Shown here one piece after another: positions 1 through 43,682 of a stretch of DNA of 43,682 nt. Within the stretch, counting starts at the first letter, position 1; every line of letters begins with the position of its first letter. Both the position numbers and the translations under genes were made by a program. The DNA lies in the IMG/VR virus record IMGVR_UViG_3300043419_000578, positions 1 to 43,682 of that record. One strand, written 5' to 3'. Below the pieces are notes generated by a model that had not been told where the DNA came from, searched no databases, and worked only from the letters and a program-made list of their open reading frames with translations. Source of the DNA: a virus.

Positions 1-68
1 CAATTTTTGATATAGAGGAGGGGTTTCGTTTAGCCACACCAAAAGAAGTACAGGATTATTACGGCTAA
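1..68 (+). CDS. C-terminal end of an upstream head gene (partial)
   Basis: An open frame runs in from the left edge, in codon phase from base 3, and stops at TAA 66-68. It encodes about 21 residues ending in EVQDYYG. The composition is normal for this genome, and the next gene starts 15 bases later. Its place just before the head-tail connector suggests a capsid or head accessory gene, but too little is present to name it. Confidence 0.55.
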   Translation, partial: IFDIEEGFRLATPKEVQDYYG

Positions 69-83
69 TCTTAACCACACAAA

Positions 84-1064
84 ATGGAAATTATAGTAGG
101 AACAAATGCTCCAGTAAAGCAAAGAGTCTTTTGGAAAGGCAATATAGCCAAAGCAGATTCGCTGCCAACTGTTAAGTTTTACGACATAACAGAAGACCCA
201 GCAGTTGCTCCATCCATAAATCCACAGACAGCTCTACACACTCAAGAGGCTGAAGAATCAGATATTGATTTTGGAGTGTATAGTGTCTACCCACCTTTAT
301 CTCTTACAGATAGACCTAGATCATTAAAGTTAGTCTGGGAATATGAAATTGATGGCGAAGAAGTTAGAAAAGAACATAAAGTTTTTGTGGTTACGCCATA
401 CACAGACTTAACGCAGGCAGCGGATGCTCTAGGGTTTGGATTTGATCAGTCTGACCCAAACTATAGAACATTTGCTGACCTTGTAGCAGCAGAACGTTAT
501 GCCCGCAAATTAATTGAAAATTATACACAGCAACAGTTTCATCTATATGATGACGTAAACGTTGTATATTCAACTGGAGCAGACATTCTTCCTCTTCCAC
601 AAAAGATTAATCAGCTACACGAGCTTTATTTAAACGATATGCTTTTAGTTGATACTATAAATAATATCAATAATTTAAACATGCCAGTTTTGGTATCTGA
701 AAGCGGATTTGGATTAAAGGTTGACCGATCAAATGCCTTAGATAATGTAGTCTATTATGCAAACGGAATGATACCTCCAAGCATTAATGATACTGGAAGA
801 GGAATATTTGTTAACGGCGGAACATACAGAGTCGCTGGTAGATATGGATGGGATCATATTCCAGACGAGGTAGAGCTTGCATGTATAGAATTAATGAGAG
901 ACTTTTTCTCTAAGGATAAAGAGTGGCGCAATAAATATATAAAAAGCATACAGACATTTGACTGGCAGTTCCAATATGACACATCAGCATTTAGTGGCAC
1001 AGGCAATAACTATGCAGATCAGCTATTGCTACCATACGTCACAAATAAAATGGTAGTTATTTAA
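84..1064 (+). CDS. Head-tail connector (adaptor) protein, gp6/gp15-like
   Basis: 326 residues. The N-terminal ~110 residues look beta-rich (Ig-like). From about residue 115 the protein is largely helical with a late segment reading DEVELACIELMRDFF, followed by a conserved-looking tail with YADQLLLPYV. That pattern matches connector proteins that sit under the portal ring and form the DNA exit channel in siphoviruses (HK97 gp6/SPP1 gp15 type). It is first in a run of connector, closure, neck and tail terminator genes, which is the standard order. The ATG at 84 has no clear Shine-Dalgarno sequence, so translation may depend on coupling to the upstream gene. Family assignment is from memory of the fold and gene order. 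Confidence 0.65.
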   Translation: MEIIVGTNAPVKQRVFWKGNIAKADSLPTVKFYDITEDPAVAPSINPQTALHTQEAEESDIDFGVYSVYPPLSLTDRPRSLKLVWEYEIDGEEVRKEHKVFVVTPYTDLTQAADALGFGFDQSDPNYRTFADLVAAERYARKLIENYTQQQFHLYDDVNVVYSTGADILPLPQKINQLHELYLNDMLLVDTINNINNLNMPVLVSESGFGLKVDRSNALDNVVYYANGMIPPSINDTGRGIFVNGGTYRVAGRYGWDHIPDEVELACIELMRDFFSKDKEWRNKYIKSIQTFDWQFQYDTSAFSGTGNNYADQLLLPYVTNKMVVI

Positions 1065-1065
1065 G

Positions 1066-1494
1066 ATGAACAACTTAGTCGATTCTATTTTCAATATGAA
1101 AGTAGATGTATATCTCCAAGAGGACTATCAGGACCAAAATACTGGTGCTATTAAAAAATCTTGGATATATGAAAAGACTATACCGTGCTTTGCAAAAGGA
1201 ATTATATCAAATTCATCCTCTGCTAGAAGTGGAGACAACCAGTCTATATCCACTAAATATAAAGACACTCAGACTATTGAAATTAGAACTCAAACAAGAC
1301 TTACTTACAGACAAAAGATAACAAACATAAAAGACTCCTCAAATAATGTTATCTGGTTTGAATTAAATTATCCAAATGATACACCTACAGTTTTTGAGAT
1401 TATAAGCTCCACCCCAATTACAGATCCGTTTGGAACACTTATGGCATACAACTCAATTGCCAAAAGGTCGGAGAACCAGATAATTGGAGACTAA
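1066..1494 (+). CDS. Head closure (stopper) protein
   Basis: 142 residues, starting one base after the connector stop codon. Length, beta-rich composition and position directly after the connector fit the SPP1 gp16-type stopper, which closes the portal channel once DNA is packaged and forms the platform for the tail. Supporting segments are an N-terminal VDVYLQEDYQD strand pair and a C-terminal FEIISSTPITDPFGTLMAY region typical of small beta-barrel closure proteins. No catalytic motif is present. The call relies mostly on synteny. Confidence 0.55.
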   Translation: MNNLVDSIFNMKVDVYLQEDYQDQNTGAIKKSWIYEKTIPCFAKGIISNSSSARSGDNQSISTKYKDTQTIEIRTQTRLTYRQKITNIKDSSNNVIWFELNYPNDTPTVFEIISSTPITDPFGTLMAYNSIAKRSENQIIGD

Positions 1495-2278
1495 CGGAGT
1501 AGCACTATTACAAGCAGCATCTGGCCTAGAAAGATTAATGGTTGGATCATCTGCTGCTGGAGTTTTAAAAGATAGCAACGTAGCACAAATATCAGCATTC
1601 TTATATTATCAGGCTCATGTTTCAGCAAAGCTTTCATCAAATAAAGCGTTCCAAAAACTTTTTAAGACTACAGTGTTTAATCAAATAGATAAAGACTTTG
1701 GTCTATTTATAGATTCTCAGGCACGTACAAAGCCTAAGTCATTACATCATGTCTATGAGTGGAATAAGACTGGGCAGGCAACCAGTAGATTGTTTAAGCT
1801 AAATAGAATGGATACAGTTGGACTGTCATTTAAAATCAACTATGATTTAAAGATATCAAGGTCTTCTGTGCCCACAAAAAATAGAAAACAGAAAAGCAGA
1901 TATGTATTTGCCAACAAAGCTTCTGTTATGGAAAAAGGTATGCCAATTACTATTAGGCCAAAATCAGCTGAAAGACTAGTATTTGAGATTGATGGAGAAG
2001 TTGTATTTATGCCTAAAGGCAAATCAGTTACAGTAAGAAGCCCTGGCGGAAGAGCTTCAACTAATCAATTCGATCTTGCATATAGCAGATATTTCAGCGG
2101 ACCATTAGTATCTAATTCAATAAAGGCTTCTGGATTCCAGAATCTGTTTGGATCTAAATTTGAGAGAGCAATGAAAGTTCCCTCATCTATATCTAAGGTG
2201 CGTTATTCTTTTAGTCCAGGTACAATTAGACTACAGGCAGACTCAGCATTAACTGAACAATTTGGAGGGGCAGCATAA
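1484..2278 (+). CDS. Neck or minor tail protein (HK97 gp10-like position)
   Basis: 264 residues. The start is a TTG at 1484, chosen because GGAGAA at 1470-1475 lies 8 bases upstream and the frame is open from there. An ATG at 1538 is the alternative. The gene overlaps the closure gene by 11 bases. It sits between head closure and tail terminator genes, where siphoviruses encode the tail-completion/HK97 gp10-like protein. It is longer than that family (about 150 residues), is rich in Ser, Lys and Arg, and shows segments such as PITIRPKSAERLVFEI. The function is inferred from position only. Confidence 0.45.
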   Translation: METNGVALLQAASGLERLMVGSSAAGVLKDSNVAQISAFLYYQAHVSAKLSSNKAFQKLFKTTVFNQIDKDFGLFIDSQARTKPKSLHHVYEWNKTGQATSRLFKLNRMDTVGLSFKINYDLKISRSSVPTKNRKQKSRYVFANKASVMEKGMPITIRPKSAERLVFEIDGEVVFMPKGKSVTVRSPGGRASTNQFDLAYSRYFSGPLVSNSIKASGFQNLFGSKFERAMKVPSSISKVRYSFSPGTIRLQADSALTEQFGGAA

Positions 2279-2784
2279 TGACAAACTATACTATAGACGC
2301 AATGTATGAAATAAGAAAGCATTTGTGGCAAGAGCTTATACTAAATAGCTTAGTAGACCCAAACTCATATTATAGCGATAATCTAGGAGAAGCAATAATT
2401 CCAATTATCCCAGTACAACAGGCCCCAGAGATGAACCAATTTTTAAGCGGAAAGACTCACATAGTCTATGACAAGATAGGCAGCACATATGAAGAGAACT
2501 GGATGATTTGTTGCGAGAAGATATCATTCACAATATATTCAGTAGATCACTCAGAAATTAATGCCATTAGGAATATGATGATGGACGTATTTAGAAGAAT
2601 GGATGATTCGGCCAGAGACCTAAATGCTTCCAAGTCCACAGACAAGATAATTTTCCACAATACAATGATTGTAGACATGTCCCCAACAGAGCCATCCGAG
2701 GAGCTAGCAGGCTTTCTGGCGGCAGATATCATACTAGAGGTCAAGTATTCTAGGACAGTAGGCCCAAAGGGCAGATTTGATTAG
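2278..2784 (+). CDS. Tail terminator protein
   Basis: 168 residues, with its ATG overlapping the previous stop codon (TAATG). The order alpha-helix, central beta strands (ISFTIYSVDHSEINAIRNMM), helix, and C-terminal strand (ILEVKYSR) resembles gpU/SPP1 gp17-type tail terminators, which form a ring that caps the tail tube and joins it to the neck. Its position immediately before the major tail protein gene supports this. The closing residues RTVGPKGRFD are probably unstructured. It is the last gene before a 120-base gap with promoter-like sequence. Confidence 0.6.
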   Translation: MTNYTIDAMYEIRKHLWQELILNSLVDPNSYYSDNLGEAIIPIIPVQQAPEMNQFLSGKTHIVYDKIGSTYEENWMICCEKISFTIYSVDHSEINAIRNMMMDVFRRMDDSARDLNASKSTDKIIFHNTMIVDMSPTEPSEELAGFLAADIILEVKYSRTVGPKGRFD

Positions 2785-2791
2785 TTTGCCT

Positions 2792-2820
2792 TTTAGTTGA
2801 TTGTAAGATAAAATTATACC
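2792..2820 (+). promoter_or_regulatory. Candidate promoter upstream of the major tail protein
   Basis: TTTAGT (2792-2797) and TATACC (2815-2820) are separated by 17 bases in the 120-base gap before the major tail protein gene. A second possibility is TTTAAA (2848-2853) with TATATA (2871-2876), also 17 bases apart, beside an alternating TA tract. Neither is strong by sequence. The gap length, the very good ribosome site AGGAGG at 2891-2896 and the terminator after the gene suggest that the gene has its own transcript. Confidence 0.35.
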
Positions 2821-2904
2821 AAGAGGAAATGAGCCTAGCCAGCTTGATTTAAAGATTTAAAGTAAGTCAATATATATATATTTATTTAACAGGAGGTTTT
2901 ACAC

Positions 2905-3621
2905 ATGGCAAATCAAATTGCAGGTAATGCTAAGAATATTCTAGTTGGTGCTTCACCACTATTTATTTCAAACTTAGACGTTACAACATCAGGATACGTC
3001 GAAAACTTTGCACCTGGAGAATCGGGATCAACAGCACCAGCGTTCTCAGCTCCAACAGCATCAGCAGACGGAAAGTCTTACACAGATACCTTGAACGAGG
3101 TAACTAGCACAACAACACCAGCATTCTATTACAGAAACGTTGGTTACACAAACAACGGTCTTCAGGTAACATACAACCCATCATACGGTTCAGTTACAGT
3201 GGATCAGCTTCTTGATACAGCAAAGCTTTTCAAGGAGTCAATGGAAGTTATGATCGCTACAGAAATGGCAGAAGGTACTCTAGAGAACGTTCTTACAGTA
3301 TTTGGTCAGAGCTCAAGCACACTCACAGAGGGAGCAACTACAGACAAGCTTGGTCTTGCTGGTGGTGCTCTTGGTGAGGCTCCAACAGAGCGTCAGCTTG
3401 TTGCAGTAGGTCAGGCTCCAACTTCTGGAGCAGGTGTATCAAAGGCAGAGCGTGTATACTATGCACGTCGTGTTCTTTCTGTACAACAGTCACAGTTCTC
3501 TTTGGCTCGTAACGCAGCATCAACATTCCCAGTAACATTCCGTTTGCTTCCAGACGGTTCAAAGGTCGGTCAGGAATATGGTTTCATTGTAGACCGTGTT
3601 CTAAACAAGACAGGCGCATAA
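2905..3621 (+). CDS. Major tail (tube) protein
   Basis: 238 residues. A consensus AGGAGG at 2891-2896 sits 8 bases before the ATG. Size, beta-rich and Thr/Ser/Ala-rich composition, and the position between tail terminator and tail chaperones identify the major tail tube subunit, which polymerises in rings around the tape measure protein. Arginine codons are almost all CGT (one AGA), unlike neighbouring genes where AGA dominates. This is a typical mark of very high expression. A strong intrinsic terminator follows 20 bases after the stop. Both features fit a protein needed in hundreds of copies per virion. Identification is by context rather than by a diagnostic motif. Confidence 0.75.
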   Translation: MANQIAGNAKNILVGASPLFISNLDVTTSGYVENFAPGESGSTAPAFSAPTASADGKSYTDTLNEVTSTTTPAFYYRNVGYTNNGLQVTYNPSYGSVTVDQLLDTAKLFKESMEVMIATEMAEGTLENVLTVFGQSSSTLTEGATTDKLGLAGGALGEAPTERQLVAVGQAPTSGAGVSKAERVYYARRVLSVQQSQFSLARNAASTFPVTFRLLPDGSKVGQEYGFIVDRVLNKTGA

Positions 3622-3640
3622 TTAATTCTTATTAATTAGT

Positions 3641-3670
3641 AAAACCCCCCTAAGAAATTAGGGGGGTTTT
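3641..3670 (+). terminator. Intrinsic terminator after the major tail protein gene
   Basis: A perfect 13-base-pair stem (3641-3653 with 3658-3670) carries six consecutive C:G pairs, is closed by a GAAA tetraloop at 3654-3657, and ends in a T run preceded by a matching A run. This is a textbook rho-independent terminator. It should end most transcripts of the tail tube gene so that the chaperone and tape measure genes are made at a lower level. Confidence 0.93.
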
Positions 3671-3674
3671 ATCA

Positions 3675-3703
3675 TTGTATTGGTAATTCTGATATGATAC
3701 AAT
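3675..3703 (+). promoter_or_regulatory. Candidate promoter for the tail chaperone/tape measure operon
   Basis: TTGTAT (3675-3680) and TACAAT (3698-3703) are separated by 17 bases, directly downstream of the terminator and 30 bases upstream of the TTG start at 3734. The location after a strong terminator makes re-initiation here reasonable. Read-through of the terminator is the alternative source of transcripts. Confidence 0.5.
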
Positions 3704-3733
3704 AATTAAGACGAGATCCTAGGAGGATTTAAA

Positions 3734-4066
3734 TTGGCAACAACAGTATATGATGTAGAAGAGATTCAACTACAAAATGGCGCAACAGTAAAGCTGAAGC
3801 CTTTAACTATTAAAGAGCTTAGAAAGTTTATGGCCGCTATCAGTAAGACAGCAGAAGTGACTACAGAAGATGAGACACTTACTATCCTGATCGATGCTTG
3901 TGCAGTAGCACTAGAGAAGCAGCTTCCAGAATTAGTAGCAGACAGAGACGCATTTGAGGACGTGTTAGATGTACCAACAATTAATCGCATCCTTGAGGTC
4001 TGTGGTGGTATCAAGATGGATGATCCAAATTTGCTAGCAGCAGCGGTTCTAGCTGGTCAGAACTAG
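3734..4066 (+). CDS. Tail assembly chaperone, short form (gpG-like)
   Basis: 110 residues from a TTG start, with a strong AGGAGGAT ribosome site at 3721-3728. It begins with a beta region (VEEIQLQNGATVKLKPLTIKEL) and continues as helices, as in tail assembly chaperones that bind the tape measure protein and recruit tail tube subunits (lambda gpG type). It lies between the major tail protein and tape measure genes. The frame ends in TAG at 4064-4066, but a slippery heptamer at 4027-4033 allows a fraction of ribosomes to shift into the -1 frame (see the 3734-4392 entry). The short form would be the more abundant product. Confidence 0.85.
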   Translation: MATTVYDVEEIQLQNGATVKLKPLTIKELRKFMAAISKTAEVTTEDETLTILIDACAVALEKQLPELVADRDAFEDVLDVPTINRILEVCGGIKMDDPNLLAAAVLAGQN

Positions 4067-4392
4067 ATCTAGCTGCACTAGAAGGAGAAGTATTCTTAAT
4101 AGGTAACTATAAGAATTACGAGGAATTGGAAGATAACCTTTCAATGCCAGAGTTGGTTCAAACTTTTAAATCAATGCAAAAGTCTGAATCAGAAAAAAGA
4201 AAGTTTCTGGCCTCCATTCAAGGCATAGAGCTTGATGGTGGAGAACAAGAAGAAGACAAGAGTTTTGAAGATGTAAGAAGAAAAGCTCTTGGAATAACTG
4301 CAGATGCATCAGATGTTGTTTCGCTACAAGGTCAGTTTGCATCAGAAGCAGGGTTTGGTATCGGAGCAGGTCTCGGATACAAAAAGGAGTAG
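3734..4392 (+). CDS. Tail assembly chaperone, -1 frameshift product (gpGT-like)
   Basis: The coordinates join 3734-4033 with 4033-4392, base 4033 being read twice. At A-AAT-TTG (4027-4033) the Asn and Leu tRNAs can re-pair on AAA and TTT. The -1 frame is open from 4024 and translates right after the slip into ASSSGSSWSELDLAALEG, then EVFLIGNYKNYEELEDNLSM, which is convincing protein coding well upstream of any start codon. The predicted fusion is 100 + 119 = 219 residues. In lambda-like phages the extended form tethers the chaperone to the tape measure protein and the G to GT ratio is conserved. An independent start at TTG 4126 would give only 88 residues and would leave the coding signal at 4033-4125 unexplained. 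Confidence 0.85.
4027..4033 (+). promoter_or_regulatory. Programmed -1 ribosomal frameshift site
   Basis: AAATTTG fits the X XXY YYZ rule in the frame of the upstream gene (AAT, TTG to AAA, TTT). It is the only such heptamer in the 4024-4066 overlap of the two frames. Downstream, GTTCT (4046-4050) can pair with AGAAC (4059-4063), and GCAGC (4037-4041) with GCTGC (4072-4076). These may form a stimulatory structure, but the pairing is weak evidence. Confidence 0.8.
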
Positions 4393-4396
4393 GTAG

Positions 4397-7300
4397 TTGG
4401 CAGATCAAAACATAGTTACCAACATAACTGCGACGGCTAATTTTAGTAGCCTAACAGCGCAGTTACAAGCGGTGACCTCTCAACTTCTAAAACTTCAAGC
4501 TACAACAATTGGTTTAAATAAGAATTTAACTAGCCAGGTTGGAGTCATGAATCGTCAGTTTGACGAAACCATGCGCTCCACTGGCCAGTTTTCTAGACAC
4601 TTCGTAACATTAACTTCAGACGTATCTAAGTTTGGTCAAAACCTAGATAGCGGAAGAATGAAGCTAGGCCAATATTTTCAAACCTGGCAGGGTCATACAA
4701 GAAAGACCAGCACACTAGTAAAAGAATTAGCTAAGCAGCAGGTAATGCTTGAGAATGCTGTGGTTCAACCACTTGGCAAAAATGCTCAAGGGTTAATGCA
4801 GTATAACGTAATGGTTCAATCTGGACTAGATGCAACAAAGAATAAGTCCGCATTACTAAGACAAGAACTATCTATCATGAACAAGGTGATGATGGATGGA
4901 TCAAATCAATTAATTAACTGGGGTAAGAATACTCAGTGGGCTGGTAGACAGCTTACAGTAGGACTTACAGTCCCATTAGCAGCATTTGGTATGGCTGCAG
5001 CAAAAGCATTTAGACAAGCAGACGAAGAGCTTGTCAGACTTACAAAGGTTTATGGCGGATTAACAGCAACATCATCTGAAGATTTATTAAGAGTAAGAAA
5101 AGATGTAGCAGCATTATCTAGAGAGTTGGCATCAGGTCTTGGTGCAAACTTTACAGAAACAATTGCATTGGCTGCAGATATTGCTGCAACTGGTAAAGAA
5201 GGCACAGAGCTTTTAGACTCTACTAGACAAACTACAAGACTTGCAATTCTTGGTGAAGTTGATAGACAAGAAGCAATGAAAGCAACCTTGTCTATTCAAA
5301 CGGCATTTGGACAAAGCACAGAGCAACTCGCTCAATCCATTGACTTTCTTAACGCTGTTGAAAACCAGACCTCAACAAGCCTTGCAGATTTAGTAGAAGC
5401 AATTCCTAAAGCTGGTCCAGTAGTAAAAGCTTTGGGCGGAGATGTTCAGGATCTTGCACTTTATTTAACTGCTATGCGTGAAGGTGGAATTAATGCTTCA
5501 GAAGGAGCAAACGCACTTAAGTCAGCATTAGCATCTATTATTAATCCTACCAAGGTTGCTAAAGAACAGTTCATGGGATTCGGTATTGATCTAGGTGGAA
5601 TCGTAGATAAAAATGCTGGCAACCTAACTGGAACAGTTATGGCACTTAAGGATTCATTAGATAGTCTAGACCCACTAAGTAGAGCGAGAGCAATCGAACA
5701 ATTGTTTGGTAAGTTTCAGTTTGCAAGAATCAATGCGTTGTTTGAAAACCTTGGAAAAGAAGGAAGCCAAACTCTACAAGTATTAGATTTGATGAAAGCA
5801 AGCACACAAGATTTAGCTAGTATATCTGAGCGAGAATTAAAAGCAATGACTGAGTCTGCTTCTGGTAAATACAAAAGAGCTTTGGAAGCAGTTAAGGCAG
5901 ACCTAGCAGTAATTGGCGAACAGTTCCTAAAAGTAGGAACATTTGTATTAAATGCTATTGACGGAATTGTTAAATTTATTGGAAACCTTCCTGGCCCAAT
6001 TAAAGCAGTATTAGGATTTATAGGAAGCTTAACAGCAATTGCTGGACCAATCATCATGTTAACTGGTGTGCTTGCCAACTTCTTTGGATATATTATCAAG
6101 GGCATATTTGCTCTTAAAAATATTGGTAAGGGTGGAACTGGATTTAAGTTATTAACACCAGAATTAATGGCAGCCTCAGCTGCTGCTGAAACTGTAGAGC
6201 AAGCATTTTATAGCGATACAAAAGCTGCCGCAACATTTTCTGACGCAGTCATGACATTAGCTGCCTCATTTGAAAAGCTAAGACAAAATGCAATGTCTGC
6301 AACAGTTGCTACTTCAAACAGCATGTCTACAGTAGGCGGTAATACTGTTATGCGAGGTGGAGGAAGAATTGTAGACAAAGAAAATCCTTTAGTAGGCAAA
6401 GCCTATTCAAGAGATATGTCTCACGTAATTCCAACTGGATCTAAAACCCCTCAGCAAAGAGCAGACGAAACAATATTCTCAACTGTTCCTGGTCCTAAGC
6501 CAGTAAACCTAAGACTTTCAAATTCAGCGCAAACATACATGAACGATGATCTGCCAAGAATTAATGGAGTAACTTCTGTAAATGGAGTTTCAAATGGTAT
6601 AGTTGCAGCAGAAGCTGCCAAGTGGCATTCCATGACTGCAGCTTTAGCCATGCAATCAAAGGCAGAAATAGCACAGCTTAAAGCCGAGGTTGCTGCTACT
6701 GGAACAGTTACAGCATCACTAACAGATTCATACCAAGCGCTATTGCCTCAAATGACAAAGATAACTTCTTTGGCGGCGGATGAAACGGCATTAATTGTTA
6801 AGCAGCTACAGGCTGGCAAGATCACAGTAGAAGCAGCAAGAGCAAAGATATTTGCATTAAATGCACAAGTAGAGGCAATGATGGTGCAAACTGCACAAGG
6901 AGTTGCAACAGCACAAGCTAGAAACATTAGCCTGGCCACAGTTCCTTTGACAACACAGCCAGTTGTAAGCGCAGCTGGTAAATCAAACATGAAAGAACTT
7001 TTCCATAAAACAGAAACTTCTAAACTTGTAGATTCAATTGCTCGTGGTCTGGGAGTCAGAACTTCTGGCGCTGGATATAGCATTCAAACAACAAAGCCTA
7101 GAAGACTTAATGCTGGTGGAAGAACTGGTGGAGTGTACGAGCCAGAAAAGCACGGAGCAGTTGTCCCAGGTGACACATCAATTAACTACGACAATACCCC
7201 AGCCAGAGTCCCACTTGGAGGGTTTGTATTAAATCAAGAAGCTTCTAGAAACAATCCAGAGCTAGTAGAACGTGCAAAGCAAAGCTATGGAATGAATGGC

Positions 7301-10300
7301 GGAGGCAAAATAGATGCTGTATTAACTCCAGGCGAAACAGTTGTAGACCCAAAAACATATTCTGAAAATCAAGCGGCGTATGATAAGGCAAATTCAACAA
7401 AGAGAAGAATTGAATTTAGAAGTATGGGCGGAGTCCTTGGCGGATTGGTAATTCCAAAGAAAAGAAATTATGGTAATAAGTTATTTGCAGATGAAGCGCT
7501 TTCTGTACAAAAATTAGAAGAAGCTTATAGGTATGTAGATAATCTCACTGGAGATAGCTATGAAGAATTAAGACGACCAGGAATTGTATTAAATAATGCT
7601 GATGCGTTATTTAGACATGTGCCTGGAATGACAATGCAACGTGCAGTTGCAGAAGCTAGAGCTATAGATGTGGTTGCTAGAAGATCACACCAGCTATTTG
7701 TTGCAAGCAACGGCGAAGCTGGAATGGATTATCACACAGCACATGCTAAATATTTAGAGGCTAAATATCCTCATATGATATTGCCGTCTGGATCAACTAA
7801 GCAACAAAAAAGAGCAGCTTCTGGCACTAAGGATGTACAAGCTAGAAAGCAAATGGCATTGATGGTTGATTCGGTTTTCCCAGGAGCATCTTCAGATGAG
7901 TGGGCACACAGAGCGCACTTTGTTCCAATAGAGCAATCAAGGGGTCATAAGGGATATTTTGGTGAAGCTGGACACGATAGATTTAATTTAATTGGTGAAG
8001 ATTTAAGAAAAACAGTTGGCGTAAATGATATATCTCCTGTATTTTCACAAGAAGCTAAGGCTCATGCTGATCACATAGCACAAGGATTAGGGTTTGAAGA
8101 TGCAGACGACTTCTTATTAAATAAAGAAAAAATTAAGGAGTTTATTAAAACTGGTAAATGGAAAGGTCCTGGACCAGTACCACTAGGGCTTGCAAAATAT
8201 CTGAGAGCCAACACAGTAGCATTAAAGGCTACAAATCCTAGAGTTGCCGCCGCAAACCCTAGAGTAGCTATAGCTCAAAAGATTGCTGGTGCACGTAGAA
8301 ACGCTGGCGGAATACTTGGCGGTTTAGTAAAATCTGGTAAGCGAAATTACGGCAACCTATTCCTTGGAATGCCTAGAGGAATAAAAGCAGTAGAAACACA
8401 AAGAAAAGCTAGACTTAATATGGAAGAGATTGATGCTGGGCTCAAAGCTAGCCGATTTGCAGCAATGCCTCCAACAGATTTTGGCAAGTTAATATCTCCA
8501 TCAACAGGAAGAAGCTTCCCTGTTCCAGGTATTGGCGGACTATATGAAAAGGCAGATGGCACAAGAGTATTTGTTAAGCCAGTAATGGATGAGACAGCAG
8601 CACTTGCAGAACAAAGAGCAACTATTATTGCTAGAGAAGCTCATGGACTAAATGCTCCTAAGCAAGAAATTAGAACAATGATTGATCCTACCGATCCAGC
8701 AGGCAGAAGAAAGCTATTGGTTTTAGAATCTCCTTACGATGAAGCATTTGCAAAAGCATCTGGAGAATTTACAAAACAAGATTATTTCAAGCAATTAGTT
8801 GCAGCTAACTTAAGAGGAGACAGAGATTTAAGCCCAGACAATCTTTATGGAAGCACATTAAATGACGTAGGTACTGCTGGTGTATTTAAGATGGCATCTG
8901 GCAAGAGAACGTATGAAGAAAATATGACTTCAATGAAAGACCAAGCAAATATTAATCTGCTAGGAGTAAAGGGCGGAGCAAGAAGATTCTTTGCTGAATC
9001 TACTCTAGCTATTCCAAAGGGAATGACTCCAAAGCAATATCATAAGGCAATGATCGATGAGATAGATGAGGTATTGCCAAGACTTGAAGAAACAGTAGCC
9101 AAATCTCTAGGTCAATTAAATGCACAAGAGTCTGCTGTATATGCAGCAATGATTCAGAGACTTAAAGATGGAAGAAAAGTAAACTGGGAAGAATTCCACG
9201 GAATTCATTCTGCAGTTAAAGTTGCAGCACCAAAGGCTCTTACTCCCGCCGCACTTAAAAAGCTAAAGGAAGAAGCAGAACTAAGAATTAGACAAAGAGG
9301 ACATGCAATATCTCTTTCAGACAATTCTTTTAAAACTCCTCTAAATGGATTTAATGGTGGAGGCTTAATTGGCAACGTCTTAAAGGGCGTAGCTATGAGA
9401 AAAATTGGTGCAGGCTTTGGACCAACAGGTGCACCTAAACCAAGCATGTATGAGTCAGCTCCATGGGGAGTTAATTCACTTTCAATTCAAATGGCAGAGA
9501 CCCTATTTGCTAATTCTGGATTAAGAAAAAATACACAAAAATTACTTTACGATAAGTTTGCTGCTGCACTAGCAAAAGAAAAGCCTTATGGCTATGTTAA
9601 GGGTAAAGACGGTTCACTTCAAAGAGCACTTGAGCCAGATTCACTAGATGCAGTTATTAGATTAGCCGCATCAGATCTATTCGGTGACAGGAATGTTATA
9701 AGACAGCTTTCTCCAATAGACAAAGACATACTTAGAAATAAATATTTAAATTGGGATTCTAAAAAGAATACACCAATGACTGCAGAGCTTCAGAAGAAGA
9801 TCTTCGGTATTGATGGCAAGAGAGAAATGGGTGGTCCAGTATCTCCAGGACAAAATTATGTTGTTGGAGAAAAGGGCCCAGAAATATTTAGTCCTTCACA
9901 GAGCGGAAAGATAATACCAGGATTTGCACTTGGTGGAATGATCAAGAGAAGCAAAGATTTTTATGGAGAAAAGATTACAGATGTAAGTCAAATTACATCT
10001 CAAGGGCAAGCAAAGAGACTTCTTAAATCAGGAGACCCTAGCCAAAGGGCTTTAGGTCAACTTTATTTAAATAACTTAGCAGCAGGAAAGGTTCCAGCAC
10101 CTGCACCTGCAAGAGTAATTACACCTGGGCCATTATCTGTAGCAAAAACAACTATAGTCGGAAACGGCGGAGTAAGAACAAATGCTTATGGCCTTCAAGG
10201 ATCTTTGCCGTATGCACCAGGACTAAAACTTCCGCTTAGACAATTTAACATGGCAATTGATTCCGCATTGCTATCCATAACTAATGGACTTAAAACATCT

Positions 10301-13204
10301 TCTACAAAATTAATAACAAGAGCTAAAATTGCAGCCTCAGATATATCAGCAAGCATAAATGCACTGGGAACTAAAATAAAAGACTCAGGATTTAGAACTG
10401 CTGGAATGATACAGAATCGTAAAAATACAATTGGAGAACAAAAAACAATAGCTGCTAGCGCCCCAGGACCAATTTTTAATCCAGCGTATATCGATAGAAG
10501 TGGTAAAGAGGTACCAGCATCTAGAGCAGATAAAGCAATTAGAAGATCCTTTATGGCAAATGCTCGTTATTCTACATCAGCAATGGCACATCCAGTTCAA
10601 TATATGAAAGCAAAGGGTATTGTAAACCCAGAACTTGGTGGCGGTGGAATTGGTATGATGGCTGGATCACTTGGTGGTATGGCAGCAGGATATGCTATTG
10701 GAGATAAACTTGGCGGACAAAATGGTGCAATGATGGGAAGTATGGTCGGCTCAATGGCTGGCCCATCACTGATAAAGGGCGCAGGGAAAATGGTTGCAAC
10801 ACGTGCAGCAGCAAGTGCCGCAACAGCAGGATTAGCTTCCGCAGGATTTGGAGCTACTGCAGCGGCAGCAGCTGGATTAGTCGCACCACTTGCAGCAGTA
10901 ACAGCTGCAGTTTATGTTGGATACAAAGCATGGAAGCATTATAAAGAAGGGCAAACCCTTAACATATCTACATTTGGTATGACTGCAGAAGCGGCTAAAA
11001 AAGCCAACCTAAGATTCACAGACTTTGGCGCAAAGATAAAAGATACCATCCAAGATTCAAAAGATATGGCAGCTGCAAACAAACTTGTTTACGAAAGCAT
11101 GAAGGATGGCGGTACCCCATTCCAAATGACTATTGCAGAATATAAGAAACTCAAGGTAGAAGTTAAAGAAACATTTGGGGAGCAAATTAAAGCGCTTGAT
11201 CGCCAGCCATCGAATAAAGTTCCAGATGCAGTACGCAGAATTAAAGAGCAGCTTATAGCTGCTGGAATGTCTGCTGAAGAAGCAACTAAAAAGGTTTATA
11301 CAATGCTTCAGCTTTCAAATAAGAAAGACCAATCAATTACTGCAACAATGGGTAACAAAGACTTCAAGAATATTACGGATGCACAAACAGCTGCAGTATC
11401 TTCTGTAACTAGCTTTGGTAAGGATACAAGAGACCAAGGAAATAAAGAAAAGGCAGCATCACTTAACACAGCCTTGATGGCAACTGAGACTGGAATTAAT
11501 GACCTTATTGCAAAGAGAGAACGCCTTGTAGCAAAAGATTTAAGCGGGAAGACAAAGTCATTGTCATACACTGAAGCTGAAAAGATTATGATAGATCAGC
11601 TAAATACTTCTAAGGAAGCTACTACTAAAATAACTCAGGGCACAGTAGATGAAATAGCTAAGACAAATCCAGAAGTTAAAAAGATGATTAATGGATCAGA
11701 TACTATTGTTAGCACATGGCAGAAGATTAGACTAGAGGCTCTAGGATTTAAGGGAGATCTTTCAAAGCTAAATGCTGAGCAGGCTGCAGTAGCAGCTAAC
11801 CTATTTAGCTCTGTTAGCGAGTCAGTACAAAAGACTAACAAAGAAGGTATCCTTAAGGGTCAATACGAAAACCTAGAAAAACTAAAAGGCCAAATTGCAT
11901 CTTATACGAAAGCACTCAAGGGACAAACTGCAGCGCAGCAAATATCAGACAGAGATAAACTGTCTGCACTTAATAAGCAGATTGAGGCAAATAATAAGTT
12001 AGCTGAAGCTAGAAAGAAAGCATTAACTGCTGCACAGGCAGACGCAGACCTTGGAAGAGAAATTGAAAAAACAAGAATGCAGATGCAGAATGCTGCAGCA
12101 AGCGGAGATACCCAGAAGGCACAAGAGCTTAGACTGGACTTAGAAACATTAACAACCCAGCAACAAACAGAGTCTCAAACTAAGGCAATTGATAAAGCAA
12201 ATGAAGCTGCAAATGCTCCACTTAAGGCAGCAATTGAAGCTATGGGCAATAAGCAGCAAAAGCTTGCAGACAGTGCAGCATTAGCTGGAGACAGCCTAGA
12301 TAAAATTAGAGATAAGTATGATAAGCAATTAGCTGCCATAGATAAGGTTAATAATTCAATGACCGCTCTTTATGCAAACGCTAAGCTTGCTGGAGTATCT
12401 ATTGAGGATTATGTTAAGAAGAATAAAGAAGCAGCATCTGCATTAGTCGCAGATTATGAAGCAGCAACTGGTAAAAAGATGGATCGCTACACAGTAGGAA
12501 AAGATGGCAAAAAGGTTCCAATAGATCCAACTACAAATGCACTTTCAGTACTTTCTAAGTCTGGAGCGCAATCAGGAATTGATGCATTAAAGATAACTGG
12601 TGGCAAGACACTTAAGGATGTTTATGATGCAATTAAGAATCCAAATGCCAAGGCTCCACTTAGAAAAGATATCGCAGTGTCTGGTGATTATTCAAAGAGC
12701 ATGGAAGAAAAAACATTTAATGGCGTAAAGACAAAGGTTTTAAATGCGGAAGCAAGAGAAGCAATTGGCAAAAGAGAAAACCTTCAGTTAAATGAAACAT
12801 TTATTTGGAATGGCCAAAGATATGGCAAGAGCCAGAAAAATGGAAACATAGTATTTATGGGTAAGGCTGCAACTGGAGTACAGGGCGGAATGCCAGGAAT
12901 GTATCTTGTTGGAGAAAATGGTCCAGAAATGGTTCACTTAAAGAACCGTGCTAATATTATGCCAAACGATGTAATGAAAACTTTGGCTGCCGCATCTCCT
13001 AGATATAATTTTAATAAAGCACAATACAATATGAAGGAAGGAACTGCTTCTGGGAATTCATATGTTGTGAACCAAAACATATATGCATCTGAAGGAATGG
13101 ATGTCGAAGCATTGTCAAATATGATTATCAAAAAGGCTGAAGTTGTTATTGGACAAAAGGCTAAGATTAATGTTAAAATGGTTGGACAGGGGAAAAACAT
13201 ATAA
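4397..13204 (+). CDS. Tail tape measure protein, giant, with inserted globular modules
   Basis: 2935 residues from TTG 4397, with AAGGAG at 4384-4389. It sets tail length and is ejected ahead of the DNA. In order: coiled-coil N-terminus (to ~150); TP901-type tape measure core (~170-430), including a GLTVPLAAFGMAA segment; a membrane-like hydrophobic segment (~530-578); Gly-rich linkers; globular modules at ~1011-1303 and ~1304-1640; another at ~1670-1850; a Gly/Ala-rich hydrophobic stretch (~2082-2185); long helices; and a C-terminal VGENGPEMV motif. A related VGEKGPEIF motif occurs near residue 1823. Linkers starting at Gly1011 and Gly1304 share the pattern GGxLGGLV followed by KRNYGN. The second module looks kinase-like (see findings). 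At about 1.5 angstrom per helical residue the upper bound on tail length is roughly 440 nm. Inserted folds would lower this. Confidence 0.95.
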   Translation: MADQNIVTNITATANFSSLTAQLQAVTSQLLKLQATTIGLNKNLTSQVGVMNRQFDETMRSTGQFSRHFVTLTSDVSKFGQNLDSGRMKLGQYFQTWQGHTRKTSTLVKELAKQQVMLENAVVQPLGKNAQGLMQYNVMVQSGLDATKNKSALLRQELSIMNKVMMDGSNQLINWGKNTQWAGRQLTVGLTVPLAAFGMAAAKAFRQADEELVRLTKVYGGLTATSSEDLLRVRKDVAALSRELASGLGANFTETIALAADIAATGKEGTELLDSTRQTTRLAILGEVDRQEAMKATLSIQTAFGQSTEQLAQSIDFLNAVENQTSTSLADLVEAIPKAGPVVKALGGDVQDLALYLTAMREGGINASEGANALKSALASIINPTKVAKEQFMGFGIDLGGIVDKNAGNLTGTVMALKDSLDSLDPLSRARAIEQLFGKFQFARINALFENLGKEGSQTLQVLDLMKASTQDLASISERELKAMTESASGKYKRALEAVKADLAVIGEQFLKVGTFVLNAIDGIVKFIGNLPGPIKAVLGFIGSLTAIAGPIIMLTGVLANFFGYIIKGIFALKNIGKGGTGFKLLTPELMAASAAAETVEQAFYSDTKAAATFSDAVMTLAASFEKLRQNAMSATVATSNSMSTVGGNTVMRGGGRIVDKENPLVGKAYSRDMSHVIPTGSKTPQQRADETIFSTVPGPKPVNLRLSNSAQTYMNDDLPRINGVTSVNGVSNGIVAAEAAKWHSMTAALAMQSKAEIAQLKAEVAATGTVTASLTDSYQALLPQMTKITSLAADETALIVKQLQAGKITVEAARAKIFALNAQVEAMMVQTAQGVATAQARNISLATVPLTTQPVVSAAGKSNMKELFHKTETSKLVDSIARGLGVRTSGAGYSIQTTKPRRLNAGGRTGGVYEPEKHGAVVPGDTSINYDNTPARVPLGGFVLNQEASRNNPELVERAKQSYGMNGGGKIDAVLTPGETVVDPKTYSENQAAYDKANSTKRRIEFRSMGGVLGGLVIPKKRNYGNKLFADEALSVQKLEEAYRYVDNLTGDSYEELRRPGIVLNNADALFRHVPGMTMQRAVAEARAIDVVARRSHQLFVASNGEAGMDYHTAHAKYLEAKYPHMILPSGSTKQQKRAASGTKDVQARKQMALMVDSVFPGASSDEWAHRAHFVPIEQSRGHKGYFGEAGHDRFNLIGEDLRKTVGVNDISPVFSQEAKAHADHIAQGLGFEDADDFLLNKEKIKEFIKTGKWKGPGPVPLGLAKYLRANTVALKATNPRVAAANPRVAIAQKIAGARRNAGGILGGLVKSGKRNYGNLFLGMPRGIKAVETQRKARLNMEEIDAGLKASRFAAMPPTDFGKLISPSTGRSFPVPGIGGLYEKADGTRVFVKPVMDETAALAEQRATIIAREAHGLNAPKQEIRTMIDPTDPAGRRKLLVLESPYDEAFAKASGEFTKQDYFKQLVAANLRGDRDLSPDNLYGSTLNDVGTAGVFKMASGKRTYEENMTSMKDQANINLLGVKGGARRFFAESTLAIPKGMTPKQYHKAMIDEIDEVLPRLEETVAKSLGQLNAQESAVYAAMIQRLKDGRKVNWEEFHGIHSAVKVAAPKALTPAALKKLKEEAELRIRQRGHAISLSDNSFKTPLNGFNGGGLIGNVLKGVAMRKIGAGFGPTGAPKPSMYESAPWGVNSLSIQMAETLFANSGLRKNTQKLLYDKFAAALAKEKPYGYVKGKDGSLQRALEPDSLDAVIRLAASDLFGDRNVIRQLSPIDKDILRNKYLNWDSKKNTPMTAELQKKIFGIDGKREMGGPVSPGQNYVVGEKGPEIFSPSQSGKIIPGFALGGMIKRSKDFYGEKITDVSQITSQGQAKRLLKSGDPSQRALGQLYLNNLAAGKVPAPAPARVITPGPLSVAKTTIVGNGGVRTNAYGLQGSLPYAPGLKLPLRQFNMAIDSALLSITNGLKTSSTKLITRAKIAASDISASINALGTKIKDSGFRTAGMIQNRKNTIGEQKTIAASAPGPIFNPAYIDRSGKEVPASRADKAIRRSFMANARYSTSAMAHPVQYMKAKGIVNPELGGGGIGMMAGSLGGMAAGYAIGDKLGGQNGAMMGSMVGSMAGPSLIKGAGKMVATRAAASAATAGLASAGFGATAAAAAGLVAPLAAVTAAVYVGYKAWKHYKEGQTLNISTFGMTAEAAKKANLRFTDFGAKIKDTIQDSKDMAAANKLVYESMKDGGTPFQMTIAEYKKLKVEVKETFGEQIKALDRQPSNKVPDAVRRIKEQLIAAGMSAEEATKKVYTMLQLSNKKDQSITATMGNKDFKNITDAQTAAVSSVTSFGKDTRDQGNKEKAASLNTALMATETGINDLIAKRERLVAKDLSGKTKSLSYTEAEKIMIDQLNTSKEATTKITQGTVDEIAKTNPEVKKMINGSDTIVSTWQKIRLEALGFKGDLSKLNAEQAAVAANLFSSVSESVQKTNKEGILKGQYENLEKLKGQIASYTKALKGQTAAQQISDRDKLSALNKQIEANNKLAEARKKALTAAQADADLGREIEKTRMQMQNAAASGDTQKAQELRLDLETLTTQQQTESQTKAIDKANEAANAPLKAAIEAMGNKQQKLADSAALAGDSLDKIRDKYDKQLAAIDKVNNSMTALYANAKLAGVSIEDYVKKNKEAASALVADYEAATGKKMDRYTVGKDGKKVPIDPTTNALSVLSKSGAQSGIDALKITGGKTLKDVYDAIKNPNAKAPLRKDIAVSGDYSKSMEEKTFNGVKTKVLNAEAREAIGKRENLQLNETFIWNGQRYGKSQKNGNIVFMGKAATGVQGGMPGMYLVGENGPEMVHLKNRANIMPNDVMKTLAAASPRYNFNKAQYNMKEGTASGNSYVVNQNIYASEGMDVEALSNMIIKKAEVVIGQKAKINVKMVGQGKNI

Positions 13205-13653
13205 TGGCAGCTTTATTTTTACCAGTAGGCTCAGCACTGTTTATACAGGATGCCAATAACGCCTGGCAAAAACTAACTGAACATAATAGGTCACCCGTAT
13301 CTGTAGATGTTCAGCGCTTTGAGCAGACCTCTAGAATGGCCAATGGAAGCCTTAGAAAGCTGTTTATAGCCGATAAGAAGAACGTATCTACTTCCTGGAC
13401 CATGGTTCCCTCCTACTCCACTATGACCGTTGACGGAGGCTGGGGAGCAGAAGACTTAAAGACATTTTATTTAAGCGCTAAAGGACAAGGTACATTTAAT
13501 GTTCGTATAGCCTATAATTCTGCCAGAACAGAAGACTTTGCCGCAAGCTTTACCTCATGCTCATTTAATTTAATTAAACGAAATGTAAAGGGAAAAGCGG
13601 CGGATACAGCACAAGCATTTTGGGATGTAACTATTGCACTGGAAGAAGTATAA
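13204..13653 (+). CDS. Minor tail protein (distal tail region)
   Basis: 149 residues, start codon overlapping the tape measure stop (TAATG). It is predicted beta-rich, with SVDVQRFEQTSRMANGSLRK near the N-terminus and TIALEEV at the end. Genes directly after the tape measure in siphoviruses encode distal tail or hub proteins that nucleate tail assembly. The short length fits a single beta-sandwich such as a distal-tail N-domain. No enzymatic motif is visible, so the specific role is inferred from order only. Confidence 0.6.
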   Translation: MAALFLPVGSALFIQDANNAWQKLTEHNRSPVSVDVQRFEQTSRMANGSLRKLFIADKKNVSTSWTMVPSYSTMTVDGGWGAEDLKTFYLSAKGQGTFNVRIAYNSARTEDFAASFTSCSFNLIKRNVKGKAADTAQAFWDVTIALEEV

Positions 13654-16600
13654 TGCAAACAGTAAGCCAGTCAACTCTAGATAAACTAAATACATCTGCA
13701 TCATATTCAATGTCAGGCGGATGCTGGCTAGAATATAATATGAACGATTTAATTTTAGATGCTGTGGTTACAGCCACACCAGCCGATACTGCAACTCAAA
13801 CAGATCCAATAACAAAGCAAACATACCAGCCATTTAAAAAACTATTTCCACTTACAAGTATAATTGACCCAAGAAGACCTAGCGTAGCAGGCATAAAGTA
13901 TTTTATTTTAAATAAGAACGTAGTTAATAGCATTCCAAAATACAACGTTTCTTCAGACCTTCCAGTAAGAACTTATTTTTCTAGCCCAAAAAATCAATAT
14001 AAATTCTGGGTATCTCCTAAATCTGGAGGAACAATTTTAGATAATTTTAGTTTTACGGTAGAGTACCCAGTAGCAAAAACTGCTGTTGCGAATACGGTAC
14101 TTGTTAAATTTGAGACATCTTATTCTAAGCCGTCTACATGGTCCATTAAAATACAGGATCACGCTGGTGCTGAAACAACAATATCCACAAATGGAGTTGT
14201 GCCAGATAATGGAGTATTTCAGTTATACTGGAATGGATCCTCATGGTCTACTACAAAATTTACAACACCCTCTGCGCCAGTCAATGTTAAAAAAGTCATT
14301 GTAGCAGTAAATACAATTAGCGTTGCTGACTCCTACCTTGGAGTAATAGAAGTCGGAGCCAGATATATACAGGATGTATCAAATAGAATAGTTTCTTTTC
14401 AAGTTTCAAAAACCTCATCTGATGATTCATCTGGCATTGTCCCAGTCGGATCTGTAACTGCAAATGCCTTATCTATGTCGCTTGAGGGCTACGATAAAAA
14501 AGGCATTGAGTATGATAAAACAATGCCATTCAATAAAGATAATATTAATCTATATAAGAATGTAAAGGTCACTCCATTTAATAAAATAGGAGATGATGTT
14601 ATCCCGCAGGGAGTATTTTATATAGACTCCTTTACCTTGTCTGAATTTGGAGACATTGATATCCAGGGATTAGACGGAGCAAAGTTCTTGCAAGAAATTC
14701 TAGCCCCAGACATTGTTATTCAAAATGCACCATCACAAGCAATTATTAGAAGGTTGCTAGATAGCGTGGGGTTTACGGGATATAATTTTAATACATACGG
14801 TAAAGCAGATCCAAACAAAGTTGACTCTGCTACTATAGTCCCATTATATTGGTTTACAGAAGATACAAAAACTGTATGGCAACACATTCAAGATCTATGT
14901 AGAGATACACAGATGATAGCAACATTTGATAACAATGACATCCTGCAGTTTTATCCTAGAGATTATTTGTTTGATAAAACAAGGGGATCTAGTTTTAAAT
15001 TTAGAAGCGAAACCAAGGGCTCAAACATTGCTAATATAATATCTTTAACTAAAGAAACAGTTCCTTCTGTTAAAGCAGTAAAGGTAATATACACTCCAAT
15101 CATTAGTACAAACTATAGCGGATCTTCCGATAATCTTTATGTTTCTCCACCAGCCGCAATTGGTGCAGCTGCGCTGCAGACTACTTTGTTAGCTACGGCG
15201 CCAGCCGAAACAGATGCTCCCAAAGGAGTAGTCTCACTGTCTCCAATTAGCGTTTACAGCGATTTAGCAGATACATCTTTTTATAATAAATCTGGCTATT
15301 TCTTAATTAACAATGAAATAATTGAGTACGATGCAATTGAATTTAGCTATGAGCCATTGGTTCCTATCGCAGGTAAACTTCTTGAATATAAATGGATAAC
15401 ATCAGACTCAGATATTGCAAAGTTTCTTGGTGAAAGTAAAATAAATTCTTTTAAGCCTACGCTTAGATATAGAATCAAAGAAAGAAATGCATTTAATGCT
15501 ACTGGCAAGGGCGTTGGTGTCGGAGAATCTCATAATGTAAATATTGATGACTTAAAGGCAGAGTGGCTTGGGTCTAAGCTGAACCTATCTGCAAAGACAA
15601 ACGCTGCAGACCCAGGAGTATTTTCATTAAGGCAAACAGATGGATCTGGGAAATCTGTATCTAGATCGCTGCTTACAATGGTTGCGCCAACATCCAAGAA
15701 AGAATATCACTGCGCTACAATCTCGCCTAGCCCCTCTTTTACAACACAAACATATTTTTCAATAGGAACAGCCCTATTCTTTAAGCTTGCTAAGTCTTCT
15801 AACGGAAGAACAACGGGAGAGCAGTTTGTTTCTGCTGGACTAGGCATAGGCCTTTCTGCAGATTTACTAAACGGATATATTTTAAAAATTGGAACTTCCC
15901 AAAATGTTGCAAATAAAGGCTTGAATTACAGAGACGTTCAATTAGTTAAAGTTGTCAATGGTGTAGAAACACCAGTTTCTGACACTCAGAAAACAGAAGA
16001 CACATCTATTACTGGAGTATCTGGTGGAGAATTTTATAGAGTAGATGTAAGAGTATCTAAAGCAACTGCTGGTAAGCTAATATTTAAGATTAAGTTTAAT
16101 AACTCAGTTATAACGGCAACAGACACTGAAGCACTGACATTAAATAATAGAATATCTTTAATTGCCATTGAGGGAGAGTCCGCATTTGATTATGTTTATA
16201 CAGCATCATTAAAGAAGGAGGACTTTGCTGGCTCTTATTCTTACGACAATTACGGATCATATGTTGGGTCAGCTACAGAACTAAAGAATGTGTTTGGTGA
16301 TTTTACAGCCGTAGGATCTGCATCTACAATATCAAGCCCATGGATAAAAGAATTTGGGCCAGTTGCCAGAGAGATTAAAAAAATATCTACTAAGTATGCA
16401 ACCAGACCAGGATTTGTTAAGTATCCTCAAATAATATTAAACCCCAACGTCACCTTGCTTGGGTATGACGCAAACTCGTTTGGAATTGATGCATATATTT
16501 TAAATAACACTGGGGCGTTTGTTGATTTAGCAGACGGCGGACAAAAAAGTTTTATTGTAGTAGGAGAAACAGTAGCCCCACTCGACCCGTTTGAATATAT

Positions 16601-16922
16601 TGATCCAGAACTATCTGCCACCAAAAATGATGAGCAGGTTGCATTTGAATCTATGTGGATACAAAAAGAGTCTGAGGCTAAAAAGCTTTCCGATTGGATG
16701 AAAACTCAATGGTCTAAGCAGCAGACAGTCATTCAAATAGATGTGTTCCCAAATCCTATTATTGAAACAGGCGATGTGGTTGAAATATCTTATCCAAACA
16801 ATACAGTCTATTCAACTGAAGATACTGGTAAAACGGCTGGTAAATACATAGTCCTAGATATCGAGCAAGGATATAGCCAGTCCCCATCTACAAAACTTAC
16901 CTGCAGGTCGATTTATGTTTAA
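13653..16922 (+). CDS. Large tail-tip/baseplate hub protein
   Basis: 1089 residues. The start at 13653 was chosen over an in-frame extension to 13620 because it gives TAATG coupling with the upstream stop and a GGAAGAAG site 5 to 12 bases before it. The region of about 240-460 (containing GVFYIDSFTLSEFGDIDIQGLDG read in parts, then WQHIQDLCRDTQMIATFDNN) resembles tail-hub proteins of the prophage-tail/gp27-like class. The C-terminal end (ETGDVVEISYPN, KYIVLDIEQGY) also matches that class. It probably forms the tail tip and contacts the host envelope. The middle third (~620-900) contains a jelly-roll-like beta region that could bind carbohydrate. Confidence 0.65.
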   Translation: MQTVSQSTLDKLNTSASYSMSGGCWLEYNMNDLILDAVVTATPADTATQTDPITKQTYQPFKKLFPLTSIIDPRRPSVAGIKYFILNKNVVNSIPKYNVSSDLPVRTYFSSPKNQYKFWVSPKSGGTILDNFSFTVEYPVAKTAVANTVLVKFETSYSKPSTWSIKIQDHAGAETTISTNGVVPDNGVFQLYWNGSSWSTTKFTTPSAPVNVKKVIVAVNTISVADSYLGVIEVGARYIQDVSNRIVSFQVSKTSSDDSSGIVPVGSVTANALSMSLEGYDKKGIEYDKTMPFNKDNINLYKNVKVTPFNKIGDDVIPQGVFYIDSFTLSEFGDIDIQGLDGAKFLQEILAPDIVIQNAPSQAIIRRLLDSVGFTGYNFNTYGKADPNKVDSATIVPLYWFTEDTKTVWQHIQDLCRDTQMIATFDNNDILQFYPRDYLFDKTRGSSFKFRSETKGSNIANIISLTKETVPSVKAVKVIYTPIISTNYSGSSDNLYVSPPAAIGAAALQTTLLATAPAETDAPKGVVSLSPISVYSDLADTSFYNKSGYFLINNEIIEYDAIEFSYEPLVPIAGKLLEYKWITSDSDIAKFLGESKINSFKPTLRYRIKERNAFNATGKGVGVGESHNVNIDDLKAEWLGSKLNLSAKTNAADPGVFSLRQTDGSGKSVSRSLLTMVAPTSKKEYHCATISPSPSFTTQTYFSIGTALFFKLAKSSNGRTTGEQFVSAGLGIGLSADLLNGYILKIGTSQNVANKGLNYRDVQLVKVVNGVETPVSDTQKTEDTSITGVSGGEFYRVDVRVSKATAGKLIFKIKFNNSVITATDTEALTLNNRISLIAIEGESAFDYVYTASLKKEDFAGSYSYDNYGSYVGSATELKNVFGDFTAVGSASTISSPWIKEFGPVAREIKKISTKYATRPGFVKYPQIILNPNVTLLGYDANSFGIDAYILNNTGAFVDLADGGQKSFIVVGETVAPLDPFEYIDPELSATKNDEQVAFESMWIQKESEAKKLSDWMKTQWSKQQTVIQIDVFPNPIIETGDVVEISYPNNTVYSTEDTGKTAGKYIVLDIEQGYSQSPSTKLTCRSIYV

Positions 16923-16925
16923 TGA

Positions 16926-16936
16926 AATGGTAGAAT
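16926..16936 (+). promoter_or_regulatory. Extended -10 promoter, leaderless start
   Basis: AATGGTAGAAT is an extended -10 element (TGG before TAGAAT at 16931-16936). The ATG of the next gene begins at 16943, six bases later, where the transcription start is expected, so the transcript would be leaderless. No good -35 is seen (TCGATT lies 17 bases upstream). The same AATGGTA core recurs at 21009, 30685 and 43510. Confidence 0.55.
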
Positions 16937-16942
16937 CTTAAT

Positions 16943-17350
16943 ATGGCTAAAAAGAATCCAAGAATAGGTAAATCCCAGGTTGCTGGCGGAGTTAAAGTGC
17001 AGCTACCAATGGACTCACCCCTAATTGGAATATTAAAAACAGATCAGTACGATGTTGTCAACGTATATACTAATCAGGTAGACAAAACCTATGTTGCTTC
17101 ATCTCCAGACGACGATGGAGACCCTGATGATTTAGGCGATGGTACAGATGATGAAGTATATGACTTATCTGATGCACCAAATTTAGAGGACATAGTATTG
17201 ATTGGAACTACTGGCAAAAGATATTCTTCTGGTCAAACGATAACTGATCCAGAAGTATACTATGATGCAAATAACAACAGACTACTCAGAGTTACTTTTG
17301 AAGTTAAAAATAGTGTAGGAGAGATTGTAAAAGGGGTAGTAATAATATGA
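16943..17350 (+). CDS. Minor tail protein, probable fibre-associated
   Basis: 135 residues. It has a basic N-terminus (MAKKNPRIGK), a strongly acidic low-complexity middle (DDDGDPDDLGDGTDDE, residues ~55-70) and a beta-rich C-terminus ending KNSVGEIVKGVVII. It sits between the tail hub and fibre genes, so it is likely a tail-tip accessory protein or fibre connector. There is no ribosome site before the ATG, but an extended -10 element six bases upstream suggests translation from a leaderless transcript as well as from read-through. The acidic segment might bind divalent cations, although this is only suggested by composition. Confidence 0.5.
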   Translation: MAKKNPRIGKSQVAGGVKVQLPMDSPLIGILKTDQYDVVNVYTNQVDKTYVASSPDDDGDPDDLGDGTDDEVYDLSDAPNLEDIVLIGTTGKRYSSGQTITDPEVYYDANNNRLLRVTFEVKNSVGEIVKGVVII

Positions 17351-18237
17351 TAACAAAATTTGGTAAAAGATTTATAACATCTTATTTAGCAAGTGGACTT
17401 AATTTTAATCAAAAGGACATAGCTGTAGGAATAGGATCTCAGGCTCCAACACTAAATGACTCAGACATGCAATTTGAATTTTATAGATCGGGAGTCTTCC
17501 TTGGGAGCACTGACATACAAACAAATACAGCAACTGGAGTAACAACATATTCTGTAGTTTATAAAACCACACTTCCTACAGATGTTGAAGGGGTTATATC
17601 AGAAATTGGAATTTTCCCAACAGCATTTACGCAAAACACAGACTACTCTTCTAAATACATATCGTCATTTGAAAATACCACACAGTGGAAAGATTCAGCT
17701 GGGGAACAGCCATTATCAGTTTCGACACCAACTCCAAGAATAGGTTCATCGTATTTTTCTATTACAGCACCTGCAGGACAATCAAAATCATACAGCCTAG
17801 ATACTATTTTTGATCTTTCTGGATATGGAGTAGATGACTCAATGACTTTTGCTTTTCATCAAACAGACTTGAATCTAGATTATATTTACGCTAGATTCTA
17901 TAGCTCACCGACTAACTATAAAGAAATAAGATTCCCTGGATACTCAACAGTTGGTAATAAAATTTCGTTGCCAGCTAAATTATCTAGTTTATTTAACTCT
18001 GCATTCTCATCTACTGGGCCAACAGATTTTTCTAAAATTACTACAATAGAAGTAGGCGCTAAAGCTAAATCTTCAGGAGCTACAAATGTTTTATTAGATG
18101 GGCTAAGATTGAATGACGAAGATAGATATAATAGCCAGTATGGATTAATAAGCAGATCAGTACTATCTACACCGTTAGTTAAAACACTCGGAGTAGAAAT
18201 GGACATTGAGTATAAAATAGACTTAGGATTTTTATAA
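17347..18237 (+). CDS. Tail fibre/tip protein
   Basis: 296 residues, ATGA overlap with the upstream gene. The N-terminal ~95 residues contain a conserved-looking attachment region (FGKRFITSYLASGLNFNQKD, then VEGVISEIGIFP) of the kind found at the base of tail fibres. The rest is beta-rich and Ser/Thr-rich, with a jelly-roll-like stretch from about 110 to 260 that could bind glycans. The next gene encodes a long fibre with an intramolecular chaperone, so the two probably form a receptor-binding assembly. No enzymatic residues stand out. Confidence 0.55.
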   Translation: MITKFGKRFITSYLASGLNFNQKDIAVGIGSQAPTLNDSDMQFEFYRSGVFLGSTDIQTNTATGVTTYSVVYKTTLPTDVEGVISEIGIFPTAFTQNTDYSSKYISSFENTTQWKDSAGEQPLSVSTPTPRIGSSYFSITAPAGQSKSYSLDTIFDLSGYGVDDSMTFAFHQTDLNLDYIYARFYSSPTNYKEIRFPGYSTVGNKISLPAKLSSLFNSAFSSTGPTDFSKITTIEVGAKAKSSGATNVLLDGLRLNDEDRYNSQYGLISRSVLSTPLVKTLGVEMDIEYKIDLGFL

Positions 18238-20807
18238 TGGATAAATATTCACCAGGCAGCTATGATCCAGTAAGCGGAAGATATATACCAGCAGACTTAA
18301 GTAAAACAAATGCAGAAGCAGCAAAAGCCGCTAGTACAAAAACTGCAGATGCATTTACTGTTAAAAAATCAGATCTTCCCGTTGTAATGAATGGCAAATA
18401 CCAATTTTCATTTTCGTATTTATACTCTGACCCAAATAATTCAGCTAACCTTATCCCTGGGAAAAGATCACCTAACTTTGTTGTTACTTTGCAAACTCCC
18501 GACTTAACTCAGCCAGTAACCAATTTAGTTGTTACTCCAGGGCTTCTTTCTTATGGAGTAAAATGGGATTTAATTGATAAAGCATTAGCTGCAAATAAAT
18601 GGCTTATAGATATACAAATATATGAAAGTTTAACTGGAGCATTTGCTGGAGAAGAATATTTAGTCTGGAATGGAAACGGAAACTCAGCAACGATCCTTGT
18701 TTCAAATACTGCCAATAGATGGATACGTGTAGACACAAGAGATCAAGATTACAGAAAGAAAAGTGTTCCCTACGGTCCATTTAAAGCAACAGATCCAATT
18801 GTTGTTGATATAACTGGCCCAGCAAATGTATCTTCAGTTGATACATCTGGCGGACTAGATACCACTGGAACTGTAGGTTTTAACGGATATGCAAATATAT
18901 CCTGGCCAGCAATTACTGGAGGTGGAATACGTGGATACAGAATAAGATTTAGGCCAGTGACCACTCCTGCCTCAAGCTATTCATATGCAGACTCTCCTGG
19001 AACTGGAACCTCTTACAGGCTTGCAGGACTAGGGGCTGGATTAACTTATGAAATAGCAGTTGCAACATATGATGAATACAATAACACATCTTCTAGTTAT
19101 GTTGCTGGATCAAATGTTGTTGTTGGTGGAACTCCTTATATTGCAAGCACAGTAGATGTTACTGGGTTTTTTAGAGCAAAAGCAAATCCTACTGATGCCG
19201 ATTCAACTGCATTTAAATTTGGATATGGAATAGAAACTGGCAAACGAGGATTAGCCTTCAATGCAAGTAACTATTGGCACATAGACTCTAATCAGTCTGC
19301 TCTGTTTAAAGTTGGTGGCCCAACCGCAAACTATCTTTTGTGGGATGGCGCTAAATTAACTGTCGATGGTGATATAAATGCTAAAGGCGGAATATTTAGC
19401 GGCAATATATATATGACAACCAACAAGGCTTCTATCTACAATGGAACTATTGATTCTGCAACTGGAAATTTAACTGGAGACGGATTTGCATTAAACTCTA
19501 CTGGTCTTAAAGTTGCTAGTGGAGTTAACTCTGTTACCATTGCTGCGGCAACTGGAACAATAACAGCTAACGCTGGGTCTATTGGTGGATGGAATCTTAG
19601 CGGAAACACCTTATCAAAAAACAATGTTATATTAGACAGCACGGGCCAAATACAAGTAGGCTCAACAGCAGCACAAAGTATTTATTTAAAATCTTCTGGC
19701 AACTTCGTAATGTGGGCTGGAAATAATACCCCAGACGCAAATGCAAAATTTAGAGTAGGAACAGACGGAACACTGTATGCAACTGGAGCAGTATTTGGTT
19801 CAGGTACAAGCGTTGCTGGATATGCAACTTCTGCACAGCTAACTGCAGTTGATACAAAGGCTACTAGCGCAGCTAGCTCAGCTTCTACCGCAGCAACTTC
19901 CGCACAGACTGCTGCAACAGATGCTGCTACAGCTAAAACTGCTGCAGCTGCAGCTAAAGCCATAGCTGATGCCGCCCTTCCCAAAACAAGTTTTGACAGA
20001 CAGGCAATTGTAAATGCAATAAATAATACTACAACGGAAACAACAATTTCTGGTGGGATAATACGCACTGGAACGCTTTCTGCAGATGCTGTTGTTACTG
20101 ATTTTATTTCTGCATTTAATATAAATGCAACTAAAATTACTACAGGAACAATCAGTGGAATTAGAGGAGTATTCACAGATGGTGAAGTTGGTGGTTTTGT
20201 TCTTGGCAATGCAGATCTAACCGCAAGCACTTCAAAGCTCCCTAGAATAATATTTGGCAACAAGGTACTAATTGGATATGATTCTAATAATGGAGCGTAT
20301 ACTCTAAACGCTGGAAACCCTAGAGGAGGAGCTACAACATCATTCTATGTAAATACAGATACAAACGTGTTTAGGTTTGCAGCCGACTCAGGATCCAGAA
20401 GTTACGCAGCAGAAATTAGAAACGATATTAGGGCAAGAGACTATAGGTATATAGCAGGAGGAGGGCTTGTAAATGATACATCATCAAGAAGATTTAAAGA
20501 AAACATTACATACGCTCCAAAATCATATTACGACAGGGTGCTTGATATAAATCCAGCATTCTATACCTATAAACATAACCATCCAGAAACAGAGCCAGAA
20601 GTTTGGGGCCAGCATGGATTTGGACCAATAGTAGAAGATTTAGAGGATGCTGGGCTAGGTATGTTTGTGCAAAGAAATTTGAACGGACAACCAACATCTC
20701 TTAAGAATGAACAAAAAATACCAATGCTTTTAATACCAATAGTTAGAGAACTAAAAGAAAAAATTAATATAATGGAACAAAAAATATTAGATTTGGAGTC
20801 TAGATAA
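18237..20807 (+). CDS. Tail fibre with FN3-like domain and C-terminal S74 self-cleaving chaperone
   Basis: 856 residues, TAATG overlap. Residues ~190-300 form a fibronectin type III-like domain (WPAITGGGIRGYRIRF, then TYEIAVATYD). Later parts are beta-helical repeats such as NAKGGIFSGNI. Residues ~532-585 are an Ala/Thr-rich coiled segment. The C-terminal ~110 residues are a peptidase S74/endosialidase-type intramolecular chaperone: SSRRFKENI places Ser749 and Lys754 five residues apart, the spacing of the known Ser-Lys dyad. A terminal coiled coil (PIVRELKEKINIMEQK) follows. The chaperone should trimerise the fibre and then cut itself off, leaving a mature protein of about 748 residues. This is the most likely host-receptor-binding fibre. 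Confidence 0.8.
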   Translation: MDKYSPGSYDPVSGRYIPADLSKTNAEAAKAASTKTADAFTVKKSDLPVVMNGKYQFSFSYLYSDPNNSANLIPGKRSPNFVVTLQTPDLTQPVTNLVVTPGLLSYGVKWDLIDKALAANKWLIDIQIYESLTGAFAGEEYLVWNGNGNSATILVSNTANRWIRVDTRDQDYRKKSVPYGPFKATDPIVVDITGPANVSSVDTSGGLDTTGTVGFNGYANISWPAITGGGIRGYRIRFRPVTTPASSYSYADSPGTGTSYRLAGLGAGLTYEIAVATYDEYNNTSSSYVAGSNVVVGGTPYIASTVDVTGFFRAKANPTDADSTAFKFGYGIETGKRGLAFNASNYWHIDSNQSALFKVGGPTANYLLWDGAKLTVDGDINAKGGIFSGNIYMTTNKASIYNGTIDSATGNLTGDGFALNSTGLKVASGVNSVTIAAATGTITANAGSIGGWNLSGNTLSKNNVILDSTGQIQVGSTAAQSIYLKSSGNFVMWAGNNTPDANAKFRVGTDGTLYATGAVFGSGTSVAGYATSAQLTAVDTKATSAASSASTAATSAQTAATDAATAKTAAAAAKAIADAALPKTSFDRQAIVNAINNTTTETTISGGIIRTGTLSADAVVTDFISAFNINATKITTGTISGIRGVFTDGEVGGFVLGNADLTASTSKLPRIIFGNKVLIGYDSNNGAYTLNAGNPRGGATTSFYVNTDTNVFRFAADSGSRSYAAEIRNDIRARDYRYIAGGGLVNDTSSRRFKENITYAPKSYYDRVLDINPAFYTYKHNHPETEPEVWGQHGFGPIVEDLEDAGLGMFVQRNLNGQPTSLKNEQKIPMLLIPIVRELKEKINIMEQKILDLESR

Positions 20808-21010
20808 TGTTTAAATTCTTTTGTGCAGTATGCATAGATGACAAAGAGCTATACGCAGACAGATTAGATCTGAATAATGCGTATGCCATATGTCCAGATT
20901 GCGGAACCCAGCTAGTGGAATCCTTTGCTAGGCATGAGGGTATTACAGAAGAAGAGATGACAACTGAGTCATATTTTGCCAATAATGGGCTAGACACAAA
21001 TACACCGTAA
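20807..21010 (+). CDS. Small zinc-ribbon protein
   Basis: 67 residues, TAATG coupling to the fibre gene. CAVC near residues 6-9 and CPDC near 29-32 form a two-knuckle zinc ribbon, followed by an acidic C-terminal tail (GITEEEMTTES). Small rubredoxin-like or zinc-ribbon proteins of this type are common in phages, and their function is mostly unknown. It is last in the structural operon. A promoter for the next gene overlaps its final codons. Confidence 0.6.
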   Translation: MFKFFCAVCIDDKELYADRLDLNNAYAICPDCGTQLVESFARHEGITEEEMTTESYFANNGLDTNTP

Positions 21011-21019
21011 TGGTATACT
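20991..21019 (+). promoter_or_regulatory. Promoter with extended -10
   Basis: TAGACA (20991-20996) and TATACT (21014-21019) are exactly 17 bases apart, and AATGG immediately precedes the -10 box to give an extended -10. The predicted start is near 21026, leaving a short leader with AAGGAGATAT before the ATG at 21042. Confidence 0.75.
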
Positions 21020-21041
21020 GTAAATCTATCAAGGAGATATA

Positions 21042-21191
21042 ATGGATAATAAATTAGAGTTAGTAGTAACCGCACTACAACAAAGAATCGGCGAGCTTGT
21101 CTCACAATATGAGACGCATATTGCAGTTCTTCGTGCAGAAATTACACAGCTTCAGCAATCACAAAATACTGCGGAGCCAGAGGAGAACTAA
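21042..21191 (+). CDS. Small coiled-coil protein
   Basis: 49 residues, MDNKLELVVTALQQRIGELV and onwards, ending AEPEEN. Hydrophobic residues recur at heptad-like spacing (L, V, L, I, L, V, Y, I, V, L, I, L), and the tail is acidic. That predicts a single amphipathic coiled coil. It has its own promoter and a good AAGGAG site 5 bases before the ATG, so it is likely well expressed. Its position at the end of the structural genes would fit a fibre accessory or virion protein, but this is not certain. A competing longer frame through the same bases has no support. Confidence 0.75.
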   Translation: MDNKLELVVTALQQRIGELVSQYETHIAVLRAEITQLQQSQNTAEPEEN

Positions 21192-21195
21192 AAAA

Positions 21196-21618
21196 ATGGC
21201 AGAACAATTACAACCAATGCCTGTAAATCCAGGAGATCCAATAACATCAGAGTTATTGTCTAACATTGTGTCTAACATAAATATTATTAATAGCTTATCT
21301 AATAGTATTAATGACGCTCCTGCGGGCGGCGGAGAAGACGCAAATAAGCCTAGGACTACAGAAATTGAGTCTGGAAGAGAAAAGGTTCCATGTAATACAT
21401 CGAACACTGGTAAATCTACAATTAAATTTAAAAAATCATTTACATCTAGGCCCAATGTTGTTTGTTCAATATGGCAGCCATCTTCAGCAGACTTTGTAAA
21501 AGATAAGTATCTGCCAGTCGTAACCGCTGTAACCACAACGGAATTTACTGTACAGATGCTCTCAGCTGGTGCATCAGCAAACGGGACTATTTGGGTTCAT
21601 TGGATTGCTTGCAGTTAA
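21196..21618 (+). CDS. Probable minor virion protein with C-terminal beta domain
   Basis: 140 residues. The ATG at 21196 (MAEQLQPMPVNPGDP) was chosen because GAGGAG at 21180-21185 precedes it. An open extension to 21097 would run through the coiled-coil gene in another frame. Residues ~45-140 form a beta-rich domain (TIKFKKSFTSRPNVVCSIWQ, then TVQMLSAGASANGTIWVHWIA). It resembles the compact C-terminal domains of fibre or H-type lectin-like proteins, in which small trimeric beta barrels bind sugars. H-type lectin-like folding is a tentative suggestion from the F-x-RPNV...WVHWIA pattern. Confidence 0.55.
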   Translation: MAEQLQPMPVNPGDPITSELLSNIVSNINIINSLSNSINDAPAGGGEDANKPRTTEIESGREKVPCNTSNTGKSTIKFKKSFTSRPNVVCSIWQPSSADFVKDKYLPVVTAVTTTEFTVQMLSAGASANGTIWVHWIACS

Positions 21619-21628
21619 CAATTAGGTA

Positions 21629-21656
21629 TTGACATTCTGTAGCACTATGCTACAAT
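21629..21656 (+). promoter_or_regulatory. Strong promoter upstream of the metallophosphoesterase gene
   Basis: A perfect -35 TTGACA (21629-21634) is followed after 16 bases by TACAAT (21651-21656), with TGC just before the -10 box. The predicted start is near 21663. An inverted repeat, TGTAGC-N5-GCTACA (21638-21654), overlaps the -10 region and could be an operator. Confidence 0.75.
21638..21654. promoter_or_regulatory. Operator-like dyad over a -10 box
   Basis: TGTAGC-ACTAT-GCTACA is a perfect six-base inverted repeat with a five-base spacer that covers the promoter spacer and the first half of the -10 hexamer. A bound protein would block RNA polymerase. No second copy of this dyad was noticed elsewhere in the window. 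Confidence 0.4.
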
Positions 21657-21668
21657 TTGATTTAGACT

Positions 21669-21694
21669 ATAGGCCATGAATATTCATGGCCTAT
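21669..21694. repeat. 26-base perfect palindrome in the leader
   Basis: Bases 21669-21694 read the same on both strands (ATAGGCCATGAAT followed by its exact complement), centred on AATATT. It begins about six bases after the predicted transcription start, so the mRNA would begin with a long hairpin just before the AAGGTAG ribosome site. There is no T run after it, which argues against a normal intrinsic terminator. Confidence 0.8.
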
Positions 21695-21710
21695 TAACAT
21701 TAAGGTAGAT

Positions 21711-22511
21711 ATGACAAACGATTTAAAATGGATGCTCTCATCAGATCAGCAGTTCCCATATCAGGATGATAAGATGATTGAGCTATGGTTCAAGGTCATG
21801 AAGTGGTTTAAGCCAGATGTTGTAGATTACCTTGGCGACACAGATGATCAGGCTTGCTATAGCAAATACACAGAAGGCCGTTCTGCTGAGTTTATGCAAC
21901 TTCATAAAAACGATAGCCGTGACTTAATTGTTCCAATGATGCGACATGAAGCAAAGGGTGCAAGAGATTTTTATGCAAAGACTAGAGAGATGCTTCCTAA
22001 TGCACAGCTATTTTCTGCTTTAGGTAATCACGATATTCGTATCTTTAACTATGTAGATGCTAAGCTTCCAGACTATATTAATGAAGTAACTCCAGAAGCA
22101 TTGTGGTCACTAGACTCACTTGGCTATGAGTATATTTATTACGATGAACTACCTAAGCGACGCTTCGGAGATATTCACGTTCACCACGGACTTTCAATTG
22201 CAGCAACAGGATCTGCAAGAAAAGACATGGAGGATATGCAAGTATCTTTAATTCGTGGTCACTCACATAGAATTGCTTCACACATGGTAACTTATGAACT
22301 AAGAAACAATGGTGCTGGCGAAACTCTTCGTGGATATGAAATTGGTCACATGTGTGACGAAAAGGGCCCAGGCATGAAGTATACACAGCATCATGATTGG
22401 CAAAAGGGATTTGCAGTAGCGCATATTGTTAATGACTACCCTCACATCCAAATGATTCACGTATCCCCAGACTACTCTTGCGTGGTGGATGGAAAGTTTT
22501 TCCAGGTATGA
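21711..22511 (+). CDS. Calcineurin-like metallophosphoesterase
   Basis: 266 residues. It carries the ordered motifs of the two-metal phosphoesterase superfamily: Asp12-x-Gln14 (Gln in place of the usual His), LGDTDD with Asp43, LGNHD with Asn106-His107-Asp108, a histidine cluster at 156-159 and GHSH with His184 and His186. Substrates could be DNA ends, RNA or nucleotides. The gene comes shortly before the replication module. It has its own strong promoter and a palindromic leader. Arginine codons include several CGT, unlike most of the window. The next gene overlaps its stop by ATGA. The Gln substitution in motif I may alter metal choice but should not abolish binding. Confidence 0.85.
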   Translation: MTNDLKWMLSSDQQFPYQDDKMIELWFKVMKWFKPDVVDYLGDTDDQACYSKYTEGRSAEFMQLHKNDSRDLIVPMMRHEAKGARDFYAKTREMLPNAQLFSALGNHDIRIFNYVDAKLPDYINEVTPEALWSLDSLGYEYIYYDELPKRRFGDIHVHHGLSIAATGSARKDMEDMQVSLIRGHSHRIASHMVTYELRNNGAGETLRGYEIGHMCDEKGPGMKYTQHHDWQKGFAVAHIVNDYPHIQMIHVSPDYSCVVDGKFFQV

Positions 22512-22696
22512 TCAAGTGTAATAAATGCGGTGGTAGAGTATTTGTAGACAGAGTATTCTCCCAAAAAATGCATATGGAATTGTTTTGCATCATGTGCGGT
22601 AAGCGCTGGATGATGAATAAGCATACAAATAGGTTAGGTAAATGGCTAGAGACACTAGAAGAAAATCACTCAAAGAAGTACGGTATTTCTTCTTAA
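22508..22696 (+). CDS. Small zinc-ribbon protein
   Basis: 62 residues. The ATG at 22508 overlaps the previous stop (ATGA). A longer frame exists but has no separate ribosome site. CNKC (residues 4-7) and CIMC (~27-30) form a classic zinc ribbon of the kind seen in nucleic-acid-binding proteins, and the C-terminus is charged and helical. The last 55 bases overlap the next gene in another frame. The role is unknown. Its company (phosphoesterase, HTH protein, C2H2 finger) suggests DNA or RNA transactions. Confidence 0.65.
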   Translation: MIKCNKCGGRVFVDRVFSQKMHMELFCIMCGKRWMMNKHTNRLGKWLETLEENHSKKYGISS

Positions 22697-23124
22697 ACGA
22701 GAAGATACATAAGACTCTTAGTTTATCTAGAGCAAAGGATCAGCTAATTGCTTGGTCCTATGTAGATAAGAAAAGAATGCTTTACCCATATTCAGAAGTA
22801 GATAAAAATATGGGGAGTGCTTATAGTATTGTTCAGGTTGCCTCAATGTTAAATAAACATAGAGTTACAATTCAAGACTATATTCTAGAAGGCAAGATCA
22901 GGTCTCCACAAAAAATTTATCCTATAGGATCTAATTCAGAAGACAGCTGGTATAAGTATATGTTTAGTGATAAAGATATATTAGATTTACACCAATATAT
23001 TTTAGAGGCTGGGCATTCTAAAAATGTTCCCTCTAAAGCAGAATTATTGGCTCTTCTCAAACACAGCTTTATATTGTATACTAAGACCGTAGACGGTTTT
23101 GTCCCAGTATGGAAGGCGGAGTAA
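22642..23124 (+). CDS. HTH protein, excisionase/MerR-like
   Basis: 160 residues. The centre (SIVQVASMLNKHRVTIQDYI, then EGKIRSPQKIYPIG, residues ~66-100) reads as a winged helix-turn-helix of the excisionase/MerR type: a helix that selects a site, a turn, and a recognition helix followed by a wing. The N-terminal ~45 residues are basic. The first ATG (22642) lies inside the preceding gene, giving a 55-base overlap. No later ATG keeps the N-terminal coding signal, so the overlap is probably real. It may be a transcriptional regulator of the early genes. Confidence 0.6.
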   Translation: MARDTRRKSLKEVRYFFLNEKIHKTLSLSRAKDQLIAWSYVDKKRMLYPYSEVDKNMGSAYSIVQVASMLNKHRVTIQDYILEGKIRSPQKIYPIGSNSEDSWYKYMFSDKDILDLHQYILEAGHSKNVPSKAELLALLKHSFILYTKTVDGFVPVWKAE

Positions 23125-23237
23125 TGGAAAAGAGTAGAGTCGTTACTTGCGATATTTGTAAAAGAGACATAGAAGTTCGCTGGGGCATATTCGCTAGCGA
23201 TACATTAAACAGACACAAGAAGGCGGAGCACAAATGA
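23124..23237 (+). CDS. Tiny C2H2 zinc-finger protein
   Basis: 37 residues: MEKSRVVTCDICKRDIEVRW and a tail ending RHKKAEHK. Cys9 and Cys12, with His32 and His36, give a C2H2-type single finger, with a spacing of 19 between the pairs (longer than the classical 12). It is coupled at both ends: TAATG with the previous gene and ATGA with the next. Such coupling strongly supports a real gene despite its size. It presumably binds DNA, RNA or a protein partner in the early gene cluster. Confidence 0.7.
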   Translation: MEKSRVVTCDICKRDIEVRWGIFASDTLNRHKKAEHK

Positions 23238-23437
23238 CAACAAGAGTAAAGGTGGATCTTTCTTTTACTAGAAACCTTGGCAACTATGAAAGCATTAGAA
23301 TTAATGTTGGCGTAGAAGATGATGTGCGTTCTGGTGAGACTGTCGATTCCGCTACCGAAAGAGTATACGCATTTGTGGAAAGCAAACTTGTTCAAAAAAC
23401 AAGTGAGGTAGAGGAAGAGCTTAAGAGTGGCAAATAA
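23234..23437 (+). CDS. Conserved-looking small phage protein, unknown function
   Basis: 67 residues with alternating beta strands (RVKVDLSFTRN, then ESIRINVGVEDD) and a C-terminal helix rich in Glu and Lys (VYAFVESKLVQKTSEVEEEL). That architecture is seen in many short proteins encoded beside phage helicase genes, but no function can be assigned. It is linked by ATGA to the zinc-finger gene and overlaps the next gene by 11 bases, so it belongs to the helicase operon. Confidence 0.6.
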   Translation: MTTRVKVDLSFTRNLGNYESIRINVGVEDDVRSGETVDSATERVYAFVESKLVQKTSEVEEELKSGK

Positions 23438-23747
23438 TAAAGAGCCATATATTCTTATGACTAATTACCAGAATCTCTACAAGGAGAAATATGGTAATAT
23501 GCCTACTCTAAATAAATTTAGAGAGAAGTGGGCTATGCAAGATGTAATTGATAGCGTAGGATTTCAAAAAGCTAACGATCTCTTGTCTTATTACTTTAGC
23601 CTAGAAAAAACAGGGCACCCACTGCAGTTCTTTTATTATAACTTTGATAAAATGGAAAATGCTAGAATAGAACTACAAAAAGATATTGAGACACGCCGAC
23701 TACTGCGAGAGTCTACTAAGAAGATGGTGGAAGAGGGCGGGCTATGA
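23427..23747 (+). CDS. Small helical protein just before the helicase, possible helicase loader
   Basis: 106 residues from GTG 23427, with GAGGAAG upstream. ATG 23458 is an alternative start. It is nearly all helical, with aromatic-rich segments (DLLSYYFSLEKTGHPLQFFYYNFDKME) given here across residues ~55-80, and a basic C-terminal helix. It overlaps the DnaB-type helicase start by ATGA. A small helical protein translationally coupled to a replicative helicase could be its loader or a subunit. This is inference from context only, with no ATPase or other motif visible. Confidence 0.5.
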   Translation: MANNKEPYILMTNYQNLYKEKYGNMPTLNKFREKWAMQDVIDSVGFQKANDLLSYYFSLEKTGHPLQFFYYNFDKMENARIELQKDIETRRLLRESTKKMVEEGGL

Positions 23748-24991
23748 ATACAGAAGCAACATTAATCTCGGCTATATGTAAGAATAAAGACATTAGCACT
23801 GTTATGGCAGAGAATGTAGATGAGCTATTTACTTCTCATGGAGATGTTTGGAATGGCCTTAAGTCATATTATAATCAATTCAAGGCTATCCCAGAAGTTG
23901 GAATTCTACAGGAAAAGTTTAAAGACTTTGAGCCAGACCTAAATGCAACAGCAGAGACTGCTTACTATTTAGATAATTTAAAGAATGAGTTTTTGTCCAG
24001 CAGACTAAAGAGCATTTTAATCCGTGGAGGATCAATGCTAAAAGAAGATGCTGCCTCCAGAGTAATTGGAGAACTTCAGTCACAGCTTTCTAGTTTAAAT
24101 AAATATACTAATAATGTTCGTGACTTAGATGTTACAGACTCAGACAACGCTATTAAGCATTTAGAGGCCCTGAAGGTCCGTACAGCCGAGATGGGTGGAT
24201 CCCCAGGCATTAAGACTGGCTTCCAGTCGATTGACCTTGCATACCCCACTGGAATGGCTCCAGGGCACCTTATAGTCGCTATTGGCTGGCCAGGTAGGGG
24301 TAAGACATGGTTTACCTCATATCTAGCCTGCAAGGCTTGGGAGCAGGGATTTAAGCCAATGATTGTTTCCCTTGAAATGACTCCAGAGAATATGCGTGAC
24401 CGTATTTATACAATGCTTGGCTCTGGTCTATTTAAGGCTAGTGATTTTGCCAAGGGCGATATTAATATCGATGACTTTAGAAGTTGGTCTAGCAAAAAGT
24501 TTGCGGATAAGAATAAGTTTATTCTGGTATCTAATGAAGGCTCTGGAAATGTAACTCCAAATGCAATTCAAGCTAAGATAGATCAGCACAAGCCAGACAT
24601 TGTTATTTTGGATTACCATCAGTTGTTTACAGATAACAATAACTCTAAGGCACCAACAGAACGAAACATGAATATTTCTCGTGAGTTTAAAAACTTAGCG
24701 GTCAGAAATAATATTCCTATTATAGATATTACTGCTGCAACTGCAGATGATATTACAGACCAAGACAATCCTCCAATGATGAGTCAGGTTGCATGGTCAA
24801 AGGCTATTGAATATGATGCTGATATGGCTATGGCAATTCATAAGTACAAGGGAACAGATATGATTGAAATTGTTTCTAGAAAGAATAGACACGGACATGA
24901 CTTTGGTGTATTCTTAGATTGGGATATTAACAGGGGTATCGTTAAAGAGATTTACGAAAATCCGTTTGCAGATGACGCACAAAAGAATTAA
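23744..24991 (+). CDS. Replicative DNA helicase, DnaB-like
   Basis: 415 residues. A short N-terminal helical domain (~1-110) is followed by a RecA-fold motor. The Walker A motif GWPGRGKTW spans residues 181-189 with Lys187. SLEMTPENMRDRI is the DnaB-type motif after the first strand, the Walker B-like strand is DIVILDYHQLF near 285-295, and SRKNRHG lies near the C-terminus. It should unwind duplex DNA as a hexamer at the phage fork. It forms an operon with the upstream small helical gene and the downstream primase, which gives a complete primosome. It is slightly shorter than bacterial DnaB (about 470). Confidence 0.9.
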   Translation: MNTEATLISAICKNKDISTVMAENVDELFTSHGDVWNGLKSYYNQFKAIPEVGILQEKFKDFEPDLNATAETAYYLDNLKNEFLSSRLKSILIRGGSMLKEDAASRVIGELQSQLSSLNKYTNNVRDLDVTDSDNAIKHLEALKVRTAEMGGSPGIKTGFQSIDLAYPTGMAPGHLIVAIGWPGRGKTWFTSYLACKAWEQGFKPMIVSLEMTPENMRDRIYTMLGSGLFKASDFAKGDINIDDFRSWSSKKFADKNKFILVSNEGSGNVTPNAIQAKIDQHKPDIVILDYHQLFTDNNNSKAPTERNMNISREFKNLAVRNNIPIIDITAATADDITDQDNPPMMSQVAWSKAIEYDADMAMAIHKYKGTDMIEIVSRKNRHGHDFGVFLDWDINRGIVKEIYENPFADDAQKN

Positions 24992-25274
24992 AAGATTTCA
25001 AATCGAGGTAGAGTTTAATGACGATAGTCAGATTATAAGTTTAAGACCTCAATATGAGAACCTATTAGTGCAAGATATGCGTGGCAAAGGATATGTAAGA
25101 GTATTAGATATTGATCCAGCTTTCTCAATAGAGTTTACTGGAGAGACATGGAGATTCTTAATGACTCTTCACGGGATATATGTGGGAAGGAAGAAGGCAT
25201 GGCAATTCGAGGGTATAACTCAAAACAGATTGATACCAAGGAATACGCCCCAAGTCATATCAAGTCAGTCCTAA
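24972..25274 (+). CDS. Small protein between helicase and primase, unknown function
   Basis: 100 residues from ATG 24972. A TTG two codons upstream is possible. It overlaps the helicase end by 20 bases and the primase start by 76 bases in another frame. It is beta-rich: FQIEVEFNDDSQIISLRPQY, then IEFTGETWRFLMTLHGIYVG, and a tail containing GITQNRLIPR. The conserved-looking aromatic and Gly positions indicate real coding rather than a chance frame. It may be a regulatory partner of the helicase-primase pair, although nothing in the sequence shows this directly. Confidence 0.6.
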   Translation: MTHKRIKRFQIEVEFNDDSQIISLRPQYENLLVQDMRGKGYVRVLDIDPAFSIEFTGETWRFLMTLHGIYVGRKKAWQFEGITQNRLIPRNTPQVISSQS

Positions 25275-26194
25275 AAGAAATTGGACTTAACATTGTTGGT
25301 GAGACAGGCAATGATTTCCTATGCTATTGTCCTTTTCATTCGAATAGACATACATCTAGCTTTAGCGTAAGCCAAACATCTGGAGCATTTATTTGCTTTA
25401 ATCCTGCATGCGGAGAAACTGGCACACTAATAGATTTAATTAAACGCACTATGCATAAAAATGATTTTCAGTCATTAAGATTAATTGCAGCCAAAGAAAC
25501 AGAAGCCTTGAATAACTTTGATGAGATTATGGAAGAGATGCTTGAAGACAAACCTACTTTCGAAGAGTTTTCTCAAGAAACCATAGATAGACTACACGCA
25601 GATCTTGCTGGCAATGTCAGCGCTAGATCTTATCTTGAGTCTAGAGGAATTAACGTAGAGTCTATGAAACATTTTAATCTTGGATATTCTCCAGCAATGA
25701 ACATGGTAGTTACTCCAGTGCATAGTCCAGATGGAATTCCAATTGGTATAGTTGGCAGATCAATTGAAGGAAAAACTTTTAAGAACAGCACCAGTTTGCC
25801 AAAAAGCAAAACGTTATTTAATATACATAGGGCTAAAAAGATTGGCGACCAAGTAATAGTTTGTGAGTCTAATTTTGATGCAATAAGAATTCATCAGGCT
25901 GGCTTCCCAAATGTTGTTGCTACACTTGGCGGATTCCTGTCTAATGAGCAACAATCCTTATTAAATAGACATTTTAATAAGATAATTATTATGACAGATG
26001 CAGATGAAGCTGGCAGAGAACTAGGAAGATCTATTTCTAGCAAGCTACGCAATAAAGATATTTCTTGGGCTTCGTCTGGATATCGTGAGATATATCCAAA
26101 TAAGGCTAAAGATGCGGGTGATTTAACTGAAGAAGAAATAAAGACATGCATAAAAAAGTCAGTATCAGATATTGAATATCGCTCATGGATATGA
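25199..26194 (+). CDS. DNA primase, DnaG-like with zinc and Toprim domains
   Basis: 331 residues. The start at ATG 25199 was chosen because AAGGAAGAAGG lies just before it. An upstream ATG at 25148 has no ribosome site. The zinc-binding domain is Cys42-x-Cys44-Pro-Phe-His47 followed by Cys66-x4-Cys71, a variant of the CHC2 motif (the last pair is normally C-x2-C). The catalytic Toprim domain has CESNFDA with Glu223 and MTDADEAGRE with Asp267 and Asp269. It makes RNA primers for the phage fork. At 331 residues it lacks the C-terminal helicase-binding domain of bacterial DnaG (about 580), so a separate partner may link it to the helicase. Confidence 0.88.
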   Translation: MAIRGYNSKQIDTKEYAPSHIKSVLKEIGLNIVGETGNDFLCYCPFHSNRHTSSFSVSQTSGAFICFNPACGETGTLIDLIKRTMHKNDFQSLRLIAAKETEALNNFDEIMEEMLEDKPTFEEFSQETIDRLHADLAGNVSARSYLESRGINVESMKHFNLGYSPAMNMVVTPVHSPDGIPIGIVGRSIEGKTFKNSTSLPKSKTLFNIHRAKKIGDQVIVCESNFDAIRIHQAGFPNVVATLGGFLSNEQQSLLNRHFNKIIIMTDADEAGRELGRSISSKLRNKDISWASSGYREIYPNKAKDAGDLTEEEIKTCIKKSVSDIEYRSWI

Positions 26195-26200
26195 TATACT
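26172..26200 (+). promoter_or_regulatory. Promoter for the ssDNA-binding protein gene
   Basis: TTGAAT (26172-26177) and TATACT (26195-26200) are 17 bases apart, with TGA immediately before the -10 box. The predicted start is near 26207. The leader carries GATGG (26210-26214) facing CCATC (26222-26226) and then AAAAGGAGA before the ATG at 26249. Confidence 0.8.
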
Positions 26201-26248
26201 AAAACAACAGATGGATTTACACCATCAACTATATAAAAAGGAGATACA

Positions 26249-26926
26249 ATGGGTATCGTTAAAGGCCTAAAGGGCTTAAATCAAGTAATGGACAAGCCTT
26301 CATACAGCGAAGGTGACGGAACAAAGGCACGTTGGGCAAAGCTAGAAGATGCAGAGAGCGTTAAAGTTCGATTCTTGCAAGAACTAGATCCAGACTCACC
26401 GATGTACAACGAAAAAAATGGTTTGGGTTTTATTGCCGTAGAGCATACTAACCCTAAAGACTATAAGCGCAAGGCACTATGTTCAATGGAAGATCAAGGC
26501 AAGTGCTATGGTTGCGAACAACACCGTAAGGATTACAAGGCGGGATGGAAGGGTCGTTCACGACTTTACATGAACGTACTTATTGATGATGGTAAAGAAG
26601 AGCCATACGTAGCAATTCTTTCTCAAGGTTCAAGCGGGAAGACTATCACTCCAACACTAATTGAGTATGCAGGCGAAATGGGATCAATCACTAATCTCAT
26701 GTGGCGCATTAAGCGTACTGGCACAAAGACAGACACAAGCTACACAATCATCCCTTTGGCTAAGGATGAAGCACCATTTGATTCATCAGCACTTGAGCTG
26801 TATGACTTAGAAACAACAGCAATTCGTGACTTGCCTTACACAGAGCAAGAAGCATTCTTTAATGGAGAAGGCGGATCTCAAGAGAGTGCCGCATCTTCAG
26901 ACTCAGACAGCAGCCTAGTCTGGTAA
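26249..26926 (+). CDS. Single-stranded DNA-binding protein, gp32-like
   Basis: 225 residues. The layout matches T4 gp32-type proteins: a basic N-terminus (MGIVKGLKGLNQ), an OB-fold core containing a zinc knuckle (Cys78, Cys86, Cys89, His92 in KCYGCEQHRK), and an acidic Ser-rich C-terminus (SSDSDSSLVW) of the kind that recruits replication partners. It should coat single-stranded DNA between helicase and polymerase. It has its own strong promoter, AAGGAG ribosome site and intrinsic terminator, and uses CGT/CGC for arginine instead of AGA, all consistent with very high expression. The identification rests on architecture, as sequence similarity to gp32 itself is weak. Confidence 0.75.
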   Translation: MGIVKGLKGLNQVMDKPSYSEGDGTKARWAKLEDAESVKVRFLQELDPDSPMYNEKNGLGFIAVEHTNPKDYKRKALCSMEDQGKCYGCEQHRKDYKAGWKGRSRLYMNVLIDDGKEEPYVAILSQGSSGKTITPTLIEYAGEMGSITNLMWRIKRTGTKTDTSYTIIPLAKDEAPFDSSALELYDLETTAIRDLPYTEQEAFFNGEGGSQESAASSDSDSSLVW

Positions 26927-26937
26927 CTAATTATATG

Positions 26938-26963
26938 CAGGGGCAGTCTATTGACTGCCCCTG
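26938..26963 (+). terminator. Intrinsic terminator after the ssDNA-binding protein gene
   Basis: CAGGGGCAGTC (26938-26948) and GACTGCCCCTG (26953-26963) form a perfect 11-base-pair stem with a TATT loop, followed by TGTTATTTAG. The stem begins 11 bases after the stop codon. The T run is imperfect, so some read-through is likely. The descending arm also contains the -35 of the next promoter. Confidence 0.85.
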
Positions 26964-26979
26964 TGTTATTTAGTAGAAT
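26951..26979 (+). promoter_or_regulatory. Promoter nested in the terminator, leaderless start
   Basis: TTGACT (26951-26956) lies in the loop and descending arm of the terminator hairpin. TAGAAT (26974-26979) follows after exactly 17 bases. The ATG at 26986 begins six bases after the -10 box, predicting a leaderless transcript that would serve the small gene and the polymerase downstream. Confidence 0.7.
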
Positions 26980-26985
26980 AACATA

Positions 26986-27192
26986 ATGATCTCATACGAA
27001 ATACCAGACCCATTTGATACTTTTGTTGCTAATAAGTATAAAGACTATAAGGGAATGGTGTATGACTTCTTTGCAAAAGAATGGCATTTAAAAGCCGCAT
27101 GTTGCGGAGAAGAATTATACGCACCAAATAGAAAAACAATGACAAAGATTAGACTTTATCATACAAGAAACGAATGTCTAGGCGGATACTAA
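26986..27192 (+). CDS. Small Cys-containing protein upstream of the polymerase
   Basis: 68 residues: an aromatic-rich N-terminal half (VANKYKDYKGMVYDFFAKEW) and ACCGEELYAPNRKTM with two adjacent cysteines, then a third Cys near the end (RNECLGGY). The cysteine pattern could bind a metal only in a multimer. No ribosome site precedes the ATG. The -10 box six bases upstream indicates a leaderless message. Its stop overlaps the polymerase start (TAATG), so it may act as a translation leader for that large gene or be a polymerase partner. Confidence 0.6.
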   Translation: MISYEIPDPFDTFVANKYKDYKGMVYDFFAKEWHLKAACCGEELYAPNRKTMTKIRLYHTRNECLGGY

Positions 27193-30100
27193 TGAGTTTT
27201 ACACACCTACATGTTCATTCATATTATTCATTAATGGATGGACTAAATTCACCAAAAGAATTATGTCAAGCAGCGTTAGATGCTGGACAAACTGCGATTG
27301 CAATCACAGACCATGGTACTCTCTCGTCACACAGAGATATGCAGATTGCCGCAAAGGAAACAGGCATTAAGCCCATTCTTGGTGTTGAGGCGTACATTTC
27401 TCCAACCGATAGGTTTGATAGATCATCTAAAACAGATAAATCTATTCAGGCCTACAACCATATTATTTTGCTAGCGAAAAATAAAAAGGGGTTGGAGAAT
27501 ATCAATATCCTTCAGGAGCTTGCTTGGAACGAAGGCTTTTATCACAAGCCACGTATTGACAGAGAGGTTTTAAATGATTATAGCGAAGGTATTATCGTTC
27601 TCAGCGGATGTCTTAATGGACTCATTACTAAGGCTATCGATAAAGGTAACATGGAGGAGGCTGAACTTCTTCTCAAAGGCTTTAAGAAAACTTTCGGACA
27701 AGATTTTTACGTGGAAGTGCAATCACATAACCCTGTGGAGATCAACTCCGCCCTTTTAGAATTAGCAGATAAACTCGGAATTAAAGCGGTGGCAACTGGC
27801 GATGCACACTTTGCTAAAGAAGAAGATAGAATCCTAGAAGAAGCACTGCTGATCCTATCTACATCCCCTAAAATTGACAAAGACTCAGACTTTGAGATGT
27901 CACGCAATATTAAAGATATGATGGAACGATTTAATTATCTGTATCCAGATCGTAGAATTTCATTTCAAGACTACAACTTATTTATTCAATCCAGAGAAGA
28001 GATTGAGGCAGACTTTAATAAGGCTGGGATTACTCGTACGGATATTTATGAGAATACTTTAGAGATTGAAAATAAAATTGCAGAGTATGATTTTCACCAA
28101 GGACTTGACCTTCTTCCAGTTCCTAAAACAGATGCTGATGATAAGCTTCGTGAGATGGCTTATGCTGGATTAGATAAGCTTGGGTTCTCAGATAATCAAA
28201 CTTATATTGATAGAGTTGAAGAAGAGCTTTCTGTCATTGCCTCTAAAAGTTTTGCATCATACTTTTTAGTTATTGCAGACATGATTGATTGGGCTAAAAA
28301 CAATGACATTCGTGTTGGTCCTGGTCGTGGCTCTGCTGCTGGCTCCCTTGTATGCTATTCGCTGGGCATTACAGATGTAGACCCAATCAAATATGACCTA
28401 TTGTTCTTTAGATTTATTAACCCAGAAAGAAATGACTTCCCCGATATCGATACTGACTTTGAGGATCGTCGCAGAAAAGAAGTAAAAGAATACCTTAAGA
28501 AGAAGTTTAAGCACGTAGCTTCTATTTCGACATACACTTATTTTAAAGATAAGGGTGTGATTCGTGATGCTGCAAGAATTTTTATGGTTCCACTTCAAGA
28601 GGTTAACCGTGCCATGAAGTCAATCGACACGTTTGAAGACTTTATTTCTTCTCCTAATACAAAAGAATTTAGAGCAAAATACCCAGAGGTAGTCTGGCTT
28701 GCAGACAGGTTGCGTGGAAGAATTAGATCTGTTGGTGTACATGCTGCTGGAGTAGTAGTTGCAAAAGATGATTTACGAAAGTTTGCACCAGTTGAATCTA
28801 GAGAAGATGCACAAGACAAAGTTTCTGGAAGAATTCCTGTTGTTGCATATGACATGGATACTGTTGCTGACATTGGTCTTATTAAACTAGATGCACTAGG
28901 ACTTAAGACACTATCTGTTATCTCTGATACTCTTAAATCAATTAAGTCTAGAACTGGTAAAGATATTGTGTTGTCAGATTTAAAGCTTGATGATCCAGAA
29001 GTTTATAAGATGCTCAGTGAAGGATTTACTAAGGGGGTCTTCCAGGCAGAAGCAACTCCATATACAAATCTTCTTATTAAAATGGGAACTGATAAGTTTG
29101 AAGATTTAGTTGCATCTAACGCACTGGTAAGACCAGGAGCCATGAATACTGTTGGAGCAGCATATATTAAGCGTAAGCAGGGTAACGAAGCCGTAGATTA
29201 CATGCACACAATCATGAGGCCCTTTACCGAGAATACTTATGGTGTTATTATATATCAAGAGCAAGTTATGCAGGCATGCGTACACTTGGGTGGTATGACT
29301 TGGGCAGAGGCTGATAAGGTCCGCAAGATTATTGGAAAGAAAAAAGATGCAAAAGAGTTTGACCAGTTCAAGGATAGGTTTGTTGCTGGGGCTTCAGAGC
29401 ACATTACTAAGAAAAAAGCGGAGGCACTTTGGCATGACTTTGAAGCTCATGCTGGTTATTCTTTTAACCGCTCCCATGCTGTTGCTTACTCTATGCTCAG
29501 TTATTATACTGCTTGGCTTAAGTTTTATTATCCACTTGAGTTCATGTTTTCGATTCTTAAAAATGAAAATGATAAAGATGCTAGGACCGAATATTTAATT
29601 GAGGCCAAGCGTCTAGGACTTAAGGTTTTGCTACCACATATCAACGAGTCGGGCCTTGACTTTTCTCTTCAGGAAAACGCCATTCGATTTGGATTGTCTG
29701 AAGTAAAGTTTATATCCGACAACATTGCAAATAAGATTATTGATAACAGACCGTATACCAATTACGATCATTTTATTTCTATTGCTTCCTCTAAGGGCAG
29801 CGGAATTAATAGCAGAGCTATAAGTTCACTCAATGCAATTGGTGCAGCAGCATTTAAAGATAATCCAAGAAACGGAAATGAAAAAGATAATTACTATGAG
29901 TATCTAGGCATACCAACATTTAACCTAGAAGGAATCCCGCCAAGAGTAAAAGCGCAGGCTAGACCTATTGAAGAGTTTGATGACCTAGGCTCGTTTGTTA
30001 TGTTTGGAATGGTTAAGGGAATTAAGCGTGGAACTGGGTGGGCAAGAGTAGAGATTGTAGATGAGACTGGTTCAATAGGACTTTTCCATAATGAGCAAAC

Positions 30101-30461
30101 GCAAATTGAAGTAGGGCAGATGTATTTCATTCTTGTAGGAGATAACAGAATTGCAAGATATATTAAGGTTTCAGATATAGATCCATCTTCAAACGATATG
30201 TTTGTCGACTACCTATATCGTAAAGAATATGATCTAGAAGAAGATGAGTATATGGTTGTAAACTTTACGCCATATGTAACAAAAGCTGGCAAGACCATGA
30301 GCCACATAGTATTGTCTAATAGGAACAAAGAGCTCACCAGAGCCATTGCTTTCCCAACTATGTATAAGATGACACTTGCAAAAATGCGTGAGGGAATGAA
30401 GTGTAAGGTTGTTCTATCAAAACTAGATGATGGAACTATGAATGTAAAGGAAATAAAATGA
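27192..30461 (+). CDS. dnaE: DNA polymerase III alpha subunit (family C), complete, with PHP domain
   Basis: 1089 residues from ATG 27192. An in-frame TTG-type extension is rejected because TAATG coupling exists here. The N-terminal PHP domain begins HLHVHS (residues 5-10) and keeps AITDHG, GVEAY, a later H, LSGCLNG and TGDAHF, so its metal centre looks intact. The palm domain has GPGRGSAAGS and then PDIDTDFEDRR with Asp418, Asp420 and Asp422 as candidate catalytic carboxylates. A finger/thumb region has FNRSHAVAYS and a C-terminal OB-fold segment follows. It replicates phage DNA with the phage helicase, primase and SSB. It is only slightly shorter than bacterial DnaE (about 1160). A phage-encoded clamp is not seen in this window. 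Confidence 0.95.
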   Translation: MSFTHLHVHSYYSLMDGLNSPKELCQAALDAGQTAIAITDHGTLSSHRDMQIAAKETGIKPILGVEAYISPTDRFDRSSKTDKSIQAYNHIILLAKNKKGLENINILQELAWNEGFYHKPRIDREVLNDYSEGIIVLSGCLNGLITKAIDKGNMEEAELLLKGFKKTFGQDFYVEVQSHNPVEINSALLELADKLGIKAVATGDAHFAKEEDRILEEALLILSTSPKIDKDSDFEMSRNIKDMMERFNYLYPDRRISFQDYNLFIQSREEIEADFNKAGITRTDIYENTLEIENKIAEYDFHQGLDLLPVPKTDADDKLREMAYAGLDKLGFSDNQTYIDRVEEELSVIASKSFASYFLVIADMIDWAKNNDIRVGPGRGSAAGSLVCYSLGITDVDPIKYDLLFFRFINPERNDFPDIDTDFEDRRRKEVKEYLKKKFKHVASISTYTYFKDKGVIRDAARIFMVPLQEVNRAMKSIDTFEDFISSPNTKEFRAKYPEVVWLADRLRGRIRSVGVHAAGVVVAKDDLRKFAPVESREDAQDKVSGRIPVVAYDMDTVADIGLIKLDALGLKTLSVISDTLKSIKSRTGKDIVLSDLKLDDPEVYKMLSEGFTKGVFQAEATPYTNLLIKMGTDKFEDLVASNALVRPGAMNTVGAAYIKRKQGNEAVDYMHTIMRPFTENTYGVIIYQEQVMQACVHLGGMTWAEADKVRKIIGKKKDAKEFDQFKDRFVAGASEHITKKKAEALWHDFEAHAGYSFNRSHAVAYSMLSYYTAWLKFYYPLEFMFSILKNENDKDARTEYLIEAKRLGLKVLLPHINESGLDFSLQENAIRFGLSEVKFISDNIANKIIDNRPYTNYDHFISIASSKGSGINSRAISSLNAIGAAAFKDNPRNGNEKDNYYEYLGIPTFNLEGIPPRVKAQARPIEEFDDLGSFVMFGMVKGIKRGTGWARVEIVDETGSIGLFHNEQTQIEVGQMYFILVGDNRIARYIKVSDIDPSSNDMFVDYLYRKEYDLEEDEYMVVNFTPYVTKAGKTMSHIVLSNRNKELTRAIAFPTMYKMTLAKMREGMKCKVVLSKLDDGTMNVKEIK

Positions 30462-30655
30462 GCGACGTAAAGATTGAAGATGTGTATGCACAGCTAAATA
30501 TTGCTAAAATTCTTGTGGCTACAATCGAAAAAATTGGTGAGATATCATTACCAGTTTCAAGTTTTTTAAATGCCACCAATGAGGATAAAGAGCTTCAGGT
30601 AGATTACAATGAAGAAGATCAGACATTCTTATTTAAGCTAAAGCAAAAAGATTAA
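30458..30655 (+). CDS. Small acidic protein following the polymerase, unknown function
   Basis: 65 residues, ATGA overlap with the polymerase gene. It has an amphipathic N-terminal helix (VYAQLNIAKILVATIEKIGE) and an acidic C-terminal strand pair (ELQVDYNEEDQTFLFKLKQ). Because its translation is coupled to the polymerase, it could be a small polymerase accessory, but no family is recognised. A promoter for the recA gene lies just after it. Confidence 0.55.
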   Translation: MSDVKIEDVYAQLNIAKILVATIEKIGEISLPVSSFLNATNEDKELQVDYNEEDQTFLFKLKQKD

Positions 30656-30666
30656 TTAAAGAAAGC

Positions 30667-30695
30667 TTCACAACCATTAATTTAAATGGTATACT
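30667..30695 (+). promoter_or_regulatory. Promoter for recA with extended -10 and internal dyad
   Basis: TTCACA (30667-30672) and TATACT (30690-30695) are 17 bases apart, and AATGG precedes the -10 box. The spacer holds an inverted repeat, ACCATT (30673-30678) facing AATGGT (30685-30690), that could serve as an operator or be incidental. Confidence 0.75.
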
Positions 30696-30718
30696 AGTAG
30701 AGAGAAGAAAGAGTATAT

Positions 30719-31726
30719 ATGACTATTTCATTAGAAGACATAATGGCCAAGTTAGACCCAAAGACACGTGCAAGAGTCCAGTCAGCACAAAACGTTCAAG
30801 TTCATAAGCAGCTAACTCCAAGTATCGGATTAAATGTTGCCTTGAAGGGCGGTCTGGGATACGGTAGACAGGTCCTTGTCTGGGGGAATAAGTCAGCAGG
30901 AAAATCTTCTTTCTGTCTACAGATGATAGCACTTGCACAACAAGAGGGTAAGACATGCGCTTGGATTGATGCAGAGGCTTCCTATGATCAATCTTGGGCA
31001 GAGCAACTTGGAGTAGATTCCTCTTCCCTTATTTATTCTCAGGCTAAGACAGTCAATGATATGGTAGACGTTGGCGTAAAGCTAATGGAAGCTGGCGTAG
31101 ATGTAATTGTTGTTGATTCAATCTCAGCACTTCTACCAGGTATATATTTTGAAAAAGATGGAAATGAAATGAAGGATTTGCAAGACACTAAGCAAATCGG
31201 AGCAGAAGCAAAGGATATGACTCATGCAGTCAAAATGTTAAACTATGCAAACAAAAATACACTACTGGTTCTCATCTCACAGCAAAGAAATCAATTTGGA
31301 TCTATGCATGCCTCCCATATCCCGACAGGAGGAATGGCAGTTAAGTTCTTCTCTTCCACCGTCATTAAGTTATGGTCTTCGGAAGCTGAAGCTAATGCGA
31401 TTAAAGCGGGCGTTGCGGTTGGTGACAAGATCATTGAACAAAGAGTTGGCAGGCCAGTCAATTGGATTATTGATTACAACAAACTCGGCCCCCCTAATCT
31501 TTCAGGACAATACGACTTCTATTACCAAGGAGAATCTTTAGGAGTTGATCGCATTGGCGAAACTCTAGATGTTGCAGAAATGTATGGCCTTGTTGAAAAA
31601 GGCGGAGCATGGTATACCATTAACAAAGAGCGGTTTCAGGGAAGAGCTAAAGCAGTAGCATACCTTAGAGAAAATCCAGAAGTAGCTGGAGCCCTAATTG
31701 AGGAAATAAATGCCAAATCTCAATGA
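30719..31726 (+). CDS. recA: RecA recombinase
   Basis: 335 residues. The ATP-binding loop GNKSAGKSS places Gly56 to Lys62 as Walker A. VIVVDSISALLP is Walker B, preceded by AWIDAEASYDQSWA with the catalytic-type glutamate, and the DNA-binding loop region includes AVKFFSSTVIKLW. It resembles bacterial RecA in length (about 350) and motifs more than T4 UvsX. It should form filaments on single-stranded DNA for recombination-dependent replication and repair, with the phage SSB. It has its own promoter. The ribosome site is weak (GAGAGAAGAAAG). The next gene overlaps its last 17 bases. Confidence 0.93.
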   Translation: MTISLEDIMAKLDPKTRARVQSAQNVQVHKQLTPSIGLNVALKGGLGYGRQVLVWGNKSAGKSSFCLQMIALAQQEGKTCAWIDAEASYDQSWAEQLGVDSSSLIYSQAKTVNDMVDVGVKLMEAGVDVIVVDSISALLPGIYFEKDGNEMKDLQDTKQIGAEAKDMTHAVKMLNYANKNTLLVLISQQRNQFGSMHASHIPTGGMAVKFFSSTVIKLWSSEAEANAIKAGVAVGDKIIEQRVGRPVNWIIDYNKLGPPNLSGQYDFYYQGESLGVDRIGETLDVAEMYGLVEKGGAWYTINKERFQGRAKAVAYLRENPEVAGALIEEINAKSQ

Positions 31727-31898
31727 GTTTATCAACAAGCCACAAGCGGTTAGTAAGAAAAACTTAGAAGCAATACATGGCGTAAAGCCATGCTCTAAAT
31801 GTGATTTAAATGCTGAAGAAGCTTTTTGGGATCCTGAATCAATGACTTTAGCATGGGAGTGTCCAGATGGGCACTCAAACGAAGTTAAGGTGGGATAA
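31710..31898 (+). CDS. Small zinc-ribbon protein
   Basis: 62 residues. The start lies inside recA in another frame, with GAGGAAATAA before it. CSKC (~residues 28-31) and a second pair made of WECPDGH (~49-55) form a likely Zn site of C-x2-C plus C-x3-H type. The N-terminal part is a charged helix (NEFINKPQAVSKKNLEAI). Several such mini-zinc proteins occur in this phage, always attached to operons for DNA metabolism. Function unknown. Confidence 0.6.
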   Translation: MPNLNEFINKPQAVSKKNLEAIHGVKPCSKCDLNAEEAFWDPESMTLAWECPDGHSNEVKVG

Positions 31899-31899
31899 A

Positions 31900-32745
31900 A
31901 TGAGCACAGACTTTAGCACTGTTAAAAAGATTGTTATAGCGCCACAAATTGTTGTATATAGAAATATATTTAAGCATAGTAAAGAAATTATTGATCTTAT
32001 GAAAAATGACAGGCCAATATCTTTCTTTACTAATTGGAACGCATGGTATGAGCAAGGCTTTAGAAAGGTATCTAACCCTATACGCCTAGATCAGATAGAT
32101 CCAAAAGACGACAAAGAACTAGCACTTGAAAAAGAGTATGTCCTAGAGGTACTTGATTGTATGAAGTTTATAAGGGAAGATTACCTAAATGAATTTAGAG
32201 AAGATAAAGGCATATGGCCATCTTTTATAGAAAACTGGGATGATCTATCTGACACGAATAAAAGATATTGGATTGATTATTTTAGGTATGACGTAGACAT
32301 GGCAGCCAAAGTTCAGCATAAAAACTTAATGATGGAGTATCATGTTGACGAGTTCCCGATACCAAAAGAAACAAAAAGAGATAGGCATGTTGCTACCGTT
32401 AACTTTTATTTGAATAATGAATACGAAGGTGGAGAGATATGCGTCTATGATTCTGTATCTAATAATACCTATATGTATAAGCCACATCCTGGAGATGCAG
32501 TAATAATGCCATCTACCGAACCGTTTTATCATGGTGTGAAGCCATTTAAAAATTCAGATAGATATTTTTTAAGAGCATTTATTGATTATGAGGTTCACCC
32601 AGACTTTGAGTGGAAAAATAAATATGCTTTAGACATCAACGAATCTTTGCTAAAAGATATTGCTACAGAAGAATCTTATATAGAAAAGGATCTTCAGATA
32701 ATTAAACTATCTATCCCAGCTAACATTATAGAAGTAAAAGGATAG
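31900..32745 (+). CDS. Fe(II)/2-oxoglutarate-dependent oxygenase, prolyl-4-hydroxylase-like
   Basis: 281 residues. ATG 31900 was chosen, since AAGGTGGG lies before it; an open extension to 31867 overlaps the previous gene. The jelly-roll metal triad is visible: His148 and Asp150 in YHVDEF, distal His211 in FYHGVK, and Arg221 ten residues later for 2-oxoglutarate. VNFYLNNEYEGGEICVYD and PHPGDAVIMPS are strands typical of P4H-type enzymes. It should hydroxylate a protein, nucleic acid or small molecule using O2 and 2-oxoglutarate. The substrate is not evident. It opens a cassette with a resolvase-like gene, a DUF6065-like gene and a second oxygenase. Confidence 0.85.
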   Translation: MSTDFSTVKKIVIAPQIVVYRNIFKHSKEIIDLMKNDRPISFFTNWNAWYEQGFRKVSNPIRLDQIDPKDDKELALEKEYVLEVLDCMKFIREDYLNEFREDKGIWPSFIENWDDLSDTNKRYWIDYFRYDVDMAAKVQHKNLMMEYHVDEFPIPKETKRDRHVATVNFYLNNEYEGGEICVYDSVSNNTYMYKPHPGDAVIMPSTEPFYHGVKPFKNSDRYFLRAFIDYEVHPDFEWKNKYALDINESLLKDIATEESYIEKDLQIIKLSIPANIIEVKG

Positions 32746-32748
32746 TGT

Positions 32749-33054
32749 ATGTCGGAAAGATCTGAAGTAAAAAGAGATGGAGCTAAGGCTCAAAAAAATA
32801 GTGGCAGAGGAGATTACCAAAAGGGTGACGCACAGTGGAATCAATTCTTGGTAGACTATAAAGAGGCAGGTTCAACGTTTACATTAAACAAAGAAGTGTG
32901 GTCAAAGATATGCACAGACACCTTTAAAGTAAATAGAGATATGCATCCAGCATTAAAAATTATTATTGGGTCTGAATCCAAAGTTAGGCTTGGTATAATA
33001 GAATGGGCAATTTTAGAAGAATTAATAGAATGTTGGGAGAAAAATAATGTATAA
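32749..33054 (+). CDS. Candidate Holliday junction resolvase-like nuclease, PD-(D/E)XK type
   Basis: 101 residues. The opening SERSEVKRDGAKAQKNSGRG, then GDAQWNQFLVDYKE and STFTLNKEVWSKI, recalls small phage proteins annotated as Holliday junction resolvases of the PD-(D/E)XK class. The Asp of GDA and the D-Y-K of VDYKE supply a plausible metal-binding D...DxK core. ALKIIIGSESKVRLGIIEW would be the closing strands. This comes from memory of similar proteins and no search was possible. It overlaps the next gene by 8 bases. A second, RuvC-like resolvase is encoded at 36.0 kb. Confidence 0.5.
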   Translation: MSERSEVKRDGAKAQKNSGRGDYQKGDAQWNQFLVDYKEAGSTFTLNKEVWSKICTDTFKVNRDMHPALKIIIGSESKVRLGIIEWAILEELIECWEKNNV

Positions 33055-33742
33055 CCTAGATGTTTACGTAGATAATAAAGATAAGCCTACCGCAAAAATT
33101 AGGCCACTATCTATTAAGAGAGATTGGATGCATCCACAAACATATAACTGCCATCCGATAGTAATGGCCAACTCACTTGGCTACGGAATATATTTTGATC
33201 ACGACATATCATTTATTTGGGATGGCGAGAGAATGAATGGTGCACGTGGAGTTATAGGAGAGGATAGTATTTGGGTGGGCAGAGGAGAAGGCACTGTAAC
33301 TTTTATAACCAATTTAATCTTTAGAACTGATGAAAATACAAGTGTAGTTACAATGCCAGTTCCAAATGAAAGCATGGAGGGCGCACAAGTGCTTAGTACA
33401 ATATTGTCTACATCAGTTTTTACTGGAACCTTTTCTGTTGTTTGGAAGATTGATACCCCAAACAAAGAATATTTTATTCCAGCTGGAACAAACATTGCTT
33501 GCATACTCCCTATATCTTTAGGATCAATTCAAGATTCAGTAGTGACCATGAAGGATTCATTTGTGCCTTTCGAAAGAGTTCAGGATAGCTATGAGTATAT
33601 AACTTATTTAAAGGGATTGAATGCTCAAGGCATCAGGCCAAGAATGTATAAAAAGGGGATTAACCATAAGGGAGAAGTTATTGGAAAACACGAAGTCGAT
33701 AGCATTAACCTAAACGTAGTTTATGAAAAAGAAAAAGAATAA
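33047..33742 (+). CDS. DUF6065-like protein, unknown function
   Basis: 231 residues, mostly beta strands. The segment RDWMHPQTYNCHPIVMANSL, then GYGIYFDHDISFIWDG (residues ~26-62), and a late FIPAGTNIACILPISLG region resemble the DUF6065 family seen in phages and bacteria. That link is from memory. It is encoded between two Fe(II)/2-oxoglutarate oxygenases, so it may provide or bind their substrate. Apart from a single Cys-His near residue 35, no catalytic set is obvious. Confidence 0.5.
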   Translation: MYNLDVYVDNKDKPTAKIRPLSIKRDWMHPQTYNCHPIVMANSLGYGIYFDHDISFIWDGERMNGARGVIGEDSIWVGRGEGTVTFITNLIFRTDENTSVVTMPVPNESMEGAQVLSTILSTSVFTGTFSVVWKIDTPNKEYFIPAGTNIACILPISLGSIQDSVVTMKDSFVPFERVQDSYEYITYLKGLNAQGIRPRMYKKGINHKGEVIGKHEVDSINLNVVYEKEKE

Positions 33743-33745
33743 CTC

Positions 33746-34549
33746 ATGTCAAGTAGATATGGTTACTTAAGCCTTTTAACTAAAGAAGAGGTAGAAAAGA
33801 CAATAGGTATAATTGACTCATTGTCTGATAAATGGATTAAGCGTGGGCCAGATAACAGTAGGCATTCGTTTTACACATTGGGAGCTGTGTCGCATTTAGA
33901 AATACCGCCAGAAGACGAAGTAATAAATCAGGAGCGAATAGATTTATTTAATAATAATAATAAAATCCTGCTAGATAACTTTAAATACCTTTATGAAATC
34001 ATAGAGAAAAAAGTAACCGAGATGTTTGGGCCCTGTGAATTGATTGATGATGTTCCTTTGCCAGGATTTTATATATTTGGAGACACCGATGGAAATGCAG
34101 ATGGCTCGTTATCCCCATATGGCGATGTTGGTGGAGCTGCAACAATTCATCGTGACAGCTTATTAAAACATTTAAATTATAAGTGGGACTCTTTGGGAGG
34201 GGCAACAGATTCATTTGCAATAACATTGGCTATTGAATTGCCAAAAAGTGGAGCTGGAATTATGATATGGGACCAGCCAGACATTGGATTTTACTCAAAC
34301 AGTGACTACGCTAAGCACTGCAAGATGCTTGACTTTAATTCAAATGAGCACAATTCTGAGGTTTTAAAAAATAAAATACTCAATCCAATCCCAGAAATAA
34401 TAGATTATTATCCTGGCGGAATGTTTTGGCATTACTGTGGAATATACCATGCGGTTGGCTATTCACACAACACATTAAATACAGATAGGAGAATAACTAT
34501 GCAGATTTTTGGAGTTAAGTGCAATGATATATGGAGGTTAGTTTTTTAA
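33746..34549 (+). CDS. Second Fe(II)/2-oxoglutarate-dependent oxygenase
   Basis: 267 residues. The core is GGAATIHRDS with His135 and Asp137 (H-x-D), distal His235 in GIYHAVGYS, and Arg248/Arg249 in DRRITMQIFGV for 2-oxoglutarate binding. A helical N-terminal ~100 residues precedes the jelly roll. PGGMFWHYCG provides the strand before the distal His. It is divergent from the first oxygenase at 31.9 kb, with a longer gap from the second His to the Arg, so the two probably have different substrates. Spacing of three bases from the DUF6065-like gene indicates a shared transcript. Confidence 0.75.
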   Translation: MSSRYGYLSLLTKEEVEKTIGIIDSLSDKWIKRGPDNSRHSFYTLGAVSHLEIPPEDEVINQERIDLFNNNNKILLDNFKYLYEIIEKKVTEMFGPCELIDDVPLPGFYIFGDTDGNADGSLSPYGDVGGAATIHRDSLLKHLNYKWDSLGGATDSFAITLAIELPKSGAGIMIWDQPDIGFYSNSDYAKHCKMLDFNSNEHNSEVLKNKILNPIPEIIDYYPGGMFWHYCGIYHAVGYSHNTLNTDRRITMQIFGVKCNDIWRLVF

Positions 34550-34654
34550 ATGACAACTTTTATATTTGGATTTGTGGTGGGTTTATCAATCGGGTATCCC
34601 CTTGGTCTATTTATAGATCAATTAGACAAAAGGATAAAGCGCAATGGAAGATAA
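34550..34654 (+). CDS. Very small single-pass membrane protein
   Basis: 34 residues: MTTFIFGFVVGLSIGYPLGL, then a basic tail (DKRIKRNGR). One hydrophobic helix of about 20 residues with a positively charged C-terminus predicts a bitopic protein with its tail in the cytoplasm. The start follows the oxygenase stop codon directly and the gene overlaps the next by 11 bases, both typical of real genes in this genome. It is too short for a normal holin but could be a membrane effector. Confidence 0.55.
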   Translation: MTTFIFGFVVGLSIGYPLGLFIDQLDKRIKRNGR

Positions 34655-34979
34655 AAATACCTTACAGTTAATTAGCGATATTACAGAGTTTAATGACTTG
34701 CATGAGTTTATGCAGGACGAACACCTTGATAAGGCGCTAGCTATTGTAGTTAAATTACTAATGAACCCAGATGTGCCTTCTGCTAAAGCACCACATTTAA
34801 TTATGGAGCTCCAAGCAATGTCCACCAAGTTTGCTGTGCTTGCTTCAGTATACTCTACAATTGCAAAAGATAAAGCTGGAACGGCCAATAACAATAAAAA
34901 GAACATATATTATTCAGTAAAGGAGTCCATAGACAAACTCGTAGATGCACTTAAATACGTAGTTAGGTACAACTCATAA
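34644..34979 (+). CDS. Helical protein, unknown function
   Basis: 111 residues, almost entirely helical (DKALAIVVKLLMNPDVPS, then MELQAMSTKFAVLASVYSTI), with a lysine-rich loop (NNNKKN) and a closing helix. It stops exactly one base before the Cas4-like nuclease gene, so the two are probably made together, and it may be that nuclease's partner. No family is recognised. Confidence 0.6.
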   Translation: MEDKNTLQLISDITEFNDLHEFMQDEHLDKALAIVVKLLMNPDVPSAKAPHLIMELQAMSTKFAVLASVYSTIAKDKAGTANNNKKNIYYSVKESIDKLVDALKYVVRYNS

Positions 34980-35768
34980 ATGGCTAGAGATATTGTAAAA
35001 AATCTTAAGTTTAAAAAGCATACTGGCAACTTCTTTGATCCAGAAAAATTTGCTCAGTTGCTTGATGAGTCTTATAGAAATACAAAACGCCCAGATGGGG
35101 ATACTACAAAAAAGTCTTTTAGCCCAAGCTCATTGGGGTATGGACATGGCACATGCCCAAGATACTGGTACATGGCATTTACTGGTGCTGTTTTCATTGA
35201 TGACAACGATGCTGTTGCAGTAGCAAATATGGCTCAAGGAACTCAGGCTCATGAAAGATTGCAAAACCTAATTAAGACTATGCCTGAGTGGAGGGCAGAA
35301 GAAGAAGAAATTATTAATGAATACCCTCCAATTCGTGGCTTCATAGACTTGATCATGGAGTATGATGGTGAGACTGTAATTGGAGAAATTAAGACGGCTA
35401 AGCAAGAGGTATGGGATACTAGACAAGCAGAGATGAAGTCTTCTCCCAACCATATGCTGCAGCTACTTACATATATGAAGCTAAAGAATGCTAAAGAAGG
35501 ATTCTTTCTATATGAAAACAAAAATACTCAAGAGATACTTATTATTCCAATTTCAATGAACGATAAAAATAAAGAGATTATCGAGAATGCTTTTCAGTGG
35601 ATGAGAGACGTATGGGATAACTTTAAAGAGGGAGATCTGCCAAAGCGACCTGAAAATGCTACTAAGTATAAACTCCCTTGCACTTATTGTCCAGTTAAAA
35701 AAGAATGTTGGGCTAAGGGATCAAATCCTGGAACAGTAGAAATTGAATTGATGAAGGTGTCAAAGTGA
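34980..35768 (+). CDS. Cas4/RecB-like exonuclease with Fe-S cluster motif
   Basis: 262 residues. PD-(D/E)XK motifs in order: a helix with QGTQAHERL (His), GFIDLIMEY with Asp123, GEIKTAK with Glu136 and Lys138, and then a Gln in the helix after it (HMLQLLTYMKL). Four cysteines, Cys59 in TCPRYW plus Cys234, Cys237 and Cys243, form the Cas4-type 4Fe-4S site. It should digest DNA ends in recombination or host DNA breakdown. CRISPR-associated Cas1/Cas2 are absent, so it is a phage recombination nuclease and not part of an adaptation system. Neighbours include RuvC-like and RecA genes. Confidence 0.88.
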   Translation: MARDIVKNLKFKKHTGNFFDPEKFAQLLDESYRNTKRPDGDTTKKSFSPSSLGYGHGTCPRYWYMAFTGAVFIDDNDAVAVANMAQGTQAHERLQNLIKTMPEWRAEEEEIINEYPPIRGFIDLIMEYDGETVIGEIKTAKQEVWDTRQAEMKSSPNHMLQLLTYMKLKNAKEGFFLYENKNTQEILIIPISMNDKNKEIIENAFQWMRDVWDNFKEGDLPKRPENATKYKLPCTYCPVKKECWAKGSNPGTVEIELMKVSK

Positions 35769-36043
35769 TATGTCTAAACATTGAATGCGGTAAAGATTTT
35801 GAATCTAAGACACATAATCAAAAATACTGTTCAGATGAATGCTGCAGAGTTGCAACCAATAAAAGAATCATGCAAAAATATTATGAGAAAAAAGCAATTA
35901 AAAATGGTGCTCCAAGAAAATGCAAGGGCTGCCCAGGATTTTTAAGTAGATATAATTCTGAAGCTTATTGCTCTAAGTGCATTAAGTCAAGGCATGCAAA
36001 AGACAAAAAGCATTTGATGGGGATCATTGATGACATTGGCTAG
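35765..36043 (+). CDS. Double zinc-finger protein
   Basis: 92 residues from GTG 35765 (GTGA overlap), with AAGGTG just before. Two Cys clusters are visible: C-x4-C near residue 3 with CSDECC near 22-27, and CKGC near 53-56 with CSKC near 69-72. The middle is a basic helix (NKRIMQKYYEKKAIKN). This suggests a DNA- or RNA-binding adaptor, possibly working with the nuclease upstream or the RuvC-like gene that overlaps its end by 14 bases. Confidence 0.6.
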   Translation: MICLNIECGKDFESKTHNQKYCSDECCRVATNKRIMQKYYEKKAIKNGAPRKCKGCPGFLSRYNSEAYCSKCIKSRHAKDKKHLMGIIDDIG

Positions 36044-36596
36044 TCTAGTAAAGACTAAGGCGTCAAGAGTCTTAGGCATAGATGCATCCACAAACTCAAT
36101 AGCATTTTGCTTAATGGAAAATGACGTGCCATTAAAATGGGGTAAAATAAATTTATCTGGTAACGACATATTTGAAAAGATATATGATGCCAAAGTTAAA
36201 ATGCATGTAATGTTGGATGAATTGCAGGCAGACTATATTGCAGTCGAAGGAGCTGTTTTGGTTAGGTCTCCAGACGCTGTGATTAAATTGTCTTATGTGT
36301 ATGGGGTAGTTATTGCTGAGCTAATGTCTACTGGAGCTAAAGTCATAACAATATCTCCAACTTCATGGCAGGCATACATTGGGAATAAGAATCCTACAAA
36401 AGAAGAAAAGTCTGGGATCAGGTTGGCAAATCCAGGATATGCTGAGTCATGGTACAAGAACCAGCTAAGGAATATGAGAAAGCAAAGGACGGCGGACTAC
36501 TTTAATAAAAAGTATAGCCTATCAGTATCCGACTTTGACGTAGCAGATTCATTTGGAATAGCTCATTATGCCAATAAAGAATTGACAAAGAGATGA
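36030..36596 (+). CDS. RuvC-like Holliday junction resolvase
   Basis: 188 residues from ATG 36030, one codon after a possible TTG start. The RNase H-fold carboxylates are in place: Asp18 in LGIDASTNSIAF, Glu73 in DYIAVEGA, and Asp170/Asp173 in DFDVADSFGIAHYA. Bacterial RuvC is about 175 residues. Resolving recombination junctions before packaging fits the location just upstream of the terminase genes and downstream of a nuclease. The insertion of ~20 residues around 115-135 (NPTKEEKSGIRLANPGYAES) differs from host RuvC. Confidence 0.8.
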   Translation: MTLASLVKTKASRVLGIDASTNSIAFCLMENDVPLKWGKINLSGNDIFEKIYDAKVKMHVMLDELQADYIAVEGAVLVRSPDAVIKLSYVYGVVIAELMSTGAKVITISPTSWQAYIGNKNPTKEEKSGIRLANPGYAESWYKNQLRNMRKQRTADYFNKKYSLSVSDFDVADSFGIAHYANKELTKR

Positions 36597-36739
36597 AGTT
36601 GTATCAAGATAAAGCTTGGCTTCACAATAGATATATTATTCAGAAAAAAAATATAGTAGAAATAGCAAAAGAGTGTGGTGTTTCAGCCATGACCATACAA
36701 AGGTATATAGATAAATTTGCAATAAAAGTCAAACGCTAA
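36593..36739 (+). CDS. Tiny helix-turn-helix protein
   Basis: 48 residues, ATGA overlap with the resolvase gene. Residues ~16-42 (QKKNIVEIAKECGVSAMTIQ, then RYIDKF) form a clean helix-turn-helix of the resolvase/homing-endonuclease HTH type, with basic residues at both ends. It is close to the minimum size for a DNA-binding domain. It ends exactly at the -35 of a strong promoter, so it may regulate packaging genes or itself. Confidence 0.75.
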   Translation: MKLYQDKAWLHNRYIIQKKNIVEIAKECGVSAMTIQRYIDKFAIKVKR

Positions 36740-36768
36740 TTGACATTTTAGTTGACTAGAAGTATAAT
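36740..36768 (+). promoter_or_regulatory. Perfect consensus promoter, leaderless start of packaging genes
   Basis: TTGACA (36740-36745), 17 bases, TATAAT (36763-36768) is the exact sigma70 consensus. The ATG of the next gene begins six bases after the -10 box (36775). TTGACT recurs at 36752-36757 within the spacer, making a TTGAC direct repeat with a 12-base period. Confidence 0.92.
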
Positions 36769-36774
36769 TATTTA

Positions 36775-37314
36775 ATGACAGAAATAGAGCCATCCGTACA
36801 CTTTGACAAGATGAACAAGGTTGTTTCAGAGCTACTTAAGGGTAACTCTGCCACTCAAATCGCCACAATAACTGGAATGACCAGAAAAGATGTGCTGGGA
36901 TATATTGACGAGTGGAAGGCAGTAGTACACAACGATACTAATGTTAGAGACCGTGCTAGAGAAGCGCTAATGGGTGCAGATCAGCACTACGACATACTTA
37001 TTAAAGAGGCGTGGAAGACCGTAGAGGATGCTGATACTCAGGGGCAGCTTAGTGTAAAGTCAGGTACATTAAAGCTAATAGCCGATATAGAAGCAAAAAG
37101 AATTGGGATGTTGCAGGCAGTTGGCGTATTGGAAAATAATGAGATGGCTGCACAGATATTAGAAAATGAAAGAAAGCAGGAGATGCTTGTTGGCATCTTA
37201 AAAGAAGTGACATCAACATGTAGTCATTGCAAAATAGAGGTTGCTAAGCGTCTTTCTCAAATAACAGGAATAGTAGAACCAATTATTATATCTCAAGAGG
37301 TGGCAGATGCTTGA
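36775..37314 (+). CDS. Probable terminase small subunit
   Basis: 179 residues. An N-terminal HTH (ELLKGNSATQIATITGMTRK, then DVLGYIDEW) is followed by long helices (KEAWKTVEDADTQGQLSVKS) and a CSHC pair near residue 147. HTH plus oligomerising helices is the layout of small terminases that recognise the packaging site. The large terminase gene is two genes downstream. The gene appears to be transcribed from a perfect consensus promoter with a leaderless ATG. Confidence 0.6.
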   Translation: MTEIEPSVHFDKMNKVVSELLKGNSATQIATITGMTRKDVLGYIDEWKAVVHNDTNVRDRAREALMGADQHYDILIKEAWKTVEDADTQGQLSVKSGTLKLIADIEAKRIGMLQAVGVLENNEMAAQILENERKQEMLVGILKEVTSTCSHCKIEVAKRLSQITGIVEPIIISQEVADA

Positions 37315-37906
37315 TCTTAATGGATCAATTAAACTTGGAGAAGATATTTATGTCTACCCTAATTTCATTTCTGCACAAGAAAGAATTGAAATATTAAAAG
37401 ATATTGAATCCATTCCTGAAGAAAAATGGGTAGGGCATTTTAATGAAGGTAGTCAGGGTGCAGAAACTGCACACATGTCTATAGATAAATTTATACCAAT
37501 AAGTAAAAGACTGTCTGATATGCTAGATAGCGGTGTTTATTTAGGTAATTCATTAGCAGCAACTAGAATGAAAAAAGGTTGGGTAGGGCCACACCACACA
37601 GATAATTTTGATTTTTTAGATGTTATTAAAGCAAGCCAAAATTTAAAAGAAGGCGAAGACTTTGACACCGCAGAAAATAGTATTGCTGGACTAATAATGT
37701 ATTTAAATGATTTTGAAGGCGGAGAAATATACTACTCTAATCAAGATGTAACATACTACCCAAAAGCGGGGGACCTTGTAATACATAGCTCACAAGAGCA
37801 CTGCAGACATCAGGTACAAGAAGTTAAAAGTGACATCAGATACTCACATTCAAGTCACCTATTTAACTTGGTGCGTGTTCCAAAGGGTTTTAACAATGTC
37901 TCTTGA
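37307..37906 (+). CDS. Third Fe(II)/2-oxoglutarate oxygenase, between terminase subunits
   Basis: 199 residues. Metal ligands His97 and Asp99 in HHTDNFDF, distal His168 in CRHQVQE, and Arg178 ten residues later. GGEIYYSNQ and YYPKAGDLVIHSS are the usual flanking strands. It overlaps the small-terminase gene by 8 bases and the large-terminase gene by 11, so it is translated with the packaging motor. AGG upstream of ATG 37307 is the ribosome site. A substrate could be a virion or packaging protein, or DNA, but the sequence does not say which. It is shorter than the oxygenase at 31.9 kb and lacks its N-terminal extension. Confidence 0.82.
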   Translation: MLDLNGSIKLGEDIYVYPNFISAQERIEILKDIESIPEEKWVGHFNEGSQGAETAHMSIDKFIPISKRLSDMLDSGVYLGNSLAATRMKKGWVGPHHTDNFDFLDVIKASQNLKEGEDFDTAENSIAGLIMYLNDFEGGEIYYSNQDVTYYPKAGDLVIHSSQEHCRHQVQEVKSDIRYSHSSHLFNLVRVPKGFNNVS

Positions 37907-39698
37907 TTTTTCAGAATTTATAGAAATATTAGATGGCGATGAGTTTGAAGAGCGCCCAGTTGATCTGCAGACATTTGTGACTAGCCCAGACTACTTAGGC
38001 CTACCACCACTTTCTGAAAACCAATATACACTGATTGCTAGAAGCTCTCAGATATATAAAGAGTCAACCCTTATTAAGCTTTATGGAGAAGAGCAAGGGA
38101 AAAAGATGTTTAAGCAGACCTGTGTTGAAGTTATTGCTCAGCTTGGTAAGGGCTCAGGCAAAGATTACTCATCGACTATTGCAGTAGCCTACATAGTTTA
38201 TCTGTTGCTATGCCTTAAAGACCCAGCAGCATATTATGGTAAACCGCCTAGAGATGCAATAGATATTCTTAACATTGCTATCAATGCTCAGCAGGCAAAC
38301 AACGTTTTCTTTAAGGGATTTAAAATGAGAATCGAAGTCTCACCCTGGTTTGCTGGTAAATATACTGACAAGGCCTCAGAAATTAAATTTGATAAATCAA
38401 TAACAGTTCATTCGGGTCACTCAGAAAGAGAAGCCTGGGAAGGATATAACGTAATGGTTGTGATTCTTGATGAAATTTCTGGATTTGCAACAGAAAATAC
38501 AAGCGGACATGACCAGGCTAAAACAGCAGATGCCATATACGACATGTATAGAGCTTCAGTTGATTCACGTTTCCCAGATGTAGGTAAAGTAATTCTGCTT
38601 TCATTCCCACGTTTTAAAAACGATCCAATCCAAAAATTTTATGAGTCAGTCATAGCAGAAAAAGAAACTGTTATCAGAACTGAAATACTAAAGCTAGATC
38701 AAGATCTACCAGATGGCACAGAAGGCAATGAGTTTGAGGTAGCTTGGGAAGAAGACCACATAGTCTCGTATGTGTATCCAAGAGTGTTTGCACTTAAGAG
38801 ACCTACATGGGAAGTTAACCCAACAAAAAAGATTACTGACTTTACTGTAGCCTTTCACAAAAATTCGTCAGATGCTCTTGGTAGATTTGCCTGTATGCCA
38901 TCCGATGCAGTTGATGCATTCTTTAAATCTAGAGAAAAGATTGAAAAGGCTTTCAATCAAGCTAGCCTAGCAGTGGATAAGTTTGGAAGACTTGAAGATT
39001 GGTTTAAACCAGATCTAGAAAAAGATTATTTTATACATGTAGACTTAGCACAGAAGCATGATCATTGTGCAGTGGCTATGGGGCATGTTAATAAATGGGT
39101 AGAAGTAAAAGTTACGGATACTTATTCTCAGCCAGCACCAATTGTAGAAATTGATGCAGTTAGATTTTGGACCCCGACACCAGATAAATCTGTAGATTTT
39201 TCTGAAGTAAAAGATTACATACTTGCCCTAAGAACTAGGGGTTTTAATATCAAGATGTGTACGTTTGACAGATGGAACTCTCATGATATGATGCAACAAC
39301 TAAAACAATATGGCATCAATACAGAGATTCTGTCTGTCGCAAAAAAACATTATGACGATATGGCAATGGTAGTTTTAGAAGAAAGATTGTCTGGGCCTCA
39401 TATACCATTACTAATAGATGAATTGCTTCAGTTAAGAATTATGAGAGATAAGGTTGACCACCCAAGAAAAGGATCAAAGGATTTAGCAGATGCTGTATGC
39501 GGAGCAGTATATAATTCAATAAGCAGGACTAGAATGCGAAGAGACGAAGAGATAAAGATTCATGACTACGAATCTATGAGCTATGATAATGATTTTGCAG
39601 TTAGCGATGGAGAAGTTGAAAATGTATATAATATGATTAGAGCACCAAGAATGCCTGAAAGTTTAGCCAGATCGATAGAAAATATGGAGATAATATGA
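37896..39698 (+). CDS. Terminase large subunit
   Basis: 600 residues. ATG 37896 (MSLDFSEFIEIL) was chosen because an upstream ORF start at 37830 lies fully inside the oxygenase gene. ATPase: Walker A LGKGSGKD with Gly84 to Lys89, Walker B VILDE with Asp192 and Glu193. Nuclease (RNase H fold): Asp383 in HVDLAQKHD, Asp458 in TFDRW, and Asp529/Asp532 in DLADAV. It pumps DNA into the capsid and cuts the concatemer. The ATGAG overlap at the end links it to the next gene. Confidence 0.95.
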   Translation: MSLDFSEFIEILDGDEFEERPVDLQTFVTSPDYLGLPPLSENQYTLIARSSQIYKESTLIKLYGEEQGKKMFKQTCVEVIAQLGKGSGKDYSSTIAVAYIVYLLLCLKDPAAYYGKPPRDAIDILNIAINAQQANNVFFKGFKMRIEVSPWFAGKYTDKASEIKFDKSITVHSGHSEREAWEGYNVMVVILDEISGFATENTSGHDQAKTADAIYDMYRASVDSRFPDVGKVILLSFPRFKNDPIQKFYESVIAEKETVIRTEILKLDQDLPDGTEGNEFEVAWEEDHIVSYVYPRVFALKRPTWEVNPTKKITDFTVAFHKNSSDALGRFACMPSDAVDAFFKSREKIEKAFNQASLAVDKFGRLEDWFKPDLEKDYFIHVDLAQKHDHCAVAMGHVNKWVEVKVTDTYSQPAPIVEIDAVRFWTPTPDKSVDFSEVKDYILALRTRGFNIKMCTFDRWNSHDMMQQLKQYGINTEILSVAKKHYDDMAMVVLEERLSGPHIPLLIDELLQLRIMRDKVDHPRKGSKDLADAVCGAVYNSISRTRMRRDEEIKIHDYESMSYDNDFAVSDGEVENVYNMIRAPRMPESLARSIENMEII

Positions 39699-39928
39699 GC
39701 GAGTACCAAGAAAGAGCAAAAGAATGTAAGTGCTGCACAAAACATGTGCCACTTCCTACAACACTTAAAGCATATAACGGAGTAACCTTATGCCCAACTA
39801 CATACTATAATGTAATTGAATACAAAAGGATTTGGGACACATTTGGATCACGTCCAGCTGGTAATGTCAGAAAGCATTTCTCAGAGTATGTGCAGCAAAT
39901 AGTTGAGGGAGTAATTACAAAGCCATGA
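39695..39928 (+). CDS. Small Cys-rich protein after the terminase
   Basis: 77 residues. ECKCCTKHVPLP near the start, with a later Cys in VTLCPTTYYN, gives a candidate metal site of CxCC plus C type. The rest is helical (VIEYKRIWDTFG, then RKHFSEYVQQIVEG). It is coupled by ATGA to the large terminase and by ATGA to the next small gene. Function unknown. Confidence 0.6.
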   Translation: MSEYQERAKECKCCTKHVPLPTTLKAYNGVTLCPTTYYNVIEYKRIWDTFGSRPAGNVRKHFSEYVQQIVEGVITKP

Positions 39929-40014
39929 TTTTAAAAATTAAATACTATTTATATAAAATATTTAATAGAAATAGATTTAAGAGAAAGAATAGGGAAAACC
40001 CATTTATCTATTGA
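39925..40014 (+). CDS. Very small basic peptide coupled to the SGNH gene
   Basis: 29 residues: MILKIKYYLYKIFNRNRFKR, then KNRENPFIY. It is strongly basic, with an amphipathic aromatic N-terminal helix, so it would bind membranes or nucleic acids. Translational coupling at both ends (ATGA and TGATG) favours a genuine gene. It may instead serve only as a leader peptide that carries ribosomes into the SGNH hydrolase gene, which lacks a clear ribosome site. Confidence 0.45.
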   Translation: MILKIKYYLYKIFNRNRFKRKNRENPFIY

Positions 40015-40994
40015 TGAAAAAAATCCTAGAGGATTTTAAAATATCTTACAATCAAACAAAATATAACATGGAAGACATTGGTGGGAAACACGAGGCGGAT
40101 ACAAATTTTTACGAAGCTAATTCTTTTCGCTTGCGATCCCCAGAGTTATCTGATCACGCAGACATAGTCATAATGGGTTGCTCATTTTCATATGGAGTTG
40201 GTGTTCCAGAGCAAATGTCTTGGGGAGTACAAGTTGCAAATCATTTTAATTTGCCATATCATAATCTATCATCTACAGGAAGAAGCACACCATTTTTAGT
40301 AGATCATTTATTTTCATACTTTAAAAACTATGGGCATCCCAAAATACTAATTTGTCTTTTCCCAGAACCAACTAGAATGCAAATATACTCAAGCCCATTA
40401 CATGTTATTTCAAAAAATCATTTAAATAAAAAATCTCATCTGAATAAAGAAAATTTAGATAACGCAAAGCCAATAACCTTTAATGCTACAATGCATATAT
40501 CTCATAACTTAGATGAAAAATATTCAAAATTACCTTATAAAGCAGAGGATGTAATCCCAGTTGAAACTGCAGTTGCCTTTTCTATGCAGCATATTAAATT
40601 TCTTGAAATGTACTGCAAAGTCGCTGGAATTAAATTAATATGGTCAACGTGGGACATACCAACAGAATTTGCATTAAAGGATATTGATCATGAATATGAA
40701 AACTTTATTTCTGTAGAAAATAAATATTGGCATTCTAGAGAAGAGGATCTATTTTATGATAGGATGCATTTGCCAGGCCGACAGCCTTATAATTTATCTA
40801 GTTTTAATCCATATCATGATGACAGCGATAAGTGCACAGATTTTGTAGATTGTCACTCAGAACTTAGAGAAAAGCACGGGTTGAATTGGGATTTAGCATC
40901 AGATGTCAATAGGCACTCAAGACATCACTGGGGTATACATAGACATACGCATATAGCAGAGTTTTTTATTGAAGAGATTGAGTCAAATAAATGA
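40014..40994 (+). CDS. SGNH/GDSL-family hydrolase, copy 1
   Basis: 326 residues from ATG 40014. The nucleophile block reads MGCSFSYGVGV with Ser57 (G-C-S in place of G-D-S). Block II-like STGRST and a histidine-rich C-terminal block V (SRHHWGIHRHTHIAEFF, His305/His309) follow. The family includes esterases and acyltransferases acting on sugars or peptidoglycan. It shares layout and segments with the second hydrolase at 42.6 kb (for example YGHPK, YKAED, EMYCK, WSTWD against YGNPK, YAAEE, EQYCE, WSVWN), so the two are paralogues. It overlaps the carbamoyltransferase by ATGA, which suggests a shared substrate such as a glycan. Confidence 0.75.
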   Translation: MKKILEDFKISYNQTKYNMEDIGGKHEADTNFYEANSFRLRSPELSDHADIVIMGCSFSYGVGVPEQMSWGVQVANHFNLPYHNLSSTGRSTPFLVDHLFSYFKNYGHPKILICLFPEPTRMQIYSSPLHVISKNHLNKKSHLNKENLDNAKPITFNATMHISHNLDEKYSKLPYKAEDVIPVETAVAFSMQHIKFLEMYCKVAGIKLIWSTWDIPTEFALKDIDHEYENFISVENKYWHSREEDLFYDRMHLPGRQPYNLSSFNPYHDDSDKCTDFVDCHSELREKHGLNWDLASDVNRHSRHHWGIHRHTHIAEFFIEEIESNK

Positions 40995-42439
40995 GTATAA
41001 TATTAGGAATAAATGAAACTTCGCATGATGCTTCAGTATCTTTAATTAAAGATGGGGAGATATTGTTTGCTGGTCATTCAGAAAGATATAGTAAGCAAAA
41101 AAATGACTGGTATATTAACGATAGCCTGATTCAAGACGCATTGTCTTACGGTAGACCAGACCACATAGCCTACTACGAGAAACCGCTTCTAAAGGCCTCT
41201 AGGCTATTTCTAAGGGGTGGTTTTGGAGACTGGAAGCCCAAGTTCGACTTGCCAGGAGTTCCAAGGAAATCATTTAGCCATCACTACTCACATGCAGCAG
41301 CTGGATATTACACCAGCCAATTTAATAATGCGGCTATAGTAGTTCTTGATGCTATAGGAGAATACAATACATCTACTATTTGGGTAGGAGATGGGGAAAA
41401 CATTAGTCTTAAATATAAGCAAAATTATCCAGTAAGCTTTGGCTTATTCTATTCAGCATTTACTAAGCTTATAGGGCTAATGCCAAACCAAGAAGAATAT
41501 ATTATGATGGGAATGGCTGCCTACGGTGATTGGACAAGATACTACAAGGATGTAGATTCTTACTTCCCCTCATATAGCCATCAAAAATATAATTTTCATA
41601 AAGGAATAAATGACTGGGGCCCCATATTGTCAGATCAAGATAGGTTTGACATTGCTGCTGCAGTTCAAGTTGTTTACGAACAAAGACTAAATGATTTTAT
41701 GCGTATGGCTAAATCAATTACTGGCAAAGACAATCTGGTTTTTATGGGTGGATGTGCATTAAACTCATCAGCAAACACATTGCTTTGGAAGATATTTAAG
41801 GACATATGGATTATGCCAAACCCAGGAGATGCTGGTTCATCATTAGGAGCGGCAGCCGCTCTTTATGGTAAACATCTAGAGTGGAAGACACCGTATTTGG
41901 GCTACGACATGGGTGGCGAATATCCAATCAATAAAATACTTGCAGAGCTAAAGAACAATAAAATAGCGGCGGTGGCAACTGGAAGAGCAGAATATGGTCC
42001 TAGAGCTCTAGGTAACAGGAGTATATTGGCTGATCCTAGAGATCCAAACATTAAAGACAAAGTTAATATGATTAAGCAGAGAGAGCAATTCAGGCCTTTT
42101 GCACCAGTAGTTTTAGAAGAGTTTGCAAGTGAATGGTTTGACATGGACTTTGCCTCTCCTTATATGCAATATACTGTTAAGTGTAAACAGCCAGACAAGA
42201 TACCTTCAGTTGTTCATAAAGATGGAACTTCTAGAGTACAAACAGTAAATAGAGATCAACATCCAGGGCTGCACATGCTTTTGAGAAAGTGGTATTGGGA
42301 TACTGGATGTCCAGTACTTTTAAATACTAGTTTAAATATTAAAGGTCAGCCTTTATTAAATGATGAGCAAGATGCTATTGACTGGCAGGCGCACTACGGG
42401 TATAATATAATAACAGGCGCCAGTAGCTTAGTTGGTTAA
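40991..42439 (+). CDS. NodU/TobZ-type carbamoyltransferase
   Basis: 482 residues. The N-terminal Kae1-like domain begins ILGINETSHDASVSLI. It has a metal site of His97-His98-x2-His101 with Asp120 (FSHHYSH, VVLDAIG), and MGGCALNSSAN. The C-terminal carbamoyltransferase domain carries AEYGPRALGNRSILADPR and FRPFAPVVLEE, hallmarks of the family. The reaction moves a carbamoyl group from carbamoyl phosphate, through carbamoyl-AMP, to a hydroxyl on a sugar or modified base. It is shorter than NodU (about 560). Known phage relatives carbamoylate hydroxymethylcytosine in DNA, but no hydroxymethylase is visible here, so a glycan target is also possible. Its last 23 bases overlap a tRNA gene. Confidence 0.9.
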   Translation: MSIILGINETSHDASVSLIKDGEILFAGHSERYSKQKNDWYINDSLIQDALSYGRPDHIAYYEKPLLKASRLFLRGGFGDWKPKFDLPGVPRKSFSHHYSHAAAGYYTSQFNNAAIVVLDAIGEYNTSTIWVGDGENISLKYKQNYPVSFGLFYSAFTKLIGLMPNQEEYIMMGMAAYGDWTRYYKDVDSYFPSYSHQKYNFHKGINDWGPILSDQDRFDIAAAVQVVYEQRLNDFMRMAKSITGKDNLVFMGGCALNSSANTLLWKIFKDIWIMPNPGDAGSSLGAAAALYGKHLEWKTPYLGYDMGGEYPINKILAELKNNKIAAVATGRAEYGPRALGNRSILADPRDPNIKDKVNMIKQREQFRPFAPVVLEEFASEWFDMDFASPYMQYTVKCKQPDKIPSVVHKDGTSRVQTVNRDQHPGLHMLLRKWYWDTGCPVLLNTSLNIKGQPLLNDEQDAIDWQAHYGYNIITGASSLVG

Positions 42440-42490
42440 AGCCCCGAACTCATAATTCGGTAATCGTAGGTTCGAGTCCTACCTGCCGCA
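42417..42490 (+). tRNA. tRNA with CAT anticodon (Met elongator or Ile2)
   Basis: Full cloverleaf of 74 bases: acceptor GCGCCAG/CTGCCGC with one C:C mismatch in the middle, D stem GCTT/AAGC, anticodon stem CCGAA/TTCGG with loop CTCATAA, T stem GTAGG/CCTAC with loop TTCGAGT, discriminator A. The G1:C72 pair rules out an initiator tRNA. CAT could mean elongator Met or, if lysidine-modified, Ile for ATA codons, which are abundant in this AT-rich phage. CCA is not encoded. The first 23 bases also encode the C-terminus and stop codon of the carbamoyltransferase. Confidence 0.92.
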
Positions 42491-42494
42491 CTGA

Positions 42495-42566
42495 ACCTTT
42501 GTAGCTCAGCGGAAGAGCAACAGACTTCTAATCTGTAGGTCGCTGGTTCGATCCCAGCCAGGGGTA
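42495..42566 (+). tRNA. tRNA-Arg (TCT anticodon)
   Basis: Full cloverleaf of 72 bases: acceptor ACCTTTG/CAGGGGT with two G:T pairs, D stem GCTC/GAGC, anticodon stem ACAGA/TCTGT with loop CTTCTAA, T stem GCTGG/CCAGC with loop TTCGATC, discriminator A. It begins four bases after the first tRNA, and CCA is not encoded. It reads AGA, the main arginine codon in most phage genes of this window. Confidence 0.95.
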
Positions 42567-42595
42567 CAATTAATTAAATTATAGAGAGAGAGCAA

Positions 42596-43519
42596 ATGTC
42601 AAAAGATAGCGATATGCTAAATTGGGAAAATCTTTTAATACAAGATATAAGGCTGGCTGGGTATGGAATACATAGCGAGGACATTATCCCTATTGAGTAT
42701 GCTAAAAATAATCTTGGATACAGAAGCCAGCCATTTGAAAATAAAGCTGATATGTTATTTATAGGAGATTCATTTACTAGAGGTGATGGACTTCCACTAG
42801 AGTATGTATACACAGATATATTGTCAAAGAAATTAAATTTAAGTTTCTCTTCCTTAGCAACTGGAGGAGATTCTATGGCAGGGCAGATAGCCAAATGTTT
42901 TTTTTATTTTAAAAAATACGGAAACCCTAAAGCAATTGTTGCCTTATTCCCAATGAATAGATTTGCATACCCGTATTTATCTGGAGAAATGGAAAATGCT
43001 CCTTCTAACATGAAGCAGGCCAAAACGTTTAATTCTCCTGAAACCGAAGATAGTTACATATTAAGCACAGACATATACCTATATAGCGTAGCAAAATATG
43101 CTAAGGCTCCGTATGCAGCAGAAGAAATAATTTCAAATAAACTTGCTTTTTTTTATGATAGGATTATGCTTGATGCACTAGAACAGTACTGTGAAACTAA
43201 TAATATTATTTTTACTTGGAGCGTTTGGAATCAAAAATATCAAGGTGGGCTATACCAGCAAATTGAAAAAAAATACCCTGGGTATCATAAAAATTACTGC
43301 TGGATAGAAGCAAATTCATGGGTAAGGCAGGGAGATATTGTGGCTCCATTAGACGAAAAGGTCACCTGTCACCTAGAGATTAGTGATGAAATGCTATTCA
43401 ATATTGCCGCAGACAGGGTTAAGAATAATGGTAGAGGGGCTCATAATGGCTTCCATTGGCATATTCATGCCGCAGAAGACCTTTATAGGCACATAGAACA
43501 AAAATTAAAAATGGTATAA
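42596..43519 (+). CDS. SGNH/GDSL-family hydrolase, copy 2
   Basis: 307 residues. A canonical block I, FIGDSFTRGDGL, gives Asp58-Ser59, block II-like ATGGDSMAGQ follows, and the C-terminus has GFHWHIHAAEDLYRHIE with the block V histidine. It is paralogous to the hydrolase at 40.0 kb, with the same order of motifs and similar spacing from the N-terminus to the nucleophile (59 versus 57). Copy 2 keeps the GDS form whereas copy 1 has GCS. The ATG is preceded by AGAGAGAGAG, a fair ribosome site, 30 bases after the tRNA-Arg gene. Esterase or O-acyltransferase action on a cell-surface or virion glycan is the best guess. Confidence 0.78.
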   Translation: MSKDSDMLNWENLLIQDIRLAGYGIHSEDIIPIEYAKNNLGYRSQPFENKADMLFIGDSFTRGDGLPLEYVYTDILSKKLNLSFSSLATGGDSMAGQIAKCFFYFKKYGNPKAIVALFPMNRFAYPYLSGEMENAPSNMKQAKTFNSPETEDSYILSTDIYLYSVAKYAKAPYAAEEIISNKLAFFYDRIMLDALEQYCETNNIIFTWSVWNQKYQGGLYQQIEKKYPGYHKNYCWIEANSWVRQGDIVAPLDEKVTCHLEISDEMLFNIAADRVKNNGRGAHNGFHWHIHAAEDLYRHIEQKLKMV

Positions 43520-43520
43520 T
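43510..43520 (+). promoter_or_regulatory. Extended -10 promoter for the endolysin gene
   Basis: AATGGTATAAT, with a perfect TATAAT at 43515-43520 and TGG before it. A good -35 is not seen. The core is shared with promoters at 16926, 21009 and 30685. The predicted start near 43527 gives a short leader with GGGAGA ahead of the ATG at 43563. Confidence 0.65.
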
Positions 43521-43562
43521 AAAGACATTAAGTGCATTAATATTAGAAATGGGAGAAAAAAA

Positions 43563-43682
43563 ATGTCAGTAAAAGGAAGCCTTGAAGCAATCATTGAGGT
43601 TGCAAAGAAAGAAATTGGGACAATTGAAGGTCCAAAAGATAATGAGACAAAATATGGTAAGTGGACAGGTGCAAACTTTCTT
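43563..43682 (+). CDS. Endolysin, N-terminal part (cut by the window edge)
   Basis: 40 residues are present: MSVKGSLEAIIEVAKKEIGT, then IEGPKDNETKYGKWTGANFL. A helix with AKKEIGT, then the EGPKDNETKYGKW segment, is the typical start of CHAP-type peptidoglycan amidase/endopeptidases of phages, where the catalytic Cys follows shortly. That Cys is beyond the window. GGGAGA 6 to 12 bases upstream and an extended -10 promoter support the start. It would degrade the wall of a Gram-positive host at lysis. Confidence 0.72.
   Translation, partial: MSVKGSLEAIIEVAKKEIGTIEGPKDNETKYGKWTGANFL

Follow-up and report, generated by a model that had tools for sequence, protein, structure and literature searches.

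Injected phage effectors are mostly known as head-packaged proteins, and the tape measure protein (TMP) is known for setting the tail length, forming channels, and hydrolysing the wall. Previous studies described kinases and ADP-ribosyltransferases (ARTs) in injected polyvalent proteins or in MuF/portal proteins (PMC5512222, PMC9503650), and the enzymes injected by T4-like phages help infection (PMC9503650). The Ser/Thr-type kinases that Iyer et al. 2017 described in polyvalent proteins have lost the C-terminal subdomain and contain an insert between the His and the Asp (PMC5512222). The TMP of phage TP901-1 is believed to be expelled and to build a channel, and a topology prediction assigns the stretch separating its two hydrophobic regions to the cytoplasm (PMC5099701). 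The T6SS effector Tde1 needs a glycine zipper for delivery into the target cell, and such zippers are also present in TMPs (PMC10240207). In mycobacteriophage Douge, the TMP is inferred to be a trimer in the narrow tail channel, where the connector lumens measure 21-31 Å (PMC13033339). Our literature search, whose coverage is incomplete, found no kinase, HipA, or ART within a TMP.

The domain described here is a kinase-like module in the TMP of an uncultured phage. Like the kinases of Iyer et al. 2017, which reside in a multi-domain, virion-borne, and probably injected protein with exchangeable modules (PMC5512222), it is part of a modular virion protein; unlike them, it keeps an all-helical C-lobe in its model, has a compact loop, and sits in a TMP. 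Membership in that group is not supported, since the C-lobe is retained and the catalytic loop has no insert. As with T4 Alt and other head-packaged ARTs (PMC9503650), a protein-modifying enzyme would be carried in the particle, and ARTs alternate here with the kinase, but Alt is borne in the head whereas the kinase is fused into the tail ruler. Muralytic TMPs with CHAP, lysozyme, or peptidase domains likewise have an enzyme domain inserted in the TMP. The polyvalent-effector strategy known from head proteins is here shifted to the tail ruler.

The tape measure protein of the window

The window, by which we mean the whole stretch of 43,682 nucleotides analysed (IMG/VR record IMGVR_UViG_3300043419_000578), encodes a 2935-aa protein near its beginning:

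4397..13204, plus strand: TMP gene, 2935 aa, TTG start (Pfam and PHROGs matches)
5123..5710, plus strand: PhageMin_Tail core of the TMP, aa 243-438 (Pfam PF10145)

The PhageMin_Tail domain was found with E = 1.4e-26, and the PHROGs family "tail length tape measure protein" matched the 2935-aa ORF with E = 1.3e-119. The tested neighbours of the gene are tail genes or unknowns according to PHROGs, so that domain, profiles, and gene neighbourhood all identify a TMP. The similarity of the TMP to Streptomyces and Gordonia phages suggests an actinobacterial host for the virus; the GC content of the window is 38%.

A kinase-like domain in the TMP

8450..9208, plus strand: kinase-like domain, aa 1352-1604 (AlphaFold2, Foldseek)

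We modelled this domain with AlphaFold2 from a 44-sequence alignment, the representatives of which are 57-91% identical to the window. The model (pLDDT 89.4, pTM 0.90) is two-lobed and kinase-like. It begins with three strands, the third bearing Lys1394, followed by the helix of Glu1405, two strands, and a further helix, and it continues with the catalytic loop, the DxG motif, and a helical C-lobe of about 100 residues. In a Foldseek comparison with the PDB, the HipA-like kinase CtkA ranked first (E = 8.9e-4, probability 0.99, TM 0.41), and eukaryotic-type kinases, including GSK3 and JNK, came below it; HipA was found at rank 15 (3dnv, probability 0.93) and also as 3dnt, and RioK1 at rank 40. 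Among the viral models of BFVD, the nine best matches are phage proteins of the polyvalent/ART kind (E ≤ 2.3e-4, probability 1.00, TM up to 0.56), several of which are annotated as ADP-ribosyltransferase or portal. The structural matches are modest overall, with identities of 10-18% and TM-scores of 0.35-0.56 (at most 0.41 in the PDB), the low TM-scores perhaps reflecting different lobe orientations. A 493-aa protein of HSTV-2, chosen by its length as the probable counterpart of a BFVD match, was set aside, since its sequence looked unrelated and gave a winged-helix match in Pfam. Searches of the kinase domain and its alignments against Pfam, PHROGs, and PDB sequences gave no match and no covering family.

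The earlier note on this DNA had proposed a kinase-like fold of the HipA/PI3-4-kinase type within the TMP and had named in advance the two lobes as the point on which the idea would stand; the predicted structure has them, and CtkA and HipA are among its Foldseek matches. The ORF and the coordinates given there are correct (residues 1304-1637 are 8306-9306), and so are the motifs quoted, GGLYEKADG being located at 1380, VFVKP at 1391, GDRDLSPDN at 1474, and VGTAGVF at 1491. The insert exists as described, but its bounds had been drawn too wide, the domain itself covering about 1352-1604.

Active site and selection

The putative active site consists of the following elements:

8576..8578, plus strand: Lys1394, putative ATP-binding lysine in the β strand VFVKP (kept in 105 of 105)
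8609..8611, plus strand: Glu1405, α-C glutamate on the helix after the Lys strand, expected partner of Lys1394 (103 of 105)
8819..8842, plus strand: catalytic loop D1475-R-D1477-L-S-P-D-N1482 (D1475, D1477, and N1482 in 105 of 105)
8864..8872, plus strand: Asp1490-Val-Gly1492, predicted DFG-like metal-binding motif (Asp and Gly both in 105 of 105)

Conservation was counted over 105 distinct kinase ORFs, the loci themselves being redundant metagenomic contigs. The residue set of the kinase superfamily is present, K1394, D1477, N1482, and D1490 in all 105 and E1405 in 103, the other two having Gln. Lys1394, Asp1475, and Asp1477, whose loss had been named beforehand as evidence against a kinase, are thus kept throughout. 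Asp1490, the DFG-like metal ligand in N-D-V-G, is an active-site element that had been missed at that stage; its motif (LND-VG) is matched in the phage kinases by a conserved DxGG in the alignment. Leu1478 is also invariant, and position 1479 is mostly Ser, Gly, Gln, or Ala, with His in 6 of the 105 as in the D-x-H-x-x-N loop of HipA. Comparison with HipA (D309-x-H-x-x-N314, D332) points to Asp1477 as the base and to Asn1482 and Asp1490 as metal ligands, and Asp1475 replaces the Asn found two residues ahead of the base in the HipA consensus NTDAHAKN. In the hhalign alignments, Lys1394 lies opposite the YVK lysine of the phage kinases and opposite Lys181 of HipA, the latter alignment not being significant by itself. 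The 44-representative alignment (57-91% identity to the window) has 54 invariant columns. Between near relatives, dN/dS is 0.08-0.18, which indicates that the protein sequence is maintained by purifying selection.

Relation to phage polyvalent kinases and HipA

GodonK gp67 of a Gordonia phage (NC_048176), which adjoins the portal gene, is among the best viral fold matches, and IMG/VR contains at least 257 proteins of its family. The segments SGSNPGGVMQEPSGDKWYVKTP, NEIAGHKMYALAG, WLANWDAPANDN, and RVDTGGSLDFRARGG follow one another in gp67 in the same order as in the TMP domain. The hhalign score of the TMP kinase against the gp67 family was 37.0 (P = 7.7e-5), compared with a maximum of 23.2 in 100 column shuffles and 14.1 for the reversed profile; the gp67 family in turn scored 40.7 against HipA, where the shuffles reached at most 21.2. 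The direct profile link between the TMP kinase and HipA was discarded, its score of 19 lying within the shuffles, and the two-step link alone stands. The homology to HipA is therefore indirect, bridged by the gp67 family.

The TMP kinase and the gp67 type share the order GG, (Y/F)VK, NE/AE helix, N, and DxGG strand, as well as an association with ART domains; relatives of GodonK gp67 in Pseudomonas, Aeromonas, and Yersinia phages are annotated ADP-ribosyltransferase. However, gp67 is on the head side, beside the portal, and the window domain is in a tail TMP. The window domain also has a longer C-terminal lobe, its D-x-D-L-x-x-x-N loop is compact, and the DAWLANWD invariant in the gp67 type is absent from the TMP kinase, where QLVAxxLRxDxDL is found instead. 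With HipA and CtkA the domain shares, in the same order, the Lys, the Asp base five residues ahead of the Asn, the Asn, and the Asp ligand. In contrast to HipA, the catalytic-loop His is mostly missing in the TMP kinases. Among the TMP neighbours examined in the window, no HipB-like HTH partner was noticed. HipA_C (PF07804) had no match in the Pfam scans or the window search, nor did the N-terminal domain Couple_hipA (PF13657) match the TMP in Pfam. We assign the domain to the superfamily of kinase-like folds, with the phage polyvalent kinases as its closest group, and do not class it as a HipA toxin.

GodonK gp67 (L173:26522-30961), an unannotated protein of 1479 aa, has ART-like motifs around aa 1120-1200 and, towards its N-terminus, a kinase domain (aa ~105-290); it is covered by neither a Pfam nor a PHROGs family. 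In the haloarchaeal virus HHTV-1, gp13 (L163:9436-12738), annotated as hypothetical and located by a MuF-like gene, contains the kinase motif GNRDIHGGNF...PVDNG.

Distribution of the domain and replacement in the cargo slot

Relatives of the kinase domain occur on at least 315 IMG/VR contigs, of which direct search found 13 and profile-guided scans 241 and then 315. Close relatives were found in IMG/VR only: tblastn of the domain against 50,697 phage records gave no match beyond chance (one at E = 2), and no relative was present in GTDB bacterial or archaeal genome contigs. The domain is exclusive to TMPs: 100 of the 105 kinase ORFs include the N-terminal TMP core, and the five that do not are interrupted by contig or ORF ends.

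The kinase lies in an exchangeable slot with glycine-rich borders:

7475..9349, plus strand: exchangeable cargo slot, aa 1027-1651, module 1 and kinase module (replaced in L255)
7475..8296, plus strand: module 1, aa 1027-1300 (17 ORFs of the set have it, among them L003, L005, and L007)
8297..8356, plus strand: Gly-rich linker RNAGGILGGLVKSGKRNYGN ahead of the kinase module, aa 1301-1320 (from the sequence)
9356..9394, plus strand: Gly-rich linker NGGGLIGNVLKG on the downstream side, aa 1654-1665 (L255, L263, and L281 become similar again)

A near-repeat of the upstream linker, MGGVLGGLVIPKKRNYGN, precedes module 1 at aa 1010-1027; module 1 itself (aa 1027-1300) had no match in Pfam. The TMP of L255 is 85% and 69% identical to that of the window on either side of the slot, and aa 1027-1651 of the window are replaced there by an unrelated stretch of 241 aa, with the borders in Gly-rich linkers. 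We also drew a sample of 55 complete TMPs, selected by the N-terminal core alone at an identity of at least 68%, in which 28 have the kinase and 27 lack it. The median TMP length is 2927 aa with the kinase and 2216 aa with neither kinase nor ART. The presence or absence among close relatives and the replacement in L255 confirm the self-contained insert seen in the earlier note, and the flanking glycine-rich linkers reported there are in place (AGGILGG at 1303-1309, NGGG at 1654-1657). No long direct DNA repeats worth noting were seen at the module borders.

The L255 stretch, aa 1020-1262, is a further cargo module that takes the place of module 1 and kinase, and relatives of it stand upstream of the kinase in L015, L026, L032, L039, L046, and L048.

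An ART-fold cassette, detected by phmmer in the relatives, fills the slot in 52 distinct TMP reading frames, none of which has the kinase; kinase and ART occur together in 0 of 157 distinct ORFs (105 kinase, 52 ART). The cassette has the motifs (L/Y)xRG, RR(S/A)S(W/F), and (N/S)ExE, and Arg121, Ser156, Glu204, and Glu206 (R-S-ExE) are invariant in 29 of its sequences. Its AlphaFold2 model has a pLDDT of 74 and a pTM of 0.56, and Foldseek matched it in the PDB to bacterial C3 and binary-toxin ADP-ribosyltransferases (38 matches with E ≤ 1e-3, probability 1.00). The median distance of the cargo start from the TMP core is nearly the same for the kinase (711 aa) and the ART (719 aa). On the TMP-core tree, a fast tree that makes the count approximate, the cargo state (kinase/ART/other) changes at least 17 times, compared with 51.5 when shuffled. 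Several modular, exchangeable enzymatic domains occur in this virion protein, as in polyvalent effectors.

The ART cassette corresponds to L306 aa 1331-1565 (L306:13682-14401) and is also found in L265, L283, L316, L317, and L337-L383. A second kinase-like domain, with HGDMHPGN...FDWG, is located at aa ~2950-3250 of the L304 TMP (L304:18539-19591), with relatives in L305 and L298. Pfam matched it to ABC1 with E = 2.7e-4, which is below the curated cut-off, and to APH with 1.7e-3; the TMPs of L304, L305, and L298 carry the first kinase too. Some relatives' TMPs have CHAP, LysM, or OmpA domains; in L331, aa 2091-2250 are an apparent CHAP cell-wall amidase in a TMP with neither kinase nor ART, and L045 has a weak relative of it.

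Putative membrane segments and possible delivery

The cargo of the window TMP is flanked by hydrophobic and glycine-zipper segments:

6005..6106, plus strand: first hydrophobic segment, possibly membrane-inserting, aa 537-570 (Kyte-Doolittle)
10637..10771, plus strand: glycine-zipper region, aa 2081-2125 (zipper motif scan)
10844..10900, plus strand: second hydrophobic segment, aa 2150-2168 (Kyte-Doolittle)

A hydrophobic segment lies upstream of the cargo in 90 of 90 kinase TMPs (Kyte-Doolittle) and downstream in 57 of 90 at the threshold used. Half of the zipper motifs of the window TMP (12 of 24) fall within aa 2001-2200, and across the cargo TMPs a dense zipper is downstream of the cargo in 82 of 133 and upstream in 8. 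Kinases need ATP and ARTs NAD, both cytosolic, so that a role in the wall or the periplasm is unlikely, unlike for the muralytic TMP domains, which target the cell wall. The use of the same slot by relatives for other enzymes suggests a second role for the tail ruler, the delivery of enzymes into the infected cell, and the delivery idea is strengthened by the ART cassettes that alternate with the kinase in one slot of these predicted proteins. In a narrow channel with a presumably trimeric TMP, there may be no room for a folded domain of 30 kDa on each copy, and the domain probably travels unfolded. Few copies per virion would also limit the reach of the kinase, and its target is probably scarce, local, or the protein itself.

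Proposed function and alternative explanations

From fold model and sequence, the domain is probably an enzymatically competent kinase module of the HipA/CtkA superfamily, an interchangeable, tail-delivered cargo in the TMP slot. The fold, the conservation, and the exchange are computed results, and from them we infer kinase activity, delivery, and target along the following lines. The TMP copies occupying the tail tube would leave before the DNA, and segments 537-570 and 2081-2168 would enter the cytoplasmic membrane, so that the intervening cargo loop (aa ~900-1900) would face the cytoplasm. The kinase would fold there, bind Mg-ATP via Lys1394/Glu1405/Asn1482/Asp1490, and phosphorylate a molecule of the host with Asp1477 as the base; the likeliest substrate would be a protein that is scarce or close to the membrane. 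This phosphorylation might disarm or reprogram the host within the first minutes of infection.

Alternatively, the kinase may work in assembly or in the tail, phosphorylating itself or tail proteins in TMP folding, tail length, or release, and leave the host alone. It is built into a structural protein, the TMP length differs by cargo (medians of 2927 with the kinase and 2216 without kinase or ART), and self-modification would fit the low copy number; however, about half of the close relatives assemble without a kinase, and unrelated ART, second-kinase, or unknown modules are found in the same protein. An assembly function would not be expected of something exchangeable with an ART, and we regard this role as unlikely. 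Slightly less likely still is a pseudo-enzyme that retains the kinase fold for binding a nucleotide, the membrane, or a host protein without phosphotransfer. The change of the catalytic-loop His to Ser, Gly, or Gln in most members (His in 6) would agree with it, but the Lys, the Asp base, the Asn, and the Asp of DxG are invariant in 105 ORFs and the Glu is kept in 103.

The cassette swapping is reminiscent of polymorphic toxins, HipA is a toxin, and ART folds are common among toxins, so the module might be a tail-borne toxin or exclusion factor against competing phages or non-productive hosts and not an aid to infection. An incidental look beside the TMP in the window revealed no immunity-gene partner, though, and the injected enzymes of T4-like phages aid infection (PMC9503650); we consider this reading improbable. 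Chance resemblance of motifs within a TMP linker region would account for the lack of any Pfam, PHROGs, or PDB sequence match, but it is very hard to credit and was rejected in view of the high-confidence fold, the invariant active site, and a profile link exceeding all shuffles. Occurrence on at least 315 contigs, invariant key residues, and strong purifying selection likewise make the domain more than chance.

Returning to the tail-delivered kinase, we see an even chance that it reflects something more general: the TMP of a large uncultured-phage group may be a dedicated effector-delivery chassis. Recombination at the glycine-rich linkers would load a slot between two membrane-inserting segments with enzymes that exclude one another (HipA/CtkA-type kinase, C3-like ART, and others), so that the ruler would pass enzymes into the host cytoplasm before the DNA. 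If this is true, the swappable kinase/ART slot would be a siphophage protein-delivery route at time zero of infection, and the passage of folded enzymes through a narrow tube and the final location of the TMP middle would become testable.

Other genes of the window

The window also encodes a 2-oxoglutarate/Fe(II) oxygenase in the replication region (31867-32745; PF13640, E = 3.7e-12), and genes for tRNA-Met (CAT) and tRNA-Arg (TCT) are located at 42417-42567.
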